Below the pieces are notes generated by a model that was given only the letters and a program-made list of their open reading frames with translations, did not search any database and was not told where the DNA came from. From positions 86,884 to 130,004 of the forward strand of contig JAFSLH010000012.1 in assembly GCA_017448545.1 (NCBI GenBank): 43,121 bases of DNA. The letters are read 5' to 3'. This document shows, in pieces, positions 1 through 43,121 of the stretch (position 1 is the stretch's first letter; every line of letters begins with the position of its first letter). The position numbers and the translations under genes were made by a program. This DNA is from Clostridia bacterium. Lineage in GTDB: Bacteria > Bacillota > Clostridia > Christensenellales > CAG-138.

Positions 1-711
1 GATCCCGCGGTTGAACCCGGTCAGCGGCATCACGTCCGCCACCGTCGCGAGCGCCGCAAGCGCCAGAAACGATTCCGCCGGCATCCCGAGCTGTGTCGCC
101 AAAAGCATGGCGACCGACGCGCCGCAAAGATCGGCAATCCCCGCGGGCTGTCCGGGCCGCGAAGCGCAGACGACGGCCGCCGCGTCCGGCAGCGTGTTGT
201 GACAGCGGTGGTGATCCGTCACGACGACCTCCATGCCGAGCGATTTGCTGAGCCGGACTTCCTCGTGCGCGGAAATGCCGTTGTCGACCGTAATCAAAAG
301 CTGTTCGCCCGCGGCGGCGAGCTTTCGGATGCTTTCCGCGTGCATGCCGTAGCCCTCGCCCGCGCGCATCGGAATATAATAGGAAACGGTCGCGCCGAGC
401 GAACGCAGCGTCCGGTACAGGATCGTCGTCGCGGACACGCCGTCCACGTCGTAGTCGCCGTAAATGCAGATGCGCTTGCCGTCCGCAATCGCGCGGCGAA
501 TGACCGCCGCCGCCCGTTCCATGTCCCATAGCAGCGTCGGGTCCGGCAGCGGCTGCGATGCGGGATGCAAAAACACGTTCGCTTCGGAAACCGTCCGCAC
601 GCCGCGCCGGATCAGCGCGCGCGCAAACAGTTCGCTGCAGTGCAGGCCGCCCTGCAGCGCTTCCGCCGCCTTTGCGTCAATCGGTTCCGAATCGAACGGT
701 TTCCAGTCCAT
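1..711 (-). CDS. recJ: RecJ single-stranded-DNA 5'-3' exonuclease, N-terminal 237 codons (cut by window edge)
   Basis: Reading the minus strand from the ATG at 711 gives an open frame that runs off position 1. It shows the DHH-phosphoesterase signature YGDYDVDGVSAT near residues 84-95, then TVDNGIS and VTDHH, in the order expected for RecJ motifs I-III. RecJ degrades 5' ends of single-stranded DNA in RecF-pathway recombination and base-excision or mismatch repair. An AAGGAG ribosome site lies 5 nt before the ATG. The gene starts 38 nt after the stop of tmcAL on the same strand, so the two are probably cotranscribed. The C-terminal half (DHHA1 and OB parts) is outside the window. Other DHH proteins such as NrnA are less likely because of the long N-terminal extension before the DHH motif. 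Confidence 0.88.
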   Translation of the reverse strand, partial: MDWKPFDSEPIDAKAAEALQGGLHCSELFARALIRRGVRTVSEANVFLHPASQPLPDPTLLWDMERAAAVIRRAIADGKRICIYGDYDVDGVSATTILYRTLRSLGATVSYYIPMRAGEGYGMHAESIRKLAAAGEQLLITVDNGISAHEEVRLSKSLGMEVVVTDHHRCHNTLPDAAAVVCASRPGQPAGIADLCGASVAMLLATQLGMPAESFLALAALATVADVMPLTGFNRGI

Positions 712-749
712 GGCTTCTCCTTTTTGTTGTGCGCAGCTGCGCGTTTCCG

Positions 750-1952
750 TTACAGCCGGATCGCGCTCTGTGAATCGCGGTGCATCTCCCGCCCGAGCAC
801 ATAGCCGAACAGGTCCGTCGCAAACGCGTCGATCGCCATCGAGTCGCGCGCAAGGTCGGTACACTCCGCCGCGTCCGCGTTGCGCAGGATCACCGGCGCG
901 CTGCCCGCGCTTGCCATTGCCGCCAAGATGCCGCGCGAGCCGGTCAAAAAGCCGAGCACGCGCAGATACAGGTTGACGCGATCCGAAAGCAGCCCGTCCG
1001 CCAGCTCGGCCTGCATGTGCAGCAGCGCGGAGATCGCAATCCGCTTGCACCGCGCCATCGTATACCGTTTCGTTTTGATCGCTTCCAAAAACGCGCCGAT
1101 CTCGGACGTTTCGCGCGCCGCGCGCGCGATCGCCTGCTCGAACCCCTCGTTCACGTCGGGCAACGCGGCGATCTCGTCGAGCGACATCGACCGCAGCCGG
1201 TACAGGATCATCGGCCCGAAGTTTTCGAGCGTGACCGGGAACTGCGAATCGAACCGCATCGCGCCGGAAACGAACAGCGGCATCGTCTCCAGCACATCCT
1301 CGTTTCCCTCGCGCAGCGCCTGCCGGATCGCGGTCGCGCTCGACAGCGGGCCGGTCAGCCCCGTATCGTTGTACCCGCTGCCCTTCCGCACGATCGGGAC
1401 GGCGCGGATCTGCGGCGCAAACCGCCGCAGCGCCTTGATGTATTCCACCGCGAGGATGTTGTTCGGCTGCGTCATGATCGCAACGTCGCTGCGCGGAATG
1501 TTCAGGTCGGACAGCGCGTCGAACTGCGCGCGCGGATAGGACTTGCCCTGCCGCAGATGGTACGCAAGATTCGTCCGGAACGACGGCGGCTCGCGGTCGA
1601 GAATATCCGCCACGCGCCAGAGCGCGTCGAGGTCGTCGGTCTCCACGCCGAACGCGAGATCGGTCACGACGCCGGTCGCCGCCAGCAGCTTCACCGCGCC
1701 TTCCGCGTACCGTTCCGCCGACGCGACGGCAAGGCACTGCGGAATCTCCACAACGAGGTCGGCCCCCGCGCGAAGCGCCCATTCGGCGCGCGTGAACTTA
1801 TCGGCGCAGGCCGGTTCGCCGCGCTGGACGAAGTTGCCGGACATTGCGATCACGCAAAAATCCGATCCGGTCAGCCGTTTTGCCTCCTCCATGTGGTAAA
1901 TATGCCCGTTGTGGAGCGGGTTGTATTCCGCAATAATCCCGACAGCTCCCAT
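750..1952 (-). CDS. tmcAL: tRNA(Met) cytidine acetate ligase (TmcAL, YlbM family)
   Basis: 400 aa, normal for the family. The N-terminus [13 protein letters not shown] carries the HxGH-type nucleotidyltransferase motif, followed by [12 protein letters not shown], both hallmarks of YlbM/TmcAL. The known enzyme activates free acetate with ATP to acetyl-AMP and acetylates the wobble cytidine of elongator tRNA-Met to ac4C. Start at 1952: an AGAGGTG ribosome site 5 nt upstream. It is divergent from pta-ackA across 99 bp, so an acetate-consuming RNA modifier shares a control region with the acetate-producing pathway. recJ follows downstream. Assignment is by motif and length; substrate specificity is inferred from the family. 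Confidence 0.92.
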
Positions 1953-2051
1953 AGTTGCACCTCTTGCGAATTTATTTCAAATTCATTATACCATTTTTCC
2001 GCGAAGTATGGTAGAATAATTTATAAACTTATTTTGGAGGGTTTACGAGCT
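1953..2051. promoter_or_regulatory. Divergent promoter region tmcAL / pta-ackA
   Basis: This 99-bp AT-rich gap separates the divergent genes. On the minus strand a consensus TATAAT (1985-1990) lies upstream of tmcAL. On the plus strand TAGAAT (2012-2017) lies upstream of pta, followed by the TTGGAGGG ribosome site. Neither has a convincing -35 hexamer, which may mean activator dependence. The two -10 elements sit about 25 bp apart, so polymerases would compete. Confidence 0.55.
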
Positions 2052-3050
2052 ATGGCACTGATGGAAAAAATCATCGCAAAAGCGAAGTCGGATGTCAAAC
2101 ACATTCTGCTTCCGGAAGGCAGTGAGGAGCGCACCGTACAGGCAGCCGCCCGCATCACCGCAGAGGGGATCGCAAAGGTAACTCTGTTCGGCAAAAAAGA
2201 AGAGATTCTTGCCGCCGCCGAAAAGTACGGCGTTTGCCTCGACGGGATCGATATGATCGATCCGCTGACCGATCCGGACTACGAGCGCTACTGCGAATGG
2301 TTCTATGAGCTGCGCAAGGCAAAGGGCGTCACGCCCGAGAAGGCGCGCGTGATGGTCGCCAATCCGCTGTTCTACGCGGCGATGATGATCAAGGACGGCA
2401 AGGGCGACGGGTTCGTCTCCGGCGCGATCAATTCGACCGGCAACACGCTGCGGCCCGGTCTGCAGATCATCAAGATGAAGCCCGGCATCAGCACGGTTTC
2501 GAGCTGCTTCATCATGGAAGTGCCGAACAAGGCGTACGGCGACGACGGTCTGCTTGTGTTCGCGGACTGCGCCGTCAACATCGACCCGACCGCGGAACAG
2601 CTGGCCGCGATCGCGATTTCCTCCGCCGAAACCGCCAAGGTGCTCTGCGGCATGGAACCGCGCGTTGCGATGCTCTCCTTCTCCACGAAGGGCAGCGCAA
2701 AGCATGAGAACGTGGACAAGGTCGTAGCGGCGACCGCGCTCGTCCACGAACTCGCGCCGGAACTAAACGTGGACGGCGAACTGCAGGCGGACGCCGCGCT
2801 CGTCGAAAAGGTCGGTCAGCTCAAGAGCCCCGGCTCCCCGGTTGCGGGCAAGGCGAACGTGCTTGTGTTCCCGGATCTCGAAGCGGGCAACATCGGCTAC
2901 AAGCTCGTCCAGCGGCTCGGCGGCGCGGAAGCGTACGGCCCGATCTGCCAGGGCTTTGCCGCCCCGATCAACGACCTCTCCCGCGGATGCAGCGTCGAGG
3001 ACATCGTTTCCGTCGTCGCGATCACGGCCGTCCAGGCGCAGATGCGGTAA
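2052..3050 (+). CDS. pta: Phosphate acetyltransferase
   Basis: 332 aa, the length of single-domain Pta enzymes. It begins [20 protein letters not shown] with an E-G-S-E-E-R-T segment typical of the PTA/PTB fold, and contains the conserved G-x-V-S-G-A, N-T-L-R-P-G-L-Q and D-C-A-V-N-I-D-P segments. It converts acetyl-CoA plus phosphate to acetyl phosphate and CoA in the cytosol. Start chosen at the ATG preceded by TTGGAGGG; an open frame extends far upstream but overlaps tmcAL antisense and has no family similarity. ackA follows 24 nt later with its own ribosome site, making the classical acetate-kinase operon. A Ptb (butyrate) assignment is less likely given the partner kinase. Confidence 0.95.
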
Positions 3051-3074
3051 CCACCGACAAAGGAGACATACGAT

Positions 3075-4277
3075 ATGAAAACGATTCTTGTGATCAACGC
3101 GGGCAGCTCGTCCCTCAAGTATCAGCTGATCGATATCGACACCGAATCCGTCCTCGCGAAGGGCCTTTGCGAGCGCATCGGCATCGACGGCATTCTGAAC
3201 TATCAGCCGACCGGCGGCGAAAAGTATAAGCGCGAAGCCGCCATGCCGACGCATCAGCAGGCGATCGAGCTTGTGCTCGGCGTTCTGACCGACGAAAAAA
3301 TCGGCGTCATCAAGGATATGGCGGACGTTGCCGCCGTCGGCCATCGCGTCCTCCACGGCGGCCCGAACTTCACGGCCTCCGCGCTGATCGACGACGCCTG
3401 CATCGCCGCGATCGAAGAAGTCATTCCGCTCGGCCCGCTGCACAATCCGGCGAACCTGATGGGCATCCACGCCTGCCGCGCCGCCATGCCGAACACGCCG
3501 CAGGTCGCGGTGTTCGATACCGCATGGGGCATGAGCATGGAGCAGAAAACGTACCAGTACGCGCTGCCGTATGAAGTGTATGAACAGCATTTCGTCCGCC
3601 GCTACGGGTTCCACGGCACGTCGCACATGTTTGTCAGCGGCGAAGCGATCAAGCGGCTCGGCCGCGAAGGCGATCCCGACGTGAAGGTCATCACCTGCCA
3701 CCTCGGCAACGGTTCCTCCGTGAGCTGCTCGAAGGGCGGCAAGTGCGTCGATACTTCGATGGGTCTGACCCCGCTCGAAGGTCTCCCGATGGGCACGCGC
3801 TGCGGCAGCATCGACCCGGCGATCGTTCCGTTCCTGATGGACAAGATGCATCTTTCGATCAGGGAAATGGACACGCTGATGAACAAAAAGAGCGGTATGC
3901 TCGGCATCTCCGGCGTATCGAGCGACTTCCGCGATCTGTGGGCCGCGGCCGGTCAGGGCAACGCCCGTGCGAAGCTCGCGCTTGAAATGTTCGCGCAGGG
4001 CGTCAAGCGGTACATCGGTTCGTACTTTGCCGAGATGAACGGCGCGGACTGCATCGTGTTCACCGCCGGCGTCGGCGAGAACGACCGCGACATGCGCGCC
4101 ATGATCATGCAGGACATGGAGGCGCTCGGCGTCGATTTTGATTTCGAAGCCAACCGCAACGCGCCGCGCGGCGAGGAATGCGTCCTCTCCAAGCCCGGCA
4201 GCAAGGTCAAGGTCCTTGTCCTCCCGACGAACGAGGAGCTTGCCATCGCCCGCGACACCGCCCGCATCGCACTGTAA
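3075..4277 (+). CDS. ackA: Acetate kinase
   Basis: 400 aa, standard length. It starts MKTILVINAGSSSLKYQLID, the acetate-kinase signature 1, and contains RYGFHGTSH (signature 2), the HLGNGSS adenine/phosphate loop, and G-V-G-E-N near the C-terminus. It transfers phosphate from acetyl phosphate to ADP, yielding ATP and acetate, the last step of the pathway begun by Pta. AAGGAGA ribosome site upstream. The operon ends in a strong intrinsic terminator 12 nt after the stop. Butyrate kinase is unlikely because the signature matches acetate kinase closely. Confidence 0.96.
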   Translation: MKTILVINAGSSSLKYQLIDIDTESVLAKGLCERIGIDGILNYQPTGGEKYKREAAMPTHQQAIELVLGVLTDEKIGVIKDMADVAAVGHRVLHGGPNFTASALIDDACIAAIEEVIPLGPLHNPANLMGIHACRAAMPNTPQVAVFDTAWGMSMEQKTYQYALPYEVYEQHFVRRYGFHGTSHMFVSGEAIKRLGREGDPDVKVITCHLGNGSSVSCSKGGKCVDTSMGLTPLEGLPMGTRCGSIDPAIVPFLMDKMHLSIREMDTLMNKKSGMLGISGVSSDFRDLWAAAGQGNARAKLALEMFAQGVKRYIGSYFAEMNGADCIVFTAGVGENDRDMRAMIMQDMEALGVDFDFEANRNAPRGEECVLSKPGSKVKVLVLPTNEELAIARDTARIAL

Positions 4278-4288
4278 CGTTCAACCTG

Positions 4289-4323
4289 AATCGCCCCTTG
4301 CGACTCCGCAAGGGGCGATTTTT
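4289..4323 (+). terminator. Intrinsic terminator of pta-ackA
   Basis: A perfect 14-bp stem, AATCGCCCCTTGCG (4289-4302) against CGCAAGGGGCGATT (4307-4320), with a 4-nt loop ACTC, runs into a run of five T (4319-4323). It begins 11 nt after the ackA stop codon. Confidence 0.93.
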
Positions 4324-4356
4324 GTTACAACTCCGGTTTTTCAAAGGCTCCGGCCC

Positions 4357-4410
4357 TACAACCCTACCGTCAGCCTAACGGCTGCCACCTCCCCTTACAC
4401 AGGGGAGGCT
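4357..4410 (-). repeat. Interspersed palindromic repeat, family A (single inverted copy)
   Basis: On the minus strand this reads GCCTCCCCTGTGTAAGGGGAGG, then a short GGCAGCC-type segment, a GACGGTAGGGTTGT block and TAG. It is the same element as the three tandem copies at 18121-18293 but with about 20% divergence. The stem CCTCCCC/GGGGAGG has a 7-nt loop. It lies between the pta-ackA terminator and a family B array in a 235-bp gap without genes (4324-4558). Confidence 0.8.
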
Positions 4411-4430
4411 TTCTCCTCCCATTCACGCGA

Positions 4431-4562
4431 CGAAGTCGCAATTCACGACCGTGCAGCGGTCAATTCACGGCGCAGCCAATTCACGCGACGAAGTCGCAAT
4501 TCACGACCGCGCAGCGGTCAATTCACGCCGTAGGCAATTCACGCGGTACAGCCGCAATTCAC
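4431..4562 (-). repeat. Heptamer-punctuated mini-hairpin array, family B
   Basis: Eight copies of (A)ATTCAC, read GTGAATT on the minus strand, separate seven small palindromes: GCGACgaaGTCGC, GACCGtgcagCGGTC, GGCgcaGCC, GCGACgaaGTCGC, GACCGcgcagCGGTC, GCCgtaGGC and GCGGtacaGCCGC. Two of the modules recur within the array. The last heptamer contains the TGA stop codon of the dipeptidase gene, so on the minus strand the array starts exactly where translation ends and would form the 3' end of that mRNA. A second array is at 19412-19700. Confidence 0.88.
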
Positions 4563-5485
4563 TGAAATCGCAGGATAAAGTCGTGCAGATTCCGGTAGGC
4601 GATGCGCTCGGTTTCATCCGGCGTAAAGCCCGCCTTTTCGAGCGCGGCGCAAAGGTCCTGCAGCTTCGACGGGTTCGGCAGATCGACCGGATAGCGCGTC
4701 ATGCCGTCGAAGTCGGAGCCGAGACAGACGGCCTCTACGCCCGCGACGTCCGCCGCGTGCCGGATGTGCCGCACGATGTCGTCGATCCGCGCGACGCCGG
4801 TTTTGACGAGCTGCGGCCCGTAGTAATTGATCCCGACCACGCCGCCGCGCCGCCCGATCTCCCGGATGTGCTCGTCCTTCAGCGCGCGCGGCACGTTGCA
4901 CAGCGCACGGCAGTTGGAATGGGACGCGAAGATCGGCGCGTCGCTCCAGCGCAGCGCGTCGTCCACGCCGGCGTCGGACAGGTGCGAAACGTCGAACGCC
5001 ATGCCGAGCCGGTTCATCTCCTGAAGGATCGCCTTGCCGTCCTTCGTCAGCCCCTTCGGCCGCTTCCCCATCGCCGCGCCGGCCAGCTCGTTGTTGCTGT
5101 TCCAGGTGAACGTCGCGGCGCGTACGCCGAGCCGGTACAGGTCTCTGAGAATCGACGGCGACGCGGAAAGGCACTCCGCGCCCTCGATCGACAGCACGGT
5201 CGCGATCGTATCGCCGGTCGGCTCATAGTCCTTGGTCAGCCGCACGAACGCCGGATCGTTCTCGATCATGTCCCAGTACCGGTCGATCATCAGCAGCACC
5301 TGCTCGAGCGGCGGAACCGCAAGCGTCGTGTCCGTCCACGCGGCAAAGAACTGCAGCCGCACGTTCCCTGCGCATAAGTTTTCGAGCGTCATCGTCTGAT
5401 CGCGCTTGCCGCTCTGCATATTCCATTGGTATTCCATCGCGCCGTACAGATAATCGCAATGCGCGTCTGCAATCGGATAGAGCAT
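4559..5485 (-). CDS. Membrane-dipeptidase-family (peptidase M19) zinc dipeptidase
   Basis: 308 aa. It carries the M19 set of metal ligands: H-C-D in ADAHCD at the N-terminus, the bridging glutamate in SIEGAE, histidines in FDVSHLSD and ASHSN, and the aspartate in GSDFDG. Family members hydrolyse dipeptides, often with broad specificity including D-residues at P1'. No signal peptide is seen, so it is probably cytoplasmic. Start at 5485 chosen because GGGAGG lies 6 nt upstream; an ATG 10 codons earlier has no ribosome site. It follows rny by 84 nt on the same strand and may be cotranscribed with it. Its stop codon lies inside a family B repeat heptamer. Confidence 0.88.
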   Translation of the reverse strand: MLYPIADAHCDYLYGAMEYQWNMQSGKRDQTMTLENLCAGNVRLQFFAAWTDTTLAVPPLEQVLLMIDRYWDMIENDPAFVRLTKDYEPTGDTIATVLSIEGAECLSASPSILRDLYRLGVRAATFTWNSNNELAGAAMGKRPKGLTKDGKAILQEMNRLGMAFDVSHLSDAGVDDALRWSDAPIFASHSNCRALCNVPRALKDEHIREIGRRGGVVGINYYGPQLVKTGVARIDDIVRHIRHAADVAGVEAVCLGSDFDGMTRYPVDLPNPSKLQDLCAALEKAGFTPDETERIAYRNLHDFILRFQ

Positions 5486-5569
5486 TGGTTTCCTCCCGTT
5501 CTCCTTTGCGGCCATGGCCGCGTCGAAACGACGCGAGGCATACCGATTCCGATATGCCCCGCGGGTTGC

Positions 5570-7108
5570 TTATTTTGCGTAGTCGGTCGTCCGCGTTTCG
5601 CGAATGACGTTGACCTTGATCTGGCCCGGATATTCGAGCTCGTTCTCGATCCGCTTCGCGATCTCGCGCGCGACGAGGACGGTATCCGTGTCCGAAATCT
5701 TTTCCGGCTTGACGATGATGCGAATCTCGCGGCCCGCCTGGATCGCGTAGGACGAATCGACGCCGTCGTACGAATTGGCGATCTCCTCGAGCTTCTCGAG
5801 CCGCTTGATGTACGTTTCGAGCGTTTCGCGCCGTGCGCCCGGCCGTGCCGCCGAAATCGCGTCCGCCGCCTGCACCAGAACCGCTTCGATCGACGTTGCT
5901 TCTACGTCGCCGTGGTGCGCCATGATGCAGTGGATGACCTGCGCGTTCTCGCGGTACTTCTTGGCGAGGTCCGCGCCGATCTGGACGTGGCTGCCCTCGA
6001 CCTCGTGGTCGATCGACTTGCCGATATCGTGCAGAAGACCTGCGCGCTTGGCGAGCGTCACGTTCGCGCCGAGCTCCGCCGCCATGATGCCGGCCAGATG
6101 CGCGACCTCGATCGAGTGCCGCAAAACGTTCTGCCCGTAGCTGGTGCGGTACCGCATTCTGCCGAGGTAACGGACCAGTTCGTGATGAATCCCGTGAACG
6201 CCGACTTCGAGCACGGCGGCTTCGCCCGCTTCGCGAATCTGCGTATCGACTTCCTTCTTCGCCTTCTCGACCATCTCTTCGATGCGGGCGGGGTGAATCC
6301 GGCCGTCCATGATCAGCTTTTCGAGGCTGATCCGCGCGATCTCACGCCGGACCGGATCGAACGAGGACAGGATCACGGCTTCCGGCGTATCGTCGATGAT
6401 CAGATCGACGCCGGTTGCGGTCTCCAGCGCGCGGATGTTGCGCCCCTCGCGGCCGATGATGCGGCCCTTCATTTCATCGTTCGGCAGCGCGACGACCGAT
6501 ACCGTCGCCTCCGCCACCTGATCGGCTGCGCAGCGCTGAATCGCCAGCGAGACGATGTTGCGCGCGCGCTTTTCGGCTTCTTCTTTCGTTTTCTGTTCGA
6601 TGTCGCGAAGCAGAACCGCCGCGTCGTGCCGCGCGTCCTGTTCCACGCTTTCGATCAGGATCGCTTTCGCTTCCTCGGCGGTCATGCCCGAAACCCGTTC
6701 GAGTTCCGCTGCGGTCTGCCGGTGCATTTCGTTGATTTCGTCTTCGATCCTGTCGATTTCGGCAAGCCGCTTGTTCATCGCCTGCTCGCGCGCTTCCACG
6801 GTTTCGAGCTTTTTATCGAGCGATTCTTCCCGCTGGAAGAGGCGGCGCTCGGTGCGCTGCACTTCCGCTCTGCGGTCGCGGATTTCCTTGTCCGCTTCGG
6901 AGCGGATGCGAATCGTTTCTTCCTTTGCTTCGAGGAGCTTTTCCTTCTGAATTTCTTCGGCCTTCTTCTCGGCCTCTTCGTACAAACGCTTTACGGTTTC
7001 CTCTGCCTTCCCGATCTTACTTTCGGCGATGTGTTTGCGGACCAAATAACCGACCAAAACGCCGACGAGCAGGCAGGCGGCCATAATCGCGTAGGCCCAC
7101 CATTCCAT
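5570..7108 (-). CDS. rny: Ribonuclease Y
   Basis: 512 aa, typical. Residues 5-23 form an N-terminal membrane anchor ([20 protein letters not shown]), followed by a long charged coiled coil (about 30-180), a KH domain with [10 protein letters not shown] (about 215-224), and an HD domain with [10 protein letters not shown]. RNase Y is the membrane-bound endoribonuclease that initiates bulk mRNA turnover in Bacillota. AGGAGA precedes the ATG. A strong promoter at 7286-7314 gives it its own transcript with a leader of about 170 nt, although readthrough from polC is possible because no clear terminator separates them. Confidence 0.96.
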
Positions 7109-7285
7109 ATGCTTCTCCTATCTATATCAATATAACCGAGCATTTCTGCCCGGTTAGTACGCAAAACAAAACAAAACGGATTTATATGCAAAAGGTTGTG
7201 CGTGCCGCAGGGGCACAATATTCCGCAAACCGAATCGAACATGTATCAGAACCGCACTTTGGGCAGTGCAGGATTACTCATGTTC

Positions 7286-7314
7286 ATTTTAACGGCTGCG
7301 CGAACAAAAGTCAA
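7286..7314 (-). promoter_or_regulatory. Sigma-A promoter of rny
   Basis: On the minus strand TTGACT (7309-7314), a 17-bp spacer and TAAAAT (7286-7291). The predicted start is near 7279, giving a leader of about 170 nt before the rny ATG. I saw no recognisable riboswitch in that leader; the 289-bp gap 7109-7397 holds no gene. Confidence 0.8.
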
Positions 7315-7397
7315 GCGCACATTGCGAAATAGCGACCGGTTTTTATCGTTTTTTACGACATTCGTCCGTTTTCGCCGGACTTGTCCGCAGGTTCGTC

Positions 7398-10300
7398 TCA
7401 AAAATCGAACAGGCTGATCTGCTTCTTTTTCGGCATGCCACGGAAGCATCCGAGCGCTTCGAGCGATGCGATCACGCCGGTGTTCGCGCCGGTCTGGGCG
7501 GCAAAGTCCTCGACCGTCGGATAGACCGCGCCGGGTTTCCGCCGCGCCACGATGTCCTCCGCCGCCGTGCTGCCGACGCCGGGGATTGCGTTGAACGGCG
7601 GACGGATGCCGCCCTCCTCGATCAGAAACCGCGTCGCCGCGCTTTTGTAGATATCGACGTTCAGCATCGGAATCCCGCGCAGGTTCATTTCGTACACGAG
7701 CTCGAGGATCGTCTGCAGTTCCTTGTCCTTCTTGCGCTCGCTGTCCGTTTTCTGGTTGCCGCCCTCCTCGAGCAGCCGGATCTGGTGCAGAACGGCTTCC
7801 GGCCCGCCCGTGGACTTCGTGATGTCGAACGCGTCGGCGCGCACCGTGTAGTAGACCGCGTAGAACTCGCGCGGGTAATGCACCTTGTAGTACGCAACGC
7901 GGAACGACATCATCGTATACGCCGCCGCGTGGCCGCGCGGGAACATGTACTTGATCTTCTTGCAGGACGAGATGAACCACTCGGGGATCTTGCCCTCGAC
8001 CATCGCCTGCTCCATATCGTCGGTGAGGCCCTTGCCCTTCCGGACGCGCTCCATGATCTTGAATGAAAGCGACGCTTCCATCCCGTGCGCGATCAGGTAG
8101 TTCATGATATCGTCGCGCGTGCAGAGCACTTCGTTCAGCTTGGCGATCCCGCCCATGACGAGCGGTTCCGCATTGTTCAGCCAGACGTCCGTGCCGTGCG
8201 TGAGGCCCGCGATCCGAACAAGCTCCTCGATCGTCGTCGGGCGCGTGTTCTCCAAAACCTGCCGCACGAACCCGGTGCCGAATTCCGGCACGCCGAGCGT
8301 CCCGAGCGAACAGCCGATGCCGCTTAGGTCAATGTGCAGCGAATCGGTCGACCAGAACAGCTCCCGCGTATCCGGGTCGTCCAGCGGAATCGACCGCGGG
8401 TTCAGTCCCGTGATGTCCTCCAGCATGCGCAGCGCGGTCGGATCGTCGTGGCCGAGAATGTCGAGCTTGACGAGCCGGTCGTCCATCGCGTGGAAGTCGA
8501 AATGCGTCGTGATCGTGTTCTTGTCGACCTTGTCCGCCGGATACTGCACCGGCGTATAATCGTAAATCTCAACGAACTCGTCGTTGTCCTTCGGCACGAT
8601 GACGATGCCGCCCGGGTGCTGCCCGGTCGTGACCTTGACGTTCAGGCAGCCCTTGCAGAGCCGTTCGATTTCGGCGCTGCCGTAGGTGCGGCCGGTCGCC
8701 TCCTGGAACGAATACACGCACTCGTAGCCCTTCTTTTCCGCAATGCCGGAAATCGTGCCGGCGCGGAACGCATGGCCCTTGCCGAACATTTCCTCGACGT
8801 ACTTATGCGCGACCGGCTGGTACTCGCCGGAGAAGTTCAGGTCGATATCCGGCGTTTTGTCGCCGTGGAAGCCCAAAAAGACCTCGAACGGAATCTCGAA
8901 CCCGTCCTTCTTCAGATTCGTGCCGCAGACCGGACAGGCGCGGTTCGGCAGATCGGCGCCGATCGTGTACACCGTATGGTCCACGTTGAAGTCCGAGAAT
9001 TTGCACTTCGGGCAGACGTAATGTGCCGGGAGCGCGTTGACCTCGGTGATGCCCGCCATCGTCGCGACGAACGACGAGCCGACCGATCCGCGCGAGCCGA
9101 CCAGATACCCGTCCGACAGCGACTTTTGCACAAGCCGCTGCGCCATCAGGTACAGCGACGAGAAATCGTTGCCGATAATGGATTTCAGTTCCTTGTCCAG
9201 CCGCGCCTGCACGATGTCCGGCAGCGGATCGCCGTAGACCTCGTGCGCCCTGTTCACGGCCATCGAACGCAGTTCCTCCGCCGCGTTCGGAATCTTCGGC
9301 GCGTGCGTGCCGTCCGGGAACGGTTTCAGCACGTCGCACCGGTCCGCGATGCGGTTCGGAACGTCGATCACGACCTCGCGCGCTTTTGCTTCGCCGAGGT
9401 AGGCAAACTCTGCCAGCATCTCGTCGGTCGGCTTGAAATACAGCGGCGCCTGCTGCTGCGCGTCCTCAAAGCCGAGCTTGCTCATCAGGATCGCGCGGTA
9501 AATCGAATCCTCCGGCTCGAGGAAATGCACGTCGCCCGTCGCCGCAACCGGCAGCCCGAGCTTGTCCCCGAGCGCGACGATTCTACGGTTCAGGTCGCGC
9601 AGCCCTTCGTCGTCCTTTACCTTGCCCTCGCGCACCAGAAACGCGTTGTTGCCGATCGGCTGAATTTCAAGATAGTCATAGAACCGCGCGATCTTCTCGA
9701 TCTTCTCCTCCGGTTCGTTCTCTAAGATTGCGCGGAACAGCTCGCCCGCTTCGCACGCGGAGCCGAGGATCAGATCGCCGCGGAACACGGACAGCATACT
9801 GCGCGGGATCATCGGTTTGCCGTGCAGATGGTCGAGGTGGGAATAGCTGATCAGACGGTACAGGTTTTTCATGCCCTTCTGCGTACTGGCCAGCAGAATG
9901 ATATGGTTCGAGCGGTGCTTTTCCTTCGTCGTCAGCTGCCGCCGGTACGCTTCGTCCGCGTTCGGGATGACCGGCAGCGTATGCACGTCCCGTTCCCGCA
10001 GCATGTCTAAAAACCGCAGCAGGATCATCGCGCAGGTATTCGCATCGTCGTCCGCGCGGTGGTGGCTGCCCATGTCAATTTTGAACCAGTCGGAAATCGT
10101 GTCCAGCTTATGGTTCGGCAGCTCGTCGTGCAGCAGATAGCGGGACAGCATCAGCGTGTCCGCGTACGGCATCGGGAACGCGATATGGAACCGCGCGCCG
10201 TGGTGCGTGATGAACCCGACGTCGAACGACGCGTTATGCGCCACAAGCGTCGTCCCCTCCGCAAACGCGCGGAACCGTTCGAGCGCTTCGCGGGACGTCG

Positions 10301-11405
10301 GCGCGTCGGCGATCATCGCTTCGGTGATGCCGGTCAGTTCGGTGATCTGCTTCGGAATCGTTTCGCCGTCGTTCACGAACGTTTGGAACCGCTGCGTCAC
10401 GACGCCGTTTTCGACGCGCACCGCGCCGATCTCAATGATCTCGTTCCGCTCGGCTTTCAGACCGGTCGTTTCGATATCGAACACGGTATAGACCGCGCCG
10501 TCGATCGGCTGCAGATCGGTATCGGGCACGAGATAGCCCTCCACGCCGAAAATCGCCTTGACGCCGGTCGCTTTCGCCGCCTTCGCTGCTTCCGGGAACG
10601 CCTGCACGACGCCGTGATCCGTGATCGCGAGCGCCTTGTGGCCCCACCGCTTCGCGGTTTTGAACGCGTCGGTCAGGTTCGTGATGCCGTCCATCGTGCT
10701 CATGCGCGAATGGAGATGCAGCTCCACGCGCTTTTCTTCGGCTTCGTCCATGCGCAGCCGCCGGTCGGACAGCTCGATCGCATCGGTAAAGAACGCGCGC
10801 TCGCCGGTCTTGCGCTTGACCTTGCAAACGCCCTTGACCTTCAGGTCCTTGCCGGCCTTGTCCGCGGCGGTCAGCCAGTTCTGCAGCCGGATCGCCTGCC
10901 ACTCCTCGTTCAGATTGATCGAGCAGTAGATCGAATCCGTAAAGTCCGTCAGGTTCAGCTGCACGCGGCAGTTCGGCTTTTTGCCCTCGCGCGTCCATTC
11001 GTCGCGCAGTTCGACCGAAACGACGCGCCCGATGAGCACGGTGTCGTTCTCGTTCTCCTCGACCGAGCAGATCTGCGTGACTTCGTTCTTCTTGATCGGC
11101 TTCCCGTACAGCACGCCGTTTTCCGGGATCGGCGCTTCCACGTCGTTCGTTTTCGGCTTCGGCTGCACGACCGGCTTCGGCTCCTCCGCCGGTGCGGTAT
11201 ACGCAAACGTCGCCTCCCAGTCGGAAAGCAGCTCGCGCATGAGCGCTTCCCAACGCAGCAGACGTTCGTCCTCAATCATTCCGTTTTTGCGTTCGCATTC
11301 GATCCGGATCTGCAGCGTGCCGCGCACCGCCTGCACGCGCGTAATGTGCAGATGGCTTTCGGCAATCCCCGCCTGATCGTAAATGTCACGCAACTCTTCT
11401 TTCAT
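7398..11405 (-). CDS. polC: DNA polymerase III subunit alpha, PolC type
   Basis: 1335 aa, about 100 shorter than the Bacillus subtilis protein, mostly in the N-terminal domain. Order seen: N-terminal domain (1-95), OB fold (about 100-215), PHP part 1 beginning RVELHLHSRMS (about 226), an inserted DEDD exonuclease starting FDIETTGL (about 309), the rest of PHP, a CPKC...CPVC zinc module (about 800-830), the polymerase core with PDIDLNFSGEYQ and helix-hairpin-helix segments near the C-terminus. It is the Gram-positive replicative polymerase with built-in proofreading. Its ATG overlaps the ispG stop by 4 bp (ATGA), implying coupled translation. It is the last gene of the pyrH operon. Confidence 0.97.
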   Translation of the reverse strand: MKEELRDIYDQAGIAESHLHITRVQAVRGTLQIRIECERKNGMIEDERLLRWEALMRELLSDWEATFAYTAPAEEPKPVVQPKPKTNDVEAPIPENGVLYGKPIKKNEVTQICSVEENENDTVLIGRVVSVELRDEWTREGKKPNCRVQLNLTDFTDSIYCSINLNEEWQAIRLQNWLTAADKAGKDLKVKGVCKVKRKTGERAFFTDAIELSDRRLRMDEAEEKRVELHLHSRMSTMDGITNLTDAFKTAKRWGHKALAITDHGVVQAFPEAAKAAKATGVKAIFGVEGYLVPDTDLQPIDGAVYTVFDIETTGLKAERNEIIEIGAVRVENGVVTQRFQTFVNDGETIPKQITELTGITEAMIADAPTSREALERFRAFAEGTTLVAHNASFDVGFITHHGARFHIAFPMPYADTLMLSRYLLHDELPNHKLDTISDWFKIDMGSHHRADDDANTCAMILLRFLDMLRERDVHTLPVIPNADEAYRRQLTTKEKHRSNHIILLASTQKGMKNLYRLISYSHLDHLHGKPMIPRSMLSVFRGDLILGSACEAGELFRAILENEPEEKIEKIARFYDYLEIQPIGNNAFLVREGKVKDDEGLRDLNRRIVALGDKLGLPVAATGDVHFLEPEDSIYRAILMSKLGFEDAQQQAPLYFKPTDEMLAEFAYLGEAKAREVVIDVPNRIADRCDVLKPFPDGTHAPKIPNAAEELRSMAVNRAHEVYGDPLPDIVQARLDKELKSIIGNDFSSLYLMAQRLVQKSLSDGYLVGSRGSVGSSFVATMAGITEVNALPAHYVCPKCKFSDFNVDHTVYTIGADLPNRACPVCGTNLKKDGFEIPFEVFLGFHGDKTPDIDLNFSGEYQPVAHKYVEEMFGKGHAFRAGTISGIAEKKGYECVYSFQEATGRTYGSAEIERLCKGCLNVKVTTGQHPGGIVIVPKDNDEFVEIYDYTPVQYPADKVDKNTITTHFDFHAMDDRLVKLDILGHDDPTALRMLEDITGLNPRSIPLDDPDTRELFWSTDSLHIDLSGIGCSLGTLGVPEFGTGFVRQVLENTRPTTIEELVRIAGLTHGTDVWLNNAEPLVMGGIAKLNEVLCTRDDIMNYLIAHGMEASLSFKIMERVRKGKGLTDDMEQAMVEGKIPEWFISSCKKIKYMFPRGHAAAYTMMSFRVAYYKVHYPREFYAVYYTVRADAFDITKSTGGPEAVLHQIRLLEEGGNQKTDSERKKDKELQTILELVYEMNLRGIPMLNVDIYKSAATRFLIEEGGIRPPFNAIPGVGSTAAEDIVARRKPGAVYPTVEDFAAQTGANTGVIASLEALGCFRGMPKKKQISLFDF

Positions 11406-12460
11406 ACCTTGCTCTGTTGTTCCAGGAGTTCGTTCGCGACTTCCGTGACCCGCCGCAGCATGGTCTCGTAGGAGCCGCTTTCGATGATTTCGCCCTTGCG
11501 GAACAGGACGCCCTTGCCGTCGCCGAACGCGACGCCGAGGTCCGCCGCCCGCGCTTCGCCGGGCCCGTTCACCGCGCAGCCCATGACCGCGACCTTCAGA
11601 TAGCCCGCGTTGTGCTTCACATGCGCGTTGACGTACGCCACGGCCTCCTCCACGTTGCAGCGCGTGCGCCCGCAGGTCGGGCAGGAGACGATCTCCACGT
11701 CGTCCTTCCGCACGCCGACCGCGCGCAGGATCATGAGGCCGGTTTCGACCTCGCGCACGGGGTCGCAGGTCAGCGAGACGCGGATCGTATCGCCGATGCC
11801 GTCCAGCAGCAGCGCGCCGACGCCCGCGGCGGACTTGATGATCCCGCCCTCGACCGGGCCGGTTTCCGTAATCCCGACGTGCAGCGGATAGTCCGATTTT
11901 TCATGCGCGAGCCGGTAGGCCGCGACCGTCGCCGCGACCGTCGTGCACTTCAACGACAGCACGATATCGTCGAACCCGCAGTCCTCGAGCAGCTTTGCGT
12001 GGCCGAGCGCGCTTTGCAGCATCGCTTCGGCCGGATCGACCGCGTACAGCGGCAGCAGGTTCTTTTCGAGCGAACCGCCGTTGACGCCGATCCGGATCGG
12101 CACATGATGCGCCTTGCAGCAGTCCGCCACCATGCGGACGCGGTCGCTGCCGCCGATATTGCCCGGGTTGATGCGCAGCTTATCGACGCCGTTTTCGACG
12201 GCCCGCAGCGCGAGCCGGTAATCGAAATGCACGTCCGCAACGAGCGGAATCGAAATCTGCTCGCGGATCGGACGGATCGCTTCCGCCGCAGCCATGTCGA
12301 ACACGGCGACGCGGATGATCTCGCACCCCGCCGCTTCAAGCCGGTGAATCTGCTCCACCGTCGCCGCGACGTTTCGCGTGTCCGTATTGCACATCGACTG
12401 CACCGAGACCGGCGCGCCGCCGCCGATGCGCCGGTTCCCAACCGTTACCTGTTTTGTCAT
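11402..12460 (-). CDS. ispG: 4-hydroxy-3-methylbut-2-enyl diphosphate synthase (IspG/GcpE)
   Basis: 352 aa. It starts with TKQVTVGNRRIGGGAPVSVQSM, typical of IspG. The C-terminal [4Fe-4S] site is visible as SCPTCGRTRC followed by VMGCAVNGPGE. It converts methylerythritol cyclodiphosphate to HMBPP in the non-mevalonate isoprenoid pathway. The start is 1 nt after the rseP stop (TGA-T-ATG) and the stop overlaps polC, so it sits tightly inside the operon. Its pathway partner dxr is two genes upstream, and uppS uses the products. Confidence 0.96.
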   Translation of the reverse strand: MTKQVTVGNRRIGGGAPVSVQSMCNTDTRNVAATVEQIHRLEAAGCEIIRVAVFDMAAAEAIRPIREQISIPLVADVHFDYRLALRAVENGVDKLRINPGNIGGSDRVRMVADCCKAHHVPIRIGVNGGSLEKNLLPLYAVDPAEAMLQSALGHAKLLEDCGFDDIVLSLKCTTVAATVAAYRLAHEKSDYPLHVGITETGPVEGGIIKSAAGVGALLLDGIGDTIRVSLTCDPVREVETGLMILRAVGVRKDDVEIVSCPTCGRTRCNVEEAVAYVNAHVKHNAGYLKVAVMGCAVNGPGEARAADLGVAFGDGKGVLFRKGEIIESGSYETMLRRVTEVANELLEQQSKV

Positions 12461-12461
12461 A

Positions 12462-13697
12462 TCAACCTCGGAAACAATTCATCACGTCGCTGACCATCAG
12501 CACGACGAACAGCCCCAGCAGCAGAACCATGCCGACAAAATGCACGATGCCTTCCTTTTCGGGCGGAATCGGCTTGCGGCGGATCATCTCGATCACCACG
12601 AACACGAGCCGTCCCCCGTCGAGCGCCGGAATCGGCAGCAGATTGATGACCGCGAGGTTCGCGGAAATCAGCGTGCAGAGGTACAGCAGCGTGTAGAGAA
12701 CGCTCGAAACGCCGTAGCTGCTCGCCGTTTCCATGGCCTCGGACATGATCGAAACCGTGCCGATCGCGCCGGACATTTCGTTGATGCACGCTTTGCCCGT
12801 GAACAGCGCAAACAGCGATTCATAAACCATGCGGACGATATCGCCGCAGAACGCGAACGAGCCGGTCGCCGCAGTCAGCACGTTGTACTTCGTTTCCGAA
12901 TACGACTTCGCGACGATGTACATGCTCACGCCGAGCCGGTTGTTTCCGGTGTGCTTATCGCGAATCTCCTCCGCGCGGAGCACAATCGTTTCGCCGCCCG
13001 CAAGGTGCGTTTCGGTCACCGTCGTATCGCCCTGCACCGTCTGCTCCGCCGCGGTCGAAGCGCCGCGCACCACCGTAATCTCCGCTTCGTTTTCGCGCAC
13101 GGCGGCGAGCCGCTCGGCAAACGCGTCGTACGTTTCAAACGCTTCCCCGTTCAGCGCGACGAGCACGTCGCCCGCCTCGATCCCGGCCGCTTCGGCGGCG
13201 CTGCCGGCTTCCACCTCGGTCACGAGCAGATACTGCTCCGTGCCGATCGTCGTATTCGACCCGTACGCAAGCAGCAGAATGAACGCGAGCGCGAGCGCGG
13301 TCAGAAAGTTCATCAGCGGGCCGGCCGCGAGCACCAGCAGCCGCTTCCACGGCTTTTGCGCGTTGAACCGCGTCTCGGGCGGAAACTCCCGCTCGGTAAT
13401 CGTGTTCTGCCCGATGCGCGCCGGCTTCGCGTCTTCGTCGTCCGCGTCCTGCTTCTCGTCCCCTGCGGCGCTTTCGTCCTCGCCGTAGAACTTGCAGGAG
13501 CCGCCGATCAGAAACGCGCGCAGCGCAAAGTCGCATTTTTTGCCGCGAATCCGAAACAGCGTCGGTCCCATGCCGACCGCAAATTCGTAGATGCCGAAGC
13601 CGAGCAGTCGGCCCATCAGGAAGTGTCCGAGCTCGTGCAGCACGATCAGCAGCGACAGCGCCAGAATCGCAAGAAGTATATACAGTACAGATGTCAT
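12462..13697 (-). CDS. rseP: RIP metalloprotease RseP/RasP (site-2 protease)
   Basis: 411 aa. The zinc motif HELGH is in the first membrane helix (about residue 21) and the second metal segment LLPIPALDGGR is near the C-terminus. A PDZ domain (about 170-250) lies between. An acidic insertion rich in D, E and A (about 75-95) follows the first loop. The enzyme cleaves transmembrane substrates, including anti-sigma factors and signal peptide remnants, within the membrane. The ATG overlaps the dxr stop by 4 bp and its stop lies 1 nt from ispG. The gene order dxr-rseP is common in Bacillota; here ispG replaces the usual proS before polC. Confidence 0.95.
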   Translation of the reverse strand: MTSVLYILLAILALSLLIVLHELGHFLMGRLLGFGIYEFAVGMGPTLFRIRGKKCDFALRAFLIGGSCKFYGEDESAAGDEKQDADDEDAKPARIGQNTITEREFPPETRFNAQKPWKRLLVLAAGPLMNFLTALALAFILLLAYGSNTTIGTEQYLLVTEVEAGSAAEAAGIEAGDVLVALNGEAFETYDAFAERLAAVRENEAEITVVRGASTAAEQTVQGDTTVTETHLAGGETIVLRAEEIRDKHTGNNRLGVSMYIVAKSYSETKYNVLTAATGSFAFCGDIVRMVYESLFALFTGKACINEMSGAIGTVSIMSEAMETASSYGVSSVLYTLLYLCTLISANLAVINLLPIPALDGGRLVFVVIEMIRRKPIPPEKEGIVHFVGMVLLLGLFVVLMVSDVMNCFRG

Positions 13698-14839
13698 TCT
13701 TTTATCCTTTCGGCGTAGGAACGCACGAACGCGCGCGCCGTTTCGTCCGCGTCCCGGATCGCCTCTGTCGTTTCCATCGGATGCGGAACGTAAGCGTCGA
13801 GCGCCGCCTCCACGCAGCGTTCGATGTCCGTGAATCCGATCTTGTTTGCAAAATACAGCTCCGCCGCCTGCTCGTTCGCGCCGTTGTAGACGATCGGGCA
13901 GCCGCCCTCGGTGCGCAGCGCGTCATACGCGAGCCGCAGCGCCGTGAACCGCTCCGGGTCCGCCGCATAAAATTCGAGATCGTGCGCGGCCGCGAGGTCC
14001 AGCGGCTGCGCGGGCGACGCGATCCGCTCCGGGTACGTCAGCGCGTACTGGATCGGAAGCCGCATATCCGGCACGGCAAGGTTCGCGATCACCGACCCGT
14101 CGCAGTACTCGACCATCGAATGGACGATCGACTGCGGATGAATCAGCACGCCGATTTCGTCCGCGCCGAAATCGAACAGGCGCGCGGCCTCGATGATCTC
14201 CAGCCCCTTGTTGAACAGCGTCGCGGAATCGAGCGTGATCTTGCGCCCCATGTTCCACGTCGGGTGGCGCAGCACGTCGGCCAGCGTCACGTGCTCGAGC
14301 TCCGCGCGCGAGCGGCGGAAAAACGGCCCGCCGGACGCGGTCAAAATCAGCCGCCGCACTTCGCTTTTGCGCCCGTTCTGCAGACACTGGAACAGCGCGC
14401 TTTGCTCGCTGTCGATCGGAACGAGCGTCGCGCCGTGCTTTTTGAGCGCGGTTTTGACGAGGTCGCCGCCGCAGACAAGACTTTCCTTGTTCGCGATCGC
14501 GATGCGTCCCCCGTTCGGGATTGCCGAAAGCAGCGGTTTCAGCGCCGCAAAGCCGGAAATTGCGAGCACGAGCGTATCGCAGGCGATCGCCGCCAGCCGT
14601 TCGGACGCGTCCTCGCCGCAAATGAGTTCGGTACCCGCCGGGTACGCCGCAGGGTCCGCTTTTTCACGGCACGCGACATAGCGCGGGTTCCATGCCGCGG
14701 CCTCGGCGCGCAGCACGTCGGAATCGCGGTTGGCCGAAATGCCGAGCAGCGTGAACCGGTCGCGGTGCATTTCCAATACGTCGAGCGTTTGCCGGCCGAT
14801 CGAGCCGGTGCTCCCGAGTACGATTACAGTTTGTTTCAT
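13694..14839 (-). CDS. dxr: 1-deoxy-D-xylulose-5-phosphate reductoisomerase
   Basis: 381 aa from the ATG at 14839. It begins MKQTVIVLGSTGSIGRQTLD, the NADPH-binding signature of Dxr, and contains IANKESLVCGG and the catalytic region SEQSALFQCL. Dxr makes methylerythritol 4-phosphate, the committed step of the pathway that IspG continues. The start 10 nt after the uppS stop is favoured over an upstream ATG because the family begins here and the extension would overlap uppS. The uppS gene abuts dxr directly; cdsA, usually between them, is absent. Confidence 0.95.
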   Translation of the reverse strand: MKQTVIVLGSTGSIGRQTLDVLEMHRDRFTLLGISANRDSDVLRAEAAAWNPRYVACREKADPAAYPAGTELICGEDASERLAAIACDTLVLAISGFAALKPLLSAIPNGGRIAIANKESLVCGGDLVKTALKKHGATLVPIDSEQSALFQCLQNGRKSEVRRLILTASGGPFFRRSRAELEHVTLADVLRHPTWNMGRKITLDSATLFNKGLEIIEAARLFDFGADEIGVLIHPQSIVHSMVEYCDGSVIANLAVPDMRLPIQYALTYPERIASPAQPLDLAAAHDLEFYAADPERFTALRLAYDALRTEGGCPIVYNGANEQAAELYFANKIGFTDIERCVEAALDAYVPHPMETTEAIRDADETARAFVRSYAERIKE

Positions 14840-14849
14840 TCCGTATACC

Positions 14850-15602
14850 TTATGCGCGGCGGGTCGCGGAAAGTCCGCCGAATCGGCGCGAGCGCCCCGC
14901 AAACGCCGTCAGCGCCCTGATGTACTCCGCCCGGGTAAAGTCCGGCCAGTACACGTCCGTAAAATACAGCTCCGCATACGCGAGCTGATACAGCAAAAAG
15001 TTCGAGATGCGCTCCTCGCCGCTCGTTCGAATCAGCAAATCCACCGGCGGCAGCCCGGCCGTATACAGGTTCGCTTCGAAATCGGCCTGCGTCGGCGCGC
15101 GCCCTTCGGCGGCGGCGGATGCGGCGGCAAGCTGCATCGCGCGGACGATCTCCGCCTGCGAGCCGTAGTTCAGCGCGATATTGAGCTTGAGGCCCTCGTT
15201 CTTCGCGGTGCGCGCTTCGGCGTTTTTGACCGCTTCCTGCACCGCCTGCGGGAACCACGATAAATCGCCGATCGACCGGATGCGGACGCGATTTTCGTCC
15301 AGCTCGTCGATCTCCTTGCGGAAATACTCGATCAGAAGGCCGCACAAAACGCCGATCTCCTCCGGCGGGCGCTTCTGGTTCTCGGTCGAGAACGCATAGA
15401 CCGTCAGCGCTTCGACGCCCGCGTCGCTCGAAAACCGGATGATGTCGCGCAGCGCGTTCACCCCCGCGCGATGACCGGCGCTCCGCATCTGCCCGCGCGC
15501 CTTTGCCCAGCGCCCGTTGCCGTCCATGATGATCGCCACATGGCGCGGAATCGTTTCCCGCCCAAGGCCGAACGTTTCCAGTTCCGCATCGGTATACCGC
15601 AT
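14850..15602 (-). CDS. uppS: Undecaprenyl diphosphate synthase (cis-isoprenyl transferase)
   Basis: 250 aa. It shows HVAIIMDGNGRWAKARG (active-site Asp and pyrophosphate-binding region), AGHRAGV, YAFSTENQKRP and the C-terminal DLLIRTSGEERISNFLLYQ. It extends farnesyl diphosphate with isopentenyl diphosphate to the C55 lipid carrier for peptidoglycan and wall polymers. A GGAGG site lies 8 nt before the ATG. A cis-prenyltransferase other than UppS is possible, but the frr-uppS-dxr context supports the call. Confidence 0.95.
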   Translation of the reverse strand: MRYTDAELETFGLGRETIPRHVAIIMDGNGRWAKARGQMRSAGHRAGVNALRDIIRFSSDAGVEALTVYAFSTENQKRPPEEIGVLCGLLIEYFRKEIDELDENRVRIRSIGDLSWFPQAVQEAVKNAEARTAKNEGLKLNIALNYGSQAEIVRAMQLAAASAAAEGRAPTQADFEANLYTAGLPPVDLLIRTSGEERISNFLLYQLAYAELYFTDVYWPDFTRAEYIRALTAFAGRSRRFGGLSATRRA

Positions 15603-15672
15603 CCGTCTTTCCTCCGTACATCAAGAGGGTGCAAAGCAAAGCGCCTTGCACCGCTCCCGGGCGAATGGCCCG

Positions 15673-15867
15673 TTATTCCTTCGTTTCGGTTTGGAACCGC
15701 GCATAGCGGAGCACCGTTTTGCCCGCGACGCGTTCCGCCCGGATCACGCGCGCATCGGTTCCCGTGGATCCCTTGCGGGACGAGACCTCGACGCACACGA
15801 CCTGTTCTCCCGCCGCTTCGAGCCGGCGTACGGCCTCCGCAAGCGGCAATCCCAAGAGCTCCGTCAC
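15673..15867 (-). CDS. Small conserved-position protein between frr and uppS, PASTA-like sequence (64 aa)
   Basis: The gene starts with GTG at 15867, whose GTGA overlaps the frr stop by 4 bp, and ends 70 nt before uppS. The start of the product, [19 protein letters not shown], has the spacing of a PASTA-domain helix, followed by alternating hydrophobic strands ending [10 protein letters not shown]. There is no membrane segment. The overlap start, consistent codon use and fit in the operon argue that it is translated. The function is unknown; a PASTA-like fold is inferred from pattern only. I do not recognise a named gene. Confidence 0.72.
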
Positions 15868-16421
15868 ACCGAAAGAATCTCCTTCTCCTTGGCGGACAGG
15901 ATCGCGTCGATCTCCTTGATGAAGTCGTCTGTCTGCTTCTGGAGCTTGGTCTCCATCTGCTTCTGATCGTCCTCGGTGATGTCGCCGTCCTTCTTCTGCT
16001 TCTTGATCTGCTCCATCGTGTCGCGGCGGATCGCGCGGATCGCGACCTTGCTCTCCTCGCCCTTTTTGCGCACGGTCTTGACGAGATCCTTTCTGCGCTC
16101 CTCGGTCAGTTCCGGGAAGATCAGACGAATCACCTTGCCGTCGTTGGCGGGGTTGATTCCGAGGTCGGACTTCTGGATCGCCTTCTCGACCGGGCCGATC
16201 ATCTTCGTATCCCACAGGGCGAGAATCAGCATCCGGGGTTCCGGCGTGGCAACGTTGCCGAGCTGCGTGATCGGCGTTTGGGAACCGTAGTAATCCACGG
16301 TGATCCGATCCAGCACCTGCGGGTTCGCGCGGCCGGCGCGCAGGCTCGACAGCTCCGACTTTAAGACATTGATGGTTTTGTTCATGCGCTCCTTCGCGTC
16401 ATCCAATAACTCTTTCGGCAT
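15864..16421 (-). CDS. frr: Ribosome recycling factor
   Basis: 185 aa, exact family length. It contains [20 protein letters not shown] and the C-terminal long helix rich in K and Q. Frr, with EF-G, splits post-termination ribosomes. AGGAGG lies 9 nt before the ATG. pyrH is upstream across a 257-bp gap filled by a 110-bp tandem duplication. The stop overlaps the next small gene. Confidence 0.97.
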
Positions 16422-16436
16422 ACGGGGTTCCTCCTG

Positions 16437-16656
16437 TTCGATGTTAATGAAAGAATCATGAAAGCTGAAGAATGAATATGGAAGAATTCAGGTGGATTTT
16501 CCGCAGGAAAATCATCGAAAAATTTTCATTCTTCATTTTTCAGTCTTTCGATGTTAATGAAAGAATCATGAAAGCTGAAGAATGAATATGGAAGAATTCA
16601 GGTGGATTTTCCGCAGGAAAAACATCGAAAATTTTTCATTCTTCATTTTTCAGTCT
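16437..16656. repeat. Two tandem 110-bp copies of a nested-palindrome element in the pyrH-frr gap
   Basis: Copies 16437-16546 and 16547-16656 differ at only a few bases. Each holds an outer inverted repeat TGAAGAATGAA / TTCATTCTTCA about 50 nt apart and an inner hairpin GATTTTCC-gca-GGAAAATC. The composition is strongly AT-rich in a GC-rich chromosome. The element sits inside an operon without closing it by a clear terminator, so it may modulate or process the transcript. Confidence 0.88.
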
Positions 16657-16678
16657 TAAGTATTCTTTTTGTTGTTGC

Positions 16679-17374
16679 TTATGCTTCGATCCCGTCGATC
16701 CGCGTTCCGACGGCTTCGCCGGCCGCGACGCGCCCGATTTCCTTCAGGGCAAAGACAAGGATCGGCAAATTCTGTTCCCGGCAGAGCGTGATCGCCGTCA
16801 GATCGGTCGCCTGCAGGTTGTCCGCCAGCACCTTCGAATACGTCAGGTGCGAATAGCGCTTCGCGTTCGGGTCCTTTTTCGGATCGGCCGAATACACCGC
16901 GTCGACGTTCTTGGCGAGCAGCAGCGCGTCGGCCTTGATCTCCAGCGCGCGCAGGGCCGCCGCCGTATCCGTCGAAAAATACGGGCAGCCGGAACCGGCC
17001 GCAAACAGCACGACCTTTCCGCTCTCGAGCGCTTCCGCCGCGCCGCGGGCCGTGAACTCCTCGCAGAACCGGTGCATCGCGACGGCGCTCATCACGACCG
17101 TCGGCACGCCGAGGCGGATCAGGCAGTCCTGCAGCGCCAGCGCGTTGATCGCGGTTGCGAGCATGCCCATGTTGTCCATCCGGCTGCGATCCTGCGCTTC
17201 GGCGTCCCGCCCGCGCATGATGTTTCCGCCGCCGGTCACGATCCCGACCTGAATGCCGGCGTCGTGCAGCATCTTGACGTCCGCCGCCGTCTTTTCGATC
17301 TTCTCGAAGCAAACGGGGCGCTCCGCGCTCGAAAGCGCTTCGCCGCTGATTTTCAGCAAAACTCGTTTATCCAT
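16679..17374 (-). CDS. pyrH: Uridylate kinase (UMP kinase)
   Basis: 231 aa. It shows RVLLKISGEAL at the N-terminus, GIVTGGGNIMRG, and DNMGMLATAINALALQD, all characteristic of the bacterial amino-acid-kinase-type UMP kinase. It phosphorylates UMP to UDP. The start at 17374 follows GGGGAG by 7 nt; a TTG five codons upstream lacks a site. It is the first gene of the operon that runs through polC, with a promoter about 30 nt upstream. tsf and rpsB, often just before pyrH, are not present here. Confidence 0.95.
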   Translation of the reverse strand: MDKRVLLKISGEALSSAERPVCFEKIEKTAADVKMLHDAGIQVGIVTGGGNIMRGRDAEAQDRSRMDNMGMLATAINALALQDCLIRLGVPTVVMSAVAMHRFCEEFTARGAAEALESGKVVLFAAGSGCPYFSTDTAAALRALEIKADALLLAKNVDAVYSADPKKDPNAKRYSHLTYSKVLADNLQATDLTAITLCREQNLPILVFALKEIGRVAAGEAVGTRIDGIEA

Positions 17375-17402
17375 TGCACCACTCCCCAAATACTCTTTGT
17401 TC

Positions 17403-17411
17403 AGTATAGCA
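17403..17411 (-). promoter_or_regulatory. Extended -10 promoter of the pyrH-polC operon
   Basis: On the minus strand TGC-TATACT forms an extended -10 element (TATACT at 17403-17408, TGC at 17409-17411). There is no good -35, consistent with an extended -10 promoter. The predicted start is about 20-25 nt before the pyrH ATG. Confidence 0.65.
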
Positions 17412-17476
17412 CATCCCCCCGAAAAAGGGAAGTCCGAAAAGCAAACGAACCGTGAAAAATCCGTCGCGGTTTGCGC

Positions 17477-17505
17477 TTGCGCGCCGTTTTCCGGTATGGT
17501 ATACT
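17477..17505 (+). promoter_or_regulatory. Promoter of the NUDIX gene predicting a leaderless mRNA
   Basis: TTGCGC (17477-17482), a 17-bp spacer and TATACT (17500-17505). The ATG begins 7 nt after the last base of the -10 element, where transcription would start, and there is no ribosome site. The arrangement equals that of the polysaccharide deacetylase gene at 20655. Confidence 0.7.
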
Positions 17506-17511
17506 GCCTCT

Positions 17512-18168
17512 ATGGATGTATTCGAACAGCTTTCGGCCTATACGCCGTATAACGAACAGGAGGCCGCCGACAAGGCGGTCATGCTGGACGCGCTTTCCCG
17601 CTGCCCCGACGTCGCCCTGCGCTCGAACCTTGTGCTGCATCTGACCGCGTCGGCGTGGATCACGAACCGCGCGCGCGACCGCGTGCTGATGATCTATCAC
17701 AACATCTACGATTCGTGGGCGTGGACGGGCGGCCATGCGGACGGCGAAACCGACCTGCTTGCCGTCGCGCTGCGCGAAGCAAAGGAGGAAACCGGACTAA
17801 GAGAAATCCGCCCGGTCACCGAAGCGCTGTTTTCGATCGAAACGCTGACCGTGAACCCGCACCGGCGGCGCGGCGCCTTCGTCCCGGCGCACCTGCACCT
17901 GAACGCGACCTACCTGCTCGAAGCCGACGACTTAGCGCCGCTTTGCCATAACCCCGCGGAAAACAGCGCCGCGGCATGGTTCGCGCTTTCCGACGCGGTC
18001 GAGGCCTGCTCCGAGCCGTGGATGCGGCCGGTCTACCGGAAGCTGAACGAAAAGCTAAAGGCGTTTGGCGAAAAACAGCAGATTCGTTCCCCGCATCCGA
18101 CCTCGGTGCGCTCGGCCGCCTGCCTCCCCTGTGCAAGGGGAGGTGGATCGGCGCAGCCGAGACGGTAG
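17512..18168 (+). CDS. NUDIX hydrolase with a repeat-derived C-terminus
   Basis: 218 aa. The NUDIX box is WTGGHADGETDLLAVALREA then KEETG (about residues 73-95); the usual first Glu position is Thr, with a Glu one residue earlier, while the REAKEE metal ligands are intact. Family members cleave nucleoside diphosphates linked to another moiety; the substrate here is unknown. HNIYDSWAWTGGH suggests the subgroup with a conserved N-I-Y-x-S-W segment. The last 15 residues and the TAG stop are encoded by the first copy of the family A repeat (18121-18168), so the native C-terminus was replaced or extended. The start is the ATG directly downstream of the -10 element. Confidence 0.85.
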   Translation: MDVFEQLSAYTPYNEQEAADKAVMLDALSRCPDVALRSNLVLHLTASAWITNRARDRVLMIYHNIYDSWAWTGGHADGETDLLAVALREAKEETGLREIRPVTEALFSIETLTVNPHRRRGAFVPAHLHLNATYLLEADDLAPLCHNPAENSAAAWFALSDAVEACSEPWMRPVYRKLNEKLKAFGEKQQIRSPHPTSVRSAACLPCARGGGSAQPRR

Positions 18169-18293
18169 GGTTGTAATATGCCTCCCCTGTGCAAGGGGAG
18201 GTGGATCGGCGCAGCCGAGACGGTAGGGTTGTAATATGCCTCCCCCCTGTGCAAGGGGAGGTGGATCGGCGCAGCCGAGACGGTAGGGTTGTA
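18121..18293 (+). repeat. Three tandem copies of interspersed palindromic repeat family A
   Basis: Copies begin at 18121, 18179 and 18237 (58-bp period). Each has a stem CCTCCCC/GGGGAGG around TGTGCAA, then GATCGGCGCAGCCGAGACGG and TAGGGTTGTA. Copy 3 has two extra C residues in the stem. The copies are otherwise identical, indicating recent tandem expansion. The unit includes GGCGCAGCC, also used as a hairpin in the family B arrays. Confidence 0.92.
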
Positions 18294-18343
18294 GGGAAAC
18301 GCTCTCATTCTTTCCCCGCACGTCCAACCTTCCAACCCCACCC

Positions 18344-18372
18344 TGCCCTCCCCTTACACAGGGGAGGCTGCC
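18344..18372 (-). repeat. Partial inverted copy of family A stem
   Basis: CTCCCCTTACACAGGGGAGG is the inverse of the family A stem, 50 bp from the tandem copies. It could pair with them into a larger fold. Confidence 0.75.
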
Positions 18373-18391
18373 AACCCTCATTCAAGCAAAA

Positions 18392-18427
18392 AGAGGATGT
18401 TGAGAAATTGGTTTCTCAGCGTCCTCT
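18392..18427. terminator. Bidirectional intrinsic terminator between NUDIX and the 198-aa gene
   Basis: A 16-bp stem, AGAGGATGTTGAGAAA (18392-18407) against TTTCTCAGCGTCCTCT (18412-18427), has two G-U pairs when read on the plus strand and a 4-nt loop. TGTTTTAATT follows on the plus strand and CTTTTT on the minus strand. It serves convergent genes. Confidence 0.8.
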
Positions 18428-18449
18428 GTTTTAATTCTTGTCCTCTGTT

Positions 18450-19046
18450 TTATTCCTTTTCGCTTGCGATTCTGGCGAGCGTCTCGCCGGAAAGCCATTT
18501 CAGAAGATCCTTCGGCGTGGCGGGCAGGTCGACGGTCAGAAACTCGGTGTGCTTTGGCACCATCTGCGTCGGGTCGTCGCTCGTCGCCCAGTTTACACGC
18601 GTCAAAACGGGCGCGTCGCAGTCCCGGATGTCCCCGTCCGGCAGCTCGGTATGCTGCAGCAGGATCGTCGCTTCGCGGTTGTCCGAAATCCAGCGGCCGA
18701 AATTCGTCGTCGGACTTTTCCAGATCCACGTCGTCGTGCCGTCCTTGGTTTTGCCGCGCTTGAGGTAGCCGTTGTACACGTCCTGCGTGCAGCGCATCAG
18801 CCAGACCACATGGTAGCCCGCCTTCTGGAAATGCTCGCAGACCGGGAAAAACGACGCTTCCATCAAAAGGCCGTCCTGCAGCATCACGGCAAAATGATTC
18901 ATCAGAATAAACGCGACGACGCTTTCGCCGTCCGCGGCGACCGGCACGTTTCGGCATTCGGGCGGCACGAGGCTGCGCCAGCGATCGCGCCAGTCCTCCG
19001 GCGCGGACTGCTCATACGGGGGTTTTCCCCGGAAAAACGAAAACAT
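18450..19046 (-). CDS. Hypothetical soluble protein (198 aa), family not recognised
   Basis: The frame has an AGAAGGAG ribosome site 7 nt before the ATG and a strong promoter (19080-19108), so it is very probably expressed. It has no signal peptide or membrane span. It is rich in W, with segments such as FILMNHFAVMLQDGLLME, HVVWLMRCTQDVYNGYLKRG and TWIWKSPTTNFGRW. The ending DLLKWLSGETLARIASEKE is helical. No catalytic motif stands out and I do not assign a function. It is convergent with the NUDIX gene and shares a terminator with it. Confidence 0.75.
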   Translation of the reverse strand: MFSFFRGKPPYEQSAPEDWRDRWRSLVPPECRNVPVAADGESVVAFILMNHFAVMLQDGLLMEASFFPVCEHFQKAGYHVVWLMRCTQDVYNGYLKRGKTKDGTTTWIWKSPTTNFGRWISDNREATILLQHTELPDGDIRDCDAPVLTRVNWATSDDPTQMVPKHTEFLTVDLPATPKDLLKWLSGETLARIASEKE

Positions 19047-19079
19047 GAAAATGCTCCTTCTGTCTGTTCAATGCACGTC

Positions 19080-19108
19080 AGTATAGCAGATTCGCTCCTT
19101 CCGTGCAA
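19080..19108 (-). promoter_or_regulatory. Promoter of the 198-aa gene
   Basis: TTGCAC (19103-19108), a 17-bp spacer ending in TGC and TATACT (19080-19085) on the minus strand: both a -35 and an extended -10. The leader is about 27 nt. Confidence 0.85.
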
Positions 19109-19214
19109 GCCCCGTTTTCGCCCAAAATACAAGGCTTTTCGCCCGCTTTCGCAAAAGTTGTGTAAGGCCCGAAACGGCGCGCGCCGCAATACACAAAACG
19201 GGGTTCCGTTTGGC

Positions 19215-19370
19215 GTGAAAAAGCGGCCGTTCATCCCGTGCCGCTTGCGGCGAACGGGCGCGGTTGCTATCATCATGCCGAACTGCGGCGACGACGCGGC
19301 GGCCGGCGACGCTTCCTCCGCAGGCGACGCTTCCTCGCAGGGCGGCGAAGGACAAGGCAACGGACAATAA
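19215..19370 (+). CDS. Possible small ORF or lipoprotein remnant (51 codons, GTG start)
   Basis: This frame would begin KKRPFIPCRLRRTG, then a short hydrophobic AVAIIM, then PNCGDD and a tail of tandem GDASS units ending QGGEGQGNGQ. The tail resembles the low-complexity linker that follows the lipidated cysteine in clostridial lipoproteins, but the hydrophobic segment is too short and the lipobox is not canonical. An 18-bp duplication underlies the GDASS repeat. There is no good ribosome site. It is more likely a decayed fragment than a working gene. A hairpin follows 11 nt after the stop. Confidence 0.25.
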   Translation: MKKRPFIPCRLRRTGAVAIIMPNCGDDAAAGDASSAGDASSQGGEGQGNGQ

Positions 19371-19381
19371 GAGATTGAATG

Positions 19382-19410
19382 GGGGCTGTTCAGAAACTCT
19401 GAACGGCCCC
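19382..19410. repeat. 13-bp hairpin of the CTGTTCA/TGAAC type
   Basis: GGGGCTGTTCAGA (19382-19394) pairs with TCTGAACGGCCCC (19398-19410) with one G-U pair and a 3-nt loop. It has no T-run. It closely resembles the TIR gene terminator at 24473, so it may be a dispersed terminator module adjoining the family B array. Confidence 0.6.
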
Positions 19411-19411
19411 A

Positions 19412-19700
19412 GTGATAGAAAGCCCTGCGGGCTTTGTGATATGCCTCCTTCGGAGACGTGATATAGCTTCGCTGTGATATGTCCTGCGGGACGCAAGGGC
19501 TTTTGATCCTATCACATGGCCGAACATCGGCCATCTATCACGTTTTTGCGGCAGCATAAAACATATCACGCCGCAAAGCGGCATATCACGACCGCACAGC
19601 GGCCATCTATCACGTTTTTGCGGCAGCATAAAACATATCACGCCGCGAAGCGGCATATCACGACCGCATAAGCGGTCAATTCACGGCGCAGCCTATTCAC
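19412..19700. repeat. Large heptamer-punctuated mini-hairpin array, family B, two opposed halves
   Basis: The left half (19412-19500) has GTGATAG/GTGATAT heptamers between hairpins such as AAAGCCCtgcGGGCTTT, AGCttcGCT and GTCCtgcGGGAC. The right half (from about 19509) carries the same heptamer inverted (ATATCAC, then ATTCAC) between TGGCCGaacaTCGGCCA, GCCGCaaaGCGGC, GCCGCgaaGCGGC, GACCGcataagCGGTC and GGCgcaGCC. A 72-bp segment is duplicated in tandem (19529-19600 and 19601-19672). The modules GACCG...CGGTC and GGCGCAGCC are shared with the array at 4431. No protein-coding gene is seen in it. Confidence 0.88.
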
Positions 19701-19704
19701 TCAA

Positions 19705-19739
19705 AAAGAGGGGTTCGGAGCGGTTCCGAATCCCTCTTT
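19705..19739 (-). terminator. Intrinsic terminator of the polysaccharide deacetylase gene
   Basis: A 15-bp stem, AAAGAGGGGTTCGGA (19705-19719) against TCCGAATCCCTCTTT (19725-19739), with a 5-nt loop. On the minus strand it is followed by TTTTTGAG. It starts 20 nt after the gene's stop. Confidence 0.82.
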
Positions 19740-19758
19740 CTCTTTTGATTCCCTCTTT

Positions 19759-20655
19759 TTATTCCGGACGGCTGCGGAACGAACGGCCCGGCTGCAGGCC
19801 GGTCTGGGTTCCCTCGAACAGCTCGCTGACCGTCACGAGGTCGTAGCCCTGTTCGAGCAGCCACGGGATCATTTCGTCGAGCGCGTCCAGCGTCGGCTGA
19901 TGATGGTCGTGGCACAGGATGATCGCGCCGTCGTGCGTCTTCTTTTTCACGACCTCCATGATCTTCTGCACGTTCTTCGACTGCCAGTCCGCCGTGTCCA
20001 CCGACCACAGAATCTGCGCCATGTTCGCGGCCTTGGCGCCGTACAGCACGTCGCTGTTGTAGGAGCCTCCCGGCGGACGCATGATCTTCGGCGTATAGCC
20101 GCCTTCGATCCAGCTCGAAATCTCCGCCGCTGCGCTCATCAGCCGCCGGTAGTTCTGGCTGCCGGAAAAGTTGATCATCTTGTCGTGGTTCAGTCCGTGC
20201 ACGCCGATCTCGCAGCCGAGGTCGATCATGCGCTGCAGCATCGGCCCGGTCGTGTCGTTGATCGCGGACGCGAGCACAAAGAACGTCGCGTGCACGCCGT
20301 ACTCCTCCAGCTTGTCCAGCACCGGCATGGTCAGCGTCAGGTTCGGCCCGTCGTCGAACGTCAGGGCGACCATTTTCCGGTTCGGATCCTTCGTCGGCTC
20401 GGGCGTGGGCGTCGGCTCCGGCGTCGGCGTCGGTTCCGGCGTGGGCGTCGGCGACGGGGTCGGAATCGCCGTCGCCCGGACGGCGGTTTCCAAGGGCTCC
20501 GGCGTCGCAAGCTGCACCGCGACCACCTGCCGCGGTTCGTCGGTCGGCGCAAGCGTCGCCGCAATCGTTTCCGGCAGCGTCGTCGGCGCGGCGGTTTCGC
20601 ACGCGCAGGTCAGCGCCAGCACAAGGCATAAGCAGATTGTCAGTACTCGTTTCAT
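19759..20655 (-). CDS. Secreted polysaccharide deacetylase (NodB/CE4 family)
   Basis: 298 aa. The N-terminus KRVLTICLCLVLALTCAC is a signal peptide with a possible lipobox ending at C. A T/P/E-rich linker follows (about 65-95), built from repeated TPEPTP units. The NodB domain shows VALTFDDGP (motif 1), EIGVHGLNH (metal histidines, motif 2), RPPGGSYN (motif 3), DTADW (motif 4) and ILCHDHH (motif 5), a complete CE4 catalytic set. It probably deacetylates peptidoglycan or another wall glycan outside the membrane. The ATG at 20655 lies 7 nt after the -10 element with no ribosome site, so the mRNA is predicted leaderless; an ATG 6 codons upstream would lie inside the promoter. Confidence 0.9.
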   Translation of the reverse strand: MKRVLTICLCLVLALTCACETAAPTTLPETIAATLAPTDEPRQVVAVQLATPEPLETAVRATAIPTPSPTPTPEPTPTPEPTPTPEPTKDPNRKMVALTFDDGPNLTLTMPVLDKLEEYGVHATFFVLASAINDTTGPMLQRMIDLGCEIGVHGLNHDKMINFSGSQNYRRLMSAAAEISSWIEGGYTPKIMRPPGGSYNSDVLYGAKAANMAQILWSVDTADWQSKNVQKIMEVVKKKTHDGAIILCHDHHQPTLDALDEMIPWLLEQGYDLVTVSELFEGTQTGLQPGRSFRSRPE

Positions 20656-20661
20656 ACGCTT

Positions 20662-20690
20662 AGGATACCACAATTCGACGAAAAATGCAA
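20662..20690 (-). promoter_or_regulatory. Promoter of the deacetylase gene, predicting a leaderless mRNA
   Basis: TTGCAT (20685-20690), a 17-bp spacer and TATCCT (20662-20667) on the minus strand, followed by 6 nt and then the ATG. It is divergent from the flavodoxin promoter about 55 bp away. Confidence 0.72.
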
Positions 20691-20745
20691 GATCGGTGAA
20701 AACGGCGCAAAAACCGGATTTTTACAGTTTTCTTTCCGTGCGGTC

Positions 20746-20774
20746 TTGAATCCTTTCGTTTTTTCGTATATAAT
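20746..20774 (+). promoter_or_regulatory. Promoter of the flavodoxin-hydrolase-TIR gene group
   Basis: TTGAAT (20746-20751), a 17-bp spacer and a consensus TATAAT (20769-20774). ACGGAGGAT, the ribosome site, follows at about 20783-20791. It is the only clear promoter before the TIR gene, suggesting one transcript 20781-24507. Confidence 0.85.
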
Positions 20775-20797
20775 AGAACAAAAACGGAGGATCCCCA

Positions 20798-21244
20798 ATG
20801 AGCCGTATTTTTGTGTATTACAGCGACACCGGCAACGGCGACGCGGTCGCGTCGTACCTCAAAGACAAGGGCTTTGCCGTCCGCAAGGTCATTCCGAAAA
20901 AGCCGCTTGCCAAGTCCTTCTTTTGGAAAATCCTGCAGGGCGGGTTCCTCGCCGGGATCGGCGCAAAGTCGCCGCTGAACGGCTTCGACCCGGACGTAAG
21001 CGCGTTCGACGAGGTCGTAATCGGTTCGCCGATCTGGAACGGCCGGCTTGCCTGCCCGATCAACACCGTGCTGGAGCAGACCGATCTCAGTGAGAAAAAA
21101 CTCACGTTCCTGCTGTATTCCGGCAGCGGCGCCGCGCCGCAGGCGGAAAGCAAGATTCAATCGCAATTCCAAAGCGCAGCCGTGCTGCACCTGAAGCAGC
21201 CGCTGGACAACCCGGCCGAGCTTACAAAACTGGCCGCGCTCTGA
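20798..21244 (+). CDS. Flavodoxin-like protein
   Basis: 148 aa. The N-terminal strand and phosphate loop IFVYYSDTGNGDAVA match an FMN-binding flavodoxin site, and FDEVVIGSPIWNGRLACP matches the loop that contacts the isoalloxazine ring. Flavodoxins are cytosolic one- or two-electron carriers; this type also occurs as accessory flavodoxin domains of unknown partner. GGAGG ribosome site 7 nt upstream. A shortened hydrolase gene starts 27 nt later and the TIR gene after that, probably as one operon. Its C-terminal half, with many Q and L, is less typical. Confidence 0.82.
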   Translation: MSRIFVYYSDTGNGDAVASYLKDKGFAVRKVIPKKPLAKSFFWKILQGGFLAGIGAKSPLNGFDPDVSAFDEVVIGSPIWNGRLACPINTVLEQTDLSEKKLTFLLYSGSGAAPQAESKIQSQFQSAAVLHLKQPLDNPAELTKLAAL

Positions 21245-21271
21245 CGATCCATCATCAGGAAGTAAGAAACG

Positions 21272-21655
21272 ATGGAAACGAAACCGAACCGACCGACCGC
21301 CGTTCTGTATGTGCACGGCATGGGCGGCAGCCCGACGGAAAGCGAGCATTACCGCGCGCTGTTCCCGAACTGTGATATCGTGGGGCTCAACTATCAGACG
21401 TTCTGCCCCGAGGAAACCGGCATCGGGCTTTACTGGAAGGACGTCGTCTATATTCGCGAAAAACCGTACCGCTGGCACGTCCCGACGCATATTCTGTACG
21501 GCGCCGCCGACCGGCTGATCCCGTACGACGCGATCACGACGTTTGCCGACGCGCACGGCGCGGACGTCACCGTCCTTGAGGACGGCAAGCACTGGTTCCA
21601 CACCGACGAGCAGATGGCCTTCCTCGACGGCTGGATTCGCTCGCTGCAGCGGTAA
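21272..21655 (+). CDS. Shortened alpha/beta-hydrolase-like protein lacking the nucleophile segment (127 aa)
   Basis: The N-terminus AVLYVHGMGGSPTESEHY and the C-terminal half VPTHILYGAADRL...GKHWFHTDEQMAFLDGWI are clear alpha/beta hydrolase pieces: the oxyanion HG loop, the acidic-residue strand and the catalytic His region. Between CDIVGLNYQTF and YWKDVVYIREKPYRW about 90-100 residues expected in full-length relatives are missing, including the GxSxG nucleophile elbow and lid. The reading frame stays open across the junction. It is either an in-frame deletion derivative without hydrolase activity or a decaying gene. An AGGAAG site precedes the ATG. The judgement on missing length comes from recalled family structure, not an alignment. 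Confidence 0.75.
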   Translation: METKPNRPTAVLYVHGMGGSPTESEHYRALFPNCDIVGLNYQTFCPEETGIGLYWKDVVYIREKPYRWHVPTHILYGAADRLIPYDAITTFADAHGADVTVLEDGKHWFHTDEQMAFLDGWIRSLQR

Positions 21656-21730
21656 ACCGGGTGAGCGGCGTGCGGCAAGCCCTCCTCCATCCCCCATCAG
21701 ACCAACAGCATCCCCAGGAGAGGAAACAGA

Positions 21731-24448
21731 ATGGATCAGCAAGGCTATTGCGCATTTATCAGTTACCGGCATCAGTCTCCGGATCAGGAGATCGCAAAGA
21801 TGCTGCACACCGCGATCGAAACGTATGGCATTCCGGCGGCGATTAAAAAACAAACCGGCAGAAAGACGATGGGAAAGGTCTTTCGCGATCAGGAGGAGCT
21901 GCCGCTGTCGGCCGACCTCGGCGGGGACATCGAAGCCGCGCTGGATCGGAGCGAGTGGTTCATCGCGATCTGCTCGCCGCGCTATCCGGAAAGCAAATGG
22001 TGCATGCGCGAGCTGGAATACTTCATCGCGCGCAAAGGGCGCGATCACGTGCTGACCCTGCTCGTGGAGGGCGAGCCGGAGGACAGCTTCCCCGAAGTCC
22101 TTCGTCTGCTGCGGAACGAAGACGGCACCGAAACCGAAATCGAACCGCTTGCAGCGGACGTGCGCGGCTCGACGTTTTCGGAAAGCGCAAAGAAGCTGAA
22201 AAGCGAAAAGCTGCGGATCCTTGCGCCGATGCTGGGGCTCGGCTTTGACGATCTCAAGCGCCGTGCGCGGCAAAGAAGAATCCGGCTCGCAGTCACAGCG
22301 GCGGCGGCCGTATTCGTTGCGGCGGCGGCTTTTACGACGTACCTTGTCGTCAACCACATGCGCAACGAGGCGCTGAAGCGTGAAGCAGCAGAACAGCAGC
22401 GCATTGCGGAGGAGCAGGCGGCGCTGGCCGCCGAGCGGCAGAAGCTGGCCGAGGAAGAACAGCGCCGCGCCGAAGAGGAGCGGAGGAACGCGATCTACAA
22501 CGACCTCGGCGAACGGATGGAACGCGCGGCCGCCGCGCTCAACGCGGGCGAAAAGCGCGAAGCGGCCAAGATTCTGATCGACGCATACGCGATCAGCGAG
22601 GAAAACGAGCAGATGCGGCACAATGAACTCCTTGCCCTGCTGCGCCGCGCGATGTATATCGAGCCGTTCACGATCGTTTCGAGCTTCAACAATCAGAACA
22701 TGCAGCTGCTCGACATCAAGGCGTCGCCGGACGGCACGCGCGCGGTCGGCGTCGTCAACAACAATTCGATCGCGATGGTCGACCTGCTCCAAAACGAGAT
22801 TCTTTATACGGTGACCGCGGACAACGCGCTGATGATGTACCCCTGCTTCTCCGACGACGGCGCGCGCTTTCTGGCGTACTGCGACTACGGCCGGTTCGTG
22901 GCGGTCTGGAACACCGAGGACGGTTCCGAAGCGTTCCGCTACACGAGCAAAAAGGATGCGGCGTACGAGATCAGCAACGCCGTCTTCTGGAAGGGCAGCG
23001 ATACGATTCTCGTGCAGGATGCGGACAAGCTCCTGCTTGTCGACGCCGACGGCACGGAAACGCTGTTCTATACCTACGGCGAGCAGATGCCGGACTACAA
23101 CCCTGACGACAATATCATGACGCGCATCAGCGGTATGCCGCTTGACGAACTGTACACGAACGTCGCAGACGGATATGCGATGGATGTTCTCGTGACCGCC
23201 GATTGTGAACGCGTCGTGATCACCGGCAAGGCCGGCGAAACGGGTGTAATCGTGCTGGACGGACAGGGCAAGCGGGTATTTATGCCGACCGTGCCCGGCG
23301 ACCCAACGTGCATGATGCCGGGCACGTTTGGCGAAAAATGGTCGATTTCGCCCGACGGCAAGACGCTTTGCTGCCTGTCCCTGCTCTCCTTTATCGCCGG
23401 GTGGGATATGGACACCGGTGAAATGATCTTTATCGAAGCCGTCGAGAGCAATTCCGGGGATATGCCGTCGACGCCGATCTTTACGCCCGATTCCGGGATT
23501 CTTGCCTATACGTTCGGTTCCACGCTGTACGTCTGCGACGCCGGTACTGCGACGCCGTTCCTGGTCGCGAACCTTGATGAAACGAACTATATTCCGTCGA
23601 TCCGGTTCACCTCGGACGGCAAATACCTGCTGATGACGAACGAAGCCATGTTCATCATCAACGCCGAAACGTGGGCGGCGGAGCTGATCGTTTCGGCGGA
23701 GGGCACGAACTACAACGGCATGGTTCCGATGGAAAACATGGTGCTCTGCTCGCGCTACGACGGCGTAATCTACTTCTACAGCATGCCGGCTTTGGCGTCG
23801 GTTACGACTGCGGACAGCTTTTCGGGGCCGCTCATGGACCCATATGATCCGCAGCGCGCGGTCGCGTGCGTGCCGCTGATCCGTCAGCACGAGCTTTCGG
23901 CGACGTTCCTGCAAACGAATTTCTATAAGGATTACCCGTCGAAGCTCTGCTTCTCGCGCGACGGGAGCGTCGCCGCCATTGCGTATCCGGACGGCACGAT
24001 CGAGCTTTTCGACACGCAGGGCGACGGCACGGTCCGCGATACGATCGGGCAGCTCTATACCTATATCAACGCGCTCGCGATCTCGGAGGACCGGCTCATC
24101 GCGATCGACATGAATACGCGCATGATGGTCTATAACCTGAACACGCACTCTGTCGAGACGATTCAGAAGAACGGCACGCAGTATACATCCTTTGCGTTCA
24201 ACGGGGACGGCTCGCTGATGATGGCGCTGTGCGAAGGGCTGACGCGGATCGACGTGTTCGATCTCGATGACGGCTGCCGGCTTCTGTTCTCGCTGCAATC
24301 GTCGCTGACCTTCTCGGATATGGCGTTCTCGGCGGACGGCGCGTACGCGGTCGGCGTCACCGCCTCCGGCACGTATGTGATCGGCGACCTGTTCGCCGAC
24401 GAAGCCGCCCTGATCGCCCGTGCGGAGTCGTTCGCGTCGGATCGGTAA
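21731..24448 (+). CDS. TIR domain - transmembrane - coiled coil - beta-propeller protein (905 aa)
   Basis: Residues 1-120 form a TIR domain: YCAFISYRHQSPDQEIAK (strand A, box 1), GKVFRDQEELPLS, and FIAICSPRYPESKWCMRELE, where Glu94 in the W-C-x-x-E-L helix matches the catalytic Glu of NAD-cleaving TIRs. A conserved linker (about 140-180) ends in the basic KRRARQRRIR, directly before a single membrane helix (about 185-207). A charged coiled coil (about 210-255) and a helical segment (255-310) follow. Residues about 315-895 hold at least eight propeller strands with S-P-D-G-like turns (ASPDGTRAVG, ISPDGKTLCC, FTSDGKYLLM, FSRDGSVAAI, FSADGAYAVG). By the positive-inside rule the TIR is cytosolic and the propeller outside. 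It may signal by NAD+ cleavage or TIR assembly; no partner effector is obvious. AGGAG site upstream; last gene before a terminator. Confidence 0.88.
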   Translation: MDQQGYCAFISYRHQSPDQEIAKMLHTAIETYGIPAAIKKQTGRKTMGKVFRDQEELPLSADLGGDIEAALDRSEWFIAICSPRYPESKWCMRELEYFIARKGRDHVLTLLVEGEPEDSFPEVLRLLRNEDGTETEIEPLAADVRGSTFSESAKKLKSEKLRILAPMLGLGFDDLKRRARQRRIRLAVTAAAAVFVAAAAFTTYLVVNHMRNEALKREAAEQQRIAEEQAALAAERQKLAEEEQRRAEEERRNAIYNDLGERMERAAAALNAGEKREAAKILIDAYAISEENEQMRHNELLALLRRAMYIEPFTIVSSFNNQNMQLLDIKASPDGTRAVGVVNNNSIAMVDLLQNEILYTVTADNALMMYPCFSDDGARFLAYCDYGRFVAVWNTEDGSEAFRYTSKKDAAYEISNAVFWKGSDTILVQDADKLLLVDADGTETLFYTYGEQMPDYNPDDNIMTRISGMPLDELYTNVADGYAMDVLVTADCERVVITGKAGETGVIVLDGQGKRVFMPTVPGDPTCMMPGTFGEKWSISPDGKTLCCLSLLSFIAGWDMDTGEMIFIEAVESNSGDMPSTPIFTPDSGILAYTFGSTLYVCDAGTATPFLVANLDETNYIPSIRFTSDGKYLLMTNEAMFIINAETWAAELIVSAEGTNYNGMVPMENMVLCSRYDGVIYFYSMPALASVTTADSFSGPLMDPYDPQRAVACVPLIRQHELSATFLQTNFYKDYPSKLCFSRDGSVAAIAYPDGTIELFDTQGDGTVRDTIGQLYTYINALAISEDRLIAIDMNTRMMVYNLNTHSVETIQKNGTQYTSFAFNGDGSLMMALCEGLTRIDVFDLDDGCRLLFSLQSSLTFSDMAFSADGAYAVGVTASGTYVIGDLFADEAALIARAESFASDR

Positions 24449-24472
24449 ATCGAAGTTGATTTCACCATGAAA

Positions 24473-24507
24473 CAGGGACTGTTCAAAGCGGGTTTGAACA
24501 GTCCCTG
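24473..24507 (+). terminator. Terminator of the TIR gene group
   Basis: A perfect 15-bp stem, CAGGGACTGTTCAAA (24473-24487) against TTTGAACAGTCCCTG (24493-24507), with loop GCGGG. The tail CATTGTTTG has only a weak T-run. It lies 24 nt after the TIR stop codon. Confidence 0.75.
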
Positions 24508-24539
24508 CATTGTTTGCGCCGCACGATCACGGAAAACGG

Positions 24540-24567
24540 TTGCGTTCGGTGCGGAATATGGTATAAT
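24540..24567 (+). promoter_or_regulatory. Promoter of the FMN reductase gene
   Basis: TTGCGT (24540-24545), a 16-bp spacer and consensus TATAAT (24562-24567). The GAAGGAG ribosome site follows at about 24581. Confidence 0.8.
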
Positions 24568-24596
24568 GGCGGAAAGAAGCGAAGGAGCAAGACCCG

Positions 24597-25286
24597 ATGA
24601 AGATTCTGGTTCTGAACGGAAGCCCGAAGGGCGAACGCAGCGACACGCTGCACATCACGCGCGCATTCCTTGACGGCATGCAGTCGGCCGCGCCGCAGGA
24701 CGTTCAATTGATCCACGTCAACGCGCAGCACATCGACTACTGCATCGGCTGCTTTGCCTGCAAAAAGAACGGCGGCGTCTGCGTGCTCGACGACGATATG
24801 CGCGAAATCTTAGACGCGATGCTCGACGCCGACCTTCTGATTTTCAGCTTCCCGCTGTATTCCTACGGGATGCCCGGCGCGCTCAAGAACCTGATCGACC
24901 GCATGATGCCGCTCTCGTCGTGGAACATGGTCAAAAACGCCGAGGGCAAGTACGGCCACCGGATGCAGTACGACGTCGAAAAGCTGCACTACATGATGAT
25001 CTGCGGCTGCGGCTTCCCGAACTCCAAACACAATTTCGAGGGCGCGGTGCGGCAGTTCTCGCTCAAGTTCCCCGAACGCAGCACGATCGTGACCGTTCCC
25101 GAAAGCCCGATGTTCAACATTCCGCAGGCGGCGGCGTTCGTCGCGCCGCGGCTCAAGGCGTTTCGCGCCGCGGGCTGTGAATACGCGGCGACCGGCGCGC
25201 TGTCCGAACAGACGCTTGCCGCGATCTGTTCGCCGATGATCCCCGAAGAAATCTACGCCCAGTTCGCCAACGGCGAACGGCGCTGA
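24597..25286 (+). CDS. Flavodoxin-family NAD(P)H-dependent FMN reductase
   Basis: 229 aa. MKILVLNGSPKGERSDT is the phosphate-binding loop of the NADPH-dependent FMN reductase fold, and DYCIGCFACKKNGGVCVLDD is the paired-cysteine segment common in iron-sulfur flavoprotein-like reductases of anaerobes. FSFPLYSYGMPGALKNLIDR is the flavin-contact loop. It probably reduces flavins or quinone-like or nitro substrates in the cytosol; the true substrate cannot be told. GAAGGAG ribosome site. A small membrane protein gene follows 28 nt later. Confidence 0.88.
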   Translation: MKILVLNGSPKGERSDTLHITRAFLDGMQSAAPQDVQLIHVNAQHIDYCIGCFACKKNGGVCVLDDDMREILDAMLDADLLIFSFPLYSYGMPGALKNLIDRMMPLSSWNMVKNAEGKYGHRMQYDVEKLHYMMICGCGFPNSKHNFEGAVRQFSLKFPERSTIVTVPESPMFNIPQAAAFVAPRLKAFRAAGCEYAATGALSEQTLAAICSPMIPEEIYAQFANGERR

Positions 25287-25314
25287 CCGAAACCATTCCG
25301 AAAGAGGTGCGGAC

Positions 25315-25533
25315 ATGAAAAAGCTGTTGTTGATTCTCGGCATCCTGTTTCTCGTCGCCGCGGCGCTGTCGCTGCTGTTTGCCGCGCTGCAGCTGTTCGG
25401 CTACTATCACGTCCTCGACGGGTCGGCCGCGCTGTACGCGCGCCTGTTTCGCCGCGCGATCCTGTTCTTCTCGATCGGCGGCGGCCTCGCGCTGCTCGGC
25501 GTCCTCGGCCTGATCCTCCGCGCAAAGGTCTGA
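25315..25533 (+). CDS. Small two-helix membrane protein (72 aa)
   Basis: The protein has two hydrophobic helices, LLLILGILFLVAAALSLLFA (about 4-24) and ILFFSIGGGLALLGVLGLIL (about 49-68), joined by a short polar loop that ends in YARLFRR. AAAGAGGTG precedes the ATG. It lies 28 nt after the FMN reductase gene and before a terminator, so the pair are probably cotranscribed. The family is not recognised; the function is unknown. Confidence 0.75.
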   Translation: MKKLLLILGILFLVAAALSLLFAALQLFGYYHVLDGSAALYARLFRRAILFFSIGGGLALLGVLGLILRAKV

Positions 25534-25554
25534 TTCTCCGCCAAAAAGAAGTTT

Positions 25555-25586
25555 CACCCGCTCTGCACTGCAGAACGGGTGGTTTT
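25555..25586 (+). terminator. Terminator after the small membrane protein gene
   Basis: CACCCG (25555-25560) pairs with CGGGTG (25576-25581), with an inner TCTG/CAGA stem and one mismatch between them, followed by GTTTTG. Confidence 0.72.
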
Positions 25587-25614
25587 GCGTTGTACAGGCG
25601 CTTGTTCCGGCGGT

Positions 25615-26331
25615 TCAATGAAACCCGATAAACGCGCGGAATTTTTCTTCCGAATTGTTGAGGATCAGCGCTTCGTCGAAGCCGAAGTCGTCGAGCAGCG
25701 CGATCGCCGCGCCGAAGTCCCCGACCTGCGACGGGTCGTGCGCGTCGGAGCCGACAAAGACCGGCGTCCCGTACTCCATGCAGAACCCGAGGTAGGTGCG
25801 GATATTCTCTATGCAATTCTTGCGCCACGGGTGCTTCACATGCGCGTTGTTGACCTCGAGCGCGACGCCGTATGCCTTCGCCGCCTGCACGATCTGCCGG
25901 TAATCGAGCGGGAACCAGCCGTCATCCGGGTGCGACACGAAGAACGTTTTCGGATGCGCCATGCACCGGATCAGGTTGTCCGTGTTCCGCACAATGCCCT
26001 GATCCTCGTAGCACGGACCGCCGTGGATGCCGACCATGTTGTAATCGAGCCGGTCCAGGTACGGCTGATCGAGCGCCATGCTGCCGTCGATCTGCAGATT
26101 GTTTTCCACGCCGAAATAGATCGAAACGCCGCAGAGCGTCCGCGGAATCGCATGCAGATTCCCGAAATAGATCGGGTCGCACGTCCCGGGAACGCCCGGC
26201 GCGTGATCGCTGACGCCGAGCCCGACGAGCCCGCGCTCCTTTGCCCCAAGCGCGTTTTCACGCACCGTCCCGTAGGCGTGCCCCGAAGCGATCGTGTGCG
26301 TATGGATATCCAATACCGGCTTTTGCTGCAT
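25615..26331 (-). CDS. PHP-domain phosphoesterase (YcdX-like)
   Basis: 238 aa from the ATG at 26331. The PHP metal ligands are in order: DIHTHT, VSDHAPG, GVENN, GIHGG, FVSHPDDG and GSDAHDP. Such proteins are trinuclear metal phosphatases; YcdX-like members hydrolyse small phosphate esters, and histidinol-phosphatase relatives exist, but no his genes are nearby. The start is chosen because GGGGGAG lies 4 nt upstream and the conserved domain begins at once; upstream ATGs lie at or in the promoter. The stop lies 29 nt from the neighbouring convergent terminator. Confidence 0.88.
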   Translation of the reverse strand: MQQKPVLDIHTHTIASGHAYGTVRENALGAKERGLVGLGVSDHAPGVPGTCDPIYFGNLHAIPRTLCGVSIYFGVENNLQIDGSMALDQPYLDRLDYNMVGIHGGPCYEDQGIVRNTDNLIRCMAHPKTFFVSHPDDGWFPLDYRQIVQAAKAYGVALEVNNAHVKHPWRKNCIENIRTYLGFCMEYGTPVFVGSDAHDPSQVGDFGAAIALLDDFGFDEALILNNSEEKFRAFIGFH

Positions 26332-26371
26332 CTTGCTCCCCCTGTCCCCGTAAACCTTCCGATTTTTCTTC

Positions 26372-26400
26372 ATTATACGCTTTCTTCCCCCGAATGTCAC
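26372..26400 (-). promoter_or_regulatory. Promoter of the PHP phosphoesterase gene
   Basis: GTGACA (26395-26400), a 17-bp spacer and consensus TATAAT (26372-26377) on the minus strand. The leader is about 35 nt to the ATG at 26331. Confidence 0.78.
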
Positions 26401-26438
26401 GCTTTTTCGTGCAGTTTCCGCTGGCTCACCGCACACTC

Positions 26439-26468
26439 AAAAAAAGGCTCTCCGCGCGGAGAACCTTT
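26439..26468 (-). terminator. Intrinsic terminator of pgi
   Basis: On the minus strand AAAGGTTCTCCGC pairs with GCGGAGAGCCTTT (26443-26468), with one G-U pair, and is followed by a seven-T run (26439-26445). It lies 20 nt after the pgi stop. Confidence 0.92.
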
Positions 26469-26487
26469 GAATCGTTCCATTTGTGCT

Positions 26488-28071
26488 TCAGATCTCCAGC
26501 AGCTCGCTGTAGGCGCGGAGCGCGCCGTCGGTCTCGTGCGCGAGAACCTTCTTGGCGAGCACCTTGCCGAGCTGGACGCCTTCCTGATCGAAGCTGTTGA
26601 CGTTCCAGACAAACCCCTGGAACATGACCTTGTTCTCAAAGTGGGCGAGCAGCGCGCCGAGCGATTCCGGCGTCAGCTGATCCCCGACGATGATGCCGGA
26701 CGGCCGTCCGCCGGCAAACGTCTTATTGGGGTTGGCGTCCTCTTTGCCGCACGCAAACGCCATGATCTGCGCCGCGACGTTGGCGCACAGCTTCTGCTGG
26801 CTGCTGCTGCCCTGAATCATGAGGTCCATGCCGGCCTGATTCTGCCGGAAGCCGATGAACTGCAGCGGAACGATATCGGTTCCCTGATGCAGCAGCTGAT
26901 AGAACGAATGCTGGCCATTGGTTCCCGGTTCGCCGAAGATAACCGGACCGGTCGGATAATCGACCTTTTCGCCGAACCGGTTCACGGATTTGCCGTTGGA
27001 CTCCATATCGAGCTGCTGGAGATGCGCCGGGAAGCGGGACAGCGCCTGCGAATACGGCAGAACCGCCGTGTACGGATACCCGAGCACATTCCGCTCGTAG
27101 ACGCCGATCAGCGCGTCCAGCATATCCGGGTTCTTCATGGGGTCCGGTTCACAGGCAAGACGGTCCTGCTGCGCTGCGCCGTCGAGGAACCGTTGGAAGA
27201 TTTCCGCGCCGAACGCGAGTGACAGAACGACGCCGCCGACGCAGGACGTCGAGGAATACCGGCCGCCGATGAAGTCGTCCATAAAGAACGCTTCAAGATA
27301 ATCGCTGCTGTGCGCGAGCGGCGACGTCTCGCTGGTGACCGCAACCATGTGCCGCGACGGATCGAGGCCCGCTTTCCGGAGCGTCTCTTTCACGAACGTC
27401 TCATTGGTCAGCGTTTCGAGCGTCGTGCCCGATTTGGAAACCAGAACGAACAGGGAACGGCCAAGGTCGATGTCCATCAGGACGGACGCGGCGTCGTCCG
27501 GGTCGACGTTGCTGATGAACCGCGCGCCCATGCGGAAGCAGCCGTTGACCTTCGCCCAGTTCTCGAGGGCCAGATACATCGCGCGCGGGCCGAGGTCGCT
27601 GCCGCCGATGCCGATCTGCACCACCGTCGTGAACGATTCGCCTTTTTCGTTTACGATCTGCCCGCTGTGCACCTTCGAGGCAAACAGCGCAGCTTTCTTC
27701 TGCTCGCGGACGTAGAATTCCCGCTTGTCGACGCCGTTCACGACGACCGGATCGCCGAGCTGTCCGCGCGTGAGCTGATGCAGCACGAGCCGCTTTTCAC
27801 CCGTATTCACGACGGCGCCGTTATACAGCTCGCGATACTTTTCGACGAGCTCCGCTTCCTTCGCAAGCTCGACCAGATCGCACAGCACCGCGTCGTCCAC
27901 CGCTTTTGCGGCATAGTTGAACACCAATCCGTTGGTCATCGGAACCTGATAAGCGGCAACGCGGGAAGCGCCCGCTTCCCCGGACATCGCTTTTGCAAGA
28001 TCGAACTGCCCCTTGTGCGCCTGCAGCTTCGGATATACAGGCAGTTTATCCAAATTCTTCCATTCCGGCAT
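26488..28071 (-). CDS. pgi: Glucose-6-phosphate isomerase
   Basis: 527 aa, the longer Pgi form. It shows VQIGIGGSDLGPRAMYLALE, LVSKSGTTLETLTNETF and GEPGTNGQHSFYQLLHQGT, the substrate and phosphate-binding segments of the family. It interconverts glucose 6-phosphate and fructose 6-phosphate in glycolysis. The start at 28071 follows AGGGAGG by 9 nt; the longer frame upstream runs into the promoter. It is a single-gene unit with its own promoter and terminator. Confidence 0.95.
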   Translation of the reverse strand: MPEWKNLDKLPVYPKLQAHKGQFDLAKAMSGEAGASRVAAYQVPMTNGLVFNYAAKAVDDAVLCDLVELAKEAELVEKYRELYNGAVVNTGEKRLVLHQLTRGQLGDPVVVNGVDKREFYVREQKKAALFASKVHSGQIVNEKGESFTTVVQIGIGGSDLGPRAMYLALENWAKVNGCFRMGARFISNVDPDDAASVLMDIDLGRSLFVLVSKSGTTLETLTNETFVKETLRKAGLDPSRHMVAVTSETSPLAHSSDYLEAFFMDDFIGGRYSSTSCVGGVVLSLAFGAEIFQRFLDGAAQQDRLACEPDPMKNPDMLDALIGVYERNVLGYPYTAVLPYSQALSRFPAHLQQLDMESNGKSVNRFGEKVDYPTGPVIFGEPGTNGQHSFYQLLHQGTDIVPLQFIGFRQNQAGMDLMIQGSSSQQKLCANVAAQIMAFACGKEDANPNKTFAGGRPSGIIVGDQLTPESLGALLAHFENKVMFQGFVWNVNSFDQEGVQLGKVLAKKVLAHETDGALRAYSELLEI

Positions 28072-28117
28072 CGTAAAAATCCTCCCTATTCGATTGATCT
28101 GCATACCAGATACAAAC

Positions 28118-28146
28118 AGTATACCACTTCCGCGCCCGTACAGGAA
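28118..28146 (-). promoter_or_regulatory. Promoter of pgi
   Basis: TATACT (28118-28123) on the minus strand with a weak TTCCTG -35 (28141-28146) at 17-bp spacing. Confidence 0.6.
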
Positions 28147-28171
28147 TCCCCTTTTTGAAAATTTGTGCAAC

Positions 28172-28208
28172 AAAAAAGTCGCCGTAAGCTAAGGAACGCT
28201 TACGGCGA
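28172..28208 (-). terminator. Original terminator of the tRNA-Arg gene, now stranded beyond the island
   Basis: TCGCCGTAAGC (28179-28189) pairs perfectly with GCTTACGGCGA (28198-28208). On the minus strand it ends in a six-T run (28172-28177). It lies 2 nt after the CCA end of the tRNA fragment at 28211, so before insertion it would have ended the tRNA-Arg transcript. Confidence 0.85.
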
Positions 28209-28210
28209 TG

Positions 28211-28256
28211 TGGCGTGCCTGACACGATTTGAACGTGCGACCTACAGAGTCGGAGT
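28211..28256 (-). pseudogene. 3' half of tRNA-Arg(CCG), attachment-site duplicate (attL)
   Basis: 46 bp identical to 29928-29973 except one T/C difference. It covers the tRNA from the anticodon loop to the CCA end and breaks off sharply at GGCGG. It lacks the D-arm and 5' half, so it cannot be a functional tRNA. This is the usual core used by tyrosine integrases in tRNA genes. Confidence 0.9.
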
Positions 28257-28386
28257 GGCGGACCAATATGTCTGAAAACCTCAGTAAATTAGGCAAAAAT
28301 GCCGAAATTCAGGGCTTTTCCTCGCAACTTGAAATGTTCAATACATGTCAGTCAGTGCAGGTTCCGGCTGCAATAACAATCTAATG

Positions 28387-28404
28387 TGTAGTCGAATTGT
28401 AGTC
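28387..28404. repeat. Left pair of TGTAGTC direct repeats (11-bp period), putative integrase arm sites
   Basis: TGTAGTC at 28387-28393 and 28398-28404, 131 bp inside the left tRNA duplicate. The same pair with the same 11-bp spacing occurs near the right end (29859-29876). Confidence 0.7.
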
Positions 28405-28466
28405 AAGTGAACGCTTTCGAATCGAGGAACGATTAGAGGGGGCATTCTGTGTCTGCCGGCCTTATT

Positions 28467-29120
28467 TCATTCCCACGCAAAATTATCTTTTCCTGCTCCA
28501 AGCTCAAAATGGTATTTCACAAGGCCGGTATCCACCCCGGTAAAGATTCCATTATCACAGGAAATGGAAACCTTGCTTTCTTTTCCGCTTATAGTAAATG
28601 CCTGCTTTGCCAACGCCGTAGGTGCCAGAAGTGCTGCATCCACACCATTCTTAAACCACTCGGGCACTTCTCCGTCATAAGTACTGACATCGGATGCCTT
28701 CTTAGACTTATGCGGCACCCCCTGTGTCTGACCATAACCTACAGCAATGATCCCCACCGGTTTTGCTCCCTCTGCCTTCTCCTGTGCTCCCTTCCTGTTA
28801 AAGGTTCCACCGACCCACCATGTATTCAGCCCCAGTGTCTGCGCATACAGCATAAGGTCTGCGCCGCAATAGCCACATAGTTCATCAGCACCTTCCGGAC
28901 CCGCCATAATGAAAAAATTGTTCACGCCCTTGGCCAGGATCAGCTTGATCACGCCCGGAACCGCAGTATTATCATTTGTCATGAGCTTAATGGATAGTCC
29001 AAACTGCTCATTATTTTCTCTTACGCGGTCATTCAGTTTCGTCACGACATCCTCCGGGATAGCTTTATCCGTGTATTTACGCACCATATGCCGTTCTAAC
29101 ATTGCCTGTTTCATATCCAT
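28467..29120 (-). CDS. Nitroreductase-family protein (TM1586-like)
   Basis: 217 aa from the ATG at 29120. The start MDMKQAMLERHMVRKYTDK is the R-x-x-R-x-Y/F motif of FMN-dependent nitroreductases. GYCGADLMLYAQTLGLNTWW and VGIIAVGYGQTQGVPHK fit the flavin-binding core and the second half of the TM1586-type branch. Such enzymes reduce nitro or quinone compounds or flavins with NAD(P)H. GGAGGG lies 7 nt before the chosen ATG; an earlier ATG overlaps this site. It follows marR by 15 nt, forming a two-gene unit behind a palindromic operator. Its codons are AT-richer than those of the neighbours, in line with transfer. Confidence 0.87.
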   Translation of the reverse strand: MDMKQAMLERHMVRKYTDKAIPEDVVTKLNDRVRENNEQFGLSIKLMTNDNTAVPGVIKLILAKGVNNFFIMAGPEGADELCGYCGADLMLYAQTLGLNTWWVGGTFNRKGAQEKAEGAKPVGIIAVGYGQTQGVPHKSKKASDVSTYDGEVPEWFKNGVDAALLAPTALAKQAFTISGKESKVSISCDNGIFTGVDTGLVKYHFELGAGKDNFAWE

Positions 29121-29135
29121 ATGAAATCCCTCCAT

Positions 29136-29558
29136 TTACTGATTGATTTCCTTTGCCCGCTGCGACATCTTCTTTAACTGAGCAGCAAAGACTTCTGCTT
29201 CCTTTTGCGTCATGTCCTGTGTAATAAAATCCACCCATTTCTTCTGAAGCTCACGGATCCGCGGCTCTGCGTTCTTCGCCTTATCAGTCAGATACACCCT
29301 TTTTGCCCGGTAATTTTCTTCGTGCGCTTCCCTGCGGACAAGCCCTTTCTTCTCCATTCCCTGGATAGTTCTTGTCGTTGCCGCCTTATCTACGGTAATC
29401 ACAGCTGCCATCTCCTCTTGGGTAATTCCGTCTCTATTATACAGCTGTGAAAGGTACATCAGCTCCGATGCTGTAATCTCAACATCAGATAGTTCATGAC
29501 CAAAGAACAAATTCAGCTGACGCATCAACACAGATATATATGTTCCTGCTTTTAACAT
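29136..29558 (-). CDS. MarR-family transcriptional regulator
   Basis: 140 aa. The winged-helix region ITASELMYLSQLYNRDGITQ, EEMAAVITVDKAATTRTIQG and MEKKGLVRREAHEENYRAKR is a textbook MarR core with the D-x-R-A/R-x-K wing. Members bind palindromes as dimers and release on binding small ligands. GGAGGAATTAAA precedes the ATG. The gene lies directly downstream of two TTGAC-AA/TT-GTCAA palindromes that overlap its promoter, so it probably represses itself and the downstream nitroreductase. Confidence 0.93.
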   Translation of the reverse strand: MLKAGTYISVLMRQLNLFFGHELSDVEITASELMYLSQLYNRDGITQEEMAAVITVDKAATTRTIQGMEKKGLVRREAHEENYRAKRVYLTDKAKNAEPRIRELQKKWVDFITQDMTQKEAEVFAAQLKKMSQRAKEINQ

Positions 29559-29576
29559 TTTAATTCCTCCATCTCA

Positions 29577-29618
29577 GTTGACAAGTCAATTGTACTAAAA
29601 TTGTATTGACTTGTCAAC
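29577..29618 (-). promoter_or_regulatory. MarR operator pair overlapping the marR promoter
   Basis: GTTGACAAGTCAAT (29577-29590) and its exact inverse ATTGACTTGTCAAC (29605-29618) are separated by 14 bp. Each half contains the near-palindrome TTGAC-2-GTCAA, so two dimer sites are present. On the minus strand TTGACA (29612-29617), 17 bp and TACAAT (29589-29594) form the promoter, so one site covers the -35 and the other abuts the -10 and start. Confidence 0.9.
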
Positions 29619-29670
29619 TGAAAATTCAAAAAAAGGCAGCTGACAGACAAAACTCCATCAGCCGCAATTA

Positions 29671-29805
29671 TTACACTCTCTGGCAGAAATCCAAACTCAG
29701 CCAGCCAATCCCGCTTTTCAGTTTCCCCCAAAGAGAAGCCCACGCACCACTGGAAGTAGTCACAATGGTATAAATACCCGGAGGACAGAACTGAACCCTA
29801 TAATA
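29671..29805 (-). pseudogene. C-terminal fragment of an SH3-domain peptidoglycan hydrolase or endolysin
   Basis: Forty-four codons are open between two stops. The translation includes PPGIYTIVTTSSGAW and WGKLKSGIGWLSLDF before a TAA, the pattern of the last strands of a bacterial SH3 wall-binding domain. No start or catalytic domain is present. Such domains end phage endolysins and mobile-element wall hydrolases, so this is a relic of a larger element. Confidence 0.6.
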
Positions 29806-29858
29806 TTAAGACTTTTCGAACAACGATATGACGCTAAGTTTATGTTGTTTCTGAATAA

Positions 29859-29876
29859 TGTAGTCAGCATGTAGTC
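29859..29876. repeat. Right pair of TGTAGTC direct repeats (11-bp period), putative integrase arm sites
   Basis: TGTAGTC at 29859-29865 and 29870-29876, 51 bp from the right tRNA core. Same orientation and spacing as the left pair at 28387. Confidence 0.7.
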
Positions 29877-29893
29877 AATGCGCAAAACAACTG

Positions 29894-29924
29894 AAGCCCC
29901 GAAAACGTAGTGTTTTCGGGGCTT
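29894..29924 (-). terminator. Island-encoded replacement terminator for tRNA-Arg
   Basis: A perfect 13-bp stem, AAGCCCCGAAAAC (29894-29906) against GTTTTCGGGGCTT (29912-29924), lies 3 nt after the tRNA CCA end on the minus strand. It belongs to the island side of the junction, so the element restores transcription termination that insertion displaced. Confidence 0.8.
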
Positions 29925-29927
29925 TCC

Positions 29928-30004
29928 TGGCGTGCCTGACACGATTCGAACGTGCGACCTACAGAGTCGGAGTCTGTCACTCTATCCAGCTGAGCTACAG
30001 GCAC
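29928..30004 (-). tRNA. tRNA-Arg (anticodon CCG)
   Basis: 77 nt including an encoded CCA. The 7-bp acceptor stem is GTGCCTG/CAGGCAC with discriminator G. The D-arm is GCTC/GAGT, the anticodon stem ACAGA/TCTGT, and the loop CTCCGAC gives CCG at positions 34-36, decoding CGG arginine codons. The T-loop is TTCGAAT. The 3' half is the right attachment site of the 1.7-kb island and the gene stays intact. A strong promoter is at 30060-30088. Confidence 0.96.
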
Positions 30005-30059
30005 ATTTTTGGGGGAACGCGGCGAGGCCGGACTCGCTCCCCGTCTTTCGACGAACCGT

Positions 30060-30088
30060 ATTATAACACAGTCCCCCGCGGTTGGCAA
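30060..30088 (-). promoter_or_regulatory. Promoter of tRNA-Arg
   Basis: TTGCCA (30083-30088), a 17-bp spacer and consensus TATAAT (30060-30065) on the minus strand. The predicted precursor has a 5' leader of about 50 nt. Confidence 0.82.
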
Positions 30089-30116
30089 GAGTCAAAATTT
30101 TTCCGTTTCGGATGGT

Positions 30117-30614
30117 TCAGACCTTGCTTTCGTCAAAGTCGATCACGACGCTGTCGCGCTGCGGTTCGAGCTTGGTCAGCTTCACGCCGGCGGACAGGAA
30201 CATGCGCTTCGACGCGCGCGTCATCGGCGTATTGGCGTACTTGTCCGAAAGGTACACGACCTCGCGGATGCCGCTCTGGATGATCGCCTTTGCGCACTCG
30301 TTGCACGGGAACAGCGCGACATAGATGCGGCAGCCCTGCAGCGAAGCGCCGGCGTTGTTCAAAATCGCGTTCAGTTCGGCGTGGCAAACGTACGGATACT
30401 TCGTATCGTACGGCTCGCCCTCGCGGTCCCACGGAAACTCGTCGTCGCTGCAGCCGATCGGGAACCCGTTGTAGCCGACCGACATGATCTTGTTGTTCTC
30501 ATTGACGATGCACGCGCCGACCTGCGTATTCGGGTCCTTGCTGCGATAGGAGGACAGCAGCGCGATCCCCATGAAGTATTCGTCCCAGGAAAGATAATCC
30601 GTCCGTTTGGTCAT
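30117..30614 (-). CDS. Deoxycytidylate (dCMP) deaminase
   Basis: 165 aa. It shows [20 protein letters not shown], the zinc-site CHAEL and the second zinc motif PCNEC, the standard cytidine/dCMP deaminase catalytic set. It deaminates dCMP to dUMP, feeding thymidylate synthesis. AAAAGGAG lies 6 nt before the ATG. It starts 56 nt after the DUF4956 gene and may be at the end of that operon; no terminator is obvious between them. A ComEB-type role is the same family; I cannot separate them by sequence. Confidence 0.92.
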
Positions 30615-30670
30615 AGCGGTCTCCTTTTGCGCCTTTTGGGGGGCTTCCGACGGGGCGGGATGCCGGACAA

Positions 30671-31354
30671 TCAGGAGATCAGGTCGCCCTGATGCGCGAT
30701 CAGCGTCGCGTCATACACGCCGTCGACGCGGAGGAACTTATCGACAAAGCCGGTTTCGCTCGACTTCACGCGGAGCTCGACCGCCAGCTCGACGCCTTCG
30801 CGCTGGACGGTCTTGGACTTGACGCGCGCATACGGAATCTGCGCGACCATGGCCTTGACCTGCTTGGCTGCCCGATCCTCATAGTGCAGGATCAGAAGGT
30901 ACGGCAGCGCGGCCTTCTTCTTCGACGAAGCGAGCAGCAGCATCAGAACGCCGATCAGGATTGCGCCGAAGATGCCGGCGACGATAAAGCCCGCGCCGAT
31001 CGCGATGCCGGTGCCGATCGCCCAGAACATAAAGACGGTGTCGATCGGGTCCTTGATCGCGGTACGGAAACGGACGATCGACAGCGCGCCGACCATGCCG
31101 AGCGTCAGCTTCATGTTGTTCGACATGAACAGAATGACCATCGTGCTGACCATCGTGAGCATGACGAGGGACATATTGAACGTCTTGCTGTACACGACGC
31201 CGGAGAACGTGAGCCGATAGATCAGGTAGATGAACAGGCCGAGCGCGAACGCGAGCAGGATGCTTGCGATCATCGGGACGAGCTGATTGGTCTTCAGATC
31301 AAACAGGCTCAAGAACGCGGACTTCAAAGTGTCAAAGTAACTCGTTGTTTCCAT
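30671..31354 (-). CDS. DUF4956 membrane protein
   Basis: 227 aa. There are about four membrane helices: [20 protein letters not shown] (about 26-45), [17 protein letters not shown] (about 61-77) and two in [14 protein letters not shown] and [19 protein letters not shown] (about 110-142). Between helices 2 and 3 is the conserved [16 protein letters not shown] soluble C-terminal domain of about 80 residues faces one side. DUF4956 genes frequently neighbour VTC-domain and CotH genes, as here; the biochemical role is unknown, with handling of polyphosphate or another anionic polymer an open guess. GGAGG precedes the ATG, 29 nt after the VTC gene. Confidence 0.88.
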
Positions 31355-31383
31355 AATTCCTCCAAAGCTTTTATCCTTTTATG

Positions 31384-32100
31384 TTAACAGTCGTATTGTC
31401 TGCAATACAGGTACTTGCTTGCCGCGCTTCGCTGGGCGGCGTTCAGCTGCAAAAGCTCCATGACGTACGATTCAAGGTACGCGTTGAACTTGACCTCCAG
31501 GATGCACTGCCCGGCGAACTCCGTCGCGGGATAGGTGATCGTATCCGGACGGAACAGATCGACCGAATACAGACCGGTGCGGATGTTCCGATCCAGCGTC
31601 ACGCGCACGTCCTCGACCGGATACACGAACGGCTCGCGGTCGTAGTCGACGATGACCTTCGGACGAAGATGCTTCGTGACCATCTCGCCGTACGCTTCGC
31701 GCGCGAAGGGCTCCTTGCGGTGGAGCAGAAAGCCGTAAACGCCGGCGCACAGCGCGTTGCACTCGCGGCGGGACAGCGAAAGACTGTCCTTTTTGATGAA
31801 CTGGCCGTTCTTGTGCTTGCGCTCGAGCTTGATGACCTTGTCGGAGAGGTTATAGATGCGGATGCGCCACTTGTCGCGGTACTCCACGCCGTCCACCTTC
31901 TCGGTCACCGCCGTATTGAACGGGTCCTCGAAGTAGAGACTGCGGATGAAGTAGCCGCCCTCCTCCGCGTACGGATCGGGCCGCAGCGCATTGCGCAGCC
32001 GGATCGCCAGCAGCGCGGCGTCCGCTTCCGAAATAATGAACTTCAGTTCGTGCCGATACCCTTTCGAATTCGGTTTCAGCTTGAAAAGCGTATTGTTCAC
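31384..32100 (-). CDS. VTC-domain polyphosphate polymerase
   Basis: 238 aa with GTG start at 32100 whose GTGA overlaps the CotH-gene stop by 4 bp; a longer open frame upstream is antisense noise within the CotH gene. VTC catalytic-tunnel elements are visible: YRHELKFII, KWRIRIYN, KLERKHKNGQFIKKDS, RPKVIVDYDREPFVY, RVTLDRNIRTG and ILEVKFN. These basic and acidic residues bind nucleotide, metal and chain in yeast Vtc4-like polymerases that make polyphosphate from ATP. It has no membrane helix of its own; the adjacent DUF4956 protein may anchor it. Confidence 0.88.
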   Translation of the reverse strand: MNNTLFKLKPNSKGYRHELKFIISEADAALLAIRLRNALRPDPYAEEGGYFIRSLYFEDPFNTAVTEKVDGVEYRDKWRIRIYNLSDKVIKLERKHKNGQFIKKDSLSLSRRECNALCAGVYGFLLHRKEPFAREAYGEMVTKHLRPKVIVDYDREPFVYPVEDVRVTLDRNIRTGLYSVDLFRPDTITYPATEFAGQCILEVKFNAYLESYVMELLQLNAAQRSAASKYLYCRQYDC

Positions 32101-35100
32101 AGGTTGCTTACCCTCCCGAACAGCTGAATCATTTTCTCGTCCGTCAGCTTGTAGTGCGTATTGTTGTTGATGAAGTTCTGGCAGTACTTCAGGAAGTAGT
32201 CCTGATAGTTGTTCGCATAGTTGCGGATGTTGTTCACATGCGAGTTCCAGCCCTTCACCGACAGATGGATGTACGGCTGCCAACGGGTCAGATCGTAGTT
32301 TTCCATCTCGTACCGGATGTTCTCCTGCAGCTCGGTCACCTTCGCGTTGATCTTCTCCGGCGAATAGACGTTGTTGAAGAAGTCCGCGCAGTAGTAGAGG
32401 AAAATCTCCACGAACTGGTTATTCGACAGCAGCGAACGGCCGAGCGTCGTATCGAAGCCGTTGCCCGCGCCGTGCCCGGCCGGGTTGAAATACTTGCTGA
32501 AGAAGTCCCTGCGATAGCCGGACGTCTTGGTGATATCGGAGTTCGGGTCCTCGCGGTTGAACGCCCAGCAGAAGTCGTACGCGACCCAGCGCCACTTGTT
32601 GTCGAGCTCGGTCGAACGCCACCACTTGATGTTGCCGGTGTCCGTATTGCCGACGATGATCTCGAACGCGCAGTACTGCGCAAAGTTCCGCACGTCCACG
32701 CGGTCGCAGACGTACTGGTAGTCCGCGTCGTTCGACAGGTCGCAGTTCTTGCTCTGGCAGAACGCGATCAGGTCCTGGTAATCCTTCAGCGCGTCGCCGT
32801 TGACGTCCGCGACGACGTTGCCGGTCGCCTTGCCGTTGCCGACGAGGATATCGATCGAATCCGTATCCTCGATCCCGAAATGCTGTGCAAAGAAGAACTT
32901 GCTGATCTTCTCGCGCAGATTGTACACGCCCCAGTATTCCCCGTTCAGGTACACGATGCACTGGACGTACGCCTGGTTCGCCATGTCGATGTTGCCGTCG
33001 TTCAGAAGCCCGCACACCAGCACGTCGCGGATACGCGACAGCGCGCAGTCCTGCGCCGAAGCGCGCAGCACGAGCGATTTGTACCGGTCGAACGGCCGGT
33101 TGTCGAAGAACGGGTACTCGATCCACGACGAGCCGACGCCCTTCCGGCCGATCAGAGCGATGCCCTTCTGCGCCTTCTTGCGCGAGAACGCACCGAAAAT
33201 GCGGATGTTCAGGTCGCCTTCATACAGGATGTTCTGCGCGTCCACATCGCACCAGGTGAACGTCGCCGGGCGCTCCCACATCTTGCCGCGCATGTTGAAG
33301 TTCGCCCAGGTGCCCATCGTCTCGCTGTCCTGGATGTAGATCTCGTTCGGGTCCTTGACCGCGCCCTTGCCGGTGTAGTCGTTGCCCTTGACGTAGATGC
33401 CCGTCGTCGTATCCCAGAGGTTGTCCGGGTCGGTCACGAGGAAGCAGACCGGCAGCGTCGTGTGATGCGCTTCGACCGTTTCGGTTTCGCCGACAATGAT
33501 ATAGGTATAGGATTTCGTATCGCTCGGGTACGAAGTCCCCTTCTGCGAGAACGTCCGCACGCGCAGCACCGTGTTCTGCGTGACCGGAATCGGGCCGGAA
33601 ACGCGCGTGCTTTCGGTCGTCGGCGTCGTCGCGTCGGTCGTATACGTCGCATAGCACCCTTCCGGCACGCGGATGTTCACGGTCTGCACCGCGTCGTACA
33701 CGCCGCTCGGCGTATCGGCTTCCGCCGCTTCGCAGTAGATGCCGTAGCCCTTCGCCGGATTTTGGGCCGCCTCGGTCGGCGTATCGAACAGCACCCACTC
33801 GCCGGACGCGTCGCGCCCGTAGGAAACGCAGGCGCGGCACTTCGGCACGGCGACGCGGTCGATCATCGTGCCGGCCGGATTGTAGAGGTAGATCGTTTCT
33901 CCCTCGGACGAGATATCGAAGTTCAGTTGGTAACGAAGCTGCTGCTCCGTGGCTTTCGTTTCCCCGTCGCGCGGGAGACTCCCTTTCAGCTGGAGAGCGA
34001 GATATCCTTTTGCGGCGATACTCGTTCCGTCAGGAAAAACCCATTTCGTAGGCCGCGCAAGATTGTTCGAGACCGAGTAGCCGCTTAGGTCGATCGCGGT
34101 ATCCGCGCCGTTGTAAATCTCGATCCACGCGCCGTAGTCCGCGTCGAACGGGCGGTCGCCCTTCGTCGAGCTCGAATACTGATAGACGATGTGGTAGCCG
34201 TTGACCAGCACTTCGCTGAACATGATGTCGTGCACGCCCATCTCGCCGTTTTCCGCCTTGTCAAACAGCGTGTAGCCGGACTCGGTGTTCGGGTAGCCGG
34301 GCGTGATCTTCTCGGTCGGCGTGAACGCGGAATTCGGATCGAACGCGCCGTTCGGGAACGCGCGCGCCATCGAGTAGTTCTTTTCCTGCGCGCCGAACTC
34401 GATAAGGTCGATGATCTTATCCTCCGGCGACGTCAAAAGCAGCGTTTCGCCGCGCGAGGACAGGCCGAAGTCGATGCAGATCGCGCCCTCGGTGGGCTGT
34501 ACCGTATTGTAGACGACGAGGAAGCCGTACGGCTCGATCGTCACGTTTTCGAACAGGAACTTTTTCGGCTTGGCAATGTCGTCCGAAAGGCCGTAGCCGG
34601 AGAGGTTCACCGCCGAGGAAGAATTGTTGTACAGCTCGATCCAGTCGCAGTACGTGCCGTCCGGCCCGAGATGCGCGGAGCTGTTGCTCGCCTGGAACTC
34701 GCTGATGCGCACCGCGCTCGACGCGACGGTCTCGACTGTGCCGATCTCCTGCGAGATCATCTTGGACTGCTCGTACGCCGCAATGCCCGCTTCGGTGTTC
34801 GGATAGCCCGGCGACGGCGCTTTGTTGTCCCAGGTGCCGGTCTGTGCGTCGTAGCAGTACGAAAGGCCCGCGTAGGTATCGGCGAGCGAAACGGTCACGG
34901 CCGGAACGCCGCTTGCGTCGATCAGGCGCAGCACGTCGTCCTTCGACAGCGCGAAGTCCGTCACGTTCGAAATTCCTGTATCCATGCCCGCGCACCAGAC
35001 CACGTAGTACTGGCCCGGCTGCAGAATCGTGCCGTCCGGGAAAATCCACGCGCCGGTTTCGCTGTCGCTGAGGCCGTAGCCGGTCAGGTTGACGGCCGCC

Positions 35101-35339
35101 GAAGACGTGTTCAAAAGCTCGACGTAGTCGCTGTACGTCCCCATCGGGTCGCGCACGGCCTGCCGGTTGCTGACGAGAATCTCGCTGATGACCACCGGCG
35201 AGGTCTGCTGCGCGGTCGTCGTTTCCCGCGCCTCCTTCCCGGCGCAATTCATCGCCAGCGCAAAAATGAGCAGCACCACAAGCGCCGCCGCCAGCGCGGC
35301 GGCAAGCAGGATGCGTTTTTGTTTTTGTTTCTTATTCAT
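32097..35339 (-). CDS. Surface-exposed CotH-kinase protein with three lamin-tail domains (1080 aa)
   Basis: An N-terminal helix (about 10-30, ILLAAALAAALVVLLIFAL) is a signal anchor or signal peptide. Three lamin-tail domains follow (about 48-165, 210-335 and 370-530), each with an I-S-E-type strand and a V-N-L-x-G-Y-G-L-S-D or related turn. A chitobiase-like beta domain (about 545-640) comes next, then the CotH domain (about 655-1050) with NFNMRGKMWERP, YKSLVLRASAQDC, YLNGEYWGVYNLREKI and WRWVAYDFCWAFN. CotH proteins are atypical protein kinases acting on secreted proteins. The segment YDFCWAF has Cys where I would expect Asp in a D-x-D-W motif. It leads the operon with VTC and DUF4956. GAGGAAA ribosome site. 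Confidence 0.88.
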   Translation of the reverse strand: MNKKQKQKRILLAAALAAALVVLLIFALAMNCAGKEARETTTAQQTSPVVISEILVSNRQAVRDPMGTYSDYVELLNTSSAAVNLTGYGLSDSETGAWIFPDGTILQPGQYYVVWCAGMDTGISNVTDFALSKDDVLRLIDASGVPAVTVSLADTYAGLSYCYDAQTGTWDNKAPSPGYPNTEAGIAAYEQSKMISQEIGTVETVASSAVRISEFQASNSSAHLGPDGTYCDWIELYNNSSSAVNLSGYGLSDDIAKPKKFLFENVTIEPYGFLVVYNTVQPTEGAICIDFGLSSRGETLLLTSPEDKIIDLIEFGAQEKNYSMARAFPNGAFDPNSAFTPTEKITPGYPNTESGYTLFDKAENGEMGVHDIMFSEVLVNGYHIVYQYSSSTKGDRPFDADYGAWIEIYNGADTAIDLSGYSVSNNLARPTKWVFPDGTSIAAKGYLALQLKGSLPRDGETKATEQQLRYQLNFDISSEGETIYLYNPAGTMIDRVAVPKCRACVSYGRDASGEWVLFDTPTEAAQNPAKGYGIYCEAAEADTPSGVYDAVQTVNIRVPEGCYATYTTDATTPTTESTRVSGPIPVTQNTVLRVRTFSQKGTSYPSDTKSYTYIIVGETETVEAHHTTLPVCFLVTDPDNLWDTTTGIYVKGNDYTGKGAVKDPNEIYIQDSETMGTWANFNMRGKMWERPATFTWCDVDAQNILYEGDLNIRIFGAFSRKKAQKGIALIGRKGVGSSWIEYPFFDNRPFDRYKSLVLRASAQDCALSRIRDVLVCGLLNDGNIDMANQAYVQCIVYLNGEYWGVYNLREKISKFFFAQHFGIEDTDSIDILVGNGKATGNVVADVNGDALKDYQDLIAFCQSKNCDLSNDADYQYVCDRVDVRNFAQYCAFEIIVGNTDTGNIKWWRSTELDNKWRWVAYDFCWAFNREDPNSDITKTSGYRRDFFSKYFNPAGHGAGNGFDTTLGRSLLSNNQFVEIFLYYCADFFNNVYSPEKINAKVTELQENIRYEMENYDLTRWQPYIHLSVKGWNSHVNNIRNYANNYQDYFLKYCQNFINNNTHYKLTDEKMIQLFGRVSNL

Positions 35340-35376
35340 CGCATTTCCTCGGTTCGGATGGAATCGTAACGAATCT

Positions 35377-35405
35377 ATGATACCATACTTTATACGTTCT
35401 GAACA
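35377..35405 (-). promoter_or_regulatory. Possible promoter of the CotH-VTC-DUF4956 operon
   Basis: TATCAT (35377-35382) on the minus strand with a poor TGTTCA -35 (35400-35405) 17 bp away. The weak -35 lowers confidence. Confidence 0.4.
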
Positions 35406-35414
35406 GCGTTCCCG

Positions 35415-35432
35415 AAAAAGTTAACACTTTTT
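35415..35432 (-). terminator. Weak AT-rich hairpin at the cca stop
   Basis: AAAAAGT and ACTTTTT pair around a 4-nt loop, with the T-run forming part of the stem. It overlaps the cca stop codon and may end the gyrase operon. The stem is all A-T except one pair. Confidence 0.4.
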
Positions 35433-36768
35433 ACGCTTTTGGGCGGTACACCTCGCGTGCGGCGCGCCGCAGCCGGTCGGGCCGGTTGTCCTGCGGATAC
35501 GCCGCGCAATGCAGCAGCAGCTTCCCCAGCACGTCCGCCACGGCGGGCGAAGGCCCAAGCCCGAGCTCCGCCATCACTTCATCGCCCGAAATCATGAGTT
35601 CCGAAACGCTCCACGGGCAGTTTTCCGCAAGCATCGCCGCGTAGATTCCGCGCCACCGCGTCGCCGTAAAGTCGGTCTGTACCCCGCTGCCGCGCATATC
35701 CGCTTCCCGCAGCGCGATCAGGTCCTCCGTCCCCTGCTTTCCGATCTGCACAAACCGCCGCCGCACCGTCGCCTCCCTGGCGGCGTCGTTCACGTCGAAC
35801 ATGTGCTCCTCCACCGCCCGCTTCACGCGCGCGATCAGGGCGTTCGGGTACCGCAGCCGCCGAAGAATCGTTTCGGTCATCGCCGCGCCGATCTGCTGAT
35901 GCTGCCGGAAATTGCCGCTTTCCTGGTAACTCTGCGGCTTTCCGACGTCGTGCAGAAGGCCCATCAGCCGCAAAGGCAGCGCTTTCGGCGTCGCCGCGCA
36001 GGTACGGAACGCGTGCTCCAGCACGTCGTACCGGTGGTAATCGGCCCGCTGCGCCACGCCCTCGCCCGCACAGAGCTCCGGGATCAGATACCGCAGCGCG
36101 CCGGACAGCCGCAAAAGCTGCAGCGCGCGGAACACGTCGTCCAGCAGCAGGATGCGGCTCAGCTCATCCCGCCGCCGCTCCCATGCCACGTCGTCCAGCA
36201 GCGCGGCGTTCTCGACGGCGCAGTCGCGCGTTCTCGGCTCCACGCCGAAGCCGGTATCGACCGCGAACCGGATCAGCCGCAGAATCCGCAGCCCGTCGTC
36301 GCGCAAAATCTGCGCCGGGTCCTCGGTCGTCGTCCGGATGCGCCGCCGCCGGATGTCCTCCAGCCCGCCCGTCGGGTCGACGAGCGCGCCGGTACAAACG
36401 TCCTGATAGATCGCGTTGATCGAAAAATCCCTGCGCCGCGCGTCCTTCTCGATCGAATCCGTAAACGCCACCGCGTCCGGGGTATGCGCCCCGCCCGCCG
36501 GATAGGACTCGATCCGAAACGTCGTATGCTCGTATTGCCGATCCCCGATGCAGAGCAGCACGGTTCCGAGCCGCTCGTTCACGATCGGGCATTTCAGACC
36601 GGCCCGTTCGGCGCAGCGCTGCATCTGTTCGGGCAGCAGCGCGCTCGCAAGGTCCACGTCGTGCGCCGGCCGCCCCAAAAGGGCGTCGCGCACGCAGCCG
36701 CCGACCGCGTACAGCGGAACCGGCAGCTGCGCGGCAAACGATCGCAATGCTTCCGGGTATTCGTTCAT
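35431..36768 (-). CDS. cca: CCA-adding tRNA nucleotidyltransferase
   Basis: 445 aa. The class II nucleotidyltransferase head has YAVGGCVRDALLGRPAHDVDLA with the catalytic D-x-D, then RRDFSINAI and the nucleotide-selecting E-D-P-A-Q-I-L-R-D-D-G-L-R region. A C-terminal HD domain shows GLLHDVGKPQ. The enzyme adds or repairs the CCA end of tRNAs. A poly(A) polymerase role cannot be excluded, but Bacillota normally use this family for CCA. Its ATG is 1 nt after the gyrA stop (TAA-T-ATG), so it is cotranscribed with gyrase genes. Confidence 0.92.
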   Translation of the reverse strand: MNEYPEALRSFAAQLPVPLYAVGGCVRDALLGRPAHDVDLASALLPEQMQRCAERAGLKCPIVNERLGTVLLCIGDRQYEHTTFRIESYPAGGAHTPDAVAFTDSIEKDARRRDFSINAIYQDVCTGALVDPTGGLEDIRRRRIRTTTEDPAQILRDDGLRILRLIRFAVDTGFGVEPRTRDCAVENAALLDDVAWERRRDELSRILLLDDVFRALQLLRLSGALRYLIPELCAGEGVAQRADYHRYDVLEHAFRTCAATPKALPLRLMGLLHDVGKPQSYQESGNFRQHQQIGAAMTETILRRLRYPNALIARVKRAVEEHMFDVNDAAREATVRRRFVQIGKQGTEDLIALREADMRGSGVQTDFTATRWRGIYAAMLAENCPWSVSELMISGDEVMAELGLGPSPAVADVLGKLLLHCAAYPQDNRPDRLRRAAREVYRPKA

Positions 36769-36769
36769 A

Positions 36770-39292
36770 TTATGCTTCGGTCAAAGGTTCCGGCTCGGTT
36801 GCTTCGGTCAAAGGTTCCGGCGCGGCGCTTTGCGCAGCAGGCACGTCCTCCGAAAGCTCCTCATCCGGCTCCGGGTCCTGATGCGGCAGCAGCGCGACGC
36901 AGGCGACCGAATTTGTTTCGCCGACGTTCATCAGCCGCACGCCCTGCGTGTTCCGCCCGATGATCGAAATCTGCTCGACCGGCGTCCGGATGATCACGCC
37001 GTCGTCCCGCACCAGGAGCACGTCTTCGCCCTCCTCGGTCATGCGCAGCGCGGCGAGCCCGCCGGTCTTTTCGGTGGCTTTCATCGCAACGATGCCCTTG
37101 CCGCCGCGGCCCTGAATGCCGTACTGTTCCTCCGGCGTGCGCTTGCCGAGACCCTTTTCGGTGACCGTCAGGAGGAGGCCGCCCTTACGCACCTTGACCA
37201 TGTCGATCAGAACGTCCTCGCCGGTCAGGTTGATGCCGCGCACGCCCATGCCGCCGCGGCCGGTCGGCCGCACGCCGCCTTCGTGGAAGCGGATGCTCTT
37301 GCCTTCGCGCGAAGCGAGGATGAATTCTTCGTCGCCGGAGCTCATCTCGCAGGAAATCAGCTCGTCGCCCTCGCGGATCGTCTGCAGCAGCAGACCGCCC
37401 TTGCGGATATTGCCGCAGTCCGCGATGCGCGTCTTTTTGATCAGGCCCTGCCGCGTCGCGGTCACGAGGTAGCCGTGCTCCTCGACCTCACGCGGGACGA
37501 CGAACATCGCCGTCACCTTTTCGCCGGTTTGCAATTGCAGGAAGTTCACGACCGGGATGCCCTTCGACGTGCGGCTGGCCTCCGGAATCGCGTAGCACTT
37601 GATGCGGTAGACGCGGCCGAAGTTCGTGAAGAACATGATCGGCGCGTGCGTGCTCGAAACGAGCATGCGCTCCACATAGTCCTCATCGCGCGTCGCCTGC
37701 CCCTTGACGCCCTTTCCGCCGCGGTTCTGCGCCTTGAACGCGTCGGTCGACGTACGCTTGATGTAGCCGAAATGCGTCATCGTGACGGTCATCTGCTCTT
37801 CCTGGATGATGTCGTCCAGTTCGATGTCGTCCGGCATCGGCGCGATTTCGGTGCGCCGCGCGTCGCCGAGCCGCGCTTTGACGTCCAGCGCTTCTTCCTT
37901 GATGACTTCCATGAGCCGGTGCTCGTCGGCGAGGATCGCCTCAAGATACGCGACGCGCTCCTGAAGCTGCCGGTTCTCCTCCTCCAGCTTGTCGCGCTCC
38001 AGTCCGGTCAGGCGCTGGAGACGCATGTCGAGAATGGCCTGCGCCTGCCGCTCGGAAAAGCCGAACCGTTCGCACAGCCGATCCTTTGCGATCGCGCCGG
38101 TCTCGCTGCCGCGGATGATGCGGATGACTTCGTCGATATGGTCGAGCGCTTTCAGAAGGCCCTCGATGATGTGCAGCCGTTCCTTCGCCCGATTCAGGTC
38201 GAACCGCGTGCGCCGCGTGACGACTTCCTTCTGGTGCTCGAGGTAGTAATACAGGATCTGCTTCAGCGTCAGGATCTTCGGCTCGCCGTCGACGAGCGCG
38301 AGGTTGATCACGCCGAACGTCGTCTGCAGGTCGGTATGCTTATACAGATTGTTCAGCACGACGGACGCGTTCACGTCCTTCTTCAGCTCGATCACGATGC
38401 GCGTGCCGTTGCGGTCGGTTTCGTCGCGCAAATCGCTGATGCCGTCGATCCGCTTTTCGTGCACGAGGTCGGCGATCCGGCTCACCAGACTCGCCTTGTT
38501 GACCTGATACGGAATCTCCGTCACGATGATGCGGCTCTTCGACGCGTTCATCTGCTCGATCTCCGTCCGCGCGCGGACATAGACCTTGCCGCGGCCGGTG
38601 CGGTACGCCTGCGCGATGCCGAGCTTGCCGAGGATGATCGCGCCGGTCGGGAAGTCCGGGCCGGGAATGTAGTTCATCAGCTCGTCGACCGTAATGTCCG
38701 GGTTGTCGATCATCGCGACAAGGCCGTCGATCGTTTCGCCGAGGTTGTGCGGCGGCATGTTCGTCGCCATGCCGACCGCGATGCCGTTGCTGCCGTTGAC
38801 CAGCAGGTTCGGGAACCGCGCCGGCAGCACGACCGGCTCCTGCTGCGTGCCGTCAAAGTTCGGCGTGAAATCGACGGTGTCCTTGTCGATATCGCGCAGA
38901 AGGTCGAGCGCCATTTTACTGAGGCGCGCTTCGGTATAACGCATGGCGGCCGCGCCGTCGCCGTCGACCGAGCCGAAGTTGCCCTGGCCCTCGACGAGCG
39001 GATACCGCGTATTGAAGTCCTGCGCAAGGCGCACCATCGCGTCGTACACCGAACTGTCGCCGTGCGGATGGTATTTACCCATGCAGTCGCCGACGATACG
39101 CGCGCTCTTACGCGTCGGTTTGTCGGGCGTGACGCCGAGCTCCTCCATCGTGTGCATGATGCGCCGGTGCACCGGCTTCATGCCGTCGCGGACGTCGGGG
39201 AGCGCGCGGCTCGTGATGACCGACATCGCGTACGCGATGAAGCTCTTTTGCATTTCGTGTTCCAGATTGATCGGACGAATCGTTTCGCTCAT
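36770..39292 (-). CDS. gyrA: DNA gyrase subunit A
   Basis: 840 aa. It shows [20 protein letters not shown], the quinolone region [18 protein letters not shown] with the Ser and Asp that correspond to the drug-sensitive form, and the catalytic Tyr in [10 protein letters not shown]-flanking TEARLSKMA upstream region. The GyrA box [10 protein letters not shown], at the start of the C-terminal pinwheel, marks gyrase rather than topoisomerase IV. The C-terminus carries an acidic tail with a duplicated EPLTEA unit. It breaks and rejoins DNA to introduce negative supercoils with GyrB. Start 15 nt after gyrB, GAGGTAA site. Confidence 0.96.
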
Positions 39293-39307
39293 ACGATTAC
39301 CTCATAC

Positions 39308-41540
<2,233 letters not shown>

Positions 41541-41541
41541 C

Positions 41542-42636
41542 CTATACCTCCGCTATGCGACCGTTTTCCACATGCCATACCTGCATGGCAAGCTGCTCGA
41601 TCGCGGCAAATTCCTCGAGGTGCGTACAGGTCACAAACGCCTGACAGTCGGAAACGACTTCCAGAAGCCGCGCCTGCCGCGCCGCGTCCAGCTCGGAAAA
41701 CACGTCGTCGAGCAGCAGCACCGGCCGTTCGCCGCGGATGCGCCGGATCAGCTCGATTTCCGAGAGCTTCAGCGACAGCGCCACGGTTCGCTGCTGCCCC
41801 TGCGACCCGAACACGCGCACGTCGTGGCCATTCAGATGCAGCCCGAGGTCGTCCCGGTGCGGCCCGACCGAAGTGAAGCCGCGGAAAATGTCCCGCTCCA
41901 GCCGGTCGGTCAGCTGCTCCTGCAGCGTTTCCATGAGCCGGTCCTCGTCCGCAAACGGCACCGACGGCTCGTACGCGACGCGCAGCGATTCTTTGCCGCC
42001 GCTCATCTTTGCGTGCAGCGCCGCTGCGGTTCCGGACAGATCGGAAACGAACCGTGCGCGCTCGACCATGATCCGGCTCCCGAGCCGCGCCAGCTGTTCG
42101 TCCCAAAGCTCGATCATGTCGTACCGGATCGGCGTTTCCTTCAATAACAGATTGCGGCTTTTCAGCGCGCCGTTGTACTGCTGCAGATTGTAATAGTACG
42201 ACGGCTTGAGCTGACTCAGCTCCATATCGAGGAAGCGGCGGCGCTCCGCCGGGCCTTCCTTGACCAGCGCGAGGTCCTCCGGCGAGAACATGACGACGTT
42301 CAGACAGCCCATCAGTTCGCCGGAACGCGACGTGACGGCCCCGTCGATCAGTACGCGTTTCCGCTCGCCCTCGATCAGCTCGATCCGGATCGACCGCGAC
42401 CCGCCGCGCGTTTCCAATTCGAGCGCGACGGAGCCGAACGGCTCGTGCTCACGGAGCAGTTCCGCGTCCCGCGCGGTACGGTGACTGCGGCCGAGGGCGC
42501 ACAAAAACACCGCCTCAAGCACATTCGTCTTCCCGGCGGCGTTCGCTCCTTCCAACACGTTCAACCCCGGATCGGGCGCAAGCGCAAGCTCGCTGTAATT
42601 TCGAAAATTGTGCAGCTCCAGACTTCGGACGCGCAA
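41542..42636 (-). CDS. recF: DNA replication and repair protein RecF
   Basis: 364 aa with a TTG start at 42636. Walker A is GANAAGKTN (about 30-38), the ABC signature is GSQGQQRTVALSLKL and Walker B is VLLLDDVFSELD. RecF loads RecA at gaps with RecO and RecR. The TTG has GGGAGG 8 nt upstream and the family begins RVRSLELHNFRNY directly after it. ATG codons farther upstream lie in or before the promoter whose start site is about 42659, so they cannot be used on that transcript. It is the first gene of recF-remB-gyrB-gyrA-cca. Confidence 0.95.
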   Translation of the reverse strand: MRVRSLELHNFRNYSELALAPDPGLNVLEGANAAGKTNVLEAVFLCALGRSHRTARDAELLREHEPFGSVALELETRGGSRSIRIELIEGERKRVLIDGAVTSRSGELMGCLNVVMFSPEDLALVKEGPAERRRFLDMELSQLKPSYYYNLQQYNGALKSRNLLLKETPIRYDMIELWDEQLARLGSRIMVERARFVSDLSGTAAALHAKMSGGKESLRVAYEPSVPFADEDRLMETLQEQLTDRLERDIFRGFTSVGPHRDDLGLHLNGHDVRVFGSQGQQRTVALSLKLSEIELIRRIRGERPVLLLDDVFSELDAARQARLLEVVSDCQAFVTCTHLEEFAAIEQLAMQVWHVENGRIAEV

Positions 42637-42665
42637 GCCGATTCCCTCCCACTTTTCTCCGGTAC

Positions 42666-42694
42666 AGTATACCATATCCGGCGGCTTGTGTAAA
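42666..42694 (-). promoter_or_regulatory. Sigma-A promoter of the recF-remB-gyrB-gyrA-cca operon
   Basis: On the minus strand TTTACA (42689-42694), a 17-bp spacer and TATACT (42666-42671). The leader is about 23 nt and holds the GGGAGG site for the TTG start of recF. A 32-bp alternating purine-pyrimidine tract starts 39 bp upstream of the -35. Confidence 0.88.
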
Positions 42695-42732
42695 TAATAA
42701 TACAGTAGAACCTCCCGATTTTGCAGAAAAGT

Positions 42733-42764
42733 TACATGCGCGCACGCGCGCACACGCGCGCGCG
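42733..42764. repeat. 32-bp perfect alternating purine-pyrimidine tract (Z-DNA prone)
   Basis: From T42733 to G42764 every base alternates pyrimidine and purine, mainly CG and CA steps (for example CGCGCACGCGCGCACACG). This is the best known class of Z-DNA-forming sequence. It sits upstream of the gyrase operon promoter. Confidence 0.85.
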
Positions 42765-42840
42765 AGGAAAGGCACCTCAAAAGCGGCGTTGTCTCAAAAC
42801 TCTTTGAGCGTTGTAAGGGGCTGTTGATAAGGCAGGCAGA

Positions 42841-42982
42841 ATTCGCGTTTTCGTCCCGAAGGCTATACTGACGCTATGCCGAGGGCGAAAACGCGGATAA
42901 TTTGCGGCATATAATCAAAGAAAAGGCGGATTTTTCCGCCTTTTCCACATACAAGTTAAAACAATTCCAATTTGCCGCAAAT
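42841..42982. other. Structured intergenic region upstream of recF
   Basis: The 364-bp gap 42637-43000 has no gene I can support. Within it CGCGTTTTCG (about 42845) pairs with CGAAAACGCG (about 42886), ATTTGCGGCA (42900-42909) pairs with TGCCGCAAAT (42973-42982), and AAAAGGCGGA/TCCGCCTTTT (42921-42944) forms a terminator-like stem. A TATACT (42864-42869) precedes a 12-codon frame beginning MPRAKTRI. This could be a small RNA or relic, or the original upstream junction. Confidence 0.4.
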
Positions 42983-43000
42983 GGTCTGGCGCCTTTGATC

Positions 43001-43121
43001 TGAACCCAAAAAGTTAGACACGAGATTCAAATTAAGCAGCATCGAGGGCTTGCTTTCTGTGAACAGCAGGAGGTAAGCCCTTTAGCTTTGCCTTGATCCT
43101 ACGGTTATTGTAGTAATCAAG
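43001..43121 (-). mobile_element. 3' end of an IS3-family (IS150-type) insertion sequence, cut by window edge
   Basis: The inner end TGAACCCAAAAAGTTAGACA (43001-43020) reads TGTCTAACTTTTTGGGTTCA on the element strand, the usual terminal sequence of IS150-group elements. It follows the transposase stop by 11 nt. The rest of the element lies beyond 43121. No target duplication can be checked here. Confidence 0.85.
43032..43121 (-). CDS. IS3-family transposase OrfB, last 29 codons
   Basis: The translation DYYNNRRIKAKLKGLPPAVH followed by RKQALDAA and a stop is the characteristic C-terminus of IS150-type OrfB DDE transposases (Y-Y-N-x-x-R-I-K-x-K-L-K-G). Only the end of the integrase core is in the window; the DDE residues are outside. 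It is on the same strand as recF and directly upstream of it. Confidence 0.88.
   Translation of the reverse strand, partial: LDYYNNRRIKAKLKGLPPAVHRKQALDAA

Follow-up and report, generated by a model that had tools for sequence, protein, structure and literature searches.

Does a bacterial TIR protein exist that carries its own sensor outside the cell, and what would such a receptor signal to? The question is raised by one gene in a 43,121-nt stretch of Clostridia DNA (here called the window, i.e. the whole stretch analyzed), which lies in a 1.5-Mb genome that is 60% complete. The bacterial TIR defense systems known to us detect infection from within the cell. If a TIR does come with an exterior sensor of its own, bacteria would possess Toll-like signaling triggered at the surface and would have solved the same design problem independently. 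Our main reading, to which we give a probability of about 0.48, is that the gene encodes a membrane-anchored TIR receptor with an exterior propeller as sensor, sending an ADP-ribose-type messenger to SLOG- or RyR-containing membrane effectors in what is most likely a protective role. Papers given by PMC number are represented here by excerpts.

Domain architecture and the catalytic-type glutamate

The gene (21731..24448, plus strand, as are all features below) is an intact open reading frame of 905 codons for amino acids with an ATG start, and the ribosome-binding-like sequence AGGAGAGG is situated ~8 nt upstream of the ATG. Its product consists, in order, of a TIR domain, a basic patch, one membrane helix, a charged stalk and ~12 WD40-like blades. 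The overall observation made from the sequence alone, that TIR, single helix and propeller-like repeats are joined in an intact protein, was confirmed, and so was the description of a receptor-like layout with reversed chain order, the TIR being N-terminal, followed by the helix, and the WD40-like repeats C-terminal. The 905-aa TIR protein is, in short, real, conserved and receptor-like.

By employing Pfam, the TIR domain was identified at aa 9-116 (21755..22078), both with TIR_2 (E 2e-12, 48.1 bits against a cut-off of 28) and with TIR PF01582 (E 6e-6, 26.6 bits against a cut-off of 21.3), and TIR entries in the PDB were matched as well. The sequence-only reading had called Glu94 (codon at 22010..22012) catalytic, had proposed a comparison with characterized active sites and had named loss of the residue in close homologues as evidence against it. 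In the comparison, SKWCMREL of the window protein aligned with SKWCLMEL of the plant L6 TIR (3ozi) and SDWCWDEL of the bacterial Cat1 TIR (9mud), placing Glu94 on the SxWCxxE glutamate of both. No loss was seen: the motif SxW[CVAIT]xxE was present in all 80 loci of the family, which were chosen by two peptide patterns, neither including Glu94, and the Glu94 column was invariant across a 51-row family alignment. Glu94 thus corresponds to the conserved active-site glutamate of catalytic TIR NADases, and we infer NADase or cyclase activity for this TIR. The ThsB_TIR model stayed below its cut-off on the window protein (12.7 vs 21.2 bits) and was matched at E up to 0.01 by 38 of 51 family members, while PADLOC matched the window protein to ThsB (E 0.022) and to the candidate model PDC-S66 (E 8e-6).

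Predicted membrane topology and propeller-like repeats

A single Kyte-Doolittle peak of 1.96, the best values elsewhere being 1.13 and 0.64, marks the membrane helix at aa 189-207 (22295..22351). It is directly preceded by the basic patch KRRARQRRIR (aa 176-185, 22256..22285), which the positive-inside rule puts on the cytosolic side. The position of the helix is kept in relatives, with exactly one helix at aa 165-215 in 71 of 75 proteins of at least 400 aa (five shorter family proteins are left out of this count). The four exceptions are L060, with a weaker peak (1.45), and L064, L103 and L108, with a second weak peak. The TIR side had the greater K+R content in all 77 relatives having the helix. 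Both the basic segment before a single helix and the positive-inside charge pattern reported earlier are therefore supported. Hydropathy and charge together describe a single-pass receptor with its N-terminus inside, from which we infer that the propeller is extracytoplasmic.

A cytosolic location is frequent for WD40 and TPR modules, a point that we count against the main reading, and the C-termini encountered in this family (WD40-like and, named by eye, TPR- and Sel1-like) are of types that commonly serve as scaffolds in the cytosol. The hydrophobic segment might then anchor the protein without crossing the membrane, with the propeller acting as an intracellular scaffold on which TIRs assemble. 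Cysteine content, which was tried as a topology test, was uninformative in this respect, as inside was not separated from outside (medians of 1.69% for 135 cytosolic and 1.73% for only 8 exported proteins, compared to 1.34% for the family's exterior part in 72 proteins). A cytosolic propeller is nevertheless very unlikely in view of the one helix of ~19-20 residues and the unanimous charge bias, and the same layout, with an extracellular propeller, is established for the kinase PknD (PMC6213207, as excerpted).

The helix is followed by a charged, coiled-coil-like stalk, recognized by eye (aa 215-262, 22373..22516), and by the WD40-like propeller region (aa 318-880, 22682..24370). Pfam WD40/propeller models matched aa 318-430 and 735-872 with E down to 8e-13. 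Most of them fell below their own family-specific cut-offs, whereas ANAPC4_WD40 exceeded it (27.3 vs 22.9 bits). By eye, 12 blade-like units were counted from aa 331 onwards, with 9 of the 11 spacings at 39-51 residues. Applied to 70 family proteins with a length of 800 aa or more, a profile built on the units detected on average 3.5 units above 6 bits, and it detected none in 210 shuffled controls; as the 70 include close orthologues, this demonstrates shared repeats rather than being an independent test of the fold. The propeller-like blades noted earlier thus recur as repeats, the earlier count of at least eight being corrected to ~12 (by eye), and a region of ~12 units probably forms two propellers.

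Distribution and divergence of the family

The window protein is a member of a family found in Bacillota of rumen and gut, for which a single scan of named genomes yielded 92 relatives, with 80 kept. The survey of homologues for the same architecture, suggested in the sequence-only reading, showed that the TIR, the Glu motif and the single helix recur in the family. All of the 51 aligned members (the window protein and 50 of the 80 loci) matched TIR_2 at E up to 0.01, and 49 matched the commonest propeller model at the same level. The TIR-helix core is also found with other C-termini, named by eye, either TPR-like (L012, with a weak TPR match) or Sel1-like (L018). Full-length relatives occur in 9 of 23 genomes of the genus, the window's own included, although many of the genomes are incomplete and one relative (G004) is split over two contigs. 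A tally at E 1e-10, with TIR-only matches included, gave 14 of 61 relatives.

Identity to the window protein over 50 members ranged from 46 to 80% in the TIR and from 12 to 72% in the propeller, with ~50-65% and 12-20%, respectively, in the most distant members. Judged by sequence comparison, the propeller is fast-changing relative to the TIR. In one pair, L047/L051, the strongest case out of 136 pairs compared, the identity pattern indicates that TIR and propeller have recombined: the two TIRs are 87% identical and the propellers 37%, while the L047 propeller is 70% identical to that of the window and its TIR only 66%. The break falls in the stalk.

Viral contigs gave no match to a single-protein query able to detect close relatives only, nor did phages match the window protein, and eight TIR-only matches with 15-19% coverage were found on plasmids. 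One plasmid protein, WP_167562754.1 on pNP243 of Butyrivibrio fibrisolvens D1, has a TIR above cut-off, a helix by eye and weak propeller matches, and shares 37-41% identity with four family members over stretches of 240-366 aa. It is annotated only as a toll/interleukin-1 receptor domain protein.

Gene neighborhood in the window and its genome

The neighbors of the TIR gene are a flavodoxin gene, a short hydrolase-like gene (below cut-off) and an FMN reductase gene, with polysaccharide deacetylase, PHP-associated and phosphoglucose isomerase genes also present. Among the 10 window genes tested, no partner gene adjoins the TIR gene, which counts against the main reading. PADLOC found nothing in the 10 proteins beyond weak matches of a MarR regulator, and no ThsA (SIR2-SLOG or TM-macro) among them, both neighbors included. 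The earlier statement that no defense genes flank the TIR gene fits these 10 genes but was incomplete, as 29 of the 80 relatives' loci are linked to partner genes and genes for SLOG-SLATT and HD-RyR proteins are present on another contig of the same genome. An insertion site between the flavodoxin and FMN reductase genes was also considered and dropped. The two genes are on different contigs in 16 of the 16 other genus genomes having both, and thus no conserved empty site was seen.

The other contig (C5) harbors a cassette of a degenerate TIR (E 0.009, below cut-off), a TIR with LRR, a long LRR protein, HD-RyR and SLOG-SLATT. Similar cassettes recur in other genomes of the genus and family, some of them lacking the propeller TIR. 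Since SLOG and HD-RyR are found beside the TIR-LRR cassette in genus genomes without a propeller TIR, the pair in the window's own genome may belong to the cassette; it could serve both receptors, or the LRR cassette alone.

Out of 297 genomes of the order, 14 had the TIR (counted at E 1e-25 with all C-termini), 16 had SLOG-SLATT and 29 had HD-RyR. The TIR co-occurred with SLOG in 6 of its 14 genomes (Fisher 2e-5) and with HD in 6 of 14 (Fisher 9e-4), and SLOG with HD in 11 of the 16 SLOG genomes (Fisher 3e-9), figures that are inflated because the genomes are related. Outside the window's own family, TIR and SLOG were found together in only two genomes, of 10 each. Among the six genomes with both, the genes are side by side only in G209 and on different contigs in G000, G026 (whose TIR match is of the TPR type), G114, G243 and G291.

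Linked genes in relatives

Partner genes were searched for by tblastn over the 80 loci, using partner sets in which most queries came from the same loci, and a codon-based gene caller was employed as well. A SLOG-SLATT-like gene was linked in 9 loci and an HD-RyR gene in 10, with one or both in 15. The configurations are varied: TIR then SLOG (L060, L065), TIR then HD-RyR (L035, L047, L051, L063, L064), both downstream on the other strand (L034, L036, L037), one or both upstream on the other strand (L048, L049, L058), SLOG upstream (L094) and HD-RyR further downstream (L092). In seven of the 15 loci, which are likely operons, the partner is co-directional, its start being separated from the TIR stop by -1 to 75 nt. 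An additional locus in a two-contig genome, L170, has HD-RyR, SLOG-SLATT and a family TIR gene in tandem. Given one copy per 1.5-2 Mb and assuming independent loci, the chance of 9 or 10 linked loci out of 80 is at most 2.4e-7; as the loci are mutually related, this value, like those for co-occurrence, overstates the case. Linkage to SLOG or HD-RyR in part of the family, and in several orders, is counted in favor of a partner effector.

Other linked genes encode a DHH/DHHA1 phosphoesterase (11 loci) and a membrane-Rossmann-RyR-like protein (L071, L111 and, more weakly, L112, where 192 aa are matched at E 5e-9). The TIR gene also adjoins that of a membrane protein combining a Rossmann-like part with, by eye, an RyR-like end in L176, L178, L179, L183 and L185, where L179 is the same contig stretch as L071. 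On pNP243, the gene that follows the TIR gene encodes a product of 604 aa, which shares 31% identity with the Rossmann-RyR-like protein of L185 over 599 aa. At least one of the four partner types was found near the TIR gene in 29 of the 80 loci, and none was detected in the other 51, many of which have short flanks.

This last figure, the lack of a partner beside the window gene and the catalytic-type Glu of the TIR would all suit a stand-alone membrane NADase, in which a propeller ligand clusters the TIRs, NAD+ is depleted and growth stops, the SLOG and RyR genes being mere neighbors in an accessory island. We consider this unlikely, as the linkage takes several orders, as the start has zero gap or overlaps by 1 nt in three cases, and as the L170 trio is arranged in tandem.

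The DHH gene is co-directional with the TIR gene in 10 of its 11 loci, overlapping it (4) or lying within ~10 nt (6), and on the other strand in L101. Together with the membrane-Rossmann-RyR-like neighbors, it points to housekeeping nucleotide and ion control, and so to a non-defensive receptor for cell wall state, nutrients or surface contact, whose TIR chemistry or assembly would regulate ion flow or nucleotide turnover. The window, with no defense family among its 10 genes beyond the weak MarR matches, agrees with such a role, whereas the patchy presence of the full-length form (9 of 23 genus genomes, many incomplete), the fast ectodomain and the recombination case do not, and on balance it seems unlikely.

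Some frames were removed from the HD-RyR cluster. A 1212-aa frame in the window that had clustered with HD-RyR was dropped as an antisense frame arising from longest-ORF picking, which is misleading in GC-rich loci, as were antisense frames in L056, L077, L084 and L089. The L058 frame also ran into an antisense stretch; L058 nevertheless has real HD-RyR and SLOG genes.

Domain assignment of the partner proteins

Only one protein, the HD-RyR protein encoded in the window's own genome, scored above cut-off with the RyR model (54 vs 27.4 bits, E 2e-14). The model was matched below cut-off in L179/L071 (E 5e-5), L063 (2e-4), L047 (0.023), L111 (0.033) and L170 (0.048), and Pfam gave no RyR match in the proteins of L034, L176, L178, L183, L185 and L186, nor, at E 0.1, in the 604-aa pNP243 protein. 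SLATT models matched all six proteins tested, in each case best at ~aa 240-345, with best E values between 5e-5 and 0.017; none reached its cut-off, and in L036 they were outscored by an unrelated model. Likewise below cut-off were YAcAr SLOG in two of four tested (E 0.003 and 0.006) and DUF4231 in three of four (E 1e-4 to 0.02), the L094 partner matching neither. Conserved H, HD and D columns characterize the HD part, for which Pfam gave E 0.058, below cut-off, in one of three tested. Matches to the Rossmann part were TrkA_N in L183 (E 0.16) and other NAD(P)-binding models in L185, L111 and L186 (E 0.009-0.12), while DHH and DHHA1 were above cut-off in the one protein tested. Profiles of the SLOG-SLATT and HD-RyR sets, searched against the PDB, revealed neither SLOG nor HD, and PADLOC returned nothing for HD-RyR or DHH and weak matches only for SLOG-SLATT.

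Proposed mechanism

In the main reading, the divergent propeller outside the membrane would act as the sensor, with phage particles as one possible ligand among several. The stalk and single helix would relay the signal to the inside and gather the TIR domains, whereupon the assembled TIR would process NAD+ to an ADP-ribose-type messenger, perhaps also depleting NAD+. Membrane effectors containing SLOG or RyR, i.e. SLOG-SLATT-like, HD-RyR or membrane-Rossmann-RyR-like proteins, would read the messenger and disturb the membrane or nucleotide pools, most likely protecting the population against phage or rivals. The messenger, the answering partner (if any) in the window's organism and the defense role are all putative. 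A true bacterial transmembrane Toll-like class, with an exchangeable, rapidly diversifying propeller for particles or ligands at the cell surface, a soluble messenger and interchangeable effectors that are also shared with a separate cytosolic TIR-LRR cassette of the same genomes, is possible but doubtful.

RyR domains take their name from a channel for which a response to cyclic ADP-ribose has long been argued, and the family offers a test of whether bacterial RyR domains read TIR products. The Butyrivibrio fibrisolvens D1 plasmid pair and a pair in Alkalibacter mobilis, both from strain records rather than MAGs, make this testable.

Comparison with known systems

On our best reading, the 905-aa protein is a variant of TIR nucleotide signaling not previously described in the literature searched. 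No description of a TIR-helix-propeller family in Bacillota was found in that literature, as excerpted; as a review describes a broad variety of architectures for bacterial TIRs (PMC8635717), the combination may already be listed somewhere.

Thoeris is the precedent for the step from TIR to SLOG, in that a TIR produces 3'cADPR, to which the SLOG of ThsA binds (PMC11204291). The window family resembles it in having a TIR with a catalytic-type Glu, a partner that is SLOG-like or a membrane protein in some of its members and a probable ADP-ribose-type messenger. It differs in that its TIR forms one chain with a membrane helix and propeller, and in that the partners are SLOG-SLATT-like, HD-RyR or Rossmann-RyR-like instead of ThsA. 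By the tests made, i.e. no ThsA among the 10 window genes and ThsB_TIR below cut-off, the window protein is not a Thoeris member.

The TIR-SLATT systems predicted by Aravind and co-workers, in which a TIR is coupled to SLATT, a predicted nucleotide-controlled membrane effector, and which include TIRs of firmicute phages adjoining SLATT, are similar in their coupling (PMC9503650, PMC7159879). The excerpts of these two papers describe no TIR-helix-propeller receptor for them. The window family, in contrast, has SLOG-like and SLATT-like parts in one protein, with HD-RyR added.

In animal Toll-like receptors the TIR is C-terminal. Like the window protein, these receptors have an outside repeat domain, one helix and an inside TIR (PMC8635717), whereas the window protein has a propeller for the LRR and an N-terminal TIR, and kinship is claimed for the TIR domain only. 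With WD40-like repeats and this chain order, the window protein is, by the tests made, not a Toll-like receptor.

PknD of Mycobacterium tuberculosis is the precedent for an inside enzyme, one helix and an outside propeller (PMC6213207), although it has a kinase for the TIR and one six-bladed propeller. A further likeness is found in WP_167562754.1 of Butyrivibrio fibrisolvens D1 pNP243, which combines a TIR, a helix by eye and weak propeller matches with a neighbor related to the Rossmann-RyR-like proteins. If the proposed steps hold, the window protein would work like Thoeris and Toll-like receptors.

Genomic neighborhoods of the TIR gene family

Among relatives of the window's TIR-helix-propeller gene, a DHH/DHHA1 phosphoesterase of about 500 aa adjoins the TIR gene at 11 loci (L093, L095, L096, L098, L099, L101, L102, L103, L105, L108 and L113). 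In 10 of these, the two genes are co-directional and either overlap or are separated by a gap within about 10 nt. The phosphoesterase is possibly a messenger-degrading enzyme.

Not all family members have full-length open frames. At L055 (5456-8283) the frame ends early, after 201 aa, and at L096 (5989-7434) after 482 aa. The L055 copy is interrupted, since its match to the query extends beyond the open frame, to query residue 898.

Within the window itself, a 127-aa alpha/beta-hydrolase-like gene (21272-21655) is possibly a remnant: judged by eye, it retains the first and last parts of the fold, and the middle is missing. Repeated blocks between genes, at 18033-18381 and 19390-19656, show up as peptide repeats in the open frames.

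Related cassettes and a plasmid-borne pair

Contig C5 of the window's own genome carries a five-gene cassette (L150, 2678-11640) encoding a degenerate TIR, a TIR with LRR, a 1213-aa LRR protein, HD-RyR and SLOG-SLATT. Look-alikes, complete or partial, occur at L151-L156, L158, L159, L162 and L173; among all of these, the domain assignments were tested on L150 only.

A TIR-like protein with altered TIR motifs and a hydrophobic segment is found at L013 and at L012/L017, one region counted under two handles, where its gene adjoins a TIR-helix-TPR gene. Upstream of it lies a gene for a surface-like protein of low complexity, which is rich in Thr in L013 and in Asn/Gly in L017.

Lastly, plasmid pNP243 of Butyrivibrio fibrisolvens D1 (L186, 6977-11556) bears a TIR gene of the window protein's family, followed by a gene for a relative of the membrane-Rossmann-RyR-like protein, a pair that might serve as a laboratory model.
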